From positions 446,501-510,500 of the forward strand of contig NC_091675.1 of assembly GCF_042453785.1 (NCBI RefSeq): a stretch of 64,000 bases of DNA, read 5' to 3'. Position 1 is the stretch's first letter. Each line of letters begins with the position of its first letter. The translations under genes were made by a program, and so were the position numbers. Positions 1 through 64,000 of this stretch are shown piece after piece. This DNA is from Malus domestica (lineage: Eukaryota; Streptophyta; Magnoliopsida; Rosales; Rosaceae). Below the pieces are notes generated by a model. The model had not been told where the DNA came from, did not search any database, and worked only from the letters and a program-made list of their open reading frames with translations.

Positions 1-1085
1 CTAGCCAATCACAACTTCCTAATGGGGATGTTACTCAAACCGATCATTGAAGTCGAAGTAGATGTTTATCACTAAAAGGATTCAAGCAAAATCATGGAGA
101 CAAAGTGCACTTCCAATTTTGAAGGGTTTGCTAAGGTAATGGGGGAAGGGAGGTAGCTGTATAGCCTATACCGAGGGCATGCAAATTCTTTTCTTTATAA
201 ATCTGTTACTTTGCTTAGTTTTGGCATGTTTTTGAGGCTAGTACAGGAAACAAATAAGAAAATAACGATAAATTATTCTTCGATTGAGAAGAAGAAAGAG
301 AAGAAGATGAAGAGAATCGAGCAAAGGAGAATCTGGAGGTCATTGGTTTGTATAGTTTGGATTTGGTGTGAATGTTTGTGGGTTTATTTTTTGGCGCGCA
401 TGACTCCACTTATAGAGTAGAGGTGTGATTTGAGCTGCAGTGCACTCTCTGTTTGTTTTCCACCAAAGGATGGTTAGACCTTTTGCTTGAATTTTCACAA
501 TTTTGTACTCCACTTATGTAACTTTTGCCCATCTTTATTTCTTTTCTTCTCCTTTTAAGTTTATTTCTTGTCAGATAAGTATGTTTCAGATTCTATCATA
601 TATGCACTTAAGTATTCATATATGTTTGTTTTAGGTTTCTTTTTCAAGATTTCTCAAATGATAAACGTTGATGGGGCTTCCTAATCGAATTGCAATGTCA
701 CATAGAAACTTGCACATGACATTGCATTTTAGGACCGTGAAACCACAGTAGTGGTGAAACTCTTTCATTTAAGTCCTTCCTCATTTCCTGGTTAGGGACC
801 CATGTCACGTTCTCATTACTGGTTAAACTTTTGGGATCCTTTTCGTTTTTAATTTTTTCAACACACCATGAAATTGAGGGCTGAAGCTTTCTAACGCATC
901 TGGATCCAATTGCATGTGTATATATCATGGTTTGTCAATGTGCATGAACATTTGGTACCTGACTAACACCACCATTACTGTTTCTATTCGACAAGCATTG
1001 TATGTTATTTAAAGACTGAAGACCCTTCTCAGTCCTCAACTCAGAATAAGCAGATCAATGGAAAATGAAATATCGATGTCATATA
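1..1085. other. Intergenic sequence, possible 3' end of an upstream gene
   Basis: No gene is recognisable here. One plus-strand frame is open from base 3 to a TGA at 48-50 and could be the last few codons of a gene that begins outside the window, but nothing confirms it. The rest is AT-rich. The short ORFs at 211-420 (+) and 698-928 (-) have low-complexity or random composition and no motif. Confidence 0.4.
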
Positions 1086-1108
1086 TCAATAGCATATTGA
1101 TACTACAA
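1086..1108 (+). repeat. Long direct repeat, left copy (candidate target-site duplication)
   Basis: A 23-bp sequence beginning tcaatagcatattgat is repeated exactly at 5993-6015. Between the copies lies a 4.9-kb block that starts with a CAA-rich RTE tail on the left and ends with a truncated RTE end on the right. Long target-site duplications are typical of non-LTR retrotransposition, so the pair probably marks one insertion event that was later enlarged. Confidence 0.75.
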
Positions 1109-1735
1109 CAACAACAAAGCCTTTTCCCACTAAGTGGGGTCGGCTATATGAATCCTAGAACGCCATTGCGCTCGGTTTTGTGTCATGTCCTCCGTTAGAT
1201 CCAAGTAATCAAGTCTTTTCTTAGGGTCTCTTCCAAAGTTTTCCTAGGTCTTCCTCTACCCCTTCGGCCCTGAACTTCTGTCCCGTAGTCACATTTTCGA
1301 ACCGGAGCGTCAGTAGGCCTTCTTTGCACATGTCCAAACCACCGGAACCGATTTTCTCTCATATTTCCTTCAATTTTGGCTACTCCTACTTTACCTTGGA
1401 TATCCTCATTCCCAATCTTATCCTTTCTCGTGTGCCTATACATCCCACGAAGCATCCTCATCTCCGCTACACCCATTTTGTGTACGTGTTGATGCTTCAC
1501 CGCCCAACATTCTGTGCCATACAACATCGTTGGCCTTATTGCCGTCCTATAAAATTTTTCCTTGAGCTTCAGTGGCCTACGACGATCACACAACACGCCG
1601 GATACACTCTTACACTTCATCCATCCAACTTGTATTCTATGGTTGAGATCTCCAGCTAATTCTCCGTTCTCTTGCAAGATAGATCCTAGGTAGCGAAAAC
1701 GGTCACTTTTTGTGATCTTCGCTAGATTGCTCCGG
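1109..1735 (-). mobile_element. RTE/LINE-type retrotransposon, 3'-terminal fragment
   Basis: The minus-strand frame ending near 1195 encodes the C-terminal part of a plant non-LTR reverse transcriptase. It has the order FRYLGS, then GTECWA, then MLRGMYRHTRKDKI, then a short GRRGRGRPRKT tail, as in the abundant plant RTE family. The left edge on the plus strand is CAACAACAACAA, the complement of the TTG-type tail of these elements. The reverse-transcriptase palm with its YxDD motif is missing, so the copy is 5'-truncated and dead. The reading frame is uninterrupted over about 170 codons, which suggests fairly recent insertion. A second, shorter copy of the same end lies at 5803-5992. Confidence 0.82.
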
Positions 1736-3326
1736 TCATTAGTGTGGATAAGTATATAAATGGATAGAGATAGGAAAGCAAACACAAGATGTACGTGATT
1801 CACCCAGATTGGCTACGTCCACGGAATAGAGGAGGGTTTACACAAGTACATAGGTTCAAGCTCTCCTTTAGGGAGTACAAGTGAATGATTTAGTACAAAT
1901 GACTTTAGGAAATATTGTGGGAGAATGATCTCGTAACCACGAAACTTCTAAGTCCCGGAGTGTGATATCGGCTTGACTTTCCTTATCTGTCTCATAGGTA
2001 GATGTGGAATCTTCTCTGGAAGTACTCTTCCTCCATCCAGGGGTGGTATCTGTAACTGGTGGAGATGCACAAGGTAATGTATCAATGTCACTTGAAGCTT
2101 ACTTGTAGTTTCAGGCTTGGTCAAGCGCGATACAAACCATGTAGTAGGAGTCCCCCAAGTCGCCGAGCTAGGGGATCTGCTGAAAGAGGTAACAGACAAG
2201 GTAAGCAATCAGAGCTCCGGCTGATTGTTCACATTCTCCCTATCTTGCAGGCAGCATGAAGGATAAAGAGAAGAAAAATGAGAAAAGATGATATGGGATA
2301 CTTTTGCTTTTGAAGAAGTAACTTTCCACAGGCTTATTCTTGAACTGGGCTGGAGGGTTTTCTGGTTTCCTCCAAAGTATAAGGCCGACTGAAGAATTTG
2401 AGGGTCAAAACAAGTCCATCAAATCTAGAGTACGTTCGACCCTGCTGATATGGGATACTTTTGCTTTTGACAGAGTAGTGGATGTATCGGCACGTGTGCT
2501 GTTACGCTTGTCTCCACATGCTTCCTTGTATCCTTCTCACTTGCCCTATCTGTTCCTCAGGCAGATGCGGTATCTTCCTTGGGAGCATAAGATGTTGAAG
2601 ATGAGTACTCGAGAGCAATGCCAGGGTAAGGGGTTCCACGCAGTCAGTTCCTGGCTGGAAGCTTGATTCCAAGTGCTGACTGATTGCTCTCTTTCTCCTT
2701 GTCTTGCAGGTAAGAACAAGGCCAAAGGAAAAGACAGGGAAAAAGCATGATATGAGATACTCTTGCTTTTAACCCTGATGATATGAGATATTCTTGCTCT
2801 AGTATAGCTTGTTTACAGAGGTATTATCGGGGGGAAAGAAAGCTGAATATTTCGAAAGGCTTCGTTGGGAGTGCCCTCTCAGATAAGAGGAAGGGTTGAG
2901 CATTTTTGCAGGTCTGCCTGTCCGTTGGGGATGGAGGTCGACATATATAGAAGTCTCCCTAACATCAAGTAATAATGCTATTCCTTTACCCTGCTTGGTC
3001 ATAGCACGGTAGTGGGAGCTGCCAACTTCACAAGTTTTAACTCTGTCAGAGCACTTTGAAAAAGTGGTCTGTGGTATCTGGAAAGCTGATGTTGCGTGTG
3101 AAGATTACAGACAAGCTTTATCCAAGGAGATCCGGCTCTTGAAGTTGGGAAAGTGGTGCCTCTTCGGTTTTCGAACAAGCAATCCTGTCAGGGATCTGGC
3201 TCTCGAGATTCGGAGAACGATGCCTCTTCGATTTTTGAGAAAGCAATCATGCTGGGGGTCTGGCTCTCGAGATTCGGAGAACGGTGTCTTCGATTTTTGA
3301 GAAAGTAATCATGTTGGGAGTTGGGA

Positions 3327-3880
3327 GTGTTTTCTCGAATATGAGTAAAGGTTGGGCATGTTTGCTAGTCTACCTTGCCACGAAGCACAGAGGTTGACAC
3401 ACAGGGACTTTCCAATTATCCAGCAGTGGTACTGTTCCTTTACCTTCTCTTCGATTTTTGAGAAAGTAATCATGTTAGGAGTCTGACTCTCGAGATTCGG
3501 AGGGCGGTGCCTCTTCGATTTTGGAGCAAGCAATCTTGTTGGGGGTGTTTTCTCGAATGTGAGTAAAGGTTGGGTATGTTTGCTAGTCTACCTTGCCACG
3601 AAGCACAGAGGATGACACACAGGGACTTTCAAATTATCCAGCAGTGGTACTGTTCCTTTACCCTCTCTTCGATTTTTGAGAAAGTAATCATGTTGGGAGT
3701 CTGGCTCTCGAGATTCGGAGGGCGATGCCTCTTTGATTTTGGGGCAAGCAATCTTGTTGGGAGTGTTTTCTCGAATGTGAGTAAAGGTTGGGCATGTTTG
3801 CTAGTCTACCTTGCCATGAAGCACAGAGGTTGACACACCGGGACTTTCCAATTATCCAACAGTGGTACTGTTCCTTTACC
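3327..3880. repeat. Tandem repeat, 218-bp period, about 2.5 copies
   Basis: Units start at 3327, 3545 and 3763, each with gtgttttctcgaat followed by an identical-looking body including ccttgcca(c/t)gaagcacagagg. The third unit breaks off near 3880. Period and boundaries were read directly by alignment. Confidence 0.85.
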
Positions 3881-4010
3881 CTTGTGGGTAATAATATGGT
3901 AGCTAGGCCGTCAAAATTTATGTGTCTAAACTTTGTTAGTGTTGTTTCTTTGCTATTCTTTTACCCTTCTTGGTCAGAGCGATGTAGTGAGAGTTGCAAG
4001 CTTCACGTGT

Positions 4011-4394
4011 CTCGACTTTGTCAGAGAACTTTGGCAAAGTTATATGTGGTACCCATGAGCTACTGTTGCGTGTGGGAAGTGGGTGATTGAACAGTACGAT
4101 TCCTGTGCTTTCTACTTCGCCAGAAATCTTCGATAGAATGCCCATAATTTCCGCAAAGCTGAGTGTGCGTGTGACAGGTGCTGACAAGGCTGGAAAAGTA
4201 GTCTCAACTTTGTCAGAGAACTTTGGCAAAGTTATATGTGGTACCCATGAGCTACTGTTGCGTGTGGGAAGTGGGTGATTGAACAGTACGATTCATGTGC
4301 TTTCTACTTCGCCAGAAATCTTCGACAGAATGCCCATAATTTCCGCAAAACTGAGTGTGCGTGTGACAGGTGCTGACAAGGCTGGAAAAGTAGG
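4011..4394. repeat. Tandem duplication, 192-bp period, two copies
   Basis: Copies 4011-4202 and 4203-4394 are nearly identical; both contain ggtacccatgagctactgtt and end in ggctggaaaagta. Only a few substitutions separate them. Confidence 0.88.
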
Positions 4395-4396
4395 TG

Positions 4397-4733
4397 CCTC
4401 TTCGATTTCTGAGATTGACCCTCGTGGTCTCTGAGCAGCCCAGCTTTTGAGAAAGCAAACCTCTTCGATTTCTGAGATCGGCCCTCGTGGTCTCTGAGCA
4501 GCCCAGCTTTTGAGAAAGCAAACCTCTTCGATTTCTGAGATCGGCCCTCGTGGTCTCTGAGCAGCCCAGCTTTTGAGAAAGCAAACCTCTTCGATTTCTG
4601 AGATCGGCCTTCGTGGTCTTTGAGCAGCCCAGCTTTTGAGAAAGCAAACGCCTCTTCGATTTCTGAGATCGACCCTCGTGGTCTCTGAGCAGCCCAGCTT
4701 TTGAGAAAGCAAACGCCTCTTCGATTTCTGAAG
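4397..4733. repeat. Minisatellite, 63/65-bp period, five copies plus a partial
   Basis: Units begin with cctcttcgatttctga at 4397, 4460, 4523, 4586, 4651 and 4716 (the last truncated). The first steps are 63 bp, a multiple of three, and the later ones 65 bp. This explains why long overlapping ORFs appear in several minus-strand frames here; they are not genes. Confidence 0.92.
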
Positions 4734-4870
4734 CTTCGTCGAGTGCAGATTTTTATAGAGGCTGACATTAAGTTCCAAAGCACACTTGAATATCCACCAG
4801 TAGAAGCTCCATTCTTGCACTTCTAAGATCTTGATTTGTCCGACCTCTTCTCTTTTCTACACCTCTGAAA

Positions 4871-5545
4871 ATGTTTGGCCCCTCTGACCGTCGTTTTGAC
4901 TTGAACCTTGTTGAAGAGGCAGCCCCGCCTTCTCCAGACAACATATGGCGCCCATCCTTCGTCTCCCCTACTGGTCCTCTTACCGTTGGGGATTCCGTGA
5001 TGAAGAATGATATGACCGCTGCGGTAGTGGCCAGGAACCTTCTCACTCCCAAAGATAACAGACTACTTTCCAAACGGTCTGATGAGTTGGCTGTTAAGGA
5101 TTCTCTGGCTCTTAGTGTTCAGTGTGCAGGTTCTGTGTCTAATATGGCCCAACGCCTATTTGCTCGAACCCGCCAAGTTGAATCATTGGCGGCTGAAGTG
5201 ATGAGTCTCAAACAGGAGATTAGAGGGCTCAAGCATGAGAATAAACAGTTGCACCGGCTCGCACATGACTATGCTACAAACATGAAGAGGAAGCTTGACC
5301 AGATGAAGGAATCTGATGGTCAGGTTTTACTTGATCATCAGAGATTTGTGGGTTTGTTCCAAAGGCATTTATTGCCTTCGTCTTCTGGGGCTGTACCGCG
5401 TAATGAAGCTCCAAATGATCAACCTCTGATGCCTCCTCCTTCTAGGGTTCTGTCCAGTACTGAGGCTCCGAATGATCCCCCTCCGGTGCCTTCTCTTTCT
5501 GGGGCTCTACCGACTGCCGAGACTTCTCCTAAGCAACCTTTGTGA
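4871..5545 (+). CDS. Repeat-associated coiled-coil protein of unknown function
   Basis: A 224-codon ORF starts at an ATG shortly after the tandem arrays. The N-terminus (MFGPSDRRFDLNLVEE) is followed by a central segment around residues 95-150 rich in heptad-like Leu/Glu/Lys spacing (LAAEVMSLKQEIRGLKHENKQ), which looks like a coiled coil. The last 60 residues contain three imperfect Pro-rich repeats of the type LSSTEAPNDPPP. I recall similar proteins as a high-copy repeat family in apple-like genomes, but that is memory and was not searched. It shows no gag zinc knuckle, protease or reverse-transcriptase motif. The frame is intact and the context is wholly repetitive, so I take it as the ORF of a non-autonomous element and not as a host gene. 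Confidence 0.6.
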   Translation: MFGPSDRRFDLNLVEEAAPPSPDNIWRPSFVSPTGPLTVGDSVMKNDMTAAVVARNLLTPKDNRLLSKRSDELAVKDSLALSVQCAGSVSNMAQRLFARTRQVESLAAEVMSLKQEIRGLKHENKQLHRLAHDYATNMKRKLDQMKESDGQVLLDHQRFVGLFQRHLLPSSSGAVPRNEAPNDQPLMPPPSRVLSSTEAPNDPPPVPSLSGALPTAETSPKQPL

Positions 5546-5802
5546 AGGCTCCCTCTTGTTTGTTTATTTTGACTCAAGTATATGTACATATTTGTAATTT
5601 ATCGGGGATATCAATAAATAAGCTTTCCTTCATTTCAGCGTATTGTGTTAAATCACCAAAGCCTTTTTCGCTAAGTTCTTTGAATTTTCTTTTGTTGAAG
5701 CTTGTATGTTGGAGCTTTGTGAGTGGAGCATGTAGGTTGAGGTAGTGTTCCCTTAATTTCCCGAGCGAGGACAACTTCTCGGTTGGAGACTTGGAAAATC
5801 CA
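5546..5802 (+). other. 3' flank of the repeat ORF
   Basis: Sequence after the ORF contains atcaataaataagc near 5610, a possible polyadenylation context. No gene is seen. It ends abruptly at the second RTE fragment near 5803. Confidence 0.4.
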
Positions 5803-5992
5803 AGTCACTGAGTGGGATCGGCTATATGAATCTTAGAACGCCATTGTGTTCTGTCCTGTGTCATGTCCTCCGTTAGATCCAAGTACTCTAAGTCTTTTCT
5901 TAGGGTCTCTCTCAAAGTTTTCCTGGGTCTTCCTCTACCCCTTCGGCCCTGAACCTCTGTCCCATAGTCGCATCTTCTAATTGGAGCGTCAG
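5803..5992 (-). mobile_element. Second RTE 3'-end fragment, truncated
   Basis: This stretch aligns with 1125-1312 base by base apart from scattered substitutions (shared phrases cggctatatgaatc, cctccgttagatccaagta, ggagcgtcagt). It stops exactly where the 23-bp direct repeat at 5993-6015 begins. It is therefore the 5'-truncated edge of an RTE insertion whose 3' edge is at 1109. Confidence 0.82.
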
Positions 5993-6015
5993 TCAATAGC
6001 ATATTGATACTACAA
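5993..6015 (+). repeat. Long direct repeat, right copy (candidate target-site duplication)
   Basis: Exact second copy of the 23 bp at 1086-1108, immediately right of the truncated RTE end. Confidence 0.75.
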
Positions 6016-6139
6016 AAGAATATTTAAGTCAGAAGTATTTTCGTCAAAGAGGGCTAGTGATATTTAGATTTTAAAAGGAGGGCTGTTTTAGATTGTAATT
6101 CAAGCCAATTTCCATAGATAAAGTACGTGATGATTCTTT

Positions 6140-6326
6140 TTGGAGGAAAAGGATCATCGCCGGATCTTTTCATACGGATTTTAGGAATCTCGTGATCTTA
6201 TCCGTTCATTGTATATCGTGTGGTCAGAAATCATTTCAAAATTTGAAATTAAATATTAATAGTACTTAACGAAAACTGATCGCACGATATACAAATGGAT
6301 AAGATCACGGGATCATTTTCCCTTTA
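6140..6326. mobile_element. Hairpin-forming MITE in the FD promoter
   Basis: The left arm near 6187-6232 (cgtgatcttatccgttcatt, then gtatatcgtg) is the imperfect inverted complement of the right arm near 6275-6320 (cgcacgatatacaaatgg, then ataagatcacggg). The arms extend outward into ggaaaaggatcat and atcattttccctt. The middle is AT-rich. Size and structure fit a MITE whose transcript would form a long hairpin. It ends about 140 bp upstream of the FD TATA box. No clear target-site duplication was found. Confidence 0.7.
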
Positions 6327-6466
6327 TGAAGTCACGATAGCAACTTCCATGTATAAAAGTTATCCCCACGCAAGAGAAGTGGGCCAACATAGCATTGAAG
6401 TTACCCGTCAAATAGAAGACACTGAGAGAGAGGGCTTTATTGAAGTATTCTACCTCCTCCCCGGCA

Positions 6467-6472
6467 TATAAA
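6467..6472 (+). promoter_or_regulatory. TATA box of the FD-like gene
   Basis: TATAAA lies 69 bp upstream of the ATG at 6541, within ccggcatataaagatatcc. This is a normal plant spacing for a short 5' UTR. Confidence 0.6.
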
Positions 6473-6540
6473 GATATCCTTCCACTGCCCTAAATTTTCC
6501 GGCTTCATCCATCTTCACCCCGCGAGTGATTCTATAAAAC

Positions 6541-8260
6541 ATGATTTCCACAACTACAAGTAGCTGTAGCACAAAGTCCATGGAAGATGTTTGGAAAGAC
6601 ATTAGCCTGGCGTCTCTTTCTCGTAACGCCAGCGACAACACCACCACCTCCACTCACCACCCCACTGCCGCTGCTTTTCGGGGCATCACGTTTCAAGATT
6701 TCTTGGCTTCTACTAGTACTACTTCCTCCAACATCGACCCACCACCACCCGCTGCCGCTAGTACTGTTCTACGCTTGAATTGTGGGACTCGATCTGATCT
6801 TAAACAGCATTTACTTGAAACCACTAGTGCTACTATCACTGGTCCTGCTCTATTGAAACCAAACCCAATTACTCGTCCTACTAGTACTAGTGTTACTACT
6901 ACTACTACTAGGCCCAATTCTTTGAATAATCCCTCTTCAGTCTTCCCTTCTTGCTGCAAGAAAAGGGCTCTAGATGATCATGATCAAAATCGCGAGGATC
7001 ATCACAACTCCACTAATGGCCGCCATAAGCGCATGATGAAGAATCGAGAGTCCGCTGCTCGCTCCAGAGCCCGAAAGCAGGAACCTTTCTGTCCATCTAT
7101 TTCATTACTGATCGTGTGCTCTTACACTACTACTTTTGTTTTGTTTGGTTCGTGAATATATAGCATACTTTTGGAATTTGGATGCAGGCTTATACAAATG
7201 AGTTGGAGATTGAAATTGCACAGCTGCGGGAGGAAAATGCCAGGCTCAAGAGACAGCTGCAAGCAAAGTCGATGATCAATTCAGTATGTTTTTGCTTTCC
7301 TTTCAGCGTAGATTATAACTCGTATATATAAAAATAAATAAAGGAAAAATTAGTATCCGGTCCCTAGTTCTTACTGTTCATTGACTAAGACCTTATTAGT
7401 TCTCAAATTTTGATTCAAGTCCTTATCATTAATGTGATAATGAATTTACATGTTTATTATATAATTTTTAATATAAAAATTAGTAATTAATTTAGGGTTT
7501 AATACTCACACCTTTATTAAACTTCTAATTAATTTTCAATTCAAACATTTCCAAAATAATAAAAAATTAAATTAAATTAAGTTTGTACCTATTAGTTTTT
7601 TTTATATATATAAAAAGATTCTCAATTTTTTTTAATCTTAAATGTACCCATTCATATAATTTTTCAATTTTTTTTAATCTTAAATGTACCCATTCTCAAA
7701 TATATCAATTTGTTATATGTAAAATGTACCCTTTTTTTAATATAAAATCCATTCAAATTTTTTAATCCATGTTTAAACTTATATGGGTACATTCTTTTTC
7801 GTTGATTTGAGAATGTATCAATGTTTTGGTACAATAACTTTTTTTGTTAATTTTGGTTAATGTACCCATGCATATATGTGTATATATACACACACACACA
7901 CAATATAATAGAGAGTATAATTTATATTTTATTATTTTTAATCCCATAAATTATGGGTTTTATTTAAAATCTTATTAATATAAACAATTACAAATTTCAA
8001 TTTTTAATTTTTAATTTAAAAATATAGTAACTTACATTATTACATTAATGTTAGGGACCTCAATAAAAAACTAAAAACTAACAAAGTTTCAATAAAAGAA
8101 TATTGATAGTTAGGGACCGCATCCAAAGTGTCCCATAAATAAATAAATAGGCTGATTGGTTTTTCTGTGATTGCAGTCCTGCTTGGCTCCCTCTACCCTT
8201 GCTCAGCGGCTGCTTCCAAAAAGGCAAACCCTGTTCAGAACTTCAACAGCTCCATTTTGA
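6541..8260 (+). CDS. FD: FD-like bZIP transcription factor (florigen partner)
   Basis: Exons are 6541-7080, 7188-7283 and 8177-8260, giving 239 codons. FD binds DNA as a bZIP dimer in shoot-apex nuclei and recruits FT through 14-3-3 proteins to activate floral identity genes. Diagnostic parts are the N-terminal block MEDVWKDISLASL, the FD-type ITFQDFLA block, the basic region with N-x7-R spacing (NRESAARSR, about residues 165-173), and a leucine zipper running from exon 1 into exon 2. The C-terminus is RTSTAPF, the phosphorylatable SAP motif. Exons 2 and 3 have good AG acceptors and exon 2 ends at a GT donor (7284). The first junction reads GCAG/GAACCT: reading frame and homology place the donor at 7081, but the dinucleotide is GA. 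Read through, the protein would stop at 7155 without zipper or SAP motif. The gene is either spliced through a rare GA-AG site, impaired, or affected by a base error. Confidence 0.9.
7356..8124. mobile_element. MITE-like inverted repeat filling FD intron 2
   Basis: The left end (ggtccctagttcttactgtt, continuing to cattaatgtgataatg near 7444) matches the reverse complement of the right end (cattacattaatgttaggg from about 8040, continuing to tagggaccgcatcc at 8124) over about 80 bp with mismatches. The interior is very AT-rich with repeated aatgtaccc phrases and an (AC)n tract near 7888. It has no ORF and lies wholly within the intron, explaining most of that intron's 893 bp. Confidence 0.65.
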
Positions 8261-8714
8261 TCAGTTAAGGCAACCTCAAACTGCATGAAACAACCATTCC
8301 TTCCCTCCTATATGTAAAATGTTATGCCTTTCTTTTCTCTTTCATTCGCCTCCACCTTAACCTTATGCTTATCAGAAGAAATTAAAATAGTTTTGTTGAG
8401 AATGCGAATCCAATGTCGGAAGTTAAGGACTTTGCATGTGAATTGGACTACTTTCATATTACTAATTGATTTTATAGTGAAATCTTAACTTTTTCTAAAC
8501 GTTTCGATAAGCTTAACTTCTCGTATGTTAGTATTTTCTTTATCGCATTGTGTTTGTAGCATTATTCTTGTGCGATCGAGGGAGAGGGAGGAGTGGGTAG
8601 GGAACAGGTAAAATGCATGCTTCCAAACGAAAGCCATTTGCCACATATTGGTTAATCTATAATACTAGATGGGACATGTTTGGCTAATAATTAAAGTCAT
8701 CGTATTTCCTAACC

Positions 8715-8748
<34 letters not shown>

Positions 8749-11700
8749 CTTCTTCTGTCTTCTTCAACTGAAATTTTTTTCTAGTTTCTATGGCAACTTT
8801 TGGAATTTTGCTCGGTAATTTTATGTTTGTCCTGCAAAATCCATGCATGTTTAATGTAAGCAATGTCGCACTAAATCAATGGTTTTACCGGTTACATTAA
8901 AACACTTAAAACGATATATAGAATTTCATATTTATACAAATTATATGATGTAAATAACGGTAAACTTTTGAAATGGTGTTACACAACTCAATATCGAGTC
9001 ATGTAACAATATTTTTGAGCATTTATATACTGTAAAACACCCCACATTTGTTACATTATGAAATGTCTATGTACATGTGTTATTAAATAGATCAACTGAC
9101 ATAGCTTGTAGCTAGCTAGTACATTCGTTACATTATTATCATTCTTTTACAAATTATAAGATAATTACAATGCATGCTTAATCAAATTACGTCACAGTTA
9201 GGTATCAAGTTAACCATAAATATATATTGTTATTGTCGTTCATGATCATGGGAATTGAAAAACCTCTTTATGAAGACAAATATAACTAACCAAAGACTCG
9301 TTGTTCACTTATTATATTAGTTTACTTGTGGTGTAAATTAATATATCGTGACATAAAATAACGTAAATATAGTACGCTTATCAATTATCATCTCAAGAAA
9401 ATTGTTAATATAATCAAATCACCAAGTTGGTCCAATTATAAAACAATTTTTGTTTGCTTCATTGACAGTTCACACTCACACTTCACTAACATGTAATTAT
9501 AATATTCTCTGTAATCATCTCTCTGGACTGAAGGGTTGTGGGAATGCAATTTTTATGTTTGATGTGGGGGAGGGATCAATTTGGTGAAATGCTTTTGCAA
9601 ATTGCAATTACTTAATTATTGATGAAGAGATAAGCATACCACTCTTGCCAAATTGCAATTAATTAATTATCAAACACAATATAAAAGCACAGAGAACGGT
9701 CTGGTGGTTTAATTTTTCACTTTTTGATAAAATTACGGATAAGGGTGGACGAACTGATGTGTTTTACTTTTAATTTTTAAAGTATGTTAAAAAAAAATTA
9801 AATACACCTCTTATATTTTGAGCTGAACAATAACTGTCAGGTAGCCGATTTCCGACCGACACACTGAGAATTGCTTCATTTACTCTTCAATTAGGATTCT
9901 TTCCCCTTCTATTCTCATCTTTTTTTCTCCCCTCCTCTCATATATTACTTTTTTTCTTATTATCTTTATAAAAAAATCAATATAAGATGTTGACGTGATT
10001 AAACCGTAATTGTTCAAATAAGAAGAGATGGAAGAAAAGAAAAATTAGGAGGTCCTTCGCTGCCTGGTCGATGTCAGAGTTCATGTACGGTAATCGTGAT
10101 CTGTGGGGATTGCATCATCACAAAGTCCATGGACACGATGAGGGTTTTGGACTCTATAGTTTTCAATTTGGGCCGACTCCCTACTCAAAGTAGTGGCCCG
10201 CCCAGTTGCGGTAGTCGAGCCGTTTTTCTTCTTGCTTTACCCTGAAATAAAGCAAAAATTACCCATATACTAAATTGTCATCAAAATTCGAAACCCCAAA
10301 AAAGTCAGTTCAAAATTTCTACCTCTATTTTATGTGTGGTTTTTATCATTTATTAACACGTATTAAGTTTATTTCATGTTCTGCTACACGAAAGAAACAG
10401 TGGGATTCTATGGTGAAGCCAACCCAGCCCAAACCCGCTAGAACCTACCCGTAATGTAATCATTGTTAAACTAAACGGCATAATTCATCTCTTTCATTTT
10501 TCTCTTAAGTATTGAGTTTAATGTATTTTTCCCAAATGTGATGTTATCAAAGGCTTACATGTGAAAATGCTATTCTGTAAGTTGTGCTCTACTACGCTAA
10601 AATTCCTAGTCTCCTTGGTTTATGAATTTCTCTTTGTTATACGTATTTATAAATATAATTACTGTATTTGTATTTAACGTGCATTACATGGAAGACCCAA
10701 TTTTCTTAGAAAATTAGAAGAGAAAATCATTATAAATTTGGATCGCAACAGTAAGTTTGTGGCATCTGCAAGTTCCGGACAATGTTACTAATCATATTAT
10801 TTCCTTTCTTGCTATAAGTTATAACAGACCTCACTCGTTTCGGCTGTGTGTCCAAACGCTAAACCTAATTGGTAATTTAAAAACTATTAATTGGATTGGA
10901 TAAATTAAAATTTTATTGGCATTATTTTCTGTTTGAAATTTACAGTCGAATTAATTTGGTTTTTGATTGTTTCCTTTCCTGCAGTGTTGTAGGTAATTTA
11001 GTTTGCAAATATACCGTTGGGCATGCTTGCTTTTAAGGAGACCGTACGCAAACGAGGAAATGTTAGAAAGTGAATAGAATAAAGTTTTTGTCAGATGTAG
11101 GATCATCAAGGTTGTTTTCCATTAAAATTGCTTTAATGCAATTCTTGCTAAGATTAAGCAAGCTAATTGCGTACTATTAAGAGAAAACTAACGCTTATGG
11201 AGGGATTCCATCCACTAATACAAAATTTAAGGCTAACTAATGTGGCTCGTCATTATTTAGTTATTGCGTTTGTTTTTCTAATTGTTGGTCAAATGTATAG
11301 AATTAATTTGGAGATTATGCACAACATAAAAAAATCTTTTAGAAACACATATTCCTCAGGAGCCATTGGGGGCACGGAGAGAAAAAGGTAAGTTGATGGA
11401 TGAATTGTGTGTGAATACAAGAACGAAAGCGATTTCCATTAAAATTGATACCACCAAGGTGTTGGAGTTGAGTACAAAGTGCCGCACTGAGACGCAACTT
11501 TGTATCTGGGCTGCTGCAAAATCCTTAATAATACCACTTGAAGTGGAACACTTAACCATTTTGCCTTATGCTAGAATGGGGTTTCTTGTATCTAAATAAC
11601 CACTAATCATTTTGTTTTCAGATTGATGTCAATACTCAAACATGTAAATATAGCATAAATTGTATAGTCCACAACCACTATACATGCTTATCTCGCACGC

Positions 11701-12864
11701 ACCACAAACGTGCATTCAAACCACCTTCCTAATTTTGTTTGTATTTTGAGAGAGAAGGATTTATATGCATCCTATCAATATTACTGTGACGTTTTAGGCC
11801 AATAGTAGAATATAATGTGTAAGTTTATTTTCACATGGTAGTCTGTTATTGATTTTGGGATACTTTAAGTCATTGTTAAAGTTTAATAGATGGTTCAGTA
11901 TGTTACTACTAATCACATCTCTACTATCTCAACTTAATCACATGCATAACTCGACATTACAAGAAACATCAATATAGTTGGCAGTGAAACCATCCAATTT
12001 AAGGGGGATTTAATCATGAGGTTTGTAACGGGGTCATTTGCTTCAACCTTCTTGCTTGTATAGTCAAAGTAATCACGGATTAAAGGGGGTATATTTAATT
12101 AGGCTGTTAGCCAATGACTCAAAGGCCCATGAAAATAGCCCATAGAGAAATAGCACTAAAATCAGTTCAAAACGCACTTTAAAGAATACTTTAGCCTTAC
12201 ACCCCACAAAATATCATTACAGAAGTGTAAGCGTGTGAGTCAGCACACAGATTCTAGGATTAAGCAAGTCCACTGATAAATCTGATACAAATATTCGACC
12301 CAAAAAAGATAAATATATGCGAAATTTCTTCAATCCTACGATGCAAGAAATTAGCCTTACCATTCAAAGTGCATGTGCATGTATAATGGGATCATCGTTC
12401 AGTTGAGTTGTTGATAAATAACCTGTTACTAAAATTTATGCTTAGATTGCTAACAACAGTATAATGGCAATGGCGTGCTCTGTAAACTATTTTCAGTTAT
12501 ATATTTATTATAACGCGTGAAATAATACACTACATAACTTGTATTTTCAATTTCTATAAAGTTTCTCAAATTAGGATTAGGAATACTACTACGTACCAAT
12601 ACCATCACCACTGTACCGGCCTCCACCACCCCGATATCCAATTAATCCAATATAGATGAACGATGTGGCAATTAATGGAAATCAGATTATAAAATTAAGC
12701 AAGATAAGAGCGCAATAATTTGATTAATATGGGTGGGTTTAGAGTCTAGGTTCTAGAGATATATCCTACTAATCCCACTATTGACTTGACGTATGTAGCC
12801 CAATTAAGATCTTTCCTCTTCACCACTTAAGTACGTAATCCTCCTCCTGTCACCTTTTATCTTC
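8261..12864. other. Long AT-rich intergenic region
   Basis: About 4.6 kb with no gene I can support. It holds a CT microsatellite (8719-8745), many ATA/AAT-rich stretches and short duplicated phrases such as aaattgcaatta near 9596 and 9650. The ORFs at 11167-11391 and 11366-11599 (+) are without recognisable motifs and overlap each other in different frames. No LTR pair or transposase was seen. Confidence 0.6.
8719..8745 (+). repeat. (CT)n microsatellite
   Basis: Uninterrupted CT dinucleotides, about 13 units, 460 bp downstream of the FD stop codon. Pyrimidine runs of this kind are common in plant promoters and UTRs. Confidence 0.95.
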
Positions 12865-12881
12865 TATATATATATATATAT
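12865..12881 (+). promoter_or_regulatory. TATA-rich element before the subtilase-like gene
   Basis: A run of alternating TA lies about 75-90 bp upstream of the ATG at 12953 and can serve as a TATA box. No other promoter motif is assigned. Confidence 0.45.
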
Positions 12882-12952
12882 GCACCAGTGAATTAGCTAC
12901 CCAGGTACAAAAACAATCTCTTAGCTAGCTAGCTTAGCAGAGTGTGAAGTGC

Positions 12953-14124
12953 ATGAACAAGAGAGAGATCAAAATGCGCATAAAAAACATCTCCGTTTTC
13001 ACGTCTTTCGGTACTTTTCTAGTGCTCCTGATCATCGTCTCGTTTCATGTACAAACCAAAGCAGCTGATGGTGATGATCAGAATGCCGGGAGATGGAGTC
13101 GGAGCGACCGCGTTTATATCGTGTACATGGGTTCCGCGGCAGTCTCATCAACAAGTAGTGATGATCTTTCTTCCTTAAAGAATGATCATGCTCAGCTTCT
13201 CAGCTCTGTCAGAACACGGTCGGTAATTCTACGAATATTTTTAAGTATAATCAGGCTGTCCATTTAATCATGTAGACGTACGTGTAACATGAAGATGAAG
13301 ATTGGAACTACCTTTAGCTTGGAACTAATTTGATTAACGTGTCTGTCTGTTTACTAATTAATTAGGTTATCCTACTAAATTGGAGCTAGTTAAGCTGTCC
13401 CCCCTTCCTAAACTTTACTACTTTGTTCTGTCGTTAAAATTTTGATTTCATATGTTTATTGTAAGAGGAAATTACTTGAAGTTGAAAGTTGAATAGTAAG
13501 GGTTATATTTGTGGGTGCAGGAAACCAAATGCAGTTGTGTACACTTACAAGCATGGTTTCTCAGGGTTCGCGGCTCGTCTCTCGAACGAAGAGGCGAGAT
13601 CCATTGCTGAAAAACCTGGAGTTGTATCAGTTTTTCCCGATCCCTTATTGAAACTCCACACTACTCATTCTTGGGATTTCCTCAAGTATCAAACTGCTTT
13701 AAAAATCGACTCAAGTATCAAACTGAAAAACCTGGACTTACCGAAAATTAAAACCATCTCAAGAACTGTTCCCAAAGAATTTTCTTGCCCCACGGACTCC
13801 AATGCTGATTACATATCCAACATCAACTACCCTTCAATAGCAATTTCCAACTTTAATGGAAAAGAGAGCAAGAACGTAACCAGGAAGGTAACGAACGTTG
13901 CAGGAGATGGCGAAACGGTTTTCAGCGCTACTGTGGATGCGCCTAGCGGTCTAACTGTGAAAGTGATTCCTGAAAAGCTGCAATTTTCCAAGAACAACCA
14001 GAAGCTGAGTTACCAAGTGGTTTTCTCTCCTACAACTTCCTCTCCCAAGGAAGATACGTTTGGGTCTGCAACATGGACAAACGGAAAGTACAGAGTCCGA
14101 AGTCCTTTCGTTATAGACATTTGA
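12953..14124 (+). CDS. Truncated subtilase: propeptide fused to C-terminal domain
   Basis: Exons 12953-13218 and 13521-14124 give 289 codons against about 750 in plant subtilases. Exon 1 supplies an N-terminal hydrophobic signal (FGTFLVLLIIVSFHVQ) and the start of an inhibitor-I9 propeptide (RVYIVYMGSA). Exon 2 completes it (VVYTYKHGFSGFAARLS, then SVFPDPLLKLHTTHSWDFLK). The sequence then jumps to the fibronectin-III-like C-terminal domain (INYPSIAISNFNGK, VTRKVTNVAG, FVIDI). The entire peptidase S8 domain with the Asp, His, Asn and Ser catalytic residues and the PA domain is absent. The frame is open and the splice sites fit (ACG/GTCGGT and GTGCAG/GAAA). At the deletion point (13697-13736) are duplicated phrases copied from 13681-13696 and 13608-13620. 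It could be a pseudogene or a secreted propeptide-like inhibitor; only expression data would decide. Confidence 0.8.
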
Positions 14125-14887
14125 AAACTGATAGGAAGTATTTCAATAAATCAAGTTATAACTATCATAGCTATGTGTTGCCTCTGCAATAAACAGCTGA
14201 CCTAATAATATAGCAAACAGCTGCTGACAATGTAAAACCCGCGAATACCTGCTAAATGAAATGATAACACAAAATAAAACCCCGACCTGCTAATCAAATG
14301 CAACACCACAAGAAATCAAGAGATTGGCATGTCATGAAATGACTCCAAAGGAATTCAATGAAAACTTAAGCTGACCTCCACAGTCAATTTGGAAGGGGAA
14401 GCCCCTGCCTACAGCAGAAGCCACTCTTTATTTCAATCATTCATCTTCCCTAATCACCACATCCGACTCACTATGGTCTCATCACAATCCGGCCTTACCA
14501 ATGCCAGTTTCCAATTATATTGGAAAAGACTACAATCTATACACATAAACTAAAATGCAATGATTTGGGTAAAATCAAAGAGGCCATATCAAATCGGAAA
14601 TTCATTCTGCCTAAACAATCAATCAAATCAGAAGACAAGATTGAAGATAGAGTAAGAACCACATTTTAAATATATTATCATAACAAAAGAGAACCACTTA
14701 ACATCACAGTTTGCAGGTCTAGATGAGCTAGAAGTGAGGTGGAAGAAAATAACAGTCGTAAAGGACTTCACTGAGTCACAAAACGTTTCAGATAACAGAT
14801 AGAAACTAAGTCGCGAAACGTTGCAGATAACAGATAGAAACAGCACTCCACAACCACAGCTCATAAAAGAGTTCATCTCCAGGACCT
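14125..14887. other. Intergenic, includes 3' flanks of two convergent genes
   Basis: No coding signal. It holds the 3' UTR of the truncated subtilase on the left and of the SKP1-like gene on the right. A short duplicated phrase (cgttgcagataacagataga / cgtttcagataacagataga) sits near 14784-14838. Confidence 0.5.
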
Positions 14888-15827
14888 TCACTCAAAAGCC
14901 CATTGGTTCTCCCTGCGGACCTCCTCCTCTTCCTCGGGAGTAAAGTCGTTCTTAATGTTGAACGTCTTGCGAATCTCCTCAGGTGTTTTTCCCTTGATCA
15001 TGTCCGCCACTGTTTGGCAAGTCAGGTCCAGCAAGCTCTTTATGTTCAAATAATTTGCAGCCTATAAACAACACAACTCAATAACATGTTTTCTCAATTA
15101 GTTTTACTACCAACAGAATACAGAAATACGTCATAGTACAAAGAAACATACATTGGGCACGTTCATAAGATCCTTTGCTAGAGCCTAGAGACAAGTAAAA
15201 ATATTAAAAATCCAAGGGCTTCAGAAGCACTTGGGAGTGCTTTCCTAAAGAAGCACTTCCTATCACACCCAGAAGCACTTCTAAATTTTTTCTGCCAAAC
15301 AGGCCCGTTGTAATCTTGTAGTCATCAAGTGATTAGTAAATATATAAGCACGAATCATAATTAAAAAATATTTAATAATTAGACAAACAAATTCATGAAT
15401 TTATTCCCCTAAAAGTTTCTAAAAACGTCAAGACTTAGCAATCAGATAATCAGAAACCCTAAGGTAATAAAGCTGTAAAGTAATCGAACTGCAACAGCAG
15501 AATCGAAAAAGGAGGAAAAAAGAAGCAGACCAGGATGAGATCGAAAAGCGTGGCCTGGTCGACCTTGACGAATTCGGCGTCCCAAGCCTTGAGGTCTTCA
15601 TCGACGGCAGGGCGTTCTTCGGGCTTAGCGGCCTCGACGTGCTTCCGGCAGTACTCGATGACCTTCGCCAAGATCTTGCTGGTGACGTTGGGCAGAGGGA
15701 TCCCGTTGTCGGCACAATCGTCCTCCACCATGTGCTTTATCGTCTGAGACTCCAAAGCCACCGCCTCGTCCACCTCAAAAGTCTCCCCGTCCGAGCTCTT
15801 CAGAGTTATCTTCCTCTCCGACGACAT
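14888..15827 (-). CDS. SKP1-like protein, SCF ubiquitin ligase adaptor
   Basis: Two exons on the minus strand, 15827-15531 and 15061-14888, encode 156 residues, close to the usual 155-165 of plant SKP1/ASK proteins. SKP1 links cullin-1 to F-box proteins in SCF E3 ligases. The N-terminal POZ fold begins [24 protein letters not shown]. The exon 1 end and exon 2 start form the family signature around [36 protein letters not shown]. The C-terminus [20 protein letters not shown] carries the conserved F-box-contacting WAFE end. The intron sits at the position conserved in ASK1-type genes, with donor CTG/GTCTGC and acceptor TATAG/GCT. The 5' region upstream of the ATG has a pyrimidine/GA-rich leader and may contain a leader intron. 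Everything looks intact. Confidence 0.93.
15186..15305. repeat. Small hAT/MITE-like repeat in the SKP1 intron
   Basis: Repeated agaagcactt(c) phrases (near 15210, 15243 and 15280), with aagtgc/gcactt palindromic words, end in gccaaacaggccc. A related sequence with the same vocabulary (agtgcttt, gcttctgg, agaagcacct) lies at 18780-18920. This composition is common in short plant hAT-type MITEs; boundaries are approximate. Confidence 0.45.
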
Positions 15828-15959
15828 CGTTTGGGTTGCTGCCTTAACCTGAAAACCCGAGAGAGAGAGATGATATTGGGATTTGATAGAGAACTGGAGA
15901 ATTTGGAGGAAAAACAAAACAAGGTAATTTTATAAGAAGCCCGACAACTAGCTTCTCAT

Positions 15960-16435
15960 TCTAATATAATATTTTTATTTAATAATTTAGTAATTTTATA
16001 AAAGGCATCTATGTTTTCATGGCCTACGACATGATTGGAATAGTTAAAATAATTCTCACTCTTATTTTTATTTGTCGGAGAATTTTATTGAAAAATTTCC
16101 AGAACGATTTATTTTAACGAAAAAATTACATTTTTACATTAAAAAATTAATGCTGATACTATTTACTTTAACGAAAAATTATATTTTTACACTAAAAAAT
16201 CAATATTGATACTATTTATTTTATCATTTATTTTGTCTTTATAGTTAAAACTCAAAGTTTTTAAACCCTTTTTCATTATTATTATTATTTTTTTGGGTGA
16301 AGAATGGAGATTACAACCCAAAGAGGACTGCAAAACAACAACAAAACGAGTCCAAGAGACTCCAGCAGCATCATCAATAAGAGCTGATTTAATTCAAACA
16401 TGATCAAATACAAGACCACCAATATCTATATTATA
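15960..16435. repeat. AT-rich repeat with internal duplication
   Basis: Two similar units of about 60 bp, each with atttactttaacgaaaa... / tttattttaacgaaaa... followed by tttttacactaaaaaat, lie at about 16100-16230. No gene is present. It looks like a decayed MITE. Confidence 0.45.
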
Positions 16436-16662
16436 ACTTCAGTTAGCCAACTGATCCGTCACAATATTCTTTTCTCTGTAAATGTGATTCAATTCACACC
16501 TCCTCAATTATCTCATCATTAATCTGCGGCTATGCATAATTGTCTCCAAAGGATGAAAATTATCAACTTGGGTTTGCTTCAACAACATAACAATAGCCTT
16601 GAAATCCATCTCAATATGAAGATCAGAAGCACCCTTATTAATAGCAAGCTGTAAACCAAATC
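16436..16662 (-). pseudogene. RNase H domain fragment of a non-LTR retrotransposon
   Basis: The minus strand reads, with in-frame stops, QLAINKGASDLHIEMDFKAIV, then HPLETIMHS, then NHIYREKNIVTDQLAN. This order matches the C-terminal half of the plant RVT_3/RNase H-like domain: the acidic EMD block, then the REKN..AD..A block. It has stop codons after LMMR and QLAN and is a relic. No reverse transcriptase is adjacent. Confidence 0.6.
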
Positions 16663-18067
16663 AAATGATGTGCATTATTGACTATATGAAAATGTTGTCA
16701 GCTCTATAACACGTATGTGGCGTTAATTTTAAAACGTGTAATAGAGTTCTTGTCATGTGAGTTTTTAGCACAAATTGAAGGTTCAACAAATCAAATGTTT
16801 GGATGGTAAAATGTCAGGAAGATGAAGTCAAATATCCCATTTAAACCTATTCCCCATCCAACTGAATCTTCCGAATCATCAGCAACGGTAACAGCCCATT
16901 CTAAATGTTTGGGATTCGACTGCTTCATCTCAATCCAACCCCCAAGCTTTGTGAACTCATCAAGTTCTGATTCCAACATCAGAGCAACAGATCCAGTTGA
17001 CCGATTGTCCTGTGAGTTTGTTCCTAGGGGTGGAACAAGGGCTTCAATCATTGTCTCGGGGGATTTGCGATGCACCAAACTGCTAAAAGGAATTGTAAAA
17101 GCTCCAATTCTATGCTCCCCACATTCACCTGATAACTTAGGTAGTTGATAGACCCAGAAGCGAGAGCTTTGCTCCTCTAGGAAGTTGATAGACAATTTGC
17201 CCAAAGGTGCTCAAGCAGCGCCCAACCCTACCTGAACTCGGTTGCATTGCCAGTACGGAAACAAACTGAGCCAAGGAAACAACAACATTTGATTTTTTTC
17301 ACCATTAAGCCAATTGCACTGCCAGTGGCCCAAATGATGAAAGATCAGTAAGGCCCTTCCCCTGTCATGAGAAAACAAAATCATCTCTGATTTACTAAAA
17401 TCCATAACAAGACCGATGTAACACCAAAATATGTAAACTTTTCAGGCATGATTGCCGCAAAATAAACACTCTTACCAATGATATGGTGACCCTAGCTGAA
17501 TCTCAAAATAAACTTAAAGAACCGAAAAGATCACGGACTAGGATAAACACCGAGTAAGCTATATGCAAATTATGTAAGCGTTAAATGTTCTGTAAGCAAA
17601 CAGATACTATCGTTAGGTAGATATTACTTTGTGAGTCATGACCATAATACTATCAAATAAGCACCTGAAAAGCATTCCAATTTCCACTGATGCATACATA
17701 TCTTATCAGAAAGAAAAGGAAAAGGAATACTGGAAAAAATCTAGGAAACCATTGACATCAATACGTGTAATACCTGGTGAGAGGACTAGTAATAACCGCA
17801 ACATCCCTGCACTGAGCTCCCACTGGAATTGCAATTGCAGACAACCAGTTGCTACCATTTGCCGTATAGGAAGCTTTTGCTAGAGAAGGTGGGCATTCTG
17901 AAAGATCAATGCCCACTCTTGTGCCTTTGGCCGGCCACGAATTCTGCAACAAGCGTATCATTCTCCCTAACAGTAGTTTCAAAAACAAACCTCGAATCAA
18001 CCCCAGTTCTCATTCCGGCTCGAGTAAGAGCATCAGAGCTGTGATCAACCTCATCCTCACTATTAAG

Positions 18068-18673
18068 TGTTAGGAATGTCGGTACTACAAGATAGAGAAT
18101 GCTCAAGGTAAACTAGAAAATGGACACCAAGAATTTATGTGGTTCGGCAATTTATGCCTACGTCCACGAAACAAGGATCAATCTTCACTACATGAAAAGA
18201 GATGAGTACAACAAGAGTAGTCTTACCAAGCCAAAGACAAGGCTTGATGGATACAAGAAAGTATGACATACACTTTCTATCACTCTAAACTTCACTCACA
18301 ATGTGTAGTGAAACACTCTCACTCTCACTCTCACTCTTGGAGTGGAACTCTAGCTTTGGACTTGATCCTTTGCTACTCACACTTGGTTCTTAATTGGTTA
18401 CTTCACTACAACATCACACCCATATTTATAGGTGAGGGTTTGGCATTCTACTAGTTTACATTGTATTCTTCAAACCTCTGGCATAGAAAGATCTAGACTA
18501 GCCACAAAATTGTAGCTTCTAGATCTTTCCGTTTGCAACCAAGGAAGCTAGTACTCTCTAGCTTCTTCCATCAACTTAATAACATGCTAGAATTGTCTAG
18601 CATGCTCCAACCACCTCATTTGCTTACTAGAATAATCTAGAACATTGATCATGGGCTGGACCATATTCCAACA
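18068..18673. mobile_element. Solo LTR with 5-bp target duplication
   Basis: The 606-bp segment starts TGTTAGGA and ends TTCCAACA and is flanked by the direct repeat TTAAG (18063-18067 and 18674-18678). It has no internal region, so it is a solo LTR left by recombination between two LTRs. Removing it and one TTAAG restores continuous reading of the host exon, which shows that the insertion was in coding sequence. A (CTCACT)n stretch lies at about 18318-18340. Confidence 0.9.
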
Positions 18674-18779
18674 TTAAGCACAAGTAAGAATGCCCCCAAG
18701 AGATCAACCTCATCCGCATATAAGTGTTTAATAGCTTAGTGCTTTATTAGTCATCTATATAATCTGAATAAAAGCTTGT

Positions 18780-18920
18780 TTCGGAATGCTTCTGGAATTG
18801 CCAAAAGTGCTTTCAATTCATATAATCAAAACTGCTTTTAGCAGTGTTTAGCAGCAGAAACTAAAAATGCTTCTGGGTTATAGAGGCACTTATAAGTGCA
18901 TTCCGGAGAAGCACCTGCTA
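18780..18920. repeat. Small hAT/MITE-like repeat
   Basis: Contains aatgcttctgg, gcttttagcagtgtttagcagcag and aagtgcattccggagaagcac with internal palindromic words. It is similar in vocabulary to 15186-15305. It lies in an intron of the decayed gene. Confidence 0.4.
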
Positions 18921-19365
18921 GGCTGCCACACTTGAATTTTGAATTTCTTCCAATAAAAGCAATTGTAGCAGAACATTCCCCAAAATTTCTCACCATGGGT
19001 GCTATAGTATTTCAAATCAAATTACTATCAGCTTCGCTTAAGGTTGGTTATTAACTAATTAAATCTGATCAAGCAAACAGCAAAACGAATTAAAACATAA
19101 AAATATATGTGACAAAAATGGAAAGGAGCATTTTCGGAAATACCGGATGTCGGGGGTCTGAAGGCTGAGGGCGGCCATGGACGAGGCTGCCGAACAGTTC
19201 CTGGGTCGATTTCGTGAAACCTCGTATCTTGTCTGAAACAAAAGCTACGGGTTCCATCTTAGAAACCTTACCAACACCTACTGACCCAGCCAACGAAGTA
19301 TTACTGGAAGCGATTTTTCGGAAACTCCGAGGGTTTTTTACATACATAAACCGCTGGAATTTCAA

Positions 19366-20063
19366 AATCCAGACTCAACGCGAGAGCAGCAAGCCGGCAA
19401 GCATTTGGTCCACTGAACTTCCTTCTTTTCTCATTTTGCTTTCTTCGTCTTCTTTTTCTTTTTGCTTAAAATATAAACACTGGTTCTGGTCCTTGCCACG
19501 CTTGTTTTTGAGTTGAAAAGTTAGCATTTTATGTTTATTCATTTTAAGAAAATTAGGTAAAATGACCATAACTCAAATCTTAATTGTTGAATTAGTCAAA
19601 ATCAGATATCGACAACATAGTAAAAATTAATAATTTCAGCAACTGAGATTTTCAAATATATCATTTCTGACGATTTCTTATAATTTTTTGCATAACAGAA
19701 AAATACTATGTTGACTTATCAACAAGAAAATAGCACATAATAAATGTTACTCGCTAAGAATCAATTAGAACATGACAAGTGGTTAGCTGAGGGGTTATTT
19801 TTCTCCAAGAACACAAACTCTACGTATTTATATAAAACTTATAATTGTCGAGATTATGTTACTAAATTGCTATAGAAGAAGTTCTCAATATCCCCTTTGT
19901 AATCATTGTTTTGATGACTCAAATTCAATACCCTTTTGTTTTATTTCTCCATCAACATCAAGTATGAAGCATACATCCCCAACTAAATCATGATTAGTAC
20001 ATAAATAAATACTGATTAATTTTGACTAAATTAGTAAGTTCTTCAGCAAGGTATATAATCCCT
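19366..20063. other. Intergenic
   Basis: AT-rich, no gene, RNA or transposon recognised. It includes the 3' flank of the first GDSL gene. Confidence 0.5.
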
Positions 20064-21544
20064 TTATCTTTGGCTGAATAAGTCGTTAATGCACTTTTGG
20101 AGTAACTTTGGGACTAATAACTTGTAAACTCTTTCAGTTGGATGATAACTGTCCCAGAAAACGTACTCTCTGGTATTGTTGCATGTGTTTGGTGACAATC
20201 GATTGCACAATCTGACTACCTCTATTCTTCCTGTTCCACAACAACCTTTGTCTTCAACTTTAAATCCTGCATGCATAAATTCATCAGACTTCACGTAATT
20301 AACTTGGCTAGGAGAGTGTGTCACATTTGTACCCAAGTGTGTTTTCGATTGGATTAGAAATCGCTCGAATGAAAGAAGCAAAATGTAGATATAATTGAAT
20401 TAGTACCATATTTTTGTGGCTTGAGGATGATATCCATGAGTGGACGGTAGACATCCATCAAAACCACCACTTTGGCATGGAATAGCTGCTTGTTAAGGCG
20501 GTCCACCTCCGCGGATAGCTTGGAGTTGAACAACTCTGCTGCTTGATTGTATCTCGCAACACAATTTCTTTCTGAACCTCCGTCTACAGTTCTCATTGAT
20601 GGCAAACATCCAACCGGCGGTAGCCCAGAAATGACAATCCTCCGTGCTCTCGATGCATATAATTCCTTAGTTTAGTTTATATTTAATTAGTTCTGCTTTT
20701 ATAACATGTTTACATACTTGGAACCAGAGAAGTTGGAAGTATATACCTGCAGGAAGGCTGAAGCCTCGACCACCATAAAATCAGTGTAGGCATCTATATC
20801 GTATTGCAAGGAGCGTGCAGGTGTATGAAAGTAGGTATTCACTAGGTCGTCACTGCCTGTTACCACAAAGTGTAGGCTCTTGCTTACAATGCTCTTTGCT
20901 CTCTTTCCTCCAACATAATTTTTCAGCTTCTCTTTGTATTCTTTCAGCAGTAGTAATTGTTCTGATAGCGGTATAACAGACTGAATATGATCATTTGTTT
21001 TATCATACTATTCAGCAAAATATGACTAAAATCAAGAAAAAAAATGAGTACATGTGTGTACCATCATCTCAGATGTTAATGGATCAAATCCTGAAGCGCC
21101 TGAAGCAAAGCTTACTCCGGTGGGAAAGTCCTTCTTTTGGAGACTTGGATCAAGATACGCCGGCAAAAGTTTTTTGATTCCCAGTTCCTCCACTGAAAAA
21201 AGAATTAATTAGTAGCCGATAACATTAGTAATTAATTTGATTAGGACTTGTATTATGTATGATAATATATGATTAAGAGATTATTACACACCAAAGATGT
21301 CTGAGGGCACCTTGCCATTGCCAAATCTTCCGGTAGCTACTCCTCCCATAAAATCTCTTCCATATGGGGGAAAATTGCTTTTAATAATTGTTACAAGGTT
21401 GTTGTTGTTGCCTGTATCAACGGTTGAATCCCCGAACATAAAAACAGCAGGAATTGTAACATTTTTTGGTAGCTTCACAGTTGCTTGGGCAGTAGAGAAT
21501 ATCAGGTCTAGAGAACCAAGCAAAAAGAAAAATAAACTGGTCAT
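20064..21544 (-). CDS. GDSL esterase/lipase, EXL3-like, locus 1
   Basis: Five minus-strand exons (21544-21292, 21192-21062, 20980-20747, 20665-20407, 20266-20064) encode 359 residues, the usual length. GDSL/SGNH enzymes hydrolyse acyl esters; EXL-type members are secreted and often act in anthers or cell walls. The first in-frame ATG opens a signal peptide ([14 protein letters not shown]). Block I is [13 protein letters not shown] with the nucleophile Ser. Block V is DSYHPTE with the catalytic His. In block III the motif reads [13 protein letters not shown]: the oxyanion-hole Asn of the usual GSND is Asp here, whereas the other loci in this window keep Asn. Introns at identical positions and phases join it to loci 2-5, though its sequence is clearly more diverged. 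All junctions are GT-AG and in frame, so it is expressed-gene-like but may be catalytically altered. Confidence 0.88.
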
Positions 21545-21793
21545 TGCAGCTAATACTGCAGGAGAAAACAATGAAGTTTTCTCATGATTCGCATTATGTA
21601 TGGAATTATAAACACGCAAGAAGAATTCACCATATGTGTGAGTGTCAGTTGCGTGACTTCGGGATCAATTGCTTGCAGGGATCTGTTACCGCGCATGCAA
21701 AAGGCGTGCTTTCTGATCATATTAATTGAAACACTCTAAAATGCACCTACAAAATTCATCGTTTATTCCCCTGCATGATAGTCCTAACCATAT
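21545..21793. promoter_or_regulatory. Upstream region of GDSL locus 1
   Basis: Only 250 bp separate the ATG from the gypsy-like element. The start of this element at 21799 may truncate the native promoter or supply new regulatory sequence. No sharp TATA box was identified. Confidence 0.35.
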
Positions 21794-21798
21794 ATAAG

Positions 21799-22925
21799 TG
21801 TTGACCCTAAAAACTACCAAGCTTACGTGGTGCGCAGGCCGAGTAATCTATGAGCTAACTATGTCCTTCGGTTGAATGTGGGGGCATGCCAACTCGTCGG
21901 CCGAGGAGTAAAATATGCTGATGTTGTGTTGAGTGCGCGGCTGACTTCTGCGTATTGCGATTGCGACCGAGGAAGGAACACGTCTCGGCCTTTTGGGTTT
22001 TCGAACCTGAAGACAAGGCTACTATTCTTACGAAGTTCACAAATCGTCGTCGTCGGATTCGGTCACAATGATGGTATTCGTCAGAGTAAACTCACACCGA
22101 ATCGACACCAAAGTGTAAGGGCACAAATACTCAAAGTGGATATATGTCTTAGCAATAAACGTGGTTCGGCCGTCGGAATGCCGAACTCTAAATCCCACTT
22201 GAGAGTATCCAATCATAAACTAACTCGGCGTGCAATGTGCCGAGCCTAATAAACTGTAACACCTCACTTCGCCTAGACGGCTAATGAGATGATCTCAACC
22301 AATAAGGATTCGGAAATCCTTTTCGATCGAGACTTGGATAGATAACCAGTCACCCTCGATGTATTGCTATCTATGCCGACTGAAGATGCTGCGAGACCAA
22401 CTGGTTCTACGGTGACAGTGCTATCTATGCCGACTGAAGATATCACCGGTTGCTTTCACAGTGCTGTTTTTCCAAACTGAAGGTGTGTCGGCGAAAGGAA
22501 AAGCAAAAGTCTCAAGGTAGTTGAGAGAATTTGCGCAGGGCAGTTGTGTGTTGAATTGAAGGGGGCTTGTTTTAATGTCTTCTCTCCCTATTTATAGCAG
22601 CCAACCTGTATTGAATCCTATTCATTCCTGGATTAGAACTCTTTCTTATAATCCATCTTTATCTCGACTAATCCTATTCCTACTAGGACTTTGAACACAA
22701 CTCATTATAAACCGTGTTCAATCTCAGCATCCGGATCCTGTCAAAACTCCCTCTCATAACAAGATTCGTCCACATTCCTCTTTCCGATAGGATATGATCC
22801 ACTTCGACTGCTTGGCCCATGGGCTAAATAACTTCTGGGCCGAGGATGAATTTAACCTCGGCTTATCTCATTCTGGACCGAAACAGATTTAACTCGACCC
22901 AAAACAGTATTTTTAGGCCCAAACA
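21799..22925 (-). repeat. 3' LTR (left copy) of the gypsy-like element
   Basis: On the plus strand it begins TGTTGACCCTAAAA and ends GGCCCAAACA. It shares colinear blocks with 28978-30113 such as cgaatcgacaccaaagtgta and tctccctatttatagcagcc (a TATA-like region). Direction follows from the adjoining purine tract. Confidence 0.9.
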
Positions 22926-23297
22926 TTGCCCCCTTGCTTTTGAGGTCGTCAACCAATACTCTTTAGTTCGAGCCTCGACCTTGAAGAAGTGAAACCGACT
23001 CTCAGGAACTGCCACTACGCGCACTTATGAGGCGTGATACCTCAATCTCGATTTACAAACCGTCATGTTGTGTGTCAATCCCCTGGTTACCCTAGCAGCC
23101 TTTAATCATGATCCTCGAAACCATGCGACCGTCGAAACGTCTCTCTTGCATTAAAATCGCCGTAACACGCCATCATGCGTCCTCAATCTGTGAAAATCTC
23201 GATCCTCTCGCCTCGATTTTCTGATTGTGTACAATGATTAGCATATCTCCAGCTTGATTTTGAAAATCAACCGTTTAGCATTCCGTTCCTAAATGCT

Positions 23298-23305
23298 TAT
23301 AAATA
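23298..23305 (+). promoter_or_regulatory. TATA box of the antisense gene
   Basis: TATAAATA lies 133 bp before the ATG at 23438 on the strand opposite to gag. It is followed by a pyrimidine-rich leader with repeated TTTCTTTCC-like words. It suggests the antisense gene has its own promoter instead of depending on the LTR. Confidence 0.5.
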
Positions 23306-23437
23306 CCTAGACTTTTCCATTCATACCTTACGCTCTCTCAAACCTTTGAAATTTTCTTTCCGTTCTGTTTTCTTCTAGAAAAACTTCAAAAACAAGGATT
23401 CTTCTTGTTCATCTCAGAAATTTCTAACCTTTCTCTA

Positions 23438-24511
23438 ATGGCTTCCTTTGTATCACAACTCTCTTCTGAGTGCGACAAGTGCAATGATTTCATTGATCAG
23501 CACGCTATCAAAACTCTGCGTTTCGAAGGTGAGTCCAACACTACTCACCAAGTTCTGGGCCTACTCTTCAAGGATACAGTGCCGTCATCCATCACCAACC
23601 TGTTCAAAAAATACTGTTTGACAGGTTTGCTGCAAGGATTCGATTGGTTGAAGTGGTGCCAAACAAAACCCCAAGGATCCTGGCCTTCACCCAATGCAAA
23701 CTGGGTGGCATGGGTCATTCGAATGGAAAAGTTCTTTGGCAAAGAGTGGAAAACTCTTGGTATTTACGACGCAATTAAGTTCTCGACTATGGAGATTACA
23801 ATGGATAAAGAGCTCCTCATGGCAGCTTTTAGCCTCTGGTGCTCGACCACCAACACCTTGGTCCTTCCATTTAGTCCTATGATTCCTACCATCCTTGACA
23901 TCTTGGCTATTATTGGGACTTCTCCTTCCGGCATCCCGATCGATGCTACCCTTATTGGATGCCCTTCTAACCTTGATCTCAAGGCGTTATTCGATGATCA
24001 AGCCATCGAGACGTTGAGCCAGGAAGGTCAAGAGCCTTCAAAAGTCGATGTTCAGAAATTGCACAAGAATTTCCTAAACTACAACACCCTTATCCTCCAT
24101 TTTGCTAGTCGAGGAGAGGCGAGCCTTCAGAAGGGGGAACACGAGGCCTTCCTGTTCTACTGGTATAACAAATTCATTTGTTGTACCAAGTCAAACAAAT
24201 GCTTGGTCGAGAACATGCCAGTAGCAGAAGCCCTAGCTAGTGGCCATTCTTTAGCACTTAGCTCCGCCATCATTGCCAACCTTCTTCGTTGCTTGGCTGA
24301 GACGACCCTTAACAAGGTTGACCCGCACCAGAATGGACCCTTGTGGATGTTCCAACTCTGGCTGCAGGTTTATTTCTCCACGCTTCGGCCAGAAGTCTCT
24401 AACCTCCAGTCTACTGTAGCGCTCGACCTTCAATTGGCCTCTCGACCAGTGCCTCATCATCGAGCCGAAGAAGTCTTCAAATGTCTCTTCGACCTGGATG
24501 TCTTTTTTTGA
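23438..24511 (+). CDS. Plant mobile domain (aminotransferase-like) protein in the element
   Basis: The ATG at 23438 opens 357 codons. The region from about residue 70 carries features of the plant mobile domain family (PF10536): W-x-x-W spacing in FDWLKWCQ, then WVAWVIRMEKFFGKEWKTLGIYDAIKFS, TLVLPFSPMIPTILDILAIIGTSPSG, a HFASRGEASLQKGEHEAFLFYWYNKFICC block and ALSSAIIANLLRCLAE. In host genes (MAIL1/MAIN type) this domain acts in silencing and genome stability; the same domain is widespread in plant transposons. Here it is antisense to gag within an LTR element. The frame is intact over the whole domain although gag is riddled with stops, so it may have been maintained longer. Downstream exons at 24512-26733 look like its continuation. 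The family call is from motif memory. Confidence 0.72.
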   Translation: MASFVSQLSSECDKCNDFIDQHAIKTLRFEGESNTTHQVLGLLFKDTVPSSITNLFKKYCLTGLLQGFDWLKWCQTKPQGSWPSPNANWVAWVIRMEKFFGKEWKTLGIYDAIKFSTMEITMDKELLMAAFSLWCSTTNTLVLPFSPMIPTILDILAIIGTSPSGIPIDATLIGCPSNLDLKALFDDQAIETLSQEGQEPSKVDVQKLHKNFLNYNTLILHFASRGEASLQKGEHEAFLFYWYNKFICCTKSNKCLVENMPVAEALASGHSLALSSAIIANLLRCLAETTLNKVDPHQNGPLWMFQLWLQVYFSTLRPEVSNLQSTVALDLQLASRPVPHHRAEEVFKCLFDLDVFF

Positions 24512-26733
24512 TGATGAATTTTTGATATGTCGTCGTCAAGAATATCCTTGCTCCACCAGGCTTCCCACATCGACTTGGAGTGACAGTGAGGAAGCTGCTT
24601 TTCGTCAAACTTGGAGTGACAGTGAGGATGCTGCTTTTCGTCAAAACTGGGGGTCATTCGTGTTAACTCGCGACCTTCCCCTTGGTTGTGATGCTCATCG
24701 GGCGAGTTGGGAAGTCTATCACCCCCACTTTGCTGCCCGGCAGCTCGGGTACTTCCAAGGTTGCCCATTGCCTTTACTTTGTTCTCGCTCCCTTTTGACC
24801 CGAGGGCGCGTCTTTGGTTCTTCAGAAAGGGAGTGTAGAGACGCCGAAAAAGAATTTTAGGAGCGATGCAAGAAATTTCATCTTCGACCAAATTCTCCTG
24901 AGTCTCTCGGCACTCATATCTTCAGCGACTAGTGGGAAGAATATACGCACGACTTTTTTGGCACTTCAGTTGAGGATCAACAAAATATTTGGTGATCGGC
25001 CCAAGAAACCCTTCGCCCCTCAATCTAAAGAGGCGCCTCAAGGTATACCCTTGTTTCTACCTATATTTTTCTTTTAGACATTTGGGTAATTCTATTAACG
25101 GGACTTTGATTTCTTAGGTGGTCGGGTACTAAAACAGACGGATGTGGTCGCCCCGGTAGTGGTCAAGAAAAAACTGGCCATTTCCTCCAAGTCGACCACC
25201 GTAAAAATCTTATTGAGCAAATGACCTCACCCGGTTACCGAGACGACAGGCGAAACTCCTCGTCCCTCGAAACTCGTCAAGAAATTGGCGAAGAATGGAG
25301 CTCGAGAGATTCATGTCATCTCCAACCATACCACTGGGATAACCGCCTTAAGTGCCTCTCATCCCGTTCCTGTTGCTCAGACTTCGGCAGATAATCGGCC
25401 TTCTCTGGCTGGCCCGGTAACCCAAGCTCAACCAACACCTGAGGTCCCCAGGGTAGTGGTTGAGCTAGTTGCTGCACCCTCGGTTGACTTGCCTGCAGCT
25501 CCAGGGTCAACATGAGTACCTGTTCTGGGGAAGATGACTTATTTGACTAGAAAGGATCTCTCCAGGAATCTGAAGCATTCGGTGGTCATTTTAGAAGAGG
25601 TATGATTACGTTGTCAACTCCATTTGTTTATTAAGTATCGAACAATTTTTAACACTTTTGTTTTAGGATGATGGGAGTGACGAGACTCCGCTGGCAAGTC
25701 GCTATCGACCAATCCAGGCTTCTTCCGTTGATCCTCTCCCCGTGTTTAAGGCAGCCGATCAGGTTGATCCTCCGACGGCCGATCACGGAAAGAAGCCTAT
25801 GGTCGAGCCTGAAGCAATATCAGAAACTCCACTTCACCCTCAGGATCACGACCTCGCCATCCCTCATCAAGAAGTGACCTCGACTTTTGTAAGGCTCGAT
25901 TACTTTCTATTGTCAATTTGTTATAACATGTCTGAACCGAGAAAATATTAAATGTCAGGTGCCCACCCATTCTTTTCATCAAAAATTCTACGCGTCGAAA
26001 GGTGTTATCTATATTTCTTGGCCGCCTCAGTGGCCGTCGAACGTAGATAACCTCCATAAGCTACGTGAACTGAGAAGCAGTCTAAGACACTGGGCTTGGT
26101 CATTAAGTTCTTTAGGTTCGAGCAACGAACTTGAAGACATGGCCGAAGTCTCCTCTCGGCAGGTTTAAAACAAAAACCTTCTTGCTAAATGCTTTCGTGA
26201 TTTCTTTGTGCATAAAATGATTTTTGTGTGCAGCCTTCATGGGAAGTCGAGTTTAATGCTCTCTTGTCAAGTACTTCTAGAGCGGCTGGTCCTTCGGTCG
26301 CTACGACTGCTCCTGCCGACTTAGCTGCTCTGGTTCGGTTGTAAGAAGTTTTGTCTCTCTCGGCGTCACAAGTCCTTAAGCGCAAAGGTCTCGATTTGTT
26401 GGGTGCATGCCTAAACGACCTTGGAGCAGATGGTCAAATGAGCGCCGAGGCTATCGTTCAGGCGTCGTCCGCCTTGGAGTGAGTTCAGGAATCCTTTAGT
26501 GTTTCAAGAACGCTATTCGGGCTGATAATGATTTGAAAGCTGCCCTGGCCGTCCAAGACACTCTTCATCCGAAGATCGATGCTTTAAAGGCAAAATGGGA
26601 AACCTTGGCTGACCTCGACCGTCAAATGGCTGAACTGGCAAAACGAAGGTCGGCTATCGCTTCTGAGCTTGCGAAGGACTTCGAGTCGGGTGGCAAAGAT
26701 TATTTAACCAAGTATGCAGTGAACGCTGTCTGA
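24512..26733 (+). pseudogene. Downstream exons of the antisense PMD gene
   Basis: Plus-strand coding blocks follow in order with intron-like gaps. A block with RDLPLGCDAHRASWEVYHPHFAARQLGYFQ (about 24660-24760) is preceded by a 36-bp tandem duplication (TWSDSEEAAFRQ twice, 24571-24642). Next come an exon after TTCTTAG (25120) and an exon at 25666-25887 between TTTTAG and GTAAGG (beginning DDGSDETPLASRYRP). An exon begins after GTCAG at 25959, and another after GTGTGCAG at 26233 (PSWEVEFNALLSS). A Leu/Lys/Glu-rich coiled-coil end finishes at 26733. Stops and frame changes between blocks mean it is at least partly decayed, but exon-intron structure is still visible. Confidence 0.5.
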
Positions 26734-26800
26734 CCGATGTAGGACCATCTGTCTGTTTCCTTGGGCTGAGCATGTCGAATACATTTTTACGCTGGCCTTC

Positions 26801-27320
26801 ACTAGGTTCCTTTAAAGGTTTCACCGTAATCGTCGATTAGTGTTGTGATGTCGACATCTGCATCGGAGGCAGTTTCCTCTTGCCTCAGTTAATACAACGC
26901 GTGCCTTACAAGTGCTACACAAAACTATCGGCCTGCCATTTCCATCTTCACTGGAGTCTGACATGGACTCAACTATGGCAGGTCCTGAGAGTTCGGTGGG
27001 TGGTGCATTAGAAAACAAGTTGATCTTGAGTCAAGGTTAGGAACATTTCTTTAGGATATATGGTACTATTGGCCCGCCATTTTCTTCGTCGTTGTAGTTT
27101 GACATTGGTTCAACTATGGCCGGTCTTGAGAGCTCGGTAGGTGGCGCGTTGGAAAATAGGTCGATCTTGAGTCGAGGCTGGGAGCTTTGCTTTCGGATGT
27201 GTTGTACTAGGGCAAAATCGACCTTCTCTTTTCCTTTGTTCTTAGGCAAACGGGCGTCTACCATGCTGATTGTCGCTGAAGGGAATGGATCCGTATCAAC
27301 CGTCATGCGTTTTTCAGGAA
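26801..27320 (-). repeat. Duplicated gag-derived segment
   Basis: Minus-strand peptides at 27018-26821 and 27306-27037 share FSNAPPTELS-PAIVE-MS and a following E(D/E)NG-PIV phrase. They show a roughly 210-bp tandem duplication within the element, downstream of gag. Confidence 0.6.
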
Positions 27321-27323
27321 ACT

Positions 27324-28975
27324 TTAACTTGCCTTTGTCAATCCAGCTCTGGATATCATCACGAAATATGACACAATTGTTTGTCGCATGCTTTGTCTAG
27401 TTATGGTATTTGCAATATGTCTTCCCTTTTCGGCCTTGGGAATATTATGCCTTGGCCGAAGTCTGATGATCTTTGCTGATAGCAATTGATCGAAAATTGT
27501 TTCGACCTTTGTAATATCAAAAGTGTAGACTTTCGATATCTTCGCTGTTTCTTCCGTGGCCGAGCGAGTTTTAGCTTCCTTGGAATTAATCTGAGTCAAT
27601 GCCTTGCAGATGTATGATTTATCTATTACTATCTCGGCTGCGTCCACGCTGACGTATTGGGACTCTTCACATTCGGTCGATGCATAACTAACCGTGGGGT
27701 TTTTGTAAATCGTCCATCGGGATGGGGGTTTCAAGATCTTCTCTTCTCGGAGAAAATGATCATATTGCTCGACATGCTGGGCTAGTTCATACATATCTCG
27801 AAAGTTTGCCCCCAAGAATTTCTTTTTGTATTCCACGTCGAGGCCGTTCAGAGCAAGTCTAACAAATTCGACTTTGGGTAGAGGCACTCGGCACCAATTC
27901 CTGGCCGATTTGAATCTGGTAAGATAATCCATTGGTGACTCATCAGATGCTTAGGCCTTCCTTGCTAATGAAGAAACTGACATTTCCATCCCTGGCCGAT
28001 AAAACTGCTCGTGAAATTTCTCGACTAACTCCTCCCAACTTTGGATAGAATTAGGTAGGAGGTTGATATACCAGGTAAATGCTGAGCCGATCAATGAAAA
28101 GTTGAACAACCGTAGCTTATGAAAGTCACTATTAACATCTCCACATTGCGCGGTGAAACGAGCCATATGTTCTAACGAAGATAAGGACGATTCTCCAGCG
28201 AAAAAGCTAAAATCTAGAATTTGAAACCTTTAGGGTATTCGAATGTTTCCACATATGCTGGATACGGATGGATAAATTTAAGGAACTTCAACCCATTTTT
28301 CATGGCCGAATCAATCATCCGCTGGACCTCGGTCATATCAACGGGTATTGTTTCCACTCTCTGGTCGGATCCGTCTGACCTACTATTCGATCCTCTTCTT
28401 GTTTCTAAGTTAATTGGTTTGAGCCGAGCAGGGATTGGCTCGGCTTGCACTATTGGTAACAGATTATTTCTTGGCGGTAATTACCGGGAAAAATCGGACC
28501 TGTCGTCGCTGACCTTTCTAACCAGTATTTCAAGCAATCTGGTTTGTGTCTCACTGGTACTGCGTATTATGTCGTGCAGTTTATCAATTCCTCAACTAAA
28601 TGTCTATTCAACCATCCGAGACTGTTCGTCAAGTGGTCTTCGAAGAAACGATCTTGTTGGTGGATCAAAGTCTTCACTACCATCTTCATCACAGTCCTCT
28701 ATTATCCCTTCATTGAGAACGCATGTGTTTTTGTTATGGATTTCTAGACTGCGAAGCTGACCGCCGAGATTAACTTTCATTTCTTTACGGGTCACGCTTG
28801 TGGATTCAGGTGTCACGGCGCTAAGAGGATTCTTCGCCCGTGGTATATTTTGTCCTATGTTCTGAATTGGCAAATCGGTCGTTGATTTTCCCATAGCTGT
28901 TTTCTTTTTAACCGATCGTGTTTCAATTAGCATGAACTTCGTAGTTTTAGCACTGAGTCCCATTGGGCGTGCCAA
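27324..28975 (-). pseudogene. Degenerate gag of the gypsy-like element
   Basis: Starting right after the primer-binding-like site, minus-strand frames give a Ser/Arg-rich N-terminal part (28975-28604) and a segment with VEMIDSAMKNGLKF-like sequence (28450-28214). A retrotransposon-gag core follows (28166-27951: ARFTAQCGDVNSDFHKLRLF, then AFTWYINLLPNSIQSWEELVEKFHEQF). The C-terminal gag (27932-27324) has LTRFKSARNWC, FVRLALNGLD and MYELAQHVEQYD. Each junction has stops or frame changes. The W-Y-x-x-L-P and W-x-x-L-x-x-x-F-x-x-x-F spacing is the usual Ty3/gypsy capsid signature. No zinc knuckle or protease DTG motif follows. Confidence 0.78.
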
Positions 28976-28977
28976 AA

Positions 28978-30113
28978 TATTGACCCTAAAACTACCAAGC
29001 CTACGTGGCGCGTAGGCCGAGTAATCTATAAGCTAACTACGTCATTCGGTTGAATGTGGGGCGTGCCAACTCGTCGGTCGAGCTTGGCCGAGGAGTAAAA
29101 TATGCTGATGTGTTGAGCGCGCGGCCGACTTCTTCGTCTTGCGATTGCAACCGATGAAGGAACACGTCTCGGCCTCTTGGGTTCTCGAACCTGAAGACAA
29201 GGCTACTATTCTTACGAAGTTCACAAATCGTCGTCGTCGGATTCGGTCACAGTGATGGTATTTGTCAGAGTAAACTCACACCGAATCGACACCAAAGTGT
29301 AAGGGCACAAATACTCAAAGCGGATATATGTCTTAACAATAAACGTGGTTCGACCGTCGGAATGCCGAACTCTAAATCCCACTTGAGAGTATCCAATCAT
29401 AAACTAACTCGACGTGTAATGTGCCGAGCCTAATAAACTGTTACACCTCACTTCGCCAAGACGACTAATGAGATGACATCGACCAATAAGGATTCGGAAA
29501 TCCTTTTTGACCGAGACTTGGATAGATAACCAATCACCCTCGATGCAGTGCTATCTATGCCGACTGAAGATGCTGCGAGGCCGGCTGGTTTCACGGTGAT
29601 AGTGTTATCTATGCCGACTGAAGATATCACCGGTTGCCTTCACAGTGCTGTTTATCCAAATTGAAAGTGTGTCGGCGAAAAAGGAAAAGGAAAAAGTCTC
29701 AAGGTAGTTGAAAGAATTTGCGCAGGGCAGTTGTGTGTTAAATTGAAGGGGGCATGTTTCAATGTCTTCTCTCCCTATTTATAGCAGCCAACCTGTATTG
29801 AATCTTATTCATTCCTGGATTAGAACTCATTTTCATAATCCACCTTTATCTCGACTAATCCTATTCCTACTAGGACTTTGAACACAACTCATTATCAAAT
29901 CGTGTTCAATCTCAGCATCCTGATCCCGTCGAGACTCCCTTTCATAACAGTATTCGTCCATATTCCTCTTTCCGATAGGATATGATCCACTTCGACCGCT
30001 CGGCCCATGGGCTGAATAACTTCTGGGCCGAGGATGAATCTAACCTCAGCTTGTCCCATTCTGGGCCGAAACAGATCTAACTCGGCCCAAAACAATATTT
30101 TTGGGCCTAAACA
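28978..30113 (-). repeat. 5' LTR (right copy) of the gypsy-like element
   Basis: Colinear with 21799-22925; on the minus strand it begins TGTTTAGGCCCAAA and ends in GGGTCAATA (TA for CA at the inner end). It contains tctccctatttatagcag near 29770 as a TATA-like region. Confidence 0.9.
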
Positions 30114-30254
30114 ACAAGTGAACCTTAAAAATAAAATTGATATGAAGGAGTGCTACTACTTTTTTTTTGTGAATATGCTTTATGTAACTTTTTACAAGAA
30201 TTTAGTTTTGTTAGTACTTCAGGTGCAATTATGTTTCTGTTCCTGCACCACAAC

Positions 30255-30605
30255 TTATGCATCTGCAACCATCGAGGGGCGCGCAACTGCCTGCTGCAGA
30301 AAATGGAACATTTAAATTTCAAGGACTGTTCGCGTTTGGAGATTCGCATAGTGTTACTTACTGACTTTGAAGATTTATATATAGCCTCAGGGCAAGGCGA
30401 ATTGGTGTTTTCGGTGATAGAGAATTAGGATGCACGCCATTTGGCAGAACCAGATGAGGGTTACTGATGGAGTTGTTTGGAGAGTTCAATTCGAAGTTAT
30501 CATCTGAATTTGATTGCATCAATGCGAACTTTACAGACACGAAGCTAGTCTATATGGATCTCTACCAACCTTTTCGTTGTTGTTGCCGGTTCCAATACTT
30601 AGGCG
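30255..30605 (+). pseudogene. Scrambled GDSL lipase fragments
   Basis: On the plus strand, opposite to the cluster, one frame with stops gives QGLFAFGDS (block I with the catalytic Ser region). It runs straight into YSLRARRIGVFGDRELGC (exon 4-like) and ELFGEFNSKLSSEFDCINANFTDTKLVYMDLYQPF (exon 4-like continuation), then LFVVVAGSN (exon 3 block III). The order is exon 1, exon 4, exon 3 without introns, so it is rearranged debris. It lies just outside the right LTR of the gypsy-like element. Confidence 0.6.
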
Positions 30606-30743
30606 CCGCCCTTGGGACCACTTATCACGGCGCCTAATCTTACATACCGCAGCATCCAGTGGGTCTACTGGGGTCCCCGTCTCCTTCCAGATTTGAACTC
30701 TTCAAATTTATCCTCAAATTCTAGGTTAAAGTTAATTAACTAA

Positions 30744-31167
30744 CGGGTGTATTCAATTGGGATTTGAAGGGATTTTAATTCTTTTAATAAATCTAGGGGT
30801 ATTCAATCAGAATTTCAAGTTATTCTCTGAAATTCTAGGTGTATTCAATTAGAATTTTAAGATAGTTTATTAAAATTCTTAGAAATCTTGGTGTACTCAA
30901 TTAGGATTTTAAAGAAGTTTATAACATTTCAGGTGTATTCAATCAGAAATTGATTTTAAAAAATTTGAGAAAATTGAGGAATTAGAGGGAATTGGAGAGA
31001 TTTCATAGTGTATTTTAAACATCCACAAATCTCACATATTCCCCTGAAATTTCAAGGGAATTGAATCAAAATTTTATATAGAATCTCTACAAATCAATTA
31101 AACTCCATAAAAATCCATGAATTTATAAATTCATTAAAAACTCTCGCGTTCTCAATTGAATACCCTC
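30744..31167. mobile_element. MITE flanked by TAA, Harbinger/Tourist-like
   Basis: Ends are cgggtgtattcaattggga and, inverted, gagggtattcaattgaga. Flanking TAA at 30741-30743 and 31168-31170 is a single TAA in the empty site of copy B (near 60288-60290). The interior holds several more ggtgtattcaat units in direct and inverted forms. No ORF. A 3-bp TAA duplication is the mark of PIF/Harbinger-derived MITEs. Confidence 0.82.
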
Positions 31168-31275
31168 TAAATTTACAATTTCATAAGAAAGCCAGGTTCG
31201 GACCTCTTCAACCTTGACACGATGATCGAATCAGACCTCGAGCGGTGAACGAGAATCAGTCAAAGTAGAAGAGAG

Positions 31276-31484
31276 GGACAATGATTGTCTGCCCTCCACT
31301 TCCGGTGCCCTCCATGTGCCCTCATGTTTTGTGTGGTCACGGTTAAGCCACGTCAACATTTTATATTGTTTTTTTATAGATATAATAAGACAAAAATGAA
31401 TAGTAATATAAAATGTTAATGTGGCTTAACCGTGACCACACAAACAGGAGGGCACCGAAAGTGGAGGGCAAACAATCCTTGTCC
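31276..31484. mobile_element. MITE with 9-bp target duplication, Mutator-like
   Basis: The 209-bp element has long terminal inverted repeats: ggacaatgattgtctgccct... at the left against ggacaaggattgtttgccct... as the complement of the right end. The inverted similarity continues to the middle (gtggtcacggttaagccac). It is flanked by AGAAGAGAG at 31267-31275 and 31485-31493. Copy B near 60390-60405 has the site once and no element. A 9-bp duplication plus long TIRs fits Mutator-like MITEs. Confidence 0.88.
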
Positions 31485-31747
31485 AGAAGAGAGACGGTGG
31501 GTGGTTGAGCTTGTCGGGGAATCTTCCCTCTCTCTCTCCCGCCACTACGTCTTTCATTATTCCTAGCTTCAACAATCATCGCCGTTGGGATCCCTGCAAG
31601 TGGGATTTCGCACTTACCCAAATGAGAAAACGACTCCCAAATCACAAAACAAGCCAAACCCAGATAAAAAAAACCAAAGAAATTAAAGTGGATTCGTAAA
31701 AGATTGTGTCTTTGATAAAGCCTAAAGTGGGCAAAGAGCCATGAAAT

Positions 31748-32006
31748 TATTGGATATATATGCCAGGTGTATTGGATATTATGATAGGTGTATTGAATGT
31801 ATGCTAGGTCATTAAAGACTGCCACATCAGCAGCAGCTTAGGACATAGACCATTGTTTGGTGAACCGCCTATATAGAGTAATAGCTCCTTGTATTAGATA
31901 AGTTTGGTTGTAATAACAGTTTTTTGAGATATCAGAAATACATCTTTCTTCTCCTCTAAGCTTCTTCATGCTTTTCAATTCTGCAATTCTTTCATGAAGG
32001 TTAAGA
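31748..32006 (+). repeat. 5' LTR of the copia element
   Basis: Begins tattggatatatatgcc and ends catgaaggttaaga; a TATA-like ctatatagag lies near 31870. Two differences from 37012-37270 (ttatgatagg/tgatgatagg and ttcttcatgc/ttcttcgtgc). Confidence 0.93.
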
Positions 32007-32502
32007 TGGTATCACGAGCTTAGAATCGCTTGCGCTCTTGGTGCTGGGTTAATTTTCCGCTGCTCAATTGAATTTTGATGGTGATTTCGTTCCCTTTTCC
32101 TCTGTTATTTGGTGCGATATAGCTGTACAGTTTTGCAGTTCTTGATGTTTGTGATTTTTTTTTTTGAAATTGATGAATGTTTGAAGGCCGATGCCGTACC
32201 GTAAATCATTACTATTTTGTTGATTGTTGAGATGTTCCGAGGCCGATGCCAAGAATGAAGTGTTGTTATGATTTTCTTGATTCTTTGATGAAGGCCGATG
32301 CCATGTATTTGATTCTTGAAGATTTATAGATTGTTATAGTTTGGAAATTGATTTGTTGGTGGTTTCTTCATTAGTGCTCTGGTTTTTTGGGCGAAATTTG
32401 GCTACTTTTTCATCTGGGTTTTTCTTGTTGTGGTGCAATTTTCTCTGGGTATAGGTTGATATCATGTTTTGATCTTTTGGGAAAATCTTCCTGCTAGTAA
32501 TC

Positions 32503-35500
32503 ATGTCGACTTCTGTAAAGATTGAGAGTTTGTTGGGAATGCTCACTATTAAGCTCAATGATGAAAACTTTATCAAATGGAGTTTTCAATTTTGTTCTGT
32601 GCTTCGTGGATACGATCTTCTTGATCATTTCACGGGTGAATCAGTTTGTCCTCCCAAGTTTGTTCTTATTCCTGATCTTGGTGTTACGAACGAAATTAGT
32701 ATTACTTATAAAGAATGGGTTAAGAAAGATATGGCATTGCTTAGTCTTTTAATTGCTACACTAAGTGATGATGCGATTGAGCATGTAGTGGGATGTAAGA
32801 CTTCATATGAGGCCTGGACAGCTTTGCAAGATCGCTATATGTCTGTTTCTAAAGCTAGTGTGAACCATTTGAAAGCTGAATTACACACTATGCAGAAGGG
32901 TGGTGATTCTATTGATAAATACTTGCTGAGATTAAAGGGTATTAAGGATCAACTACAAGCAGCTGGTGAAAAGGTTTGTGATAATGATCTTATAATCGCT
33001 GCTCTTACTGGTTTACCTCCTGACTATGATATCAGTCGAATGGTAATGGTCCTATTGCTGGAAATGGTTTTTCATCCAATTCTAATAATGGTGGTAATCA
33101 AGGGCAGAGATATTTTGGTACTAGCTCTAACTCATACAGGCCTAAAGGAAATGGGGGTTATAAGCAGAGGTTCAATGGATCTAACAGAGGTAATTCTTGG
33201 CAATCCTGGTCAGGAAACACTTCGAATAGATTTGATGCGATTCCAGAGTGTCAAATTTGCTCCAGAAAAGGTCATGTTGCGGTTACATGTTTGTACATAA
33301 ACGATAATGGACAGCCAATACAAGAGTGTCAAATTTGTGGTAAGAAAGGGCATATTGCTCTCAATTGCAGGCATAGAAGTAACTATGCATATCAAGGCAC
33401 TCCACCTCCAGCTTCTTTATCTGCCAATTATGCCAATCAAGGGTTTCATCCTCAGAATCCATCTTATGTTTCATTATTTCCCACTGCATCACAGTATATC
33501 TCTCCAAGCAATTTCCCTCAATTTACTCAGTATTCAACTCAGAATCCTGCAGTTCCATATTCATTTCAAATCATGCCTAAGGGTAATTTGCCTTCTCCTC
33601 AACCTTTCTTTCCAGCAATGACAGCTCAGAATTCTAATGAGTCTGCAGGAGGTGACTCGTGGATTGTAGACACAGGAGCATCTCATCACATGAGTCCTGA
33701 TGTAACTGTCCTAACTCGAGCTGCTCCCTATGAAGGCACTGAGAAGATTGTTGTAGGCAATGGTGAAGGTCTGGACGTTAAACACATTGGTCATGGCACT
33801 TTGCAAACTCAATCTCATATGTTACATCTCAAAAACATACTACATGTCCCTATGTTAACTGTTAACTTACTTTCTGTCAAGAAGCTTTGTGCCGATAATC
33901 ACAGTTGGTTTATTTGTGATGAATCACAGTTTTTTGTGCAGGACAAGGCAACAGGGGTGCTTCTACATCACGGAAAGAGTAGCAATAATGAACTATTCAA
34001 GATTCCAGTCCATGTTTTTCCAACAGTGATGAGCTCAGGTGCTATTTCTCAAGCTTCTGGTTTCTTGGGACATGCAGTAAAATCATCTTTGTGGCATCAG
34101 AGATTGGGTCATCCATCCAATGACATTTTAGCTACTATGCTTAAGCATTCTAATATTTCTTGTACTACTGATGATAATTCTAGTATCTGTTCACATTGTA
34201 TAAGTGGGAAAATGAGCAGATTACCTTTCTTAGACAAGATAGATAAAGTTGATATCCCATTTTACAAAATTCATAGTGATGTTTGGGGACCATCTCCTAC
34301 TATTTCTCTGGAAGGCTATAGATACTATGTGTCCTTTATAGATGAAGCCACTAGGTTTGTATGGATATTCCCGTTAATAAATAAAGCTGCAGTTTTTGGT
34401 TCATTTCTCAAATTTTGTGCGTATGTTGACAATCAGTTTCATGCTAGAATTAAGATTTTACAAACTGATGGTGGTGGTGAGTTTATGAGCAATGTGTTTA
34501 AGACTTATCTGGATAATAATGGAATATTGCATCATATATCTTGTCCCTCCTATACACCTCAGCAGAATGGATTGGCCGAAAGGAAACATCGGCATCTCAT
34601 TGAAACAGCAATTACTCTTTTATCTGTTGCTAAGCTTCCACAAAGGTTTTGGTTTTATGCGGTTGCACATGCTGTCTTTCTCATCAATCGAATGCCATGT
34701 AAGATACTCAAGATGGACTCTCCGTTTAGTAAGTTGTTTGGTCAGCAACCTGAGTTGGGATCATTGAGAGTATTTGGATCTGCCATTTATCCTTACTTGA
34801 GGCCCTATAATATTCATAAGTTACAACCTAGGTCCACACAATGTGTATTTCTAGGTTATTCTTCCGGATATAAGGGTGCTCTTTGCTATAATATAGTGAC
34901 TGGCAAGGTGATTATTTCAAGGCATGTATTATATGATGAAAATTGTTTTCCTTATAAGGATTTAGAGCCTATCAAGAGTTCTATTCAGTCTCAGTCTCCT
35001 GATATACAGAGTTCAAGGCCTATAATTGTTACACTGCCTTCTCCAGCATCTATACCTCACACTGAATCTTCACATCAGTTCAATAGTCCTGGAGTGCATC
35101 ACTCATCTACATCAACCTCAGCTACTGTTAGTTCTCACAGGTTATCATCATCATCTCAGGACTCTGGATCCAATGCTACAAATAGTTCAAATGCTACTCT
35201 TTCCAATTCTACCCCAACGTTGCCTGTCCTCCAATCCAGCCAGCTTCAGGTTGTTTTACCAAGTCTTGCTTCTCCAATTGCAATTCCTTCACAATCTGAT
35301 TCTCTACCACAGGGCATTCAAACTAGATTGAAAACTGGTACAATTTCAAGACAGGATTATTCCGCTCTCACTGCCAATTTTCCTGAAGTGCAGTCCTTAA
35401 CTTTAAGTGAAAATAGTCCTTTTTCTGGAGGGTTTACATTTGTTGCAGATATTGTTGATGCTTCAGAACCTACAACATTTAAACAAGCTTCTCAGATTCC

Positions 35501-36991
35501 TCAATGGCAGGTTGCCATGCAAGAAGAATTTGACGCACTACAAACTCAAGGTACTTGGGTTCTTGTCCCTTCTTCTTCTGGTAAAAATGTTATAGGCAGT
35601 AAGTGGGTCTATAAAATTAAAAGGAATTCTGATGGTACAATATCTCGATACAAGGCTAGGCTTGTTACTCAAGGCTTTAGTCAACAGAAAGGTTTGGACT
35701 ACACAGAGACTTTTAGTCCAGTGGTTAGACACACCACTGTGCGCTTGATCTTAGCTTTAGCTGCAACACATAAATGGGATCTTAGGCAGCTGGATGTAAA
35801 AAATGCATTCCTTCACGGCGACTTGCAAGAGGAGGTTTATATGAAACAGCCTAGAGGTTTTGTGCATCCTGATTACCCTACACATGTTTGTAAGTTAGTA
35901 AAGTCTTTATATGGGCTTAAACAAGCCCCTCGGGCTTGGAATAATAAATTCACCAGTTACTTGCAAGCAGTGGGGTTTCAAGCATCACTCTCAGATTCCA
36001 GTTTGTTTGTGAAGAAGAGTGGTGATGATGTGGTCATTCTTTTGTTGTATGTTGATGATATAATCATCACAGGATCTAGCTCTACACTGGTTCAATCTGT
36101 GATAGACACTTTGGGTGCAGTCTTTGATCTCAAAGACATGGGAAAATTGGCCTATTTTTTGGGACTTCAAGTGGAATACAAGATTAATGGTGATATATTT
36201 GTTAACCAAGCCAAGTATGTTAAGGATCTTATACATAAGGCTGGGATGGATGATTGCAAGCCTTGTGCAACACCTTGCAAACCTCACAATCAAGTTCTTA
36301 CTACTGAGGGTACTCTTCTTTCTGATCCAACACACTATAGAAGTTTGGTTGGAGCATTGCAATATCTAACCTTCACTAGGCCAGATATTGCATTTGCTGT
36401 TAATACTGTTTGTCAATATATGAACTCACCAACAGATGTTCATTTTGGTATGGTTAAACGTATTTTACGATTTCTGCAAGGGACTCTCCGTTGTGGTCTT
36501 ACATATACATCAGGGACTTCCATGGCATTGTCTGCATTCAGTGATTCAGACTGGGCTGCTGATCTCAACACTTGACGGTCTATCACAGGATATGTTGTTT
36601 ATTTGGGGGAAAATCCGATATCTTGGCAATCAAAGAAGCAAGCTTCTGTTTCAAGGAGTTCTACCGAGGCAGAGTATAGGGCTCTTGCACATACAGCTGC
36701 TGATATAGCATGGATCAGGCTCATTCTTCGAGATGTCCACCAGTTCCTGTCTTCACCTCCCTTAATTCATTGTGATAATCAGTCGGCCATAGCACTTAGC
36801 TTGAATCCAGTTCAGCGTTCTCGGATCAAACATTTGGAAACTGACTTCCATTTTGTTCGAGAGAGGGTATAGAAGGGTGACTTGGTGATTCAATATGTTT
36901 CAACAAAAGATCAGGTTGCTGATGTTCTCACGAAAGGTCTTCATGGTCCTGATTTCCTTCACCATTGTTTCAATCTTAAGCTTGCCTATCC
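32503..36991 (+). pseudogene. Copia gag-pol polyprotein, interrupted
   Basis: Gag starts at 32503 and runs to about 33030 (LTIKLNDENFIKWSFQF, VGCKTSYEAWTALQDRYMS). There the reading frame shifts, apparently through loss of part of gag. The other frame then gives two zinc knuckles (CQICSRKGHVAVTC and CQICGKKGHIALNC) near 33250-33370. Pol follows without break: protease WIVDTGASHHM, GAG-pre-integrase WHQRLGHPS, integrase DVWGPSPTIS with TDGGGEF, reverse transcriptase KARLVTQGFSQ and YVDDIIITG, and RNase H. TGA at 36573-36575 and TAG near 36870 interrupt RNase H, each explained by one C-to-T change. The domain order PR-INT-RT-RH defines Ty1/copia. It encodes no functional full-length polyprotein as it stands. 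Confidence 0.93.
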
Positions 36992-37011
36992 CAGCTAAGA
37001 TTGAGGGGGGG

Positions 37012-37270
37012 TATTGGATATATATGCCAGGTGTATTGGATATGATGATAGGTGTATTGAATGTATGCTAGGTCATTAAAGACTGCCACATCAGCAGCAG
37101 CTTAGGACATAGACCATTGTTTGGTGAACCGCCTATATAGAGTAATAGCTCCTTGTATTAGATAAGTTTGGTTGTAATAACAGTTTTTTGAGATATCAGA
37201 AATACATCTTTCTTCTCCTCTAAGCTTCTTCGTGCTTTTCAATTCTGCAATTCTTTCATGAAGGTTAAGA
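37012..37270 (+). repeat. 3' LTR of the copia element
   Basis: Same length as the 5' LTR and two substitutions apart. Preceded by the polypurine tract ending at 37011. Confidence 0.93.
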
Positions 37271-37690
37271 GAAATTGCAGATGGTTTCGTTAAAGATTGT
37301 CTTTGGTAAAGCGTAAAGTGGGAAAGAAAAGCCATGAAATTGCACCAACTCTGCTAAATCATAAGGGAGCGACGACGAGGACGGACAAAATGAGGTAAGG
37401 AGAGAGTCTTATTTTAACTAAATAAATTATTATATGAACATAATATGCTTTTTAATCTCTTAACATAATCATAACAATTTCATATAAAAATTTACCAAAC
37501 ACTCAAACACTTTTTTATTAGTTAAAAACACTTCTACAAAAAAAACAATAACCAAACATTTAGTTATTTTACAATTATTTATTCTCACCACAATAAAAGC
37601 AGTTTTTTTAAACTACTTTATTTTACAACGGCACAACAGGTAACAACACAACAGATACAATATTTTTTTTTAAATCACATCAATACTTGC

Positions 37691-39384
37691 TTAGAAGAAG
37701 CGGCTGGAATAATTGTTGAGCATCTGCTTCACAATGATCTTGTACGCTGTTTCGGTTGGATGGTAGCTGTCCCAAAAAACATAGTTAGAGTCATCTGTGC
37801 AGACATGTTGGAGCTGATTGCACAGTTTTGTTACTTCAATAAGGCCAGTACCACAACACCCTTTATTCGCAACTTCAAACCCTGCCGGCATGGATCGACA
37901 CAAACATATAAATCTTTACTAATTTATAAGACATGTAATGGAGCTAGCTAGGCAGAGTAAATGAAACATCGTACCGTATTTAGCGGGATTTTTTATGATA
38001 TCGAGTAGCGGATTATAGATGTCAATGTAGACCACTCTCGAGTTTGGTAGGTTTTTGTTAAGGCGATCCATCTCCACATTGAGCTTGGAATTGAACAGCT
38101 GGCATGCTTGGTTTTGTCTTTCATCACAATCTCTTTCTATGCCTCCATTTACCGTTCGTTGTGATGGTACACATCCGATAGGTGGTGCACTTAGTACACC
38201 TATTCTTCGTACCCCCAATCCATACAAGTCCTACAAAATTCATAACTTTGCTATATCAATTAAATAGTGAAAAGATGCACATTTTTCATTTTTAGCAATT
38301 TGTATCACGAAAATACGCACCTTGACGAAATCAGAGGCATGTTTGAGCATGAAGTCGGTGTAAGAAGGAACGTCATACTCCAATCTCCTAGCACCGGTAA
38401 GAAAATAGGTATAAGAAATATCGTTGCTGCCGGCTACCACAAAAATTAGACTGTTTTTTATAATGAAGTTTGTTTTCTCCTCTCCAACAATTCCTTTCAG
38501 CTTTTCTATGTACTCCTTGAACTGTTTTATTTGGTCGGATAGCGATGCAACTACCTACACAATCGAATTCCAGAATTAATGAAGGAGGAAAAAATAAAAT
38601 TAACAAAAGAATAAAGGATTAGAGCTTTAAATATATAGGTCATACCCCGAGTTTTGCTGTCAATGGATCATAACCTACAGCACCGTTAGCCATGACAACA
38701 CCGGTAAGGAGGTCATTAGGCTGCAGGGTTGGATCCAAATATGCCGGCAACAGCTCCTTGATTCCGAATGCTTCCACTGGACATGAAAAAAAAATCGTAA
38801 CATAGAGGAGGGTTAATTGAACATTTTATTGTATAAGAGAATATTTCGGAATATTTGGGACAAAATTAGAGATAAAAAGTATTATATTCTCGGATTTTTC
38901 ACAAAAAACTAGGAGTTAGCGCACAGTTTTTTATCGGTTTTACGAAGTTCTACAAAAGCAAAGCCACAATGGCTACTAGTTAGTAATCTTTTATTAGTGT
39001 TTAATGGTAGTGATGATGATGACGACGATGATTGTGATGATGATCGTGATGACAACCTATGAAGTCTGAGGGAACCTTTCCATTGGAATATCTGCCGGTT
39101 GGCATTCCTCCCTTGAGGTCTTTTCCATAGGGTAAGAAATTGCAGCGTGCAAATGTCACGAAGTTTTTGTTGTTGTTGCCGGTATCAACAATTGAATCTC
39201 CGAATACAATAACAGCCGGGATAGTCACATTCTCCGGTAGCTTGACTGTTGCGGCTGCCTCAGTAACGTTACTCATACTAATAATATTGCAGAAGAAAAT
39301 CACGAAAATTACATATGACGACTGCATCTGCAGCCTGATCAGTTTAGGAATAAACAGACCTAGTCCTCCTGCATCTGCATGCAT
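37691..39384 (-). CDS. GDSL esterase/lipase, EXL3-like, locus 2
   Basis: Exons 39384-39057, 38776-38646, 38554-38321, 38230-37975 and 37881-37691 form one open frame of 379 codons (360 if the ATG at 39327 is used). The ATG at 39384 has an A at -3. The ATG at 39327 starts a cleaner signal peptide ([16 protein letters not shown]) and gives the usual family length, so the start is unsettled. Catalytic blocks are all present: [37 protein letters not shown] and DSYHPTE. Two Cys in GCCGTG are conserved. Intron phases equal those of locus 1. The first donor is ATAG/GTTGTC, followed by a CAT-rich simple repeat. It is the paralogue of locus 5 through the segmental duplication, with only a handful of amino-acid differences. 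The product is expected to be secreted. Confidence 0.9.
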
Positions 39385-39617
39385 TCTGGACAATTAAATC
39401 CCCCAGTTGTAGGTACACAAAAATAAATGATCGAAAAGATATGAGCATAAACTTGTGGGTCTTTAATTTCCGATTGTGAATTTATATTAGTTTTCGATTG
39501 TTTCTTGTGAATTTAATCAATTTATATGTGAATGTTTATTGTGTTTGTTGTGAATTTATATTAGTTTCCGATTGTTTCTGGTGAATTTTATATGATTGGC
39601 TGTTGTGTTTGTTGTAA

Positions 39618-39765
39618 ATTTATACACAAAAAAAGTTGAGGTTGCCCACATCCCTCGTATAAACCATTTTATACACAAAGACAGTTGAGGTTGCCCGCAT
39701 CCCTCTTATAAACCCTTTTATACACAAAGAAAGTTTAGGTTGCCTACACAAAGAAAGTTGGACTA
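39618..39765. repeat. Minisatellite of about 46-bp units (copy A)
   Basis: Units of the form ttatacacaaaga(c/a)agttgagg followed by ttgcccgcatccctcttata are repeated about three to four times. The matching array at 63005-63155 in copy B shows the same units with small changes. It lies upstream of GDSL locus 2. Confidence 0.75.
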
Positions 39766-41370
39766 CATCCCTCTTATAAGTCTTTGCATGTTTGGTCTCA
39801 CACGTCGTGTCGTCATTAGGTTTCATACGTGAGCTAACATGCTATGTTCCACCATTAAACTAATTAACGATATGATAAGTATTTCAATCTCTTATATGAT
39901 TTAATCTCACACCAATGTGAAATTTTGTCCTCACATCTTCACAATATATACGTATAGATCGAGTCATAGATTTTTCTCAAGCAAGCTTCAGTCGATGGCG
40001 TCCATTTATTAACAACGCAAATAAATAGTCGGTTGTTTTAACTTTTTTCAACATGCAATAATTAATTTAGGTGGCTTAATAGGCTCTCCATACTGATACA
40101 GAGCTAAAAGATAAAAAAATTATTTTCTACATTAGAGAACAATTTTAATGAAAGTTTCGACAAATGTCTCATGCATCAGTTCATGCATAATGTCATTTTA
40201 TTTTATTTTAAAATATACGATTCTAATATAACTAAGAGAAAGCAGGCTTTAATTAGGCTATGTTTTGAGTGAAATACAAATGAGGAAGACATAAAGCTAA
40301 ACTTCGTTGATGGAAATAACATATATAGCAAGTAACACGATAGGGGAACTTCACTTACAAAGAAAATATATGATAAAAATCATCTAAAACAATAGTTGGT
40401 AGAAGTAGAAAGATCATGAATATAAGCAAACGTTACACATGAAGGAACGTTGGACTAGACCACCAATAATATGGATCATGATCTGTACAAAAAGTTAGCT
40501 AAGGCATCGGCTACACACTTGCCCTCGCGAAAAATATGGGAAACAAAAACATGCATATGCCTAACTGCCCACAAGCAATTGCTCCAATCAACATGCAAAT
40601 ACCAAGGAATAACTAGGAAAGTTTACGTAGTGAATCACCATAGTTGAGTCCGTCTCCAACCAAATGTGATTAACCTTCAAGTTCCAATGAAATTTAGGTC
40701 AAGTGAGAAAAAAACTACTTTACAAAGTTGTAGCGTTTGTTTAGAAGTGCTATTAAAGTGACTAAAAACGCTTTTGGTAAAAATGTTGTTTAGACCAATT
40801 CTGAATAAAAATACAAGTGAAACCTCAAAAAGCAGTTGAAGTGCTTCTTACGCAATTTGGCTGTTGTGGTAGTGGAACAATAGAAACTGGTTTATTGTGA
40901 AGCCAATTCAGTCCGTTCACATGTACAAATTTCTCTATATAATGTTTGTATTCACTTTCACCCGATCGACAGAAAGAGCTGCCGGTGCAGGAAACGTTGC
41001 TTCGCAGATTCTTCAAAAATATTTCAAAATTAGGTTTCTTGATGCCGCCCTCGGTATCTCAGTGGTCCCCACGTGTCAAACTCTCTATTGGTCTAATTCA
41101 TATCGATAAACAGATCTATGCATCTAAACATGTTTTTGTTCCGAATATGTACGTGTGAATGATTTCAAGAAGCTATATACAATTCTTGTTTCTCTTGTTA
41201 ATATGTCTGATTTGTTTGTTTCATATAACAAAACCATGTCGACCTAAATCCTAAAGAAACACATAACTCTTTGATCAACCTAAGTCCAGAACAAATCAAT
41301 TTTACAAATTGTTATTCCAAGCAGGGAATTTGAAGGGTTTTATTCATTTGTAAAGATATAATGAATTGTT
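39766..41370. other. Intergenic between GDSL loci 2 and 3
   Basis: Includes the outer part of duplication copy A to about 40620. No gene. The ORFs at 40825-41158 lack motifs. Confidence 0.5.
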
Positions 41371-43065
41371 TCAGATGAAGTGGCTGGTATAATTGTCTAG
41401 AATCTGCTTCACAATGATCTTGTACGCTCTTTCGGTTGGATGGTAGCTGTCCCAGAAAACATACTTAGAGTCATCTATGCAGACTCCTGCAGGTTGGAGC
41501 TGGTTGCACAGTTTTGTCACTTCAATGGTGCCAGTACCACAACACCCTTTATTCGCAACTTCAAACCCTGTCGGGATGGATCAACACAAACAAATAAATC
41601 TTTACTAATTTATAAGAAATGTAATGGAGCTAGCTAGGTAGAGTAAATGAAATACCATACCATATTTAGCGGGGTTTATGATGAGATCGAGTAGCGAATT
41701 GTAGATGTCAATGTAGACCACTCTCGAGTTTGGCAGGTTTTTGTTAAGGTGGTCCATCTCCACAGAGAGCTTGGAATTGAACAGTTGTGATGCTTGGTTT
41801 TGTTTTTCGTCACAATCTCTTCTTATGCCTCCTTTTACAGTTCGTTGAGAAGGCACACATCCGATAGGTGGTGCACTTAGTACACCTATTCTTCGTGCCC
41901 CCAATCCATACAAGTCCTACAAAATTCATAACTTTGCTAGCTACATCAATTAAATTGCAAGGAAATGTACATTTTTCATTTTTAGCAATCTGAATCAAGA
42001 AAATACACACCTTGATAAAATCAGAGGCATATTTGAGCATGAAGTCTGTGTAAGAAGGAACGTCATACTCCAATTCCCTAACACCGCTAAGAAAATAGGT
42101 ATTAGAAATATCGTTGCTGCCGGCTACCACAAGAATCAGACTGTTTTGTATGATGAAGTTTGTTTTCTCCTCTCCAACAATTCCTTTCAGCTTTTCTATG
42201 TACTCCTTGAACTGTTTCAATTGGTCAGATAGCGATGCGACTGCCTACACAATCGAATTCCAGAATTAATGGAGGAAACAAAATTAAAATTAACAAAAGA
42301 ACAAAGGATTAGAGCTTAAATATATAGGTCGTACCGCAAGTTTTGCTGTCAATGGATCATAACCTGCACCACCGGCAGCTATGACAACACCGGTAAGGAG
42401 GTCATTAGGCTGCAAGGTTGGATCCAAATATGCCGGCAACAGCTCCTTGATTCCGAATGCTTCCACTGTACATGAAAAAAAAATCGTAACATAGAGTAGG
42501 GTTATTGAACATTTTATTGTATGTGTGAATAGTTATTCAGAATTTCTGGGACAAAATTAAAGATGAAAATTATATTCTTGGATTTTTCACATAAAAACTA
42601 GGGTTAATTGACCGGTTTTACGAAGTTGTACAAAAAGCAGAGGCTAGGGTTCAAAGTTTATTCCTAACTCAATTATCATAATAATACCAGTTAGTAATCT
42701 TTTATTAGCGTCCGATGATGATGGTGATGGTGATGACAACCTATGAAGTCTGTGGGAACCTTTCCATTGGAATATCTGCCGGTTGGCATTCCTCCCTTGA
42801 GGTCTTTTCCGTAGGGAAGGAAATTGCAGCGTGCAAATGTCTTGAAGTTTTCGTTGTTGTTGCCGGTATCAACAATCGAATCTCCGAATGCAATAACAGC
42901 CGGGACAGTCACATTCTTCGGCAGCTTGACTGTTGCAGCTGCCTCAATGACGTTATTCTTACTAATAATATTGCAGAAGAAAATCACGAAAATTACATAT
43001 GACTGCATCTGCAGCCTGGCCAGTTTAGGACTAAATAGCCCTAGTCCTCCTGCAACTGCATGCAT
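41371..43065 (-). CDS. GDSL esterase/lipase, EXL3-like, locus 3
   Basis: Exons 43065-42741, 42465-42335, 42244-42011, 41916-41661 and 41567-41371 are open in one frame, 380 codons. A TATA box (TATATAAA on the minus strand, 43151-43144) would start the mRNA near 43115. The in-frame ATG at 43125 is therefore excluded; 43065 is the first available and 43008 the alternative (361 codons). Signal segment [16 protein letters not shown], block [13 protein letters not shown], block [16 protein letters not shown], exon 4 [12 protein letters not shown] and block V DSYHPTE are intact. The last exon is two codons longer than in locus 2 (PAGVCIDDS) and ends in NYTSHFI. It is close to loci 2 and 5 but clearly separate, so it predates their duplication. 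Confidence 0.9.
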
Positions 43066-43143
43066 CTGGACAATATCACCAAGTGGCAGGTACACAAAAA
43101 TAAATGATCTAAAAGAAATGAGCATAATCTTGTGGTTCTACAG

Positions 43144-43151
43144 TTTATATA
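43144..43151 (-). promoter_or_regulatory. TATA box of GDSL locus 3
   Basis: TATATAAA on the minus strand, 79 bp upstream of the ATG at 43065 and only about 20 bp from the ATG at 43125. It is used here to choose the start codon. Confidence 0.6.
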
Positions 43152-44499
43152 TGGTTAAGATCGAGTCTGGACCCAAAAAAAGTTCGAGCCATAGATTTTT
43201 CTGAAGCGAAGCTGTCAGATGGTATTCATTTATTAACAACCCAAATAAATATTTAGCTGTCAAAAATTAATGTTACTCTTATCATATTTTTTACATTATA
43301 TTTGCACCACCTCTTTTAATAATGATGGGACTTAGATGTGTTGTTAGGCTCTACCTCAATTAAAGAAGTGATACAGATGTTATATGAAAAATAGAGAATA
43401 TTTTTGTTCACCACCCTATTTATCAACGTTGAATGAGTTTAAATTTTGATATTTGTGTAGTGGATAAACAGAAATTACAAAATTTAAACTCATTAGGTTC
43501 GATTTCCGCCAAATATAAAATTGAACCACATTATTTTGACAAATTCATTGTAAGACTAAGCTCACTCCCTACCTTTAATATACATACAATCGTTTGCTCA
43601 AAACATAAATAATAACAATATACAATAATGTGCATTACCAGTATTTGAGATGGTAAGTGTAAGTGTGTAACGTCACTCTTCTTTGGTTGTTCTAAATTTC
43701 AACATGCAATAAATATTTAGGTGGCTTAATTGGGCTCTCCAGGCTGAGATATATAACTGACAAGATAATAAGAGCACCCCATCCCCCCGGCGCCCGACCA
43801 CCCACCATGCCAGATATAAAATAATATTACAATTCTCAACTAAAGCATAATTTATGCATATGTGATTAAACTAATGCTATTTTACGTGTTGATGGCCGTC
43901 TAATCAATTAAAGAGGGAGCTCGATGCTTAACCACCACCACGGCGGCTCTTAATTGCTTGATGAGGAAGTTGTTTGGCGGGGGATCGTACCCTCTTGATA
44001 TACAGTTGAGAATTCATAAATATCAAATCAATCAATGTTGCGCGTCACTCTTAATTATAAGCTCTACTTTAAAGATATGTGGCATGCAGGGCATCTGCTT
44101 GTAAATTTCGTGGTGTGGCTCTGCATGTGAATATGATGCAGTTGGAAGTTGACTTATAACTAAATGAGGATCGGTAGATTATGTGACACGTCTCGATCCT
44201 AATATTTTTAGAACATCAAGATAGGTACGTGCTAGCCGACATCCGAAGATGACGAAAATCATTTATTAAATACAAATGCTGATAACAAGAATAATTAAGA
44301 CTTATAAATTTAGGAACGTGTTTAGAACATACAACTAACTAGAACACTAAAAGAAATAATATAAAATTGAATGAACAAAGGAATGGGTCCTACACCGAGA
44401 TGACTCGAAAATGCAGATGCAGAAGTGCCTTAAAGCAGGGATTGTACGCCTCGATTCTAAGTCCTGAAGGGGCGCAAAACAAACATGAGTGGACGAAGT

Positions 44500-44539
<40 letters not shown>
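43152..44539. other. Intergenic, with edge of an older repeat and (AT)n tract
   Basis: No gene. From about 44183 (tgtgacacgtctcgatcc) the sequence looks like the edge of an older LTR-type repeat that continues beyond 48332. A (TA)n microsatellite at about 44502-44539 is the target of the next LTR element. Confidence 0.45.
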
Positions 44540-44543
<4 letters not shown>

Positions 44544-44891
44544 TGTACCTTACTTAGGGTCTCCGTATTTAGATCTTGTATAAATACTCAGGGGACTCAA
44601 ATGTAATTATGTAATAAAGGAATGGGCAAATATGTAATAAGTGATGAACCCTTATTCTATAAAATGACCCCTCACCCTCACAATTAGGGAGAGCCTCCTC
44701 ACTTCCAGAGGCCTCATTCTCACCTCACAAACTCTCTCTCCCCCACAATCCTCTCAGAGAAATACAATATCAGTGTGGACGTAGCCCAAACATTGGGGTG
44801 AACCACGATACCTCCTGTGTTATTTACTTCCTTGCAGATTCACGGTCGGATTTACGTTGTTCCAAGACCTCTCTGGTTTTGTGCATCAACA
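44540..44891 (+). repeat. 5' LTR of the LARD element
   Basis: 352 bp, TGTTTGTACC...GCATCAACA. It contains ttattctataaaatga (TATA-like) and gtggacgtagcccaaacatt, shared with the right LTR. Confidence 0.85.
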
Positions 44892-45786
44892 TTTGGCGCC
44901 GTCTGTGGGAATCGACACGAAAAACTATGTCGGTTCTCTTTCATTTTTTCACCTTCACCGTGAATCTGCAAAATCTGCAAAAAAAAACCAAGAAAACCAA
45001 ACACCACGCCAATATTCTAATTTGTCCTCCTCATTGCCAGTGCTTTTCCACTTACTTTCCGATCCACTTTCTCTTGCTTAGACTGGACTCTATCTCCTCT
45101 GCCATCCATAGCGTCTGCAAGCTTTCTCAAAGCGATCTCGTCCCTCTATTTCTCCTGCTCAAAGCAACAATCAGCAGCTAGAGCAAACCAACCACCCACA
45201 TGTCTCTCCTTTCTCCCGACGATTCAAAACAGTACACTTCTCCTCTCTCAGCTACCCCTAGAGTTTCTCTCTCTCCAATGGCATTGGTGCAGAGCTACCT
45301 CTCTGCTTTTTCTTCCATAACCTCGTGGTATTCGACTTCGTTTTCTTCGCCGTCGTTGGCCTTCTCTTCCATCGCCACCACTACACCCGTTTCCGTCGGT
45401 AGATCGCCGTAGTGTCGCTGGAAATGCTACGGAGATGGGAGAATTCGCTTCCAACAGTCTGTATGCTGAGCGATGGTTCAACAGGTTGTTCCCGGAGCTA
45501 CTGTTGTTTATGCTAAGGAAATGGAAAGGCTTTCCGCTAAAGAATCGCTTCTTCTCGCCACTTTTTTTTCTGGAGGCCTTTTGACGCAGATATTTGACTT
45601 TGAGCAGCGGAAGAGGCAACTAAGGTGAGGTTAAACCCACTTCTATTTTCTGAACTTCCCGGCGCAAGAGACGAAATAGACGGTGGATTTAGAGGACCGT
45701 CAACGCTTCCAGAAAATTTCGAAAGGAAAACAGTGTCCAAGTTCTGAATCACATCGAGGAGGGCAGGGTCGCCATTCCTAATCCTA

Positions 45787-46110
45787 TTGAGCACGGTGGA
45801 TACGCCAACGGGGTACTTTGACGGAGCTCTGGGAAGAATGAGCACCATATACACGGCGAAAGCCAAGATTCAAGCTACCCAAAATTCTGATGCGAACCTC
45901 AATTTTCCAACTAGGATGGTGGAGCTCATGGGTACTCTGGAGCAAATCACGAAGGCTGAGCACTTGATCAATGAAGTTCTTGTTGAGGCTGAATCAGGAG
46001 GTCCTGCCATAGCTTCTAGAAGGTAAACAATACAAGCTGGCGATGAACAATATGTTACAAAGATTCCTAACGACAAGGTTGGGCTTGTAATTGGTAAAAT
46101 AGAAGGAATC
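45787..46110 (+). pseudogene. Captured KH-domain gene fragment
   Basis: One plus-strand frame with a single stop reads KIQATQNSDANLNFPTRMVE, then LMGTLEQITKAEHLINEVL, then (after TAA at 46024) GDEQYVTKIPNDKVGLVIGK. This is the end of one KH domain and the I-G-x-x-G start of the next. It matches the plant far-upstream-element-binding-protein type in which KH domains follow each other at this spacing. The second domain is cut off soon after LVIGK. With no host introns visible and an LTR element around it, it is a transduced fragment, not a gene. The neighbouring minus-strand frame at 46431-46290 may be a second captured fragment that I do not recognise. Confidence 0.65.
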
Positions 46111-46724
46111 AATCATGACGCTAGGAAGAGAACAAAAGCAAAAGCAAGTATGTGCAGGTGAAGATGTATGTAGGTGGAAAAGAAAAAAAAAAGACTGAGT
46201 GAGAAAGGTGCGGTGGAAAAGAGGAAAGAAAAAGTTGAATAAAGGAAAAAGAGGAAAGAGGAAAGCACTTGGATAAGTATACTGACCTTTCATCATGCAT
46301 ATTCCCATTTTGAAAAACCCATCCGGAGAACATGCAAAAGTATCAAAGTATGAAAGACCATGCCTACTGACCAAACCTGCCTTCACGTGAAGTTTTCCTC
46401 CAACAGCTGCACATGTTATCCCACTATCCAACTATATCTGGAGCAGCTGTTTTGAATGATGTAATTTATTTTTCTTATCTTTCGGAGACATCTGTATAAA
46501 CCCCATCAGAGGGTAGTAAAAAAAAATGGCAAAGCCCAAAATAATGGGCTAGAATGTTATGTGGAGGGCGAAGGCCCATATGCCCAAAAGAGCCAGGTCC
46601 ACTACTATCACCAACCATGTGATCACAAATACGCCCAGTACTTCAAAATTATTCGGCATCCTGCCTCTATTATCACCAACCAGGTTGATCAAAAGTATGT
46701 CTAGTACTCCAAAATTATACATGA

Positions 46725-47115
46725 ACATTACTCATGTTAATCATACATAAACATTCATGAGCATCACTCATGTCAATCATACATAAACATTCATGACCAT
46801 CATTCATGTCAACATTCAACATTCATGAGCATCACTCATGTCAACATTCATAAGCATCACTCATGTCAATCAACACAAACATTCATGAGCATCACTCATG
46901 TCAATCAGCTTCAAAAGCTTCATTTACAGAGCTCTAGCTTCAAAAGCTTCATTTACAAAAGCTCTAGCTTCAAAAGCTTCATTTACAGAGCTCTAACTTC
47001 AAAAGCTTCATTTACAAAAGCTCCAGCTTCGAAAGCTTCATTTACAGAGCTCTAGCTTCAAATGCTTCATTTACAAAGCTCTAGCTTCAAAGCTTCACTT
47101 GCAAAGCTTCACCTA
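46725..47115. repeat. Two adjacent tandem arrays in the LARD element
   Basis: First array: cattcatgagcatcactcatgtcaa-type units of about 33-36 bp, five to six copies (46735-46910). Second array: agctctagcttcaaaagctt + catttacaaa units of 29-31 bp, about seven copies (46910-47115). The encoded repeats in any frame are low complexity. Confidence 0.82.
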
Positions 47116-47324
47116 CAAAGCTTCAGTGCAGGGTATACAAATACCGCCTCCGAACAACTGCCACTTCGGCCCATACATGGATTCAATTTGAAGTCTCCAG
47201 CCAACAGACTCTATTGACCGAAGGCTTGGGGGACTATATTATGTACCATATATTGGGCCTTAACTGGGCCTCATGAAAAATACTTGGGGAACTTAGCCCA
47301 TTCTTAATGTATTGAGGAGCGAGC

Positions 47325-47760
47325 CCTTATTCTATAAAAGGGACTCCTTCACTTTCATTAGAGAGCACATATTATTCATGTATTGAGGATCGAGCCTTTA
47401 TTCTATAAAAGGGACTCCCTCACTTTCATTAAAGAGCACCCATTATTCATGTACTGAGGAGCGAGCCTTTATTTTATAAAAATAGATCCCCTCACCCTCA
47501 TTAGAGAGCATCGCCACCAACTGAGCAACCGCCTCACCGCGAGCATCACTTCTAACCCATTATTCATATATTGAGGAGCAAGCCCTTATTCTATAAAAAA
47601 GACTCTCTCACCATCATTAGAGAGCACCGCTGCCTACTGAGCAACCGCCTCGCCGCGAGCATCAACTCTAGCCCATCATTTATGTATTGAGGAGCGAGCC
47701 CTTATTCTATAAAAGGGACTTCTTCACCTTCAACGCCACAAGCCGAGCAGCCTCGCAACA
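47325..47760. repeat. Tandem units derived from the LTR
   Basis: Five units contain attgaggagcgagcccttat and ctataaaagggactcc followed by tcattagagagca, at about 47310, 47380, 47450, 47570 and 47690. The same phrase occurs once inside each LTR (44650 and 48020), so the array grew from LTR sequence. Confidence 0.78.
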
Positions 47761-47913
47761 TGTGCTACTTCTAGTTAAGCATCATTTCAGATTGAGCACC
47801 GCCTCATATCGATTAGCAGTCCTAGACGACATCTAGTTACTTCGGCCCACACATAGACTGAATTTCAAGTCTCCAGCCAAAAGACTCTCTTGACTGAAGA
47901 CTTTGGGGACTAC

Positions 47914-48331
47914 TGTTTGTACCATACTTAGGGCATCCGTATTTAGATCTCGTATAAATAGTCGGGGACTCAAATGTAATTATGTAATAAAAGAAGGGGC
48001 AAATATGTAATAAGTGAGGAGCCCTTATTCTATAAAAGGGACTCATCACCCTCACAATTGGAGAGAGCCTCACATCCCCTCTCATATTCAGAGAAGCTCA
48101 TCCTCACATAAGGAAGCCTCTTCACCCCCTCATGCCACTTAGATTAAGAAGAGTTTCTCACCCTCAGAAGCTCTCTCTCCCTCTTTAACATCTCAGAGAA
48201 ATACAACATCAATGTGGACGTAGCTCAAACATTAGGGTGAACCACAACACATCTTGTTTTATTTACATTTCTTGCAGATTTACGGTCGAATTTACGTTGT
48301 TCCAAGACCCCTTTGGTTTTGTGCATCAACA
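47914..48331 (+). repeat. 3' LTR of the LARD element
   Basis: 418 bp against 352 bp on the left; the extra length is an internal insertion around 48090-48190. Same ends as the left LTR. Confidence 0.85.
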
Positions 48332-50570
48332 TATATATATAATATTAAAACAGTTATCAACATACTAACCCCCAAAGTTTTATGAAAACTAATAGCATAA
48401 TAAGTGGTAGATTTTCCGAAAACCCTAACATGCCATAAAAATATCTCGTATATAGTGTGCTAACTAGTGGTATCATAATCACCCATAGGCAGAACATAGA
48501 ACACTTCCTTCACAAGTATCAATCGTCCGCAGGTTCCTATAGCACCCACCCGAAGGCATATATAGTATCAATTGCATGAAGGCTACTACAACACCCACCC
48601 AAAGGCATATATAGTATCAATCGCTCAAAGGCTCCTACAACACCAACCCAAAGGCATATATAGTATCAATTGCTCGAATGCTCCTACAACACCCACCTGA
48701 AGGCATATATAATATTAATCGGCCGAAGGCTCCTACAGCACCCACTCGAAAACACATATATAGTGACCACTAGATACGCACAAAGCCATTGAACATAGTC
48801 TTTCCAAACATAAGTATATATATCTTAAAAACATCTTCATAGTATAAAGTCATCCATCATCTATACTATAAAGAAGTGTTATAAAAACATGTTATATATA
48901 GTGTTATAAAAACATGTTATAGATAGTATATCGTCATCCATTAGATATCCTACAAGAACATGGGTTCAATAGAAAATATGGTATTCCAAAATAAGCTCAG
49001 TATAGCATGATAATCAATTTCTCATAAAACGTAATCATTAAATCATGCTTTTCATGTATGCAGTTCTACTATTAAAATCAATTTCTCATACAACATTTCA
49101 TAAAACATAATCATTAAATCACCATTTTCATGTATGCATTTCTACTATTAAAACATGTATTTTAGAAGGGGTCCACTCACAGATACTTCGCTTCCGAAGA
49201 GCCACGCAAACTAGTGAAGACGGAATCGTTACAATATATGCACCTAAGCACATAAAAAGACCAATTAATAAAATTATATTATAACAATTGAATTTGGGAA
49301 AACGGACATTGGAAACAGATTCAGGACGTCGAATTACCCTAAGAATGGTCCCGAGTAAATTTCATAAAGTCAACACAAAGAATATTCTAGAGAATATTCC
49401 CTAACAGAATATTCCCTAATAGAATATTCCCTAATGAAATATTCCCCATAAAGGGTTTGGGCCGGTTAGGGTTTAGGGTTTGAAAAGTTAAAGGGTTTAG
49501 TGGGCCGAAAGCCCTAGATTAAAAAGGTTGGGCTTTAAGAGTTTGAGTTTAGTTTCAAACAAATAAAATAAATAAATAAAAGGGGTTTGGGCTTTGGGGG
49601 TCACGGGCCTAAGGCCTGAGTTCTAAATGGCCCAAAGGGTTAGGGGTTTAGGCTAAAAAGGTTGGGCCTAAATTCAGATTTAGGTTTGGGTTTAAAAAAG
49701 TTTTGGGTTTAGGCTTGCGTCACAAAAGCCCAAGGTTTGGGCTGGGTTTCTGATTCTGACTCAGGTTTGACCCGTTTAACTTGTGGGTCATCGGACTCCA
49801 CGAAGAAGAAGGCCAGATTTCGGCCGAAAAATTAGACAAACTTTAAACGTTCATAACTTTGTCGATACTCAACGAAATCAAGTGATTAAAAAACGAAAAT
49901 CATAGCTCTCGACGAGGCGAAGAGAATGGTACCTTGCACGATATCTAACTAACCGTGGTTTGGCCAGAAAATGCCTCGAAATCCATAGAGGTCGCACAGA
50001 AACTGGGTAAGATTCAAATGAATATAACTTCTTCAATACTCAGTGAAATTGGGCGAGACGAAAAGATTAATACCTTGCACGCCGACCAACTCGTCATGGT
50101 TTGGCTGGAAACCGTCGAACTCACCAGTAAAACTGGGAAAACACCTCCCCGAGTTGTTCTGCGTCCAACCAGTCTACACAAACATCAAACCTACCTTAAC
50201 GAACCTTAAAACACACCCTACAAGGTTTTAAAGTCTTACCCTTGGCCGTAGACGGCGAAACATGTCGAGGAAGGCTGCACAGTGATGGCAGAGAGAGGAG
50301 CTTGAGGGAGAGGTTCCTCCATTGATCCTGGGTTCATGGGACTCGCAAAGGATATAGGGTGGGGGTGAGGTCGTCGTGTTGTGTAAGTGTGCATGAGTGT
50401 ATGAGTGTATATGTGTATGGGAGCTCAGGGAAGAAATAGCACAGAGAGAGGGAGCACGAGAAATTGAGGTGAGAAGGAGAGTACTGAGAGAGAATAGAGC
50501 TGAGAGGCTTGGGGGACAAAAATCAGGGGGTGGATCCCTTGGGCTCACCAATTAAGATCCAAAAACATTA
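48332..50570. repeat. Older unclassified repeat with minisatellite
   Basis: No gene. At 48525-48770 about five units of 60-62 bp (cctacaacacccacccgaagg followed by catatatagtatcaat) form a minisatellite. From 49165 a different repetitive sequence (ggtccactcacagatacttc) runs on. It includes two similar stretches of the type cgaaaatcatagctctcgac and gaataatacc-like starts, and a pyrimidine-rich end (minus strand) near 50520. I think it is the remnant of the LTR-type repeat interrupted by the LARD element, but cannot classify it. Confidence 0.45.
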
Positions 50571-51691
50571 TTTTTTTTAAATAAAAACCCAAAACTTAGT
50601 AAAATTATAAACTAAATTTGGGAAGGGATTTTACATTATTAATGTATTATAATGGTCGAGATGAAGCAAAATGCGAAAAAATGCTTAAGTTATGTTATCG
50701 AATTAGACGTTGGGGAGCTATGATGGAGAAGCAAACTCTTTTTATCTTTCTTGTTTTTTGAACGGTGATTTTATTCTAACCCAATTAATTAAGAGCTTTG
50801 GGATCAAATTCTATATTTGTGTTCATATATGTGTTTGGCTAAAGTGAAATTCAAATATAGATATGAGATTTGAGTTCAAGGTGAAGCTCGTGCCAGCAAG
50901 TAAAAATGTTATTCAACTAAGAAAGATATTATTTATTTGAGTGCAATCATCTCTGGTGCACATACCTAAATTAATATTTTTCATCCAATGAAAAAACTTG
51001 AATCTTAAAATCCAAAATATAAATATATATAACTAAGAATATAGTCATTGCATAGGTGAAATTTAAAAACTTTAAACCCATCACAATTTTTGAACTCAAA
51101 CATGATAATATAGGTTTCAAATGAGTTGTTTCATTGTCCTTCCTTAATGTAGATAATATCAGTTGTTGAAAAAAAAAAAGTTGTTTCATTGTAGATTCTC
51201 TAAGTTTAACCTCCCCTCATATTGAAAACGTGAATATGATCACATTGTCTAAAGTGAACGTGTTATCACATGTATAATAGAGTTTGATTTTCTCCCATTT
51301 AAATTAATTAAAAGTTAAATAACGCACCATGTAAAACAAATGCAGAAACTCAAAATCCTATACGTGAAATGAAAATCGATTAATTGGAGCCGTCCACGTC
51401 CATTCATGTTTCCTTTTCAAGCCAATCTGAATTTTCTTTCAATTACTCTGTCATTTACTAAACGTGCAATCAGTACATAACATCGTCCACGCCACCTTCT
51501 GTAACTCATTATTTCTAACAGCTCTTGATACAACGATGTGTGCTTGAACGTGAAACTCAATGAAAACAAATGAATTAATTAACTTTAATTAATTTCAATA
51601 ATTTTGTCTAATCAGTGCTCAAATACTGGATAATCATGTTTCATAATTCCGTACAATTTGCTTAATTTAATGATTACTTGTTTGTGTGTGA
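50571..51691. other. Intergenic, AT-rich
   Basis: No coding or repeat structure recognised; a short poly(A) run lies near 51170. It is the 3' flank of the GDSL pseudogene. Confidence 0.5.
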
Positions 51692-51852
51692 TCACGCCAA
51701 GCGGGGGAGATATTTTGTTATGAGTTCGTCGACGATGATTTTGTAGGCGCCCTCAGTCGGATGGTAGCTGTCCCAATATAGATAATGAGAGTCATCCGTA
51801 CACGTCTCTGGCTCGAATCGATTGCACAGAATGGACACCTCCAGCTTCCCAC

Positions 51853-52497
51853 TGTTAGATTAAATGTAGAATTATGGAGAATAATCTGAATAATGACTTT
51901 GAAGTACGACTTGAATCGTTTCCTTAAAGTGTTATTTGCCCCCACTCGAATGAGTTTGCTAAAGGGTTCTTGGCAAATCACTTCCAGGATACAACAAAGT
52001 ATGGAATATTCGATTAGCAAAACCGAATTATATTCCCTTAGAAATAACTAGAAAGAAATTGTATGAATGTGATGAAGAGAGAAAAGAGAGCAAAGAAATT
52101 ATGTAGACAAAAAATTTCTGAATGAATCATTTTCTACTAATGTTACCAATATATATAGAGAGAATTGCACCTTTTAGACATATCCTTTGGTTTTGGGTGT
52201 GCCCTCTCACCATGAGATACAACTAAACATTGCAGCAATGTTTCTAATGGATATATCTGATACAAGAGGTTAATTACCAATAATTACATATGTTGGAAAA
52301 GGGCATGCATCTGTTCGGGATGCATCCTGTTTTTCCACCAAACAATAAAAGGTACGGCAGTTTTCAAATTCCAAAGAATGTGATTGTTGGGTGACTAACC
52401 CAACTCCATCTTCTGACAAACGCCACACTCATATATATATACCTATATATATATATTATTATATATATATATATATATATATTTAAAATATTCAACA
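51853..52497 (-). repeat. 3' LTR (left copy) of the deleted copia element
   Basis: Ends in a (TA)n tract near 52425-52480. Nearly identical to 55314-55952. Confidence 0.9.
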
Positions 52498-53078
52498 ATC
52501 CTTCCCTATTTTAAAAATATATAGAAAATGATATTACAACTCTCTTTTTATAATTATCACAAGCATACCGATATAATCATGCATACAATAAAGGTGTCTT
52601 TCGAATTAAACCTTTAATTAGTGTAAGTGATTCAAAGTTATAACGAATGCGATGGTGACCTAAGTTTAAACCACCTATTCTTATGTTAAAACCGGAATCA
52701 CTACACACATGACTATGTCTTATTTCCTTAAAAAAAATTCTGAACCAATTAAGCACTATTATGGCCTTGTGCTTCATCCTGGTTTCATAAACATTTACAA
52801 GAGAAAACCCAACTCTTGGTAGAAGCGGCACCACTTCTTATGCTCATATAGGTGAGGTTCCTTCCCATGTCCCTGCTACTATAGACATAACTACAAATAA
52901 CCTCATTAAGAGATAAAACTCATCCTCCTAAACGTAGCAGTCTTGCACTGATCATCTTGGAATGAGCTATATAATAATTTTCAGTGCTTTCACAACCACT
53001 TAACAATAACTTGTTATTACCCATTAAACTTTTAAACTAGTGATGTTCTAGACAAAGTCGGGTTACCATTATTGGTGG

Positions 53079-55291
53079 CTAATTTTCAGTAAAGGGTTTT
53101 AGCCCCATTCCACTAGATGTACTAACTACCAAAGCTCTTGAAAGTGCTTTCGTTAACGGATCCGCCAAGTTATTACTTGATTTAACATAAACAATATTAA
53201 TAACTCCATCAGTTATTAATTGCTTGACATATTCATGTCTCAAACTAATATGTCTAGATTTTCCATTGTATACCTTATTGTATGCTCTAGACAAAGTAGC
53301 CTCACTATCACAGTATAAAGAAATGGATGGCATTGGTTGTGGCCACAACTCTATTTCCAATAACAAATTTCTAATCCATTCCGCTTCTTTACCTGCTGCT
53401 GCTAATGCTATAAATTCAGATTCCATAGTTGAATGTGCTATACATGTTTGCTTCTTCGAAGCCCAAGAAATTGCTCCTCCGGCAATTGTAAAAATCCACC
53501 CTGATGTAGACTTATTATCATTAACACTTGTTATCCAACTTGCATCTGAATATCCTTCAAGTACTGCTGGAAACTCAGAGTAAGTTAAACTCAGGTTAAT
53601 AGTTCTTTTAAGATAACCAAAAATTCTATTTATTGCTTTCCAATGAACAGTACCTGGATGACTAGTGTATCTAGAAAGTTTGCTTACTGCAAATGCGATA
53701 TCAGGCCTGGTACAATGCATGGCATACATTAAACTTCCGATTACACTAGCATACTTAAGCTGTGCAACAGACCTACCAGAATTATTAAGCAAAGTTTCAC
53801 TATGGTCATAAGGGGTATTTGCTTCTTTTATTTGTAGATGCTTAAACTTAAGAAGCAATTTTTCTATATAATGTGACTGACACAAAGCGTAGCCCCCACT
53901 ATGCTTCTTTACTTTAATTCCCAAGATAGTATCTACTTCATTCAAATCCTTCATCTTGAATTTTGAATTTAGATACTCTTTAGTTTCAGATACACCTTTC
54001 ATGTTTGTACCAAAAATTAGCAAGTCGTCAACATATAAACATATAACAACACCATAATCATTTGTGAATTTAGAGTATATGCATTTATCAGCACTGTTAT
54101 GTCTAAATCCATATGATAAAATGACAAAATCAAACCTTTCATGCCATTGTTTTGGTGCTTGCTTCAATCCATATAATGACTTTACTAATTTACAAACCTT
54201 CTTTTCATTCCCAGGGAGAACAAACCCTTCTGGTTGTTCCATATAGACTTCTTCATCTAAATCACCATTTAAAAATGTTGTTTTCACATCCATTTGATGC
54301 ACATGCAAATTATATAAAGATGCCAATGCAAACAATATTCTAATTGAAAAACCCATGTCTGATTAGATATTAATGATTCAAATTCATCATCTATAGCCTC
54401 TTTCCAAAAGGCTGCATCTCTTGAAGTCAATGCTTCGCTTAGACTTTTAGGATCATCCGGTATTTTCTTAAGAACCTTTGTTCTATTTTCTTCGACTAAA
54501 AATACAATAGATTGAGATGAAATAAAATCAGAGCCTAGAGTCTTTTCTTTTCTTACCCTTTGTCTTTTCCTTGGTTCATTAACAGTTTCAGACTGTTTTC
54601 TTTTTATATTTGTTTCCTTCGACAATGTGAACTTTAGAGAAATCTTGATTTGCAAAATTCTTATCACGATTTCGAGTTTCCTCTTCAATTTGAATACCCT
54701 TTTGCAAATTCTCCAAACTAATATCTTCCACCATGTGTAGAAGTTTCTTTCTATAGTTATTCCATGTTTGGGGTAATTTTGCCATAATAGCTCCAACTAT
54801 CATAGGATCCAGAATAACTATTTTAAGTTCACGAAGCTTTGAGACCAAGACTAATAATTCATGAACTTGGTCTAGGATGGGTTTGTTATCAAACATAGTG
54901 AATTCATAATATTTGAACATTAAAAATTTATCGGTACCTCTTTTTTCCGTTGTGTACTTGTGTTCAAGTGCTTCCCAAATTTCCTTGGAGATTGAATGTG
55001 TGCATACAAGTCATATAAACGATCAGATAATGTGCCCAAGATGTGTCATCGACATACCAATTCATCTTCTTCACGCTTCTTTCGATCGGCAACTATATTG
55101 TCCGAGTCTTTGTCACTTGGTTCACGAATAGGCTCCAATTTCGGGTCCAACACATATATGACATTTAGAACAGCAAGCATGAAACGCATCTTGTCCTTCC
55201 ATCGGGTGAAATTTGATCCATCAAATTTGTCTAACTTGTAGACATCTTGATTGATAATCTTCAAAGCCATGTTATCAGATTTGTTATCCAT
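53079..55291 (-). pseudogene. Copia gag and partial pol of the deleted element
   Basis: Gag N-terminus at 55291-55046 (KLDKFDGSNFTRWKDKMRFML) continues in another frame at 54920-54588 (MVGAIMAKLPQTWNNYRKKL). It is followed by the front of the reverse-transcriptase domain ([23 protein letters not shown] near 54420). A gap then leads into 54356-53079, an open frame of 425 codons with [39 protein letters not shown], a RNase H domain ([17 protein letters not shown]) and the C-terminal ADPLTKALS. The catalytic YVDD is kept. Gag zinc knuckle, protease and integrase are missing. Confidence 0.88.
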
Positions 55292-55313
55292 GACGAAAAT
55301 AACACTTTAAGAT

Positions 55314-55952
55314 TGTTAGATTAAATGTAGAATTATGGAGAATAATCTGAATAATGACTTTGAGGTACGACTTGAATCGTTTCCTTAAAGTGTTATTTGC
55401 CCCCACTCGAATGAGTTTGCTAAAGGGTTCTTGGCAAATCACTTCCAGGATACAACAAAGTATGGAATATTCGATTAGCAAAACCGAATTATATTCCCTT
55501 AGAAATAACTAGAAAGAAATTGTATGAATGTGATGAAGAGAGAAAAGAGAGCAAAGAAATTATGTAGACAACAAATTTCTGAATGAATCATTTTCTACTA
55601 ATGTTACCAATATATATAGAGAGAATTGCACCTTTTAGACATATCCTTTGGTTTTGGGTATGCCCTCTCACCATGAGATACAACTAAACATTGCAGCAAT
55701 GTTTCTAATGGATATATCTGATACAAGAGGTTAATTACCAATAATTACATATGTTGGAAAAGGGCATGCATCTGTTCGGGATGCATCCTGTTTTTCCACC
55801 AAACAATAAAAGGTACGGCAGTTTTCAAATTCCAAAGAATGTGATTGTTGGGTGACTAACCCAACTCCATCTTCTGACAAACGCCACACTCATATATATA
55901 TACCTATATATATATTATTATATATATATATATATATTTAAAATATTCAACA
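55314..55952 (-). repeat. 5' LTR (right copy) of the deleted copia element
   Basis: See partner at 51853-52497. Differences noted: gaagtacg/gaggtacg, acaaaaaat/acaacaaat, gggtgtgcc/gggtatgcc. Confidence 0.9.
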
Positions 55953-58576
55953 ATCTCCCGCAACACCCTTTGTTCGAAACTTCAAACCCTAATGCAAATT
56001 CAATACAAAATTCGTTAGTCTTTGAGATGTCGTCAAAGGGCGTGTTTGAGATTGCTTTCGTAAAAACCATGTATGCTCATAAATTTTTCTGTTAGAAATA
56101 CTTTCATTACAAATGCACTGAAATTCTGAATACAAATCCAAGCGCTTCCTAAAAGATAGGGTTGAGGTTTTACCGTAATTAGTAGGGTTGATGATCATAT
56201 CCAGAAGTGGGTTGTAGATGTCGACGTAAATTAGCATCGAGTTAGGTAGGTTATTCTTGAGGTCGTCCAGCTCAGCAGAGAGCTTGGAGTTAAAGAGCAT
56301 GGCTGCTTGGTTTGGTTTGTCTGCACAATCTCTTTCCACGCCTCCTCCTAAAGTCCTTTGAGATGGCAGACACCCAATAGGTGGTGCACTGAAAACACCA
56401 ATTCTTCATGCCCCCAATGCATAAAATCCCTTCAAATACGAACAAGGTATCACACGTCCAAAATGCAAATTACAAAATAGCACTTTACAAACTTGATCAC
56501 ATATAACAAAATGAAACAAAATTATTGAAATATAAACACGTGATATAATCAGTTCACGTATAACAGTGTATTGATTATGCAGGTTGACCAAACTAACGAT
56601 TGCTCATAAAACCGGATTTATGTCTAATTATTTCTTAATTAAAAGTTACCTTAAAGAAATCAGAAGCATGATTGAGCATGAGGTCAGTGTAAGAAGGAAC
56701 ATCATACTCTAACTTCCTAACACCGGCAACAAAGTAGGTATTAGCAATATCGTTGCTACTTGCTACCACAAAACATAGACTGTTGGCTAGGATGAAGTTT
56801 GCTCTCTCTTCTCCCACAATTCCTTTGAGCTTTCTTATGTACTCTTCAAATTGCCGCAGTTGATTAGACAGTGGTGTAACTGCCTAGTTAAATTTCACCA
56901 AGGAACCATTAGTAACGTAATTAGGTGTTAAGCTTGATAAGCATGAGAAACTTTCTTAAGTACTCGAAATACTGCCACATATATCATGATTTTACTAAAA
57001 TTATAACACGTATATTTGTATGTTACTAAACGAGTGTAATAGTATATCACGTGACAAATGTTATGAACACACATAAAATTTCATTGATAAACATATGAGT
57101 AATGCCATGGAGACTAAATTTGAAGACAAAATTTATAAACTAAATGATGTGTCACAAATAGGAATGAGCACGTTTATCAACGCTTAAGTAATAAACCAAT
57201 CAACAACTTTCATATCTATTAATTTTCAAATTTTATCTACAAATTTAATCTCTATAACATTATCTTACACATATTAATGAAAAGAAATATGCAAGTCGTG
57301 ATACCACAATTTGGGCTGTTATAGGATCATATCCGGTGGCACCAACGGCAAAGCTGACACCTGTAAGCAGATCATTGGGATGTAGGTTTGGATCCAAATA
57401 GGCTGGCAGGAGCTCTTTAATGCCTAACTTTTCCACTGAAATAAACAACGCATAAAACCAAATCAAATGAAAGTTTAGTTAATTAACTTGCATTACGATC
57501 AAGATTGAAGAAACTGTACTGCCAGTTGCCACAACACTCACAAAACTAAAGGACCATTTTGTAAATTTCATATCATTGGTTTCACATTGTCGTTAAGTTA
57601 ACCAACTTGAATTTGCTCTTGGACGGTCATATGAGATACGAGTTCCAACTTCTAAGGTTACATGGACAAGGGCTGCGTTTTATGAGGGCTTTCATTGGGC
57701 GTATATAAAGCCACTTGTAAGCTCTATATGAAGAAACGTTTAGCAAAGCGCTTTTATGACCCATGATCACTTTTAATTTTGTCAGTCTTACTTTTTTTGT
57801 CAATAATATAAAAAACACTCTTAACCTTTCCATAAACAAGCACAAACTTTGAAGTAGCCAGAGAAAGAAACACTAGGAGGGGACATAGCACAAAGCCCTG
57901 CTCAAAGGGTTAGCTCCGGAGATATAGTAACTTGAGATGATTTCAGTATGCTGCTAGGCCAGTTGCAGAATTCAGGCAGTGAATTATATCTCAAAGCCTT
58001 GGAGCTCAAATTTTTCTAAGCGGCAGGATAGGGGAGGGGGGTCAAATTGCTTAAATCAAAGGGGAAAGAGAAAGATAGGAAAGATGCCAAGTCAAGCCAG
58101 AGGCAATCTGCTGTCTGGAATCAAAGATCCTATGCAAAGATCCCTTATTTGCTTAATGTGATTCATTCTCAACACAACTTCTCACGTGTGACGAATTTAC
58201 AAGCCTAACACGTGGACAATACAAATCGGGAGACGAGGGGCAAATGTGTTCATTTGGTTTCACATGTGGGACAACATACTCTGATACCATAAAAGAGGTT
58301 GCGATTCCACCATAAAGCAATTGACAATATAGAAAATAACTCAAGCACTTGTAAACACTTGTAATGTCTCTTATTTCCCAACGTGGAATTCATTCTAAAT
58401 AATATATACATATAAAGGATACGATAATGTTGATTGATTTGCAATTCCATTTACTTAAATATTTTATAAACTATAATGAAACTACTTTAATTAATATTGA
58501 ATTTAAATGCGGACACGCTTTCTTGATCGGTTGAACTAACCGACATATGCAATAAATAAGTCAAACACTAGTATTG

Positions 58577-58740
58577 TATTGGAAGTGATGTAGACGTGAG
58601 TTACAGCTGTCACTTTTGGACATTAGAAGTGATGTAGACGTGAGTTGCAGCTGTCACTTTTGGACATTGGAAGTGATGTAGACGTGATGCATTGCTTCTT
58701 CAACACACAATCACATGTGTGAGTTGCAGCTGTCACTTTT
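58577..58740. repeat. Minisatellite, about 47-bp units
   Basis: Three units of gaagtgatgtagacgtgag + ttgcagctgtcacttttgga at 58580, 58627 and 58672, the third interrupted by a short insertion before gagttgcagctgtcactttt. Confidence 0.82.
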
Positions 58741-59059
58741 CCTTTGTCCTTTAATTTACTCCTTAATTCATGGTCTTGTGTTTTATTGAAACTTGTATGT
58801 AGGGTTAGCTGGATTATTTTTTTGTTCTTTATATGAACTAATATCAGGCTTTGTCAATAGGCCTTTAAGCCACTCTCAAGCTCTATATAAGAACTTCTCC
58901 CTTGTACTTGTTTTCTCATGATGAATTATACAAATAGTTGAAACTAAAAAGTTCAATGTATTGCATATCAAGTGCTTTTATGGAAAAAGAAAAAAAATAT
59001 CAAGTGCTTAATTTATTCACTAAGAAAACCTAATTGTAGTATTAATTAGTATCATGTAT

Positions 59060-59060
59060 C

Positions 59061-59092
<32 letters not shown>

Positions 59093-59096
59093 CAAA
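59060..59096 (+). repeat. (GTGAGA)n microsatellite at the GDSL intron 1 start
   Basis: Five or six GTGAGA units, 30 bp downstream (in gene sense) of the exon 1 donor. In the minus-strand reading it would give a Ser-His run if intron 1 were retained. Confidence 0.85.
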
Positions 59097-59839
59097 CACA
59101 GCAAAAGCAGAAGCAGAAGCACAACCTACGAGGTCAGAGGGAACCTTTCCATTGGAATATCTCCCAGTAGATATTCCTCCTTCGAACTCCCTGCCGTAGG
59201 GAGGGAAATTACACCGAGCTGGCGTCTTCAGGTTGACGTTATTGTTCCCTGTATCGACGATGGAATCGCCAAACATAAACACAGCGGGAATCGTTGCATT
59301 GGGCGGCAGCTTAACGACATCACCTCCAACCGCTTGGTTTCCCAAAATCACCAGACCACAACAAACAAACAGAAAAAATCTCAATAATAATGTGGTCATC
59401 ACTGAATACGACTGCAAATTTCTCTGTTTGGTTCTTCCCCAAGTAGCTGGGCTAGCTAATTGACCAAACTAAACCAAACAACGGAAAAGGATGAAGAGTG
59501 GGAGCCAACTTATGGGCCATGATTAATAGCGAGTGCATTTATATTTATATTTATTATACATATAAAGGGTGCTGCATACAGCCCGTACTGTCATTTAGAT
59601 CGATCGTCAGACACAAGACATGCCTTGTTTAATGCAAATGCAATAAGGGATATAGTAGGTGGTACCGTACGTAACTGCTAAATACAATTTTAAAATAATA
59701 ATTAAAATCAGGCAAGAGAAGCCCAACAGTACAACGAAAGCCAAAACACAAGCAACCAACCAAAAAACAGACCGGAAGAACAGGGGGTAGAAGAGCCGAC
59801 ACTCTAGTAAGCTCAATGTGTCCCCCCTTGCACCTCCCA

Positions 59840-60185
59840 CACAAAATTAAGCCGGGCAAGGTAAATCATCCTTATTCAAAACATGCACTAGAGAAGATGG
59901 GGTCGTTCGACCCAAGACACATCACACATCTGCGCGACGCTAAATGATCCGCTGCTACATTTGCTGATCTTGGAACCCAAGATCAACGACAGCCCTGAAA
60001 GGCCTCCCCAAGCTTCAAACACTACTCTAAAATAGACAAGCCTCCCATCTGCCCTCAAAGATTGAACCCCGCATACATGAAATAGTTCCTTTGAGAATCA
60101 GATTCAACCACCACGAGTCAGATTCAAATAGAGACCCAACTCACAACCAGCCTGCAAAGCCAACGCTTCCGCACATCATAGAATG
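59840..60185 (-). pseudogene. RNase H-like domain fragment of a non-LTR element
   Basis: Minus-strand frames, with stops, give AEALALQAGCELGLYLNLTR and, later, RSANVAADHLASRRC. These are the AE-A-L and N-x-x-AD-LA-R blocks of plant LINE RVT_3/RNase H domains. No other part of an element is nearby. Confidence 0.55.
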
Positions 60186-61075
60186 AATTAGAACAAGAAC
60201 GAGAATCCCTTTTTCTCTATTTGTCAATTAATTGTTAATCTTTTTTATTTGATGACAGGTCGCACATGGCATATAAAGTTAATTAACTAAATTTACAATT
60301 TCATAAGAAAGCCAGGTTCGGACCTCTTCAACCTTGACACGACGATCGAATCAGACCTCGAGCGGTGAATCCGGGCGAGAATCAGTCGAAGTAGAAGAGA
60401 GACTGTGGATGGTTGAGCTTGTCGGGGAATCTTCCCTCTCTCTTTCTCCCGCCACTACGTCTTTCATTATTCCTAGCTTCAACAATCATCGCCGTTGGGA
60501 TCCCTGCGAGTGGGATTTCGCACTTACCCAGATGAGAAAACGACTCCCAAATCACAAAACAAGCCAAACCCAGATAAAAAAACCAAAGAAATTAAAATGG
60601 ATTCGTAAAAGTTTGTGTCTTTGATAAAGCCTAAAGTGGGAAAAGAGCCATGAAATTGCAGATGGTTTCGTTAAAGATTGTCTTTGGTAAAGCGTAAAGT
60701 GGGAAAGAAAAGCCATGAAATTGCACCAACTCTGCTAAATCATAAGGGAGCGACGATGAGGACGGACAAAATGAGGTAAGGAGAGTCTTATTTTAACTAA
60801 ATAAATTATTATATGAACATAATAAGCTTTTTATTCTCTTAACATAATCATAACAATTTCATATAAAAATTTACCAAACACTCAAACACTTTTTTATTAG
60901 TTAAAAACACTTCTACAAAAAAAACAATAACCGAACATTTAATTATTTTACAATTGTTTATTCTCACACCACAGTAAAAGTAGTTCTTATTAAATTACTT
61001 TATTTTACAACGGCACAACAGGTAACAACACAACAAATAGAATTTTTTTTAATTTTAAATAACATCAATACTTGC

Positions 61076-62770
61076 TTAGAAGAAGCGGCTGGAATAATTG
61101 TCGAGCATCTGCTTCACAATGATCTTGTACGCTGTTTCGGTTGGATGGTAGCTGTCCCAGAAAACATAGTTAGAGTCATCTGTGCAGACCTGTTGGAGCT
61201 GATTGCACAGTTTTGTTACTTCAATAAGGCCAGTACCACAACACCCTTTATTCGCAACTTCAAACCCTGCCGGCATGGATCGACACAAACATATAAATCT
61301 TTACTAATTTATAAGAAATGTAATGGAGCTACCTAGGCAGAGTAAATGAAACATTGTACCGTATTTAGCGGGATTTTTTATGATATCGAGTAGCGGATTA
61401 TAGATGTCAATGTAGACCACTCTCGAGTTTGGTAGGATTTTGTTAAGGCGATCCATCTCCACATTGAGCTTGGAATTGAACAGCTGACATGCTTGGTTTT
61501 GTCTTTCGTCACAATCTCTTTCTATGCCTCCATTTACCGTTCGTTGAGATGGTACACATCCGATAGGTGGTGCACTTAGTACACCTATTCTTCGTACCCC
61601 CAATCCATACAAGTCCTACAAAATTCATAACTTTGATATATCAATTAAATAGTGAAAAGATGCACATTTTTCATTTTTAGTAATTTGTATCACGAAAATA
61701 CGCACCTTGACGAAATCAGAGGCATGTTTGAGCATGAAGTCGGTGTAAGAAGGAACGTCATACTCCAATCTCCTAGCACCGGTAAGAAAATAGGTATTAG
61801 AAATATCGTTACTGCCGGCTACCACAAAAATCAGACTGTTTTTTATAATGAAGTTTGTTTTCTCCTCTCCAACAATTCCTTTCAGCTTTTCTATGTACTC
61901 CTTGAACTGTTTCATTTGGTCGGATAGCGATGCAACTACCTACACAATCGAATTCCAGAATTAATGAAGGAGGAAAAAATAAAATTAACAAAAGAATAAA
62001 GGATTCGAGCTTTAAATATATAGGTCATACCCCGAGTTTTGCTGTCAATGGATCATAACCTGCAGCACCGTTAGCTATGACAACACCGGTAAGGAGGTCA
62101 TTAGGCTGCAGGGTTGGATCCAAATATGCCGGCAACAGCTCCTTGATTCCGAATGCTTCCACTGGACATGAAAAAAAAATCGTAACATAGAGGAGGGTTA
62201 ATTGAACATTTTATTGTATAAGAGAATATTTCGGAATATTTGGGACAAAATTAGAGATAAAAAGTATTATATTCTCGGATTTTTCACAAAAAAACTAGGA
62301 GTTAGCGCACAGTTTTTTATCGGTTTTACGAAGTTCTACAAAAGCAAAGCCAGAATGGCTACTAGTTAGTAATCTTTTATTAGTGTTTAATGGTGGTGAT
62401 GATGATGACGACGATGATTGTGATGATGATCGTGATGACAACCTATGAAGTCTGAGGGAACCTTTCCATTGGAATATCTGCCGGTTGGCATTCCTCCCTT
62501 GAGGTCTTTTCCATAGGGTAAGAAATTGCAGCGTGCAAATGTCACGAAGTTTTTGTTGTTGTTGCCGGTATCAACAATTGAATCTCCGAATACAATAACA
62601 GCCGGGATAGTCACATTCTCCGGTAGCTTGACTGTTGCGGCTGCCTCAGTAACGTTACTCATACTAATAATATTGCACAAGAAAATCACTAAAATTACAT
62701 ATGACGATTGCATCTGCAGCCTGATCAGTTTAGGAATAAACAGACCTAGTTCTCCTGCATCTGCATGCAT
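61076..62770 (-). CDS. GDSL esterase/lipase, EXL3-like, locus 5
   Basis: Exons 62770-62443, 62161-62031, 61939-61706, 61615-61360 and 61266-61076 are open in one frame, 379 codons (360 from the ATG at 62713). It differs from locus 2 by only a few residues (for example LQQVC for LQHVC, LDNYSS for LNNYSS, GSNDISN for GSNDISY in block III). All catalytic blocks and splice sites are intact. The first donor is again ATAG/GTTGTC followed by a CAT-rich run. It is the youngest duplicate in the cluster, and its 5' flank shares the minisatellite of copy A. Confidence 0.9.
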
Positions 62771-63004
62771 TCTGGACAATTAAATCCCCAAGTTGTAGGT
62801 ACACAAAAATAAATGATCGAAAAGATATGAGCATAAACTTGTGGGTCTTTAATTTCCGATTGTGAATTTATATTAGTTTTCGATTGTTTCTTGTGAATTT
62901 AATCAATTTATATGTGATTGTTTATTGTGTTTGTTGTGAATTTATATTAGTTTCCGATTGTTTGTGGTTAATTTTATATGATTGGCTGTTGTGTTTGTTG
63001 TAAA

Positions 63005-63155
63005 TTTATACACACAAAAAGTTCAGCTTGCCCGCATATCCCTCTTATAAACCATTTTATACACAAAGACAGTTGAGGTTGCCCGCATCCCTCTTATAAA
63101 CCCTTTTATACACAAAGAAAGTTTAGGTTGCCTACACAAAGAAAGTTGGGCTACA
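63005..63155. repeat. Minisatellite of about 46-bp units (copy B)
   Basis: Counterpart of 39618-39765, with the same unit and small changes. It lies upstream of GDSL locus 5. Confidence 0.75.
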
Positions 63156-64000
63156 TCCCTCTTATAAGTCTTTGCATGTTTGGTCTCACACATCGAGTCG
63201 TCATTAGGTTTCATACGTGAGCTAACATGCTCTGTTCCACCATTAAACTAATTGACGGTATGAGGAGTAGTTCAATCTCTTGTATGATTTAATCTCACAC
63301 CAATGTGAAATTTTTTCCTCACATCCTCACAATGTATACGTGTAGATCGAGTCATAGATTTTTCTCAAGCAAGCTTCCGTTGATGGCGTCCATTTATTAA
63401 CAACGCAAATAAATAGTTATTAGTTGTTTTAACTTTTTTCAACATGCAATAATTAATTTAGGTGGCTTAATAGGTTCTCCATACTGATAAAGAACTAATA
63501 AGATAAAAATTTTATTTTCTCCCCTTTAGATTTTCTACATTAGAAAACAATTTTAGTGAAAGTTTCGACAAATGTCTCATGCATAGTTCATGCATAATGT
63601 CATTTTATTTTATTTTAAAATATACGATTCTAATATAAATAAGAGAAAGCAGGCTTTAATTAGGCTATGTTTTGAGTGAAATACAAATGAGGAAGACATA
63701 AAGCTAAACTTCGTTGATGGAAATAACATATATAGCAAGTAACACGATAGGGGAACTCCATTTACAAAGAAAACATATGATAAAAATCATCTAAAATAAT
63801 AGTTGGTAGAAGTAGAAAGATCATGAATATAAGAAAACGTTGGACTGGATCACCAGTAATATGGATCGTGATCTGCACAAAAAGTTAGCTAAGGCATTGG
63901 CTACATAGTTGCCCTCGCAAAAAATATGAAAACAAAAACATGCATATGCCTAACCGGCCACAAGCAATTGCTCCAATCAACATGCAAATACCAAGGAGTA
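63156..64000. other. Intergenic, outer part of duplication copy B
   Basis: No gene. It matches 39770-40620 with short indels (for example a cccctttagatt insertion near 63521) and runs off the window. Confidence 0.5.

Follow-up and report, generated by a model that had tools for sequence, protein, structure and literature searches.

An antisense gene in a defective Ty3/gypsy element

The window, a stretch of 64,000 nucleotides of the Malus domestica genome, contains a Ty3/gypsy LTR element at 21801 to 30113 on the minus strand. Read in the sense of gag, the 3′ LTR lies at 21801 to 22925 and the 5′ LTR at 28980 to 30113 (both minus strand; found by LTR comparison, with ends set by eye), and the pair diverges by a K2P of 0.072 across 1,118 sites. 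A target-site repeat, AAGTG, was recognized by eye at 21796 to 21800 on the left and at 30116 to 30120 on the right, the latter with two extra bases between the LTR end and the repeat. A PPT stretch (22926 to 22945) and a primer-binding-site (PBS)-like stretch starting with TGG (28955 to 28974) were likewise assigned by eye, both on the minus strand. The gag region, 27040 to 29032 on the same strand, is broken into at least five pieces, five of which were aligned to the relative L057, and a profile search gave a minus-strand Retrotrans_gag match with an E value of 4.9e-7. Because the PPT, the PBS-like stretch, and this match point the same way, the minus-strand polarity of gag and LTRs that an earlier, sequence-only reading had proposed is upheld. 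A tRNA scan of the window found none; the Ogre lineage is marked by a PBS for tRNA-Arg and by an intron between gag-protease and pol. With its two LTRs, 5-bp target repeat, PBS-like stretch, PPT, and gag, the window copy has the structure of a Ty3/gypsy element and is, judged by these features and by its relatives, an old, defective copy of the Tat branch.

On the plus strand, the element carries the remains of a multi-exon gene. Its TATA box, TATAAATAC, stands at 23298 to 23306, 140 bp upstream of the ATG, and comparison shows the motif to be common to the copies. Exon 1 (23438 to 25042) starts with a frame of 357 codons (23438 to 24508), whose product matches the plant mobile domain (PMD) profile PF10536 at an E value of 5e-31 over profile positions 1 to 196 of 347; the score of 108.6 bits, against a curated cut-off of 34.9, confirms the suspected domain. 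The exon-like blocks with AG/GT borders noted earlier proved to be separated by GT-AG introns, all on the plus strand: intron 1 of 75 bp (25043 to 25117), a 67-bp intron with 27% GC that comparison with other families marks as family specific (25600 to 25666), and introns 2 and 3 of the shared set, of 70 bp (25889 to 25958) and 71 bp (26163 to 26233). Between them lie the first part of exon 2, which alignment and dN/dS identify as a weakly constrained linker (25118 to 25599), the second part of exon 2 placed by alignment (25667 to 25888), and exon 3 of 204 nt (25959 to 26162). Exon 4 (26234 to 26733) appears coiled-coil-like by eye and, compared with the relative L009, is shortened by a deletion.

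The PMD frame had been called intact. The 357-codon frame is present, but exon 1, some 520 codons long in the relatives, contains frameshifts and stops in the window copy: the frame ends by a frameshift in a run of T near 24500, beyond which the protein is continued in a different frame that holds two stops and shifts once more ahead of the exon end. The 3′ end of the gene was removed by the deletion, whose junction also accounts for the stop near 26733, where L009 reads on. An intact PMD gene in this copy was rejected on both counts. It had further been argued that a PMD part that is open while gag is full of stops hints at longer constraint. The observation is literally correct, since the PMD stretch of the window is stop free, whereas 32 of 32 other full rows with at least 70% protein identity contain 2 to 10 stops (mean, about 5), so that the gene is now dead in these members of the window's family. 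As evidence for longer constraint on this copy, however, the open stretch is weak, because the remainder of that exon is broken. In one further copy, the stretch lies in two pieces, with four stops and none.

Loss of pol

Profile scans found no pol domains in the pieces of the window element that were searched. The earlier statement that the element lacks pol is correct for this copy but not as a trait of the element. At a deletion junction (26726 to 26728), the window copy lacks 5,501 bp that the closest relative has, covering pol and the final part of the antisense gene, and in the C4 relative (L009, L057) these 5,501 bp contain RT along with a sub-threshold integrase zinc-binding match. A junction search scored 40 of 981 candidates, namely, the window copy and 39 other listed places. 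Among these best-scored matches, all 39 other places start at the breakpoint (query 224 to 238), and none carries the pol-less junction of the window. The distance from the PMD side to the gag side is 3.5 kb in the window copy versus 8.8 to 20.7 kb at ten paired loci (9.1, 9.1, 10.8, 11.1, and 20.7 kb at five loci with both sides matched and 8.8 to 9.3 kb at five more). The loss of pol is a deletion of the window copy's own, private among the copies scored.

Conceivably, the window copy could represent a propagating non-autonomous family that carries gag and an antisense PMD gene and uses the enzymes of its relatives; TR-GAG and LARD are names for gag-only families of this type. It still has its LTRs, PBS-like stretch, PPT, and gag, and in another family, L012 shows a sub-threshold gag-protease-like match beside the PMD gene, in the place taken by RNase H and integrase in L011. 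We nevertheless consider such a family very unlikely. Several copies with the same pol-less structure would mark it, and the junction recurs at none of the 39 other listed places (40 of 981 candidates scored), while the closest relative and the ten paired loci all have space for pol. On the junction search this reading was rejected, and for the junction of the window it is largely refuted.

Introns and coding constraint in related copies

The gene was aligned across 45 rows, the window copy plus 44 more from its genome (651 Mb), leaving out L016 at 28.8% identity. Introns 2 and 3 keep both GT and AG in 45 of 45 rows, which, the copies being mutually related, are not 45 independent observations. 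Their border columns are invariant (8 of 8), compared with 47 of 134 interior columns (Fisher p 4e-4; nine rows). Intron 1 is somewhat less regular, with GT lost in 3 and AG in 2 of the 45 rows (kept in 42 and 43, respectively). With L024 as the frame reference, exon 1 is open in its spliced phase in 37 of 45 rows, open exon 1 frames being over-represented in copies fetched by PMD score; exon 2 is open in 35, the window and L009 counting as not open partly through their extra intron, and exon 3 in 44. L014 has a private indel in exon 2. Exon 4, followed in six copies, stops at 204 codons in three and in the others at 45, at 166, or beyond the fetched end. Upstream, TATA[A/T]A occurs at −140 to −155 in 43 of 43 stretches examined, a count that omits L015 and L016 and in which the ATG of L009 is placed about 12 bases late. 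The 67-bp intron is absent at the same codon position in eight of eight copies of other families, and in this genome a second, diverged Tat family carries, antisense to pol, a PMD-plus-coiled-coil-like gene with no introns at all.

The presence of introns 2 and 3 in every row, even in copies that have a relative at least 99% identical, argues that introns on the antisense strand survive retrotransposition, as the sequence-only reading had held. As to how they do so, they would go unrecognized in the genomic RNA, which represents the opposite strand, and may in this way pass through reverse transcription.

Selection was estimated as dN/dS, with exon 1 of L015, L017, L025, L029, L033, and L052 set aside as broken. 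Between four family representatives, the values for exon 1 (0.07 to 0.19) are comparable to those for pol (0.08 to 0.10). Exon 4 ranges from 0.05 to 0.20, and exon 2, with 0.33 to 0.99, is weakly constrained; one exon 3 pair gave 1.19, a value resting on 4 and 1 changes. Possibly, the antisense transcript acts as RNA, a source of dsRNA or siRNA, with the reading frame as a relic. A review raises an RNA role for antisense ORFs (PMC7264820), and in tea, 175 phased-siRNA loci at PMD genes are reported (PMC10673657). This is improbable, though, in view of the protein-level constraint in exons 1, 3, and 4, the concentration of variable columns at third positions in exon 3 (14, 17, and 39, each out of 68), and the stops in every opposite-strand frame of exons 1 to 3. 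Taken together, the conserved borders, the constraint, and the TATA motif indicate, at the level of sequence, a real, spliced, protein-coding gene in the relatives, which is presumably transcribed and spliced in vivo.

Placement among Tat elements and possible function

In L010, L014, and L015, RNase H, RVT_3 (the second RNase H), and integrase lie on the strand opposite the PMD gene. The pol order is RT, RNase H, integrase, with RT seen in L010; L014 and L015 end before it. RVT_3 falls between RT_RNaseH and H2C2/rve in L014 and L015 and between RNase H and integrase, spread over two adjoining frames, in L010. The Ogre/Retand group of the Tat branch is defined by such a second RNase H between RNase H and integrase (PMC6317226), and by this mark of its relatives the element probably belongs there. 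The spliced antisense PMD gene with its own promoter motif that had been proposed does sit inside a Tat-type LTR element, but it is not intact in this copy. The antisense ORF with TRP28 that is typical of Retand was not found; the antisense gene is present with a PMD instead, the sole domain found in exon 1 of L024 and L051, where TRP28 (PF04195) was absent at E values up to 10. A comparison of the L024 exon with solved structures found no match at E values up to 1, and an NCBIfam profile search yielded nothing meaningful.

A single capture of a host PMD gene of the MAIN/MAIL type by the window copy is extremely improbable. Although the genome has other PMD genes (L001 to L008), identity to L001 to L003 is just 26 to 29%, the gene also lies between LTR and pol in the four longer loci L009, L010, L014, and L015, 40 further copies carry it, and the second, diverged family likewise has a PMD gene antisense to pol. 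MAIN and MAIL1 themselves, which are involved in transposon silencing, share the domain but are host genes of clade PMD-C (PMC7156037, PMC5418596); the host-genome PMD genes compared here were not assigned to either.

Antisense accessory genes are known from Tat/Retand elements, such as the Retand aORF with TRP28/PF04195, maize Grande gene23, and RIRE2 (PMC11963269, PMC7264820), and the Grande gene has its own promoter and encodes a nuclear protein (PMC7264820). Like the gene described here, they lie between pol and the 3′ LTR in antisense; unlike them, the window-type gene is spliced and has a PMD without TRP28. In the available text of PMC11963269, a word search found no PMD, mobile domain, or intron. 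PMD-A clades are encoded by Gypsy elements across angiosperms (PMC5418596), a likeness at the level of the domain, and the main text of that paper lacks the words "orientation," "opposite," and "intron." Likewise, 57% of Ogre elements carry a PMD (PMC6317226), and Gypsy consensus sequences from 10 to 40 species contain PMDs (PMC9289625), there too as an extra ORF in Tat-branch elements with a second RNase H between RNase H and integrase. HODOR (KX869746) is an apple repeat (PMC13334179, PMC6901071).

The suggestion that such a gene is under-described therefore holds in part: publications already cover PMDs in Gypsy elements as well as antisense accessory genes, but the literature searched, to the extent that its text was available, contained no description of the exon-intron structure of an antisense PMD gene. 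A survey by Steinbauerova (2011), outside that coverage, reportedly treats extra ORFs in Ty3/gypsy elements. What is apparently new is the conserved multi-exon structure of the gene and its pol-like constraint, as well as the 67-bp intron of one family without a counterpart in others and the intronless form in the second Tat family.

In conclusion, we consider it highly probable that the window holds a defective Tat-branch copy that lost pol by its own deletion and whose relatives carry a spliced, selected antisense PMD gene. The relatives are laid out as LTR, gag, pol, antisense accessory gene, LTR, the accessory gene lying between integrase and the 3′ LTR, reading against gag-pol, with its TATA motif about 370 bp inward of the LTR. 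Spliced from four exons (five in the window's family), it would encode a protein of about 1,050 residues, by summed exon lengths, in which a loose linker joins the plant mobile domain to a coiled-coil-like region at the C terminus. Since it is under selection about as strict as pol, the protein would serve the element, most likely in a nuclear role on transcription or silencing.

A bolder version is conceivable but rather doubtful: that the Tat antisense gene is truly multi-exon, with introns gained and lost during the evolution of the elements, and that its PMD protein counters the host MAIN/MAIL1 pathway. If so, intron loss would imply that reverse transcription sometimes acts on the spliced antisense mRNA and that the product recombines back, and intron gain would show that spliceosomal introns can be acquired by an LTR element; the PMD protein, which has its domain in common with MAIN and MAIL1, would serve as the answer of the element to host silencing. 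What the Tat antisense genes do can be approached with stranded RNA data, given the many young copies within one genome, their conserved splice borders, their pol-like constraint, and a promoter motif whose distance hardly varies. Of further interest are an intron that is present in some copies of a retroelement and missing from others, and the possibility that the element encodes a partner of those PMD proteins by which plants silence transposons.

A deleted copy of a pol-bearing element

The element, a Ty3/gypsy LTR retrotransposon of the Tat branch, lies on the minus strand at 21801-30113, as marked by its LTRs, gag, and an AAGTG on either side (with two additional bases on the right). The gag gene has decayed into at least five fragments, one of which matches Retrotrans_gag. 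The LTR pair differs by 62 transitions and 14 transversions over 1,118 aligned sites (K2P, 0.072), giving an insertion age of 2.8 million years with the rate applied in PMC6445120 (1.3e-8 per site per year) and of 9.3 million years under the slowest rate tried. The end of gag (26924-27209) contains a 145-bp tandem duplication of 78% identity that is also present in L057, a related host region. Beyond the element, positions 21284-21664 on the minus strand hold what we take, by motif, to be a GDSL-esterase-like frame ending about 140 bp from its left end, and 31328-31444 forms an inverted repeat whose 40-bp arms, 95% complementary, enclose a 37-bp spacer.

The sequence-only reading regarded the lack of pol as a trait of the element, which does not hold. 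Alignment of the window with its C4 relative (L009 and L057) runs to 26726 and resumes at 26728; the relative has 5,501 bases in between, in which reverse transcriptase (RT) and, below threshold, an integrase zinc-binding domain are matched. When the junction was used as query, with 40 of 981 candidates scored, the 39 other places listed all started at the breakpoint (query base 224-238), and none carried the junction. Since a junction-bearing copy would have outscored these places, the deletion looks private to the window copy. The gap between PMD-side and gag-side matches is 9.1, 9.1, 10.8, 11.1, and 20.7 kb at five loci matched by this search and by the family search described below, and 8.8-9.3 kb at five more, versus 3.5 kb in the window. 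Two RNase H domains and integrase are encoded in L010, L014, and L015 on the opposite strand to the PMD gene, along with RT in L010; the additional RNase H, lying between the first one and integrase, is described as a mark of the angiosperm Tat group (PMC6317226).

As proposed, the 357-codon plus-strand frame at 23438-24508 encodes a plant mobile domain (PMD), matching positions 1-196 of the 347-position PF10536 profile (E value, 5e-31). In relatives whose exon 1 is open, it spans about 520 codons and covers positions 1-347. In the window, the frame is lost close to a run of T at about 24500, after which the protein resumes in a different frame, with two in-frame stops and one more shift before the exon ends, and the last exon was truncated by the same deletion that took pol. 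With exon 1 broken and the last exon cut off, the window copy cannot make the full antisense protein, contrary to the intact gene envisaged before.

A PF10536 search of the host genome (651 Mb, 19 contigs) listed 118 matches (117 of 1,706 candidates scored), about 99 of which resemble the window type by row shape (hand tally, window copy not included). Of 48 regions fetched, 44 contain a gene related to that of the window (PMD protein identity, 61-83%) and four (L011, L012, L013, and L016) are diverged or other. Copies with a relative at least 99% identical over the gene region make up 13 of 14 and 16 of 19 in two large 97% clusters and none of 3 in a third. The window's own family is old: with 40 of 687 candidates scored, the 39 places listed besides the window are 76-88% identical to it in DNA. 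In the PMD stretch, each of the 32 other full rows that reach 70% protein identity carries 2-10 stops (hand tally), and one additional copy is split into two pieces. The window PMD is indeed stop-free; one such copy among 33, at an average of about five stops, is slightly unusual and fails to demonstrate the longer constraint on this copy that had been read from it.

A predicted spliced antisense gene

In an alignment of 44 loci plus the window, introns 2 and 3 have GT and AG in 45/45 rows, and intron 1 has GT in 42/45 and AG in 43/45. Intron lengths vary between rows, also by non-multiples of three. For introns 2 and 3, 8/8 columns at the borders are invariant, against 47/134 in the interior (nine rows; Fisher p 4e-4), and their G+C is 0.26-0.39 versus 0.44-0.59 in exons 1, 3, and 4 (six rows). 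Under splice phases 1, 0, and 0, exon 1 is open in 37/45 rows, a figure biased by the picking of copies by PMD score, exon 2 in 35/45, and exon 3 in 44/45; introns and exons 3 and 4 played no part in picking. Loss of intron 2 or 3 was seen in none of the 45 rows, as a genomic RNA of the opposite strand would predict, in agreement with the earlier argument that opposite-strand introns survive retrotransposition.

A further GT-AG intron at 25600-25666 on the plus strand (67 bp, 27% G+C) is family specific. L009 likewise carries it, and all 39 other host places listed match across it at almost full length, in a search that scored 40 of 144 candidates and whose intron-containing query favours intron-bearing copies. 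The flanking codons are contiguous in 8/8 other-family copies (L-E/D-E, then S-E/D-G-S/N-D-E), so the intron was either gained in the window's family or lost in the others. In a second, much diverged Tat family (PMD identity of 21-24%, L012 compared), the PMD genes of L011 and L012 are single open frames without introns (941 and 960 codons, respectively), with the PMD followed by a coiled-coil-like end, as judged by eye; that of L011 is antisense to pol. L013, of the same family, has its PMD gene in two overlapping frames. In L012 (G000 C10:22688000-22697900), a sub-threshold gag-protease-like match and an RT start (by eye) adjoin the antisense PMD frame, without the RNase H and integrase that L011 has at that place, perhaps an independent pol loss.

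TATA[A/T]A occurs 140-155 bases upstream of the ATG in 43/43 stretches examined, diverged families included, a count from related copies and not a probability; the chance of one such match in that stretch is 0.11 (single shuffled sequence). The printed rows read TATAAATAC, and L025 reads TATAAATAC then T.

Constraint and recombination

Constraint on the PMD protein is evident among relatives: the dN/dS of exon 1, far from 1, is 0.07-0.19 among four family representatives and 0.08-0.11 against the window (dS close to saturation), and that of pol is 0.08-0.10 (three pairs). Values are 0.05-0.20 for exon 4, 0.33-0.99 for exon 2, and 0.07-0.35 for exon 3 in pairs with 5 or more synonymous changes, with 1.19 in one pair with 4 and 1 changes. 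For the window versus L009, dN/dS is 0.24 (dN, 0.071; dS, 0.299); neutral decay after both insertions (LTR divergences of 0.072 and 0.083) should by itself produce about 0.08 across all sites, so the insertions could predate nearly all of the replacement changes. The strand opposite exons 1-3 has stops in every frame, so a sense frame does not account for their constraint; in exon 4 of L024, one opposite frame is free of stops, and there it could. The antisense transcript might instead act as RNA, which is less likely given this constraint on the protein.

Between L024 and L051, dS falls from 0.65 in exon 1 to 0.13 in exon 2 and 0.06 in exon 3; L032 and L051 show the same pattern, with 0.14 in exon 4. 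The step lies near intron 1, where the identity of L024 and L051 rises from 0.80-0.90 (exon 1 and the bases before it) to 0.90-0.96 (past intron 1, as far as about base 3,150). Five loci combine a gag side of 89-91% DNA identity to the window with a PMD of just 64-68% protein identity. Together, the step and these loci suggest that lineages have recombined, with template switching as the probable route.

Novelty and possible role

PMD genes in such elements are known: Gypsy elements encode PMD-A proteins (PMC5418596), 57% of Ogre elements have a PMD (PMC6317226), no other atypical domain is as frequent in Gypsy consensus sequences (PMC9289625), and all recently active Retand clusters surveyed have antisense coding regions (PMC11963269). 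We found no account of the spliced structure in the open-access literature searched, and a word search of PMC11963269 and of the main text of PMC5418596 gave no mention of introns; within this scope, the spliced structure appears new.

Most likely, the antisense gene would encode a nuclear protein that aids the element. A nuclear helper role has been proposed for gene23, the antisense gene of the maize Tat element Grande, and accessory proteins of retroviruses are known to help (PMC7264820). The host silencing factors MAIN and MAIL1 also carry a PMD (PMC5418596), and this common domain makes it attractive to suppose that the antisense PMD protein may interfere with host silencing.
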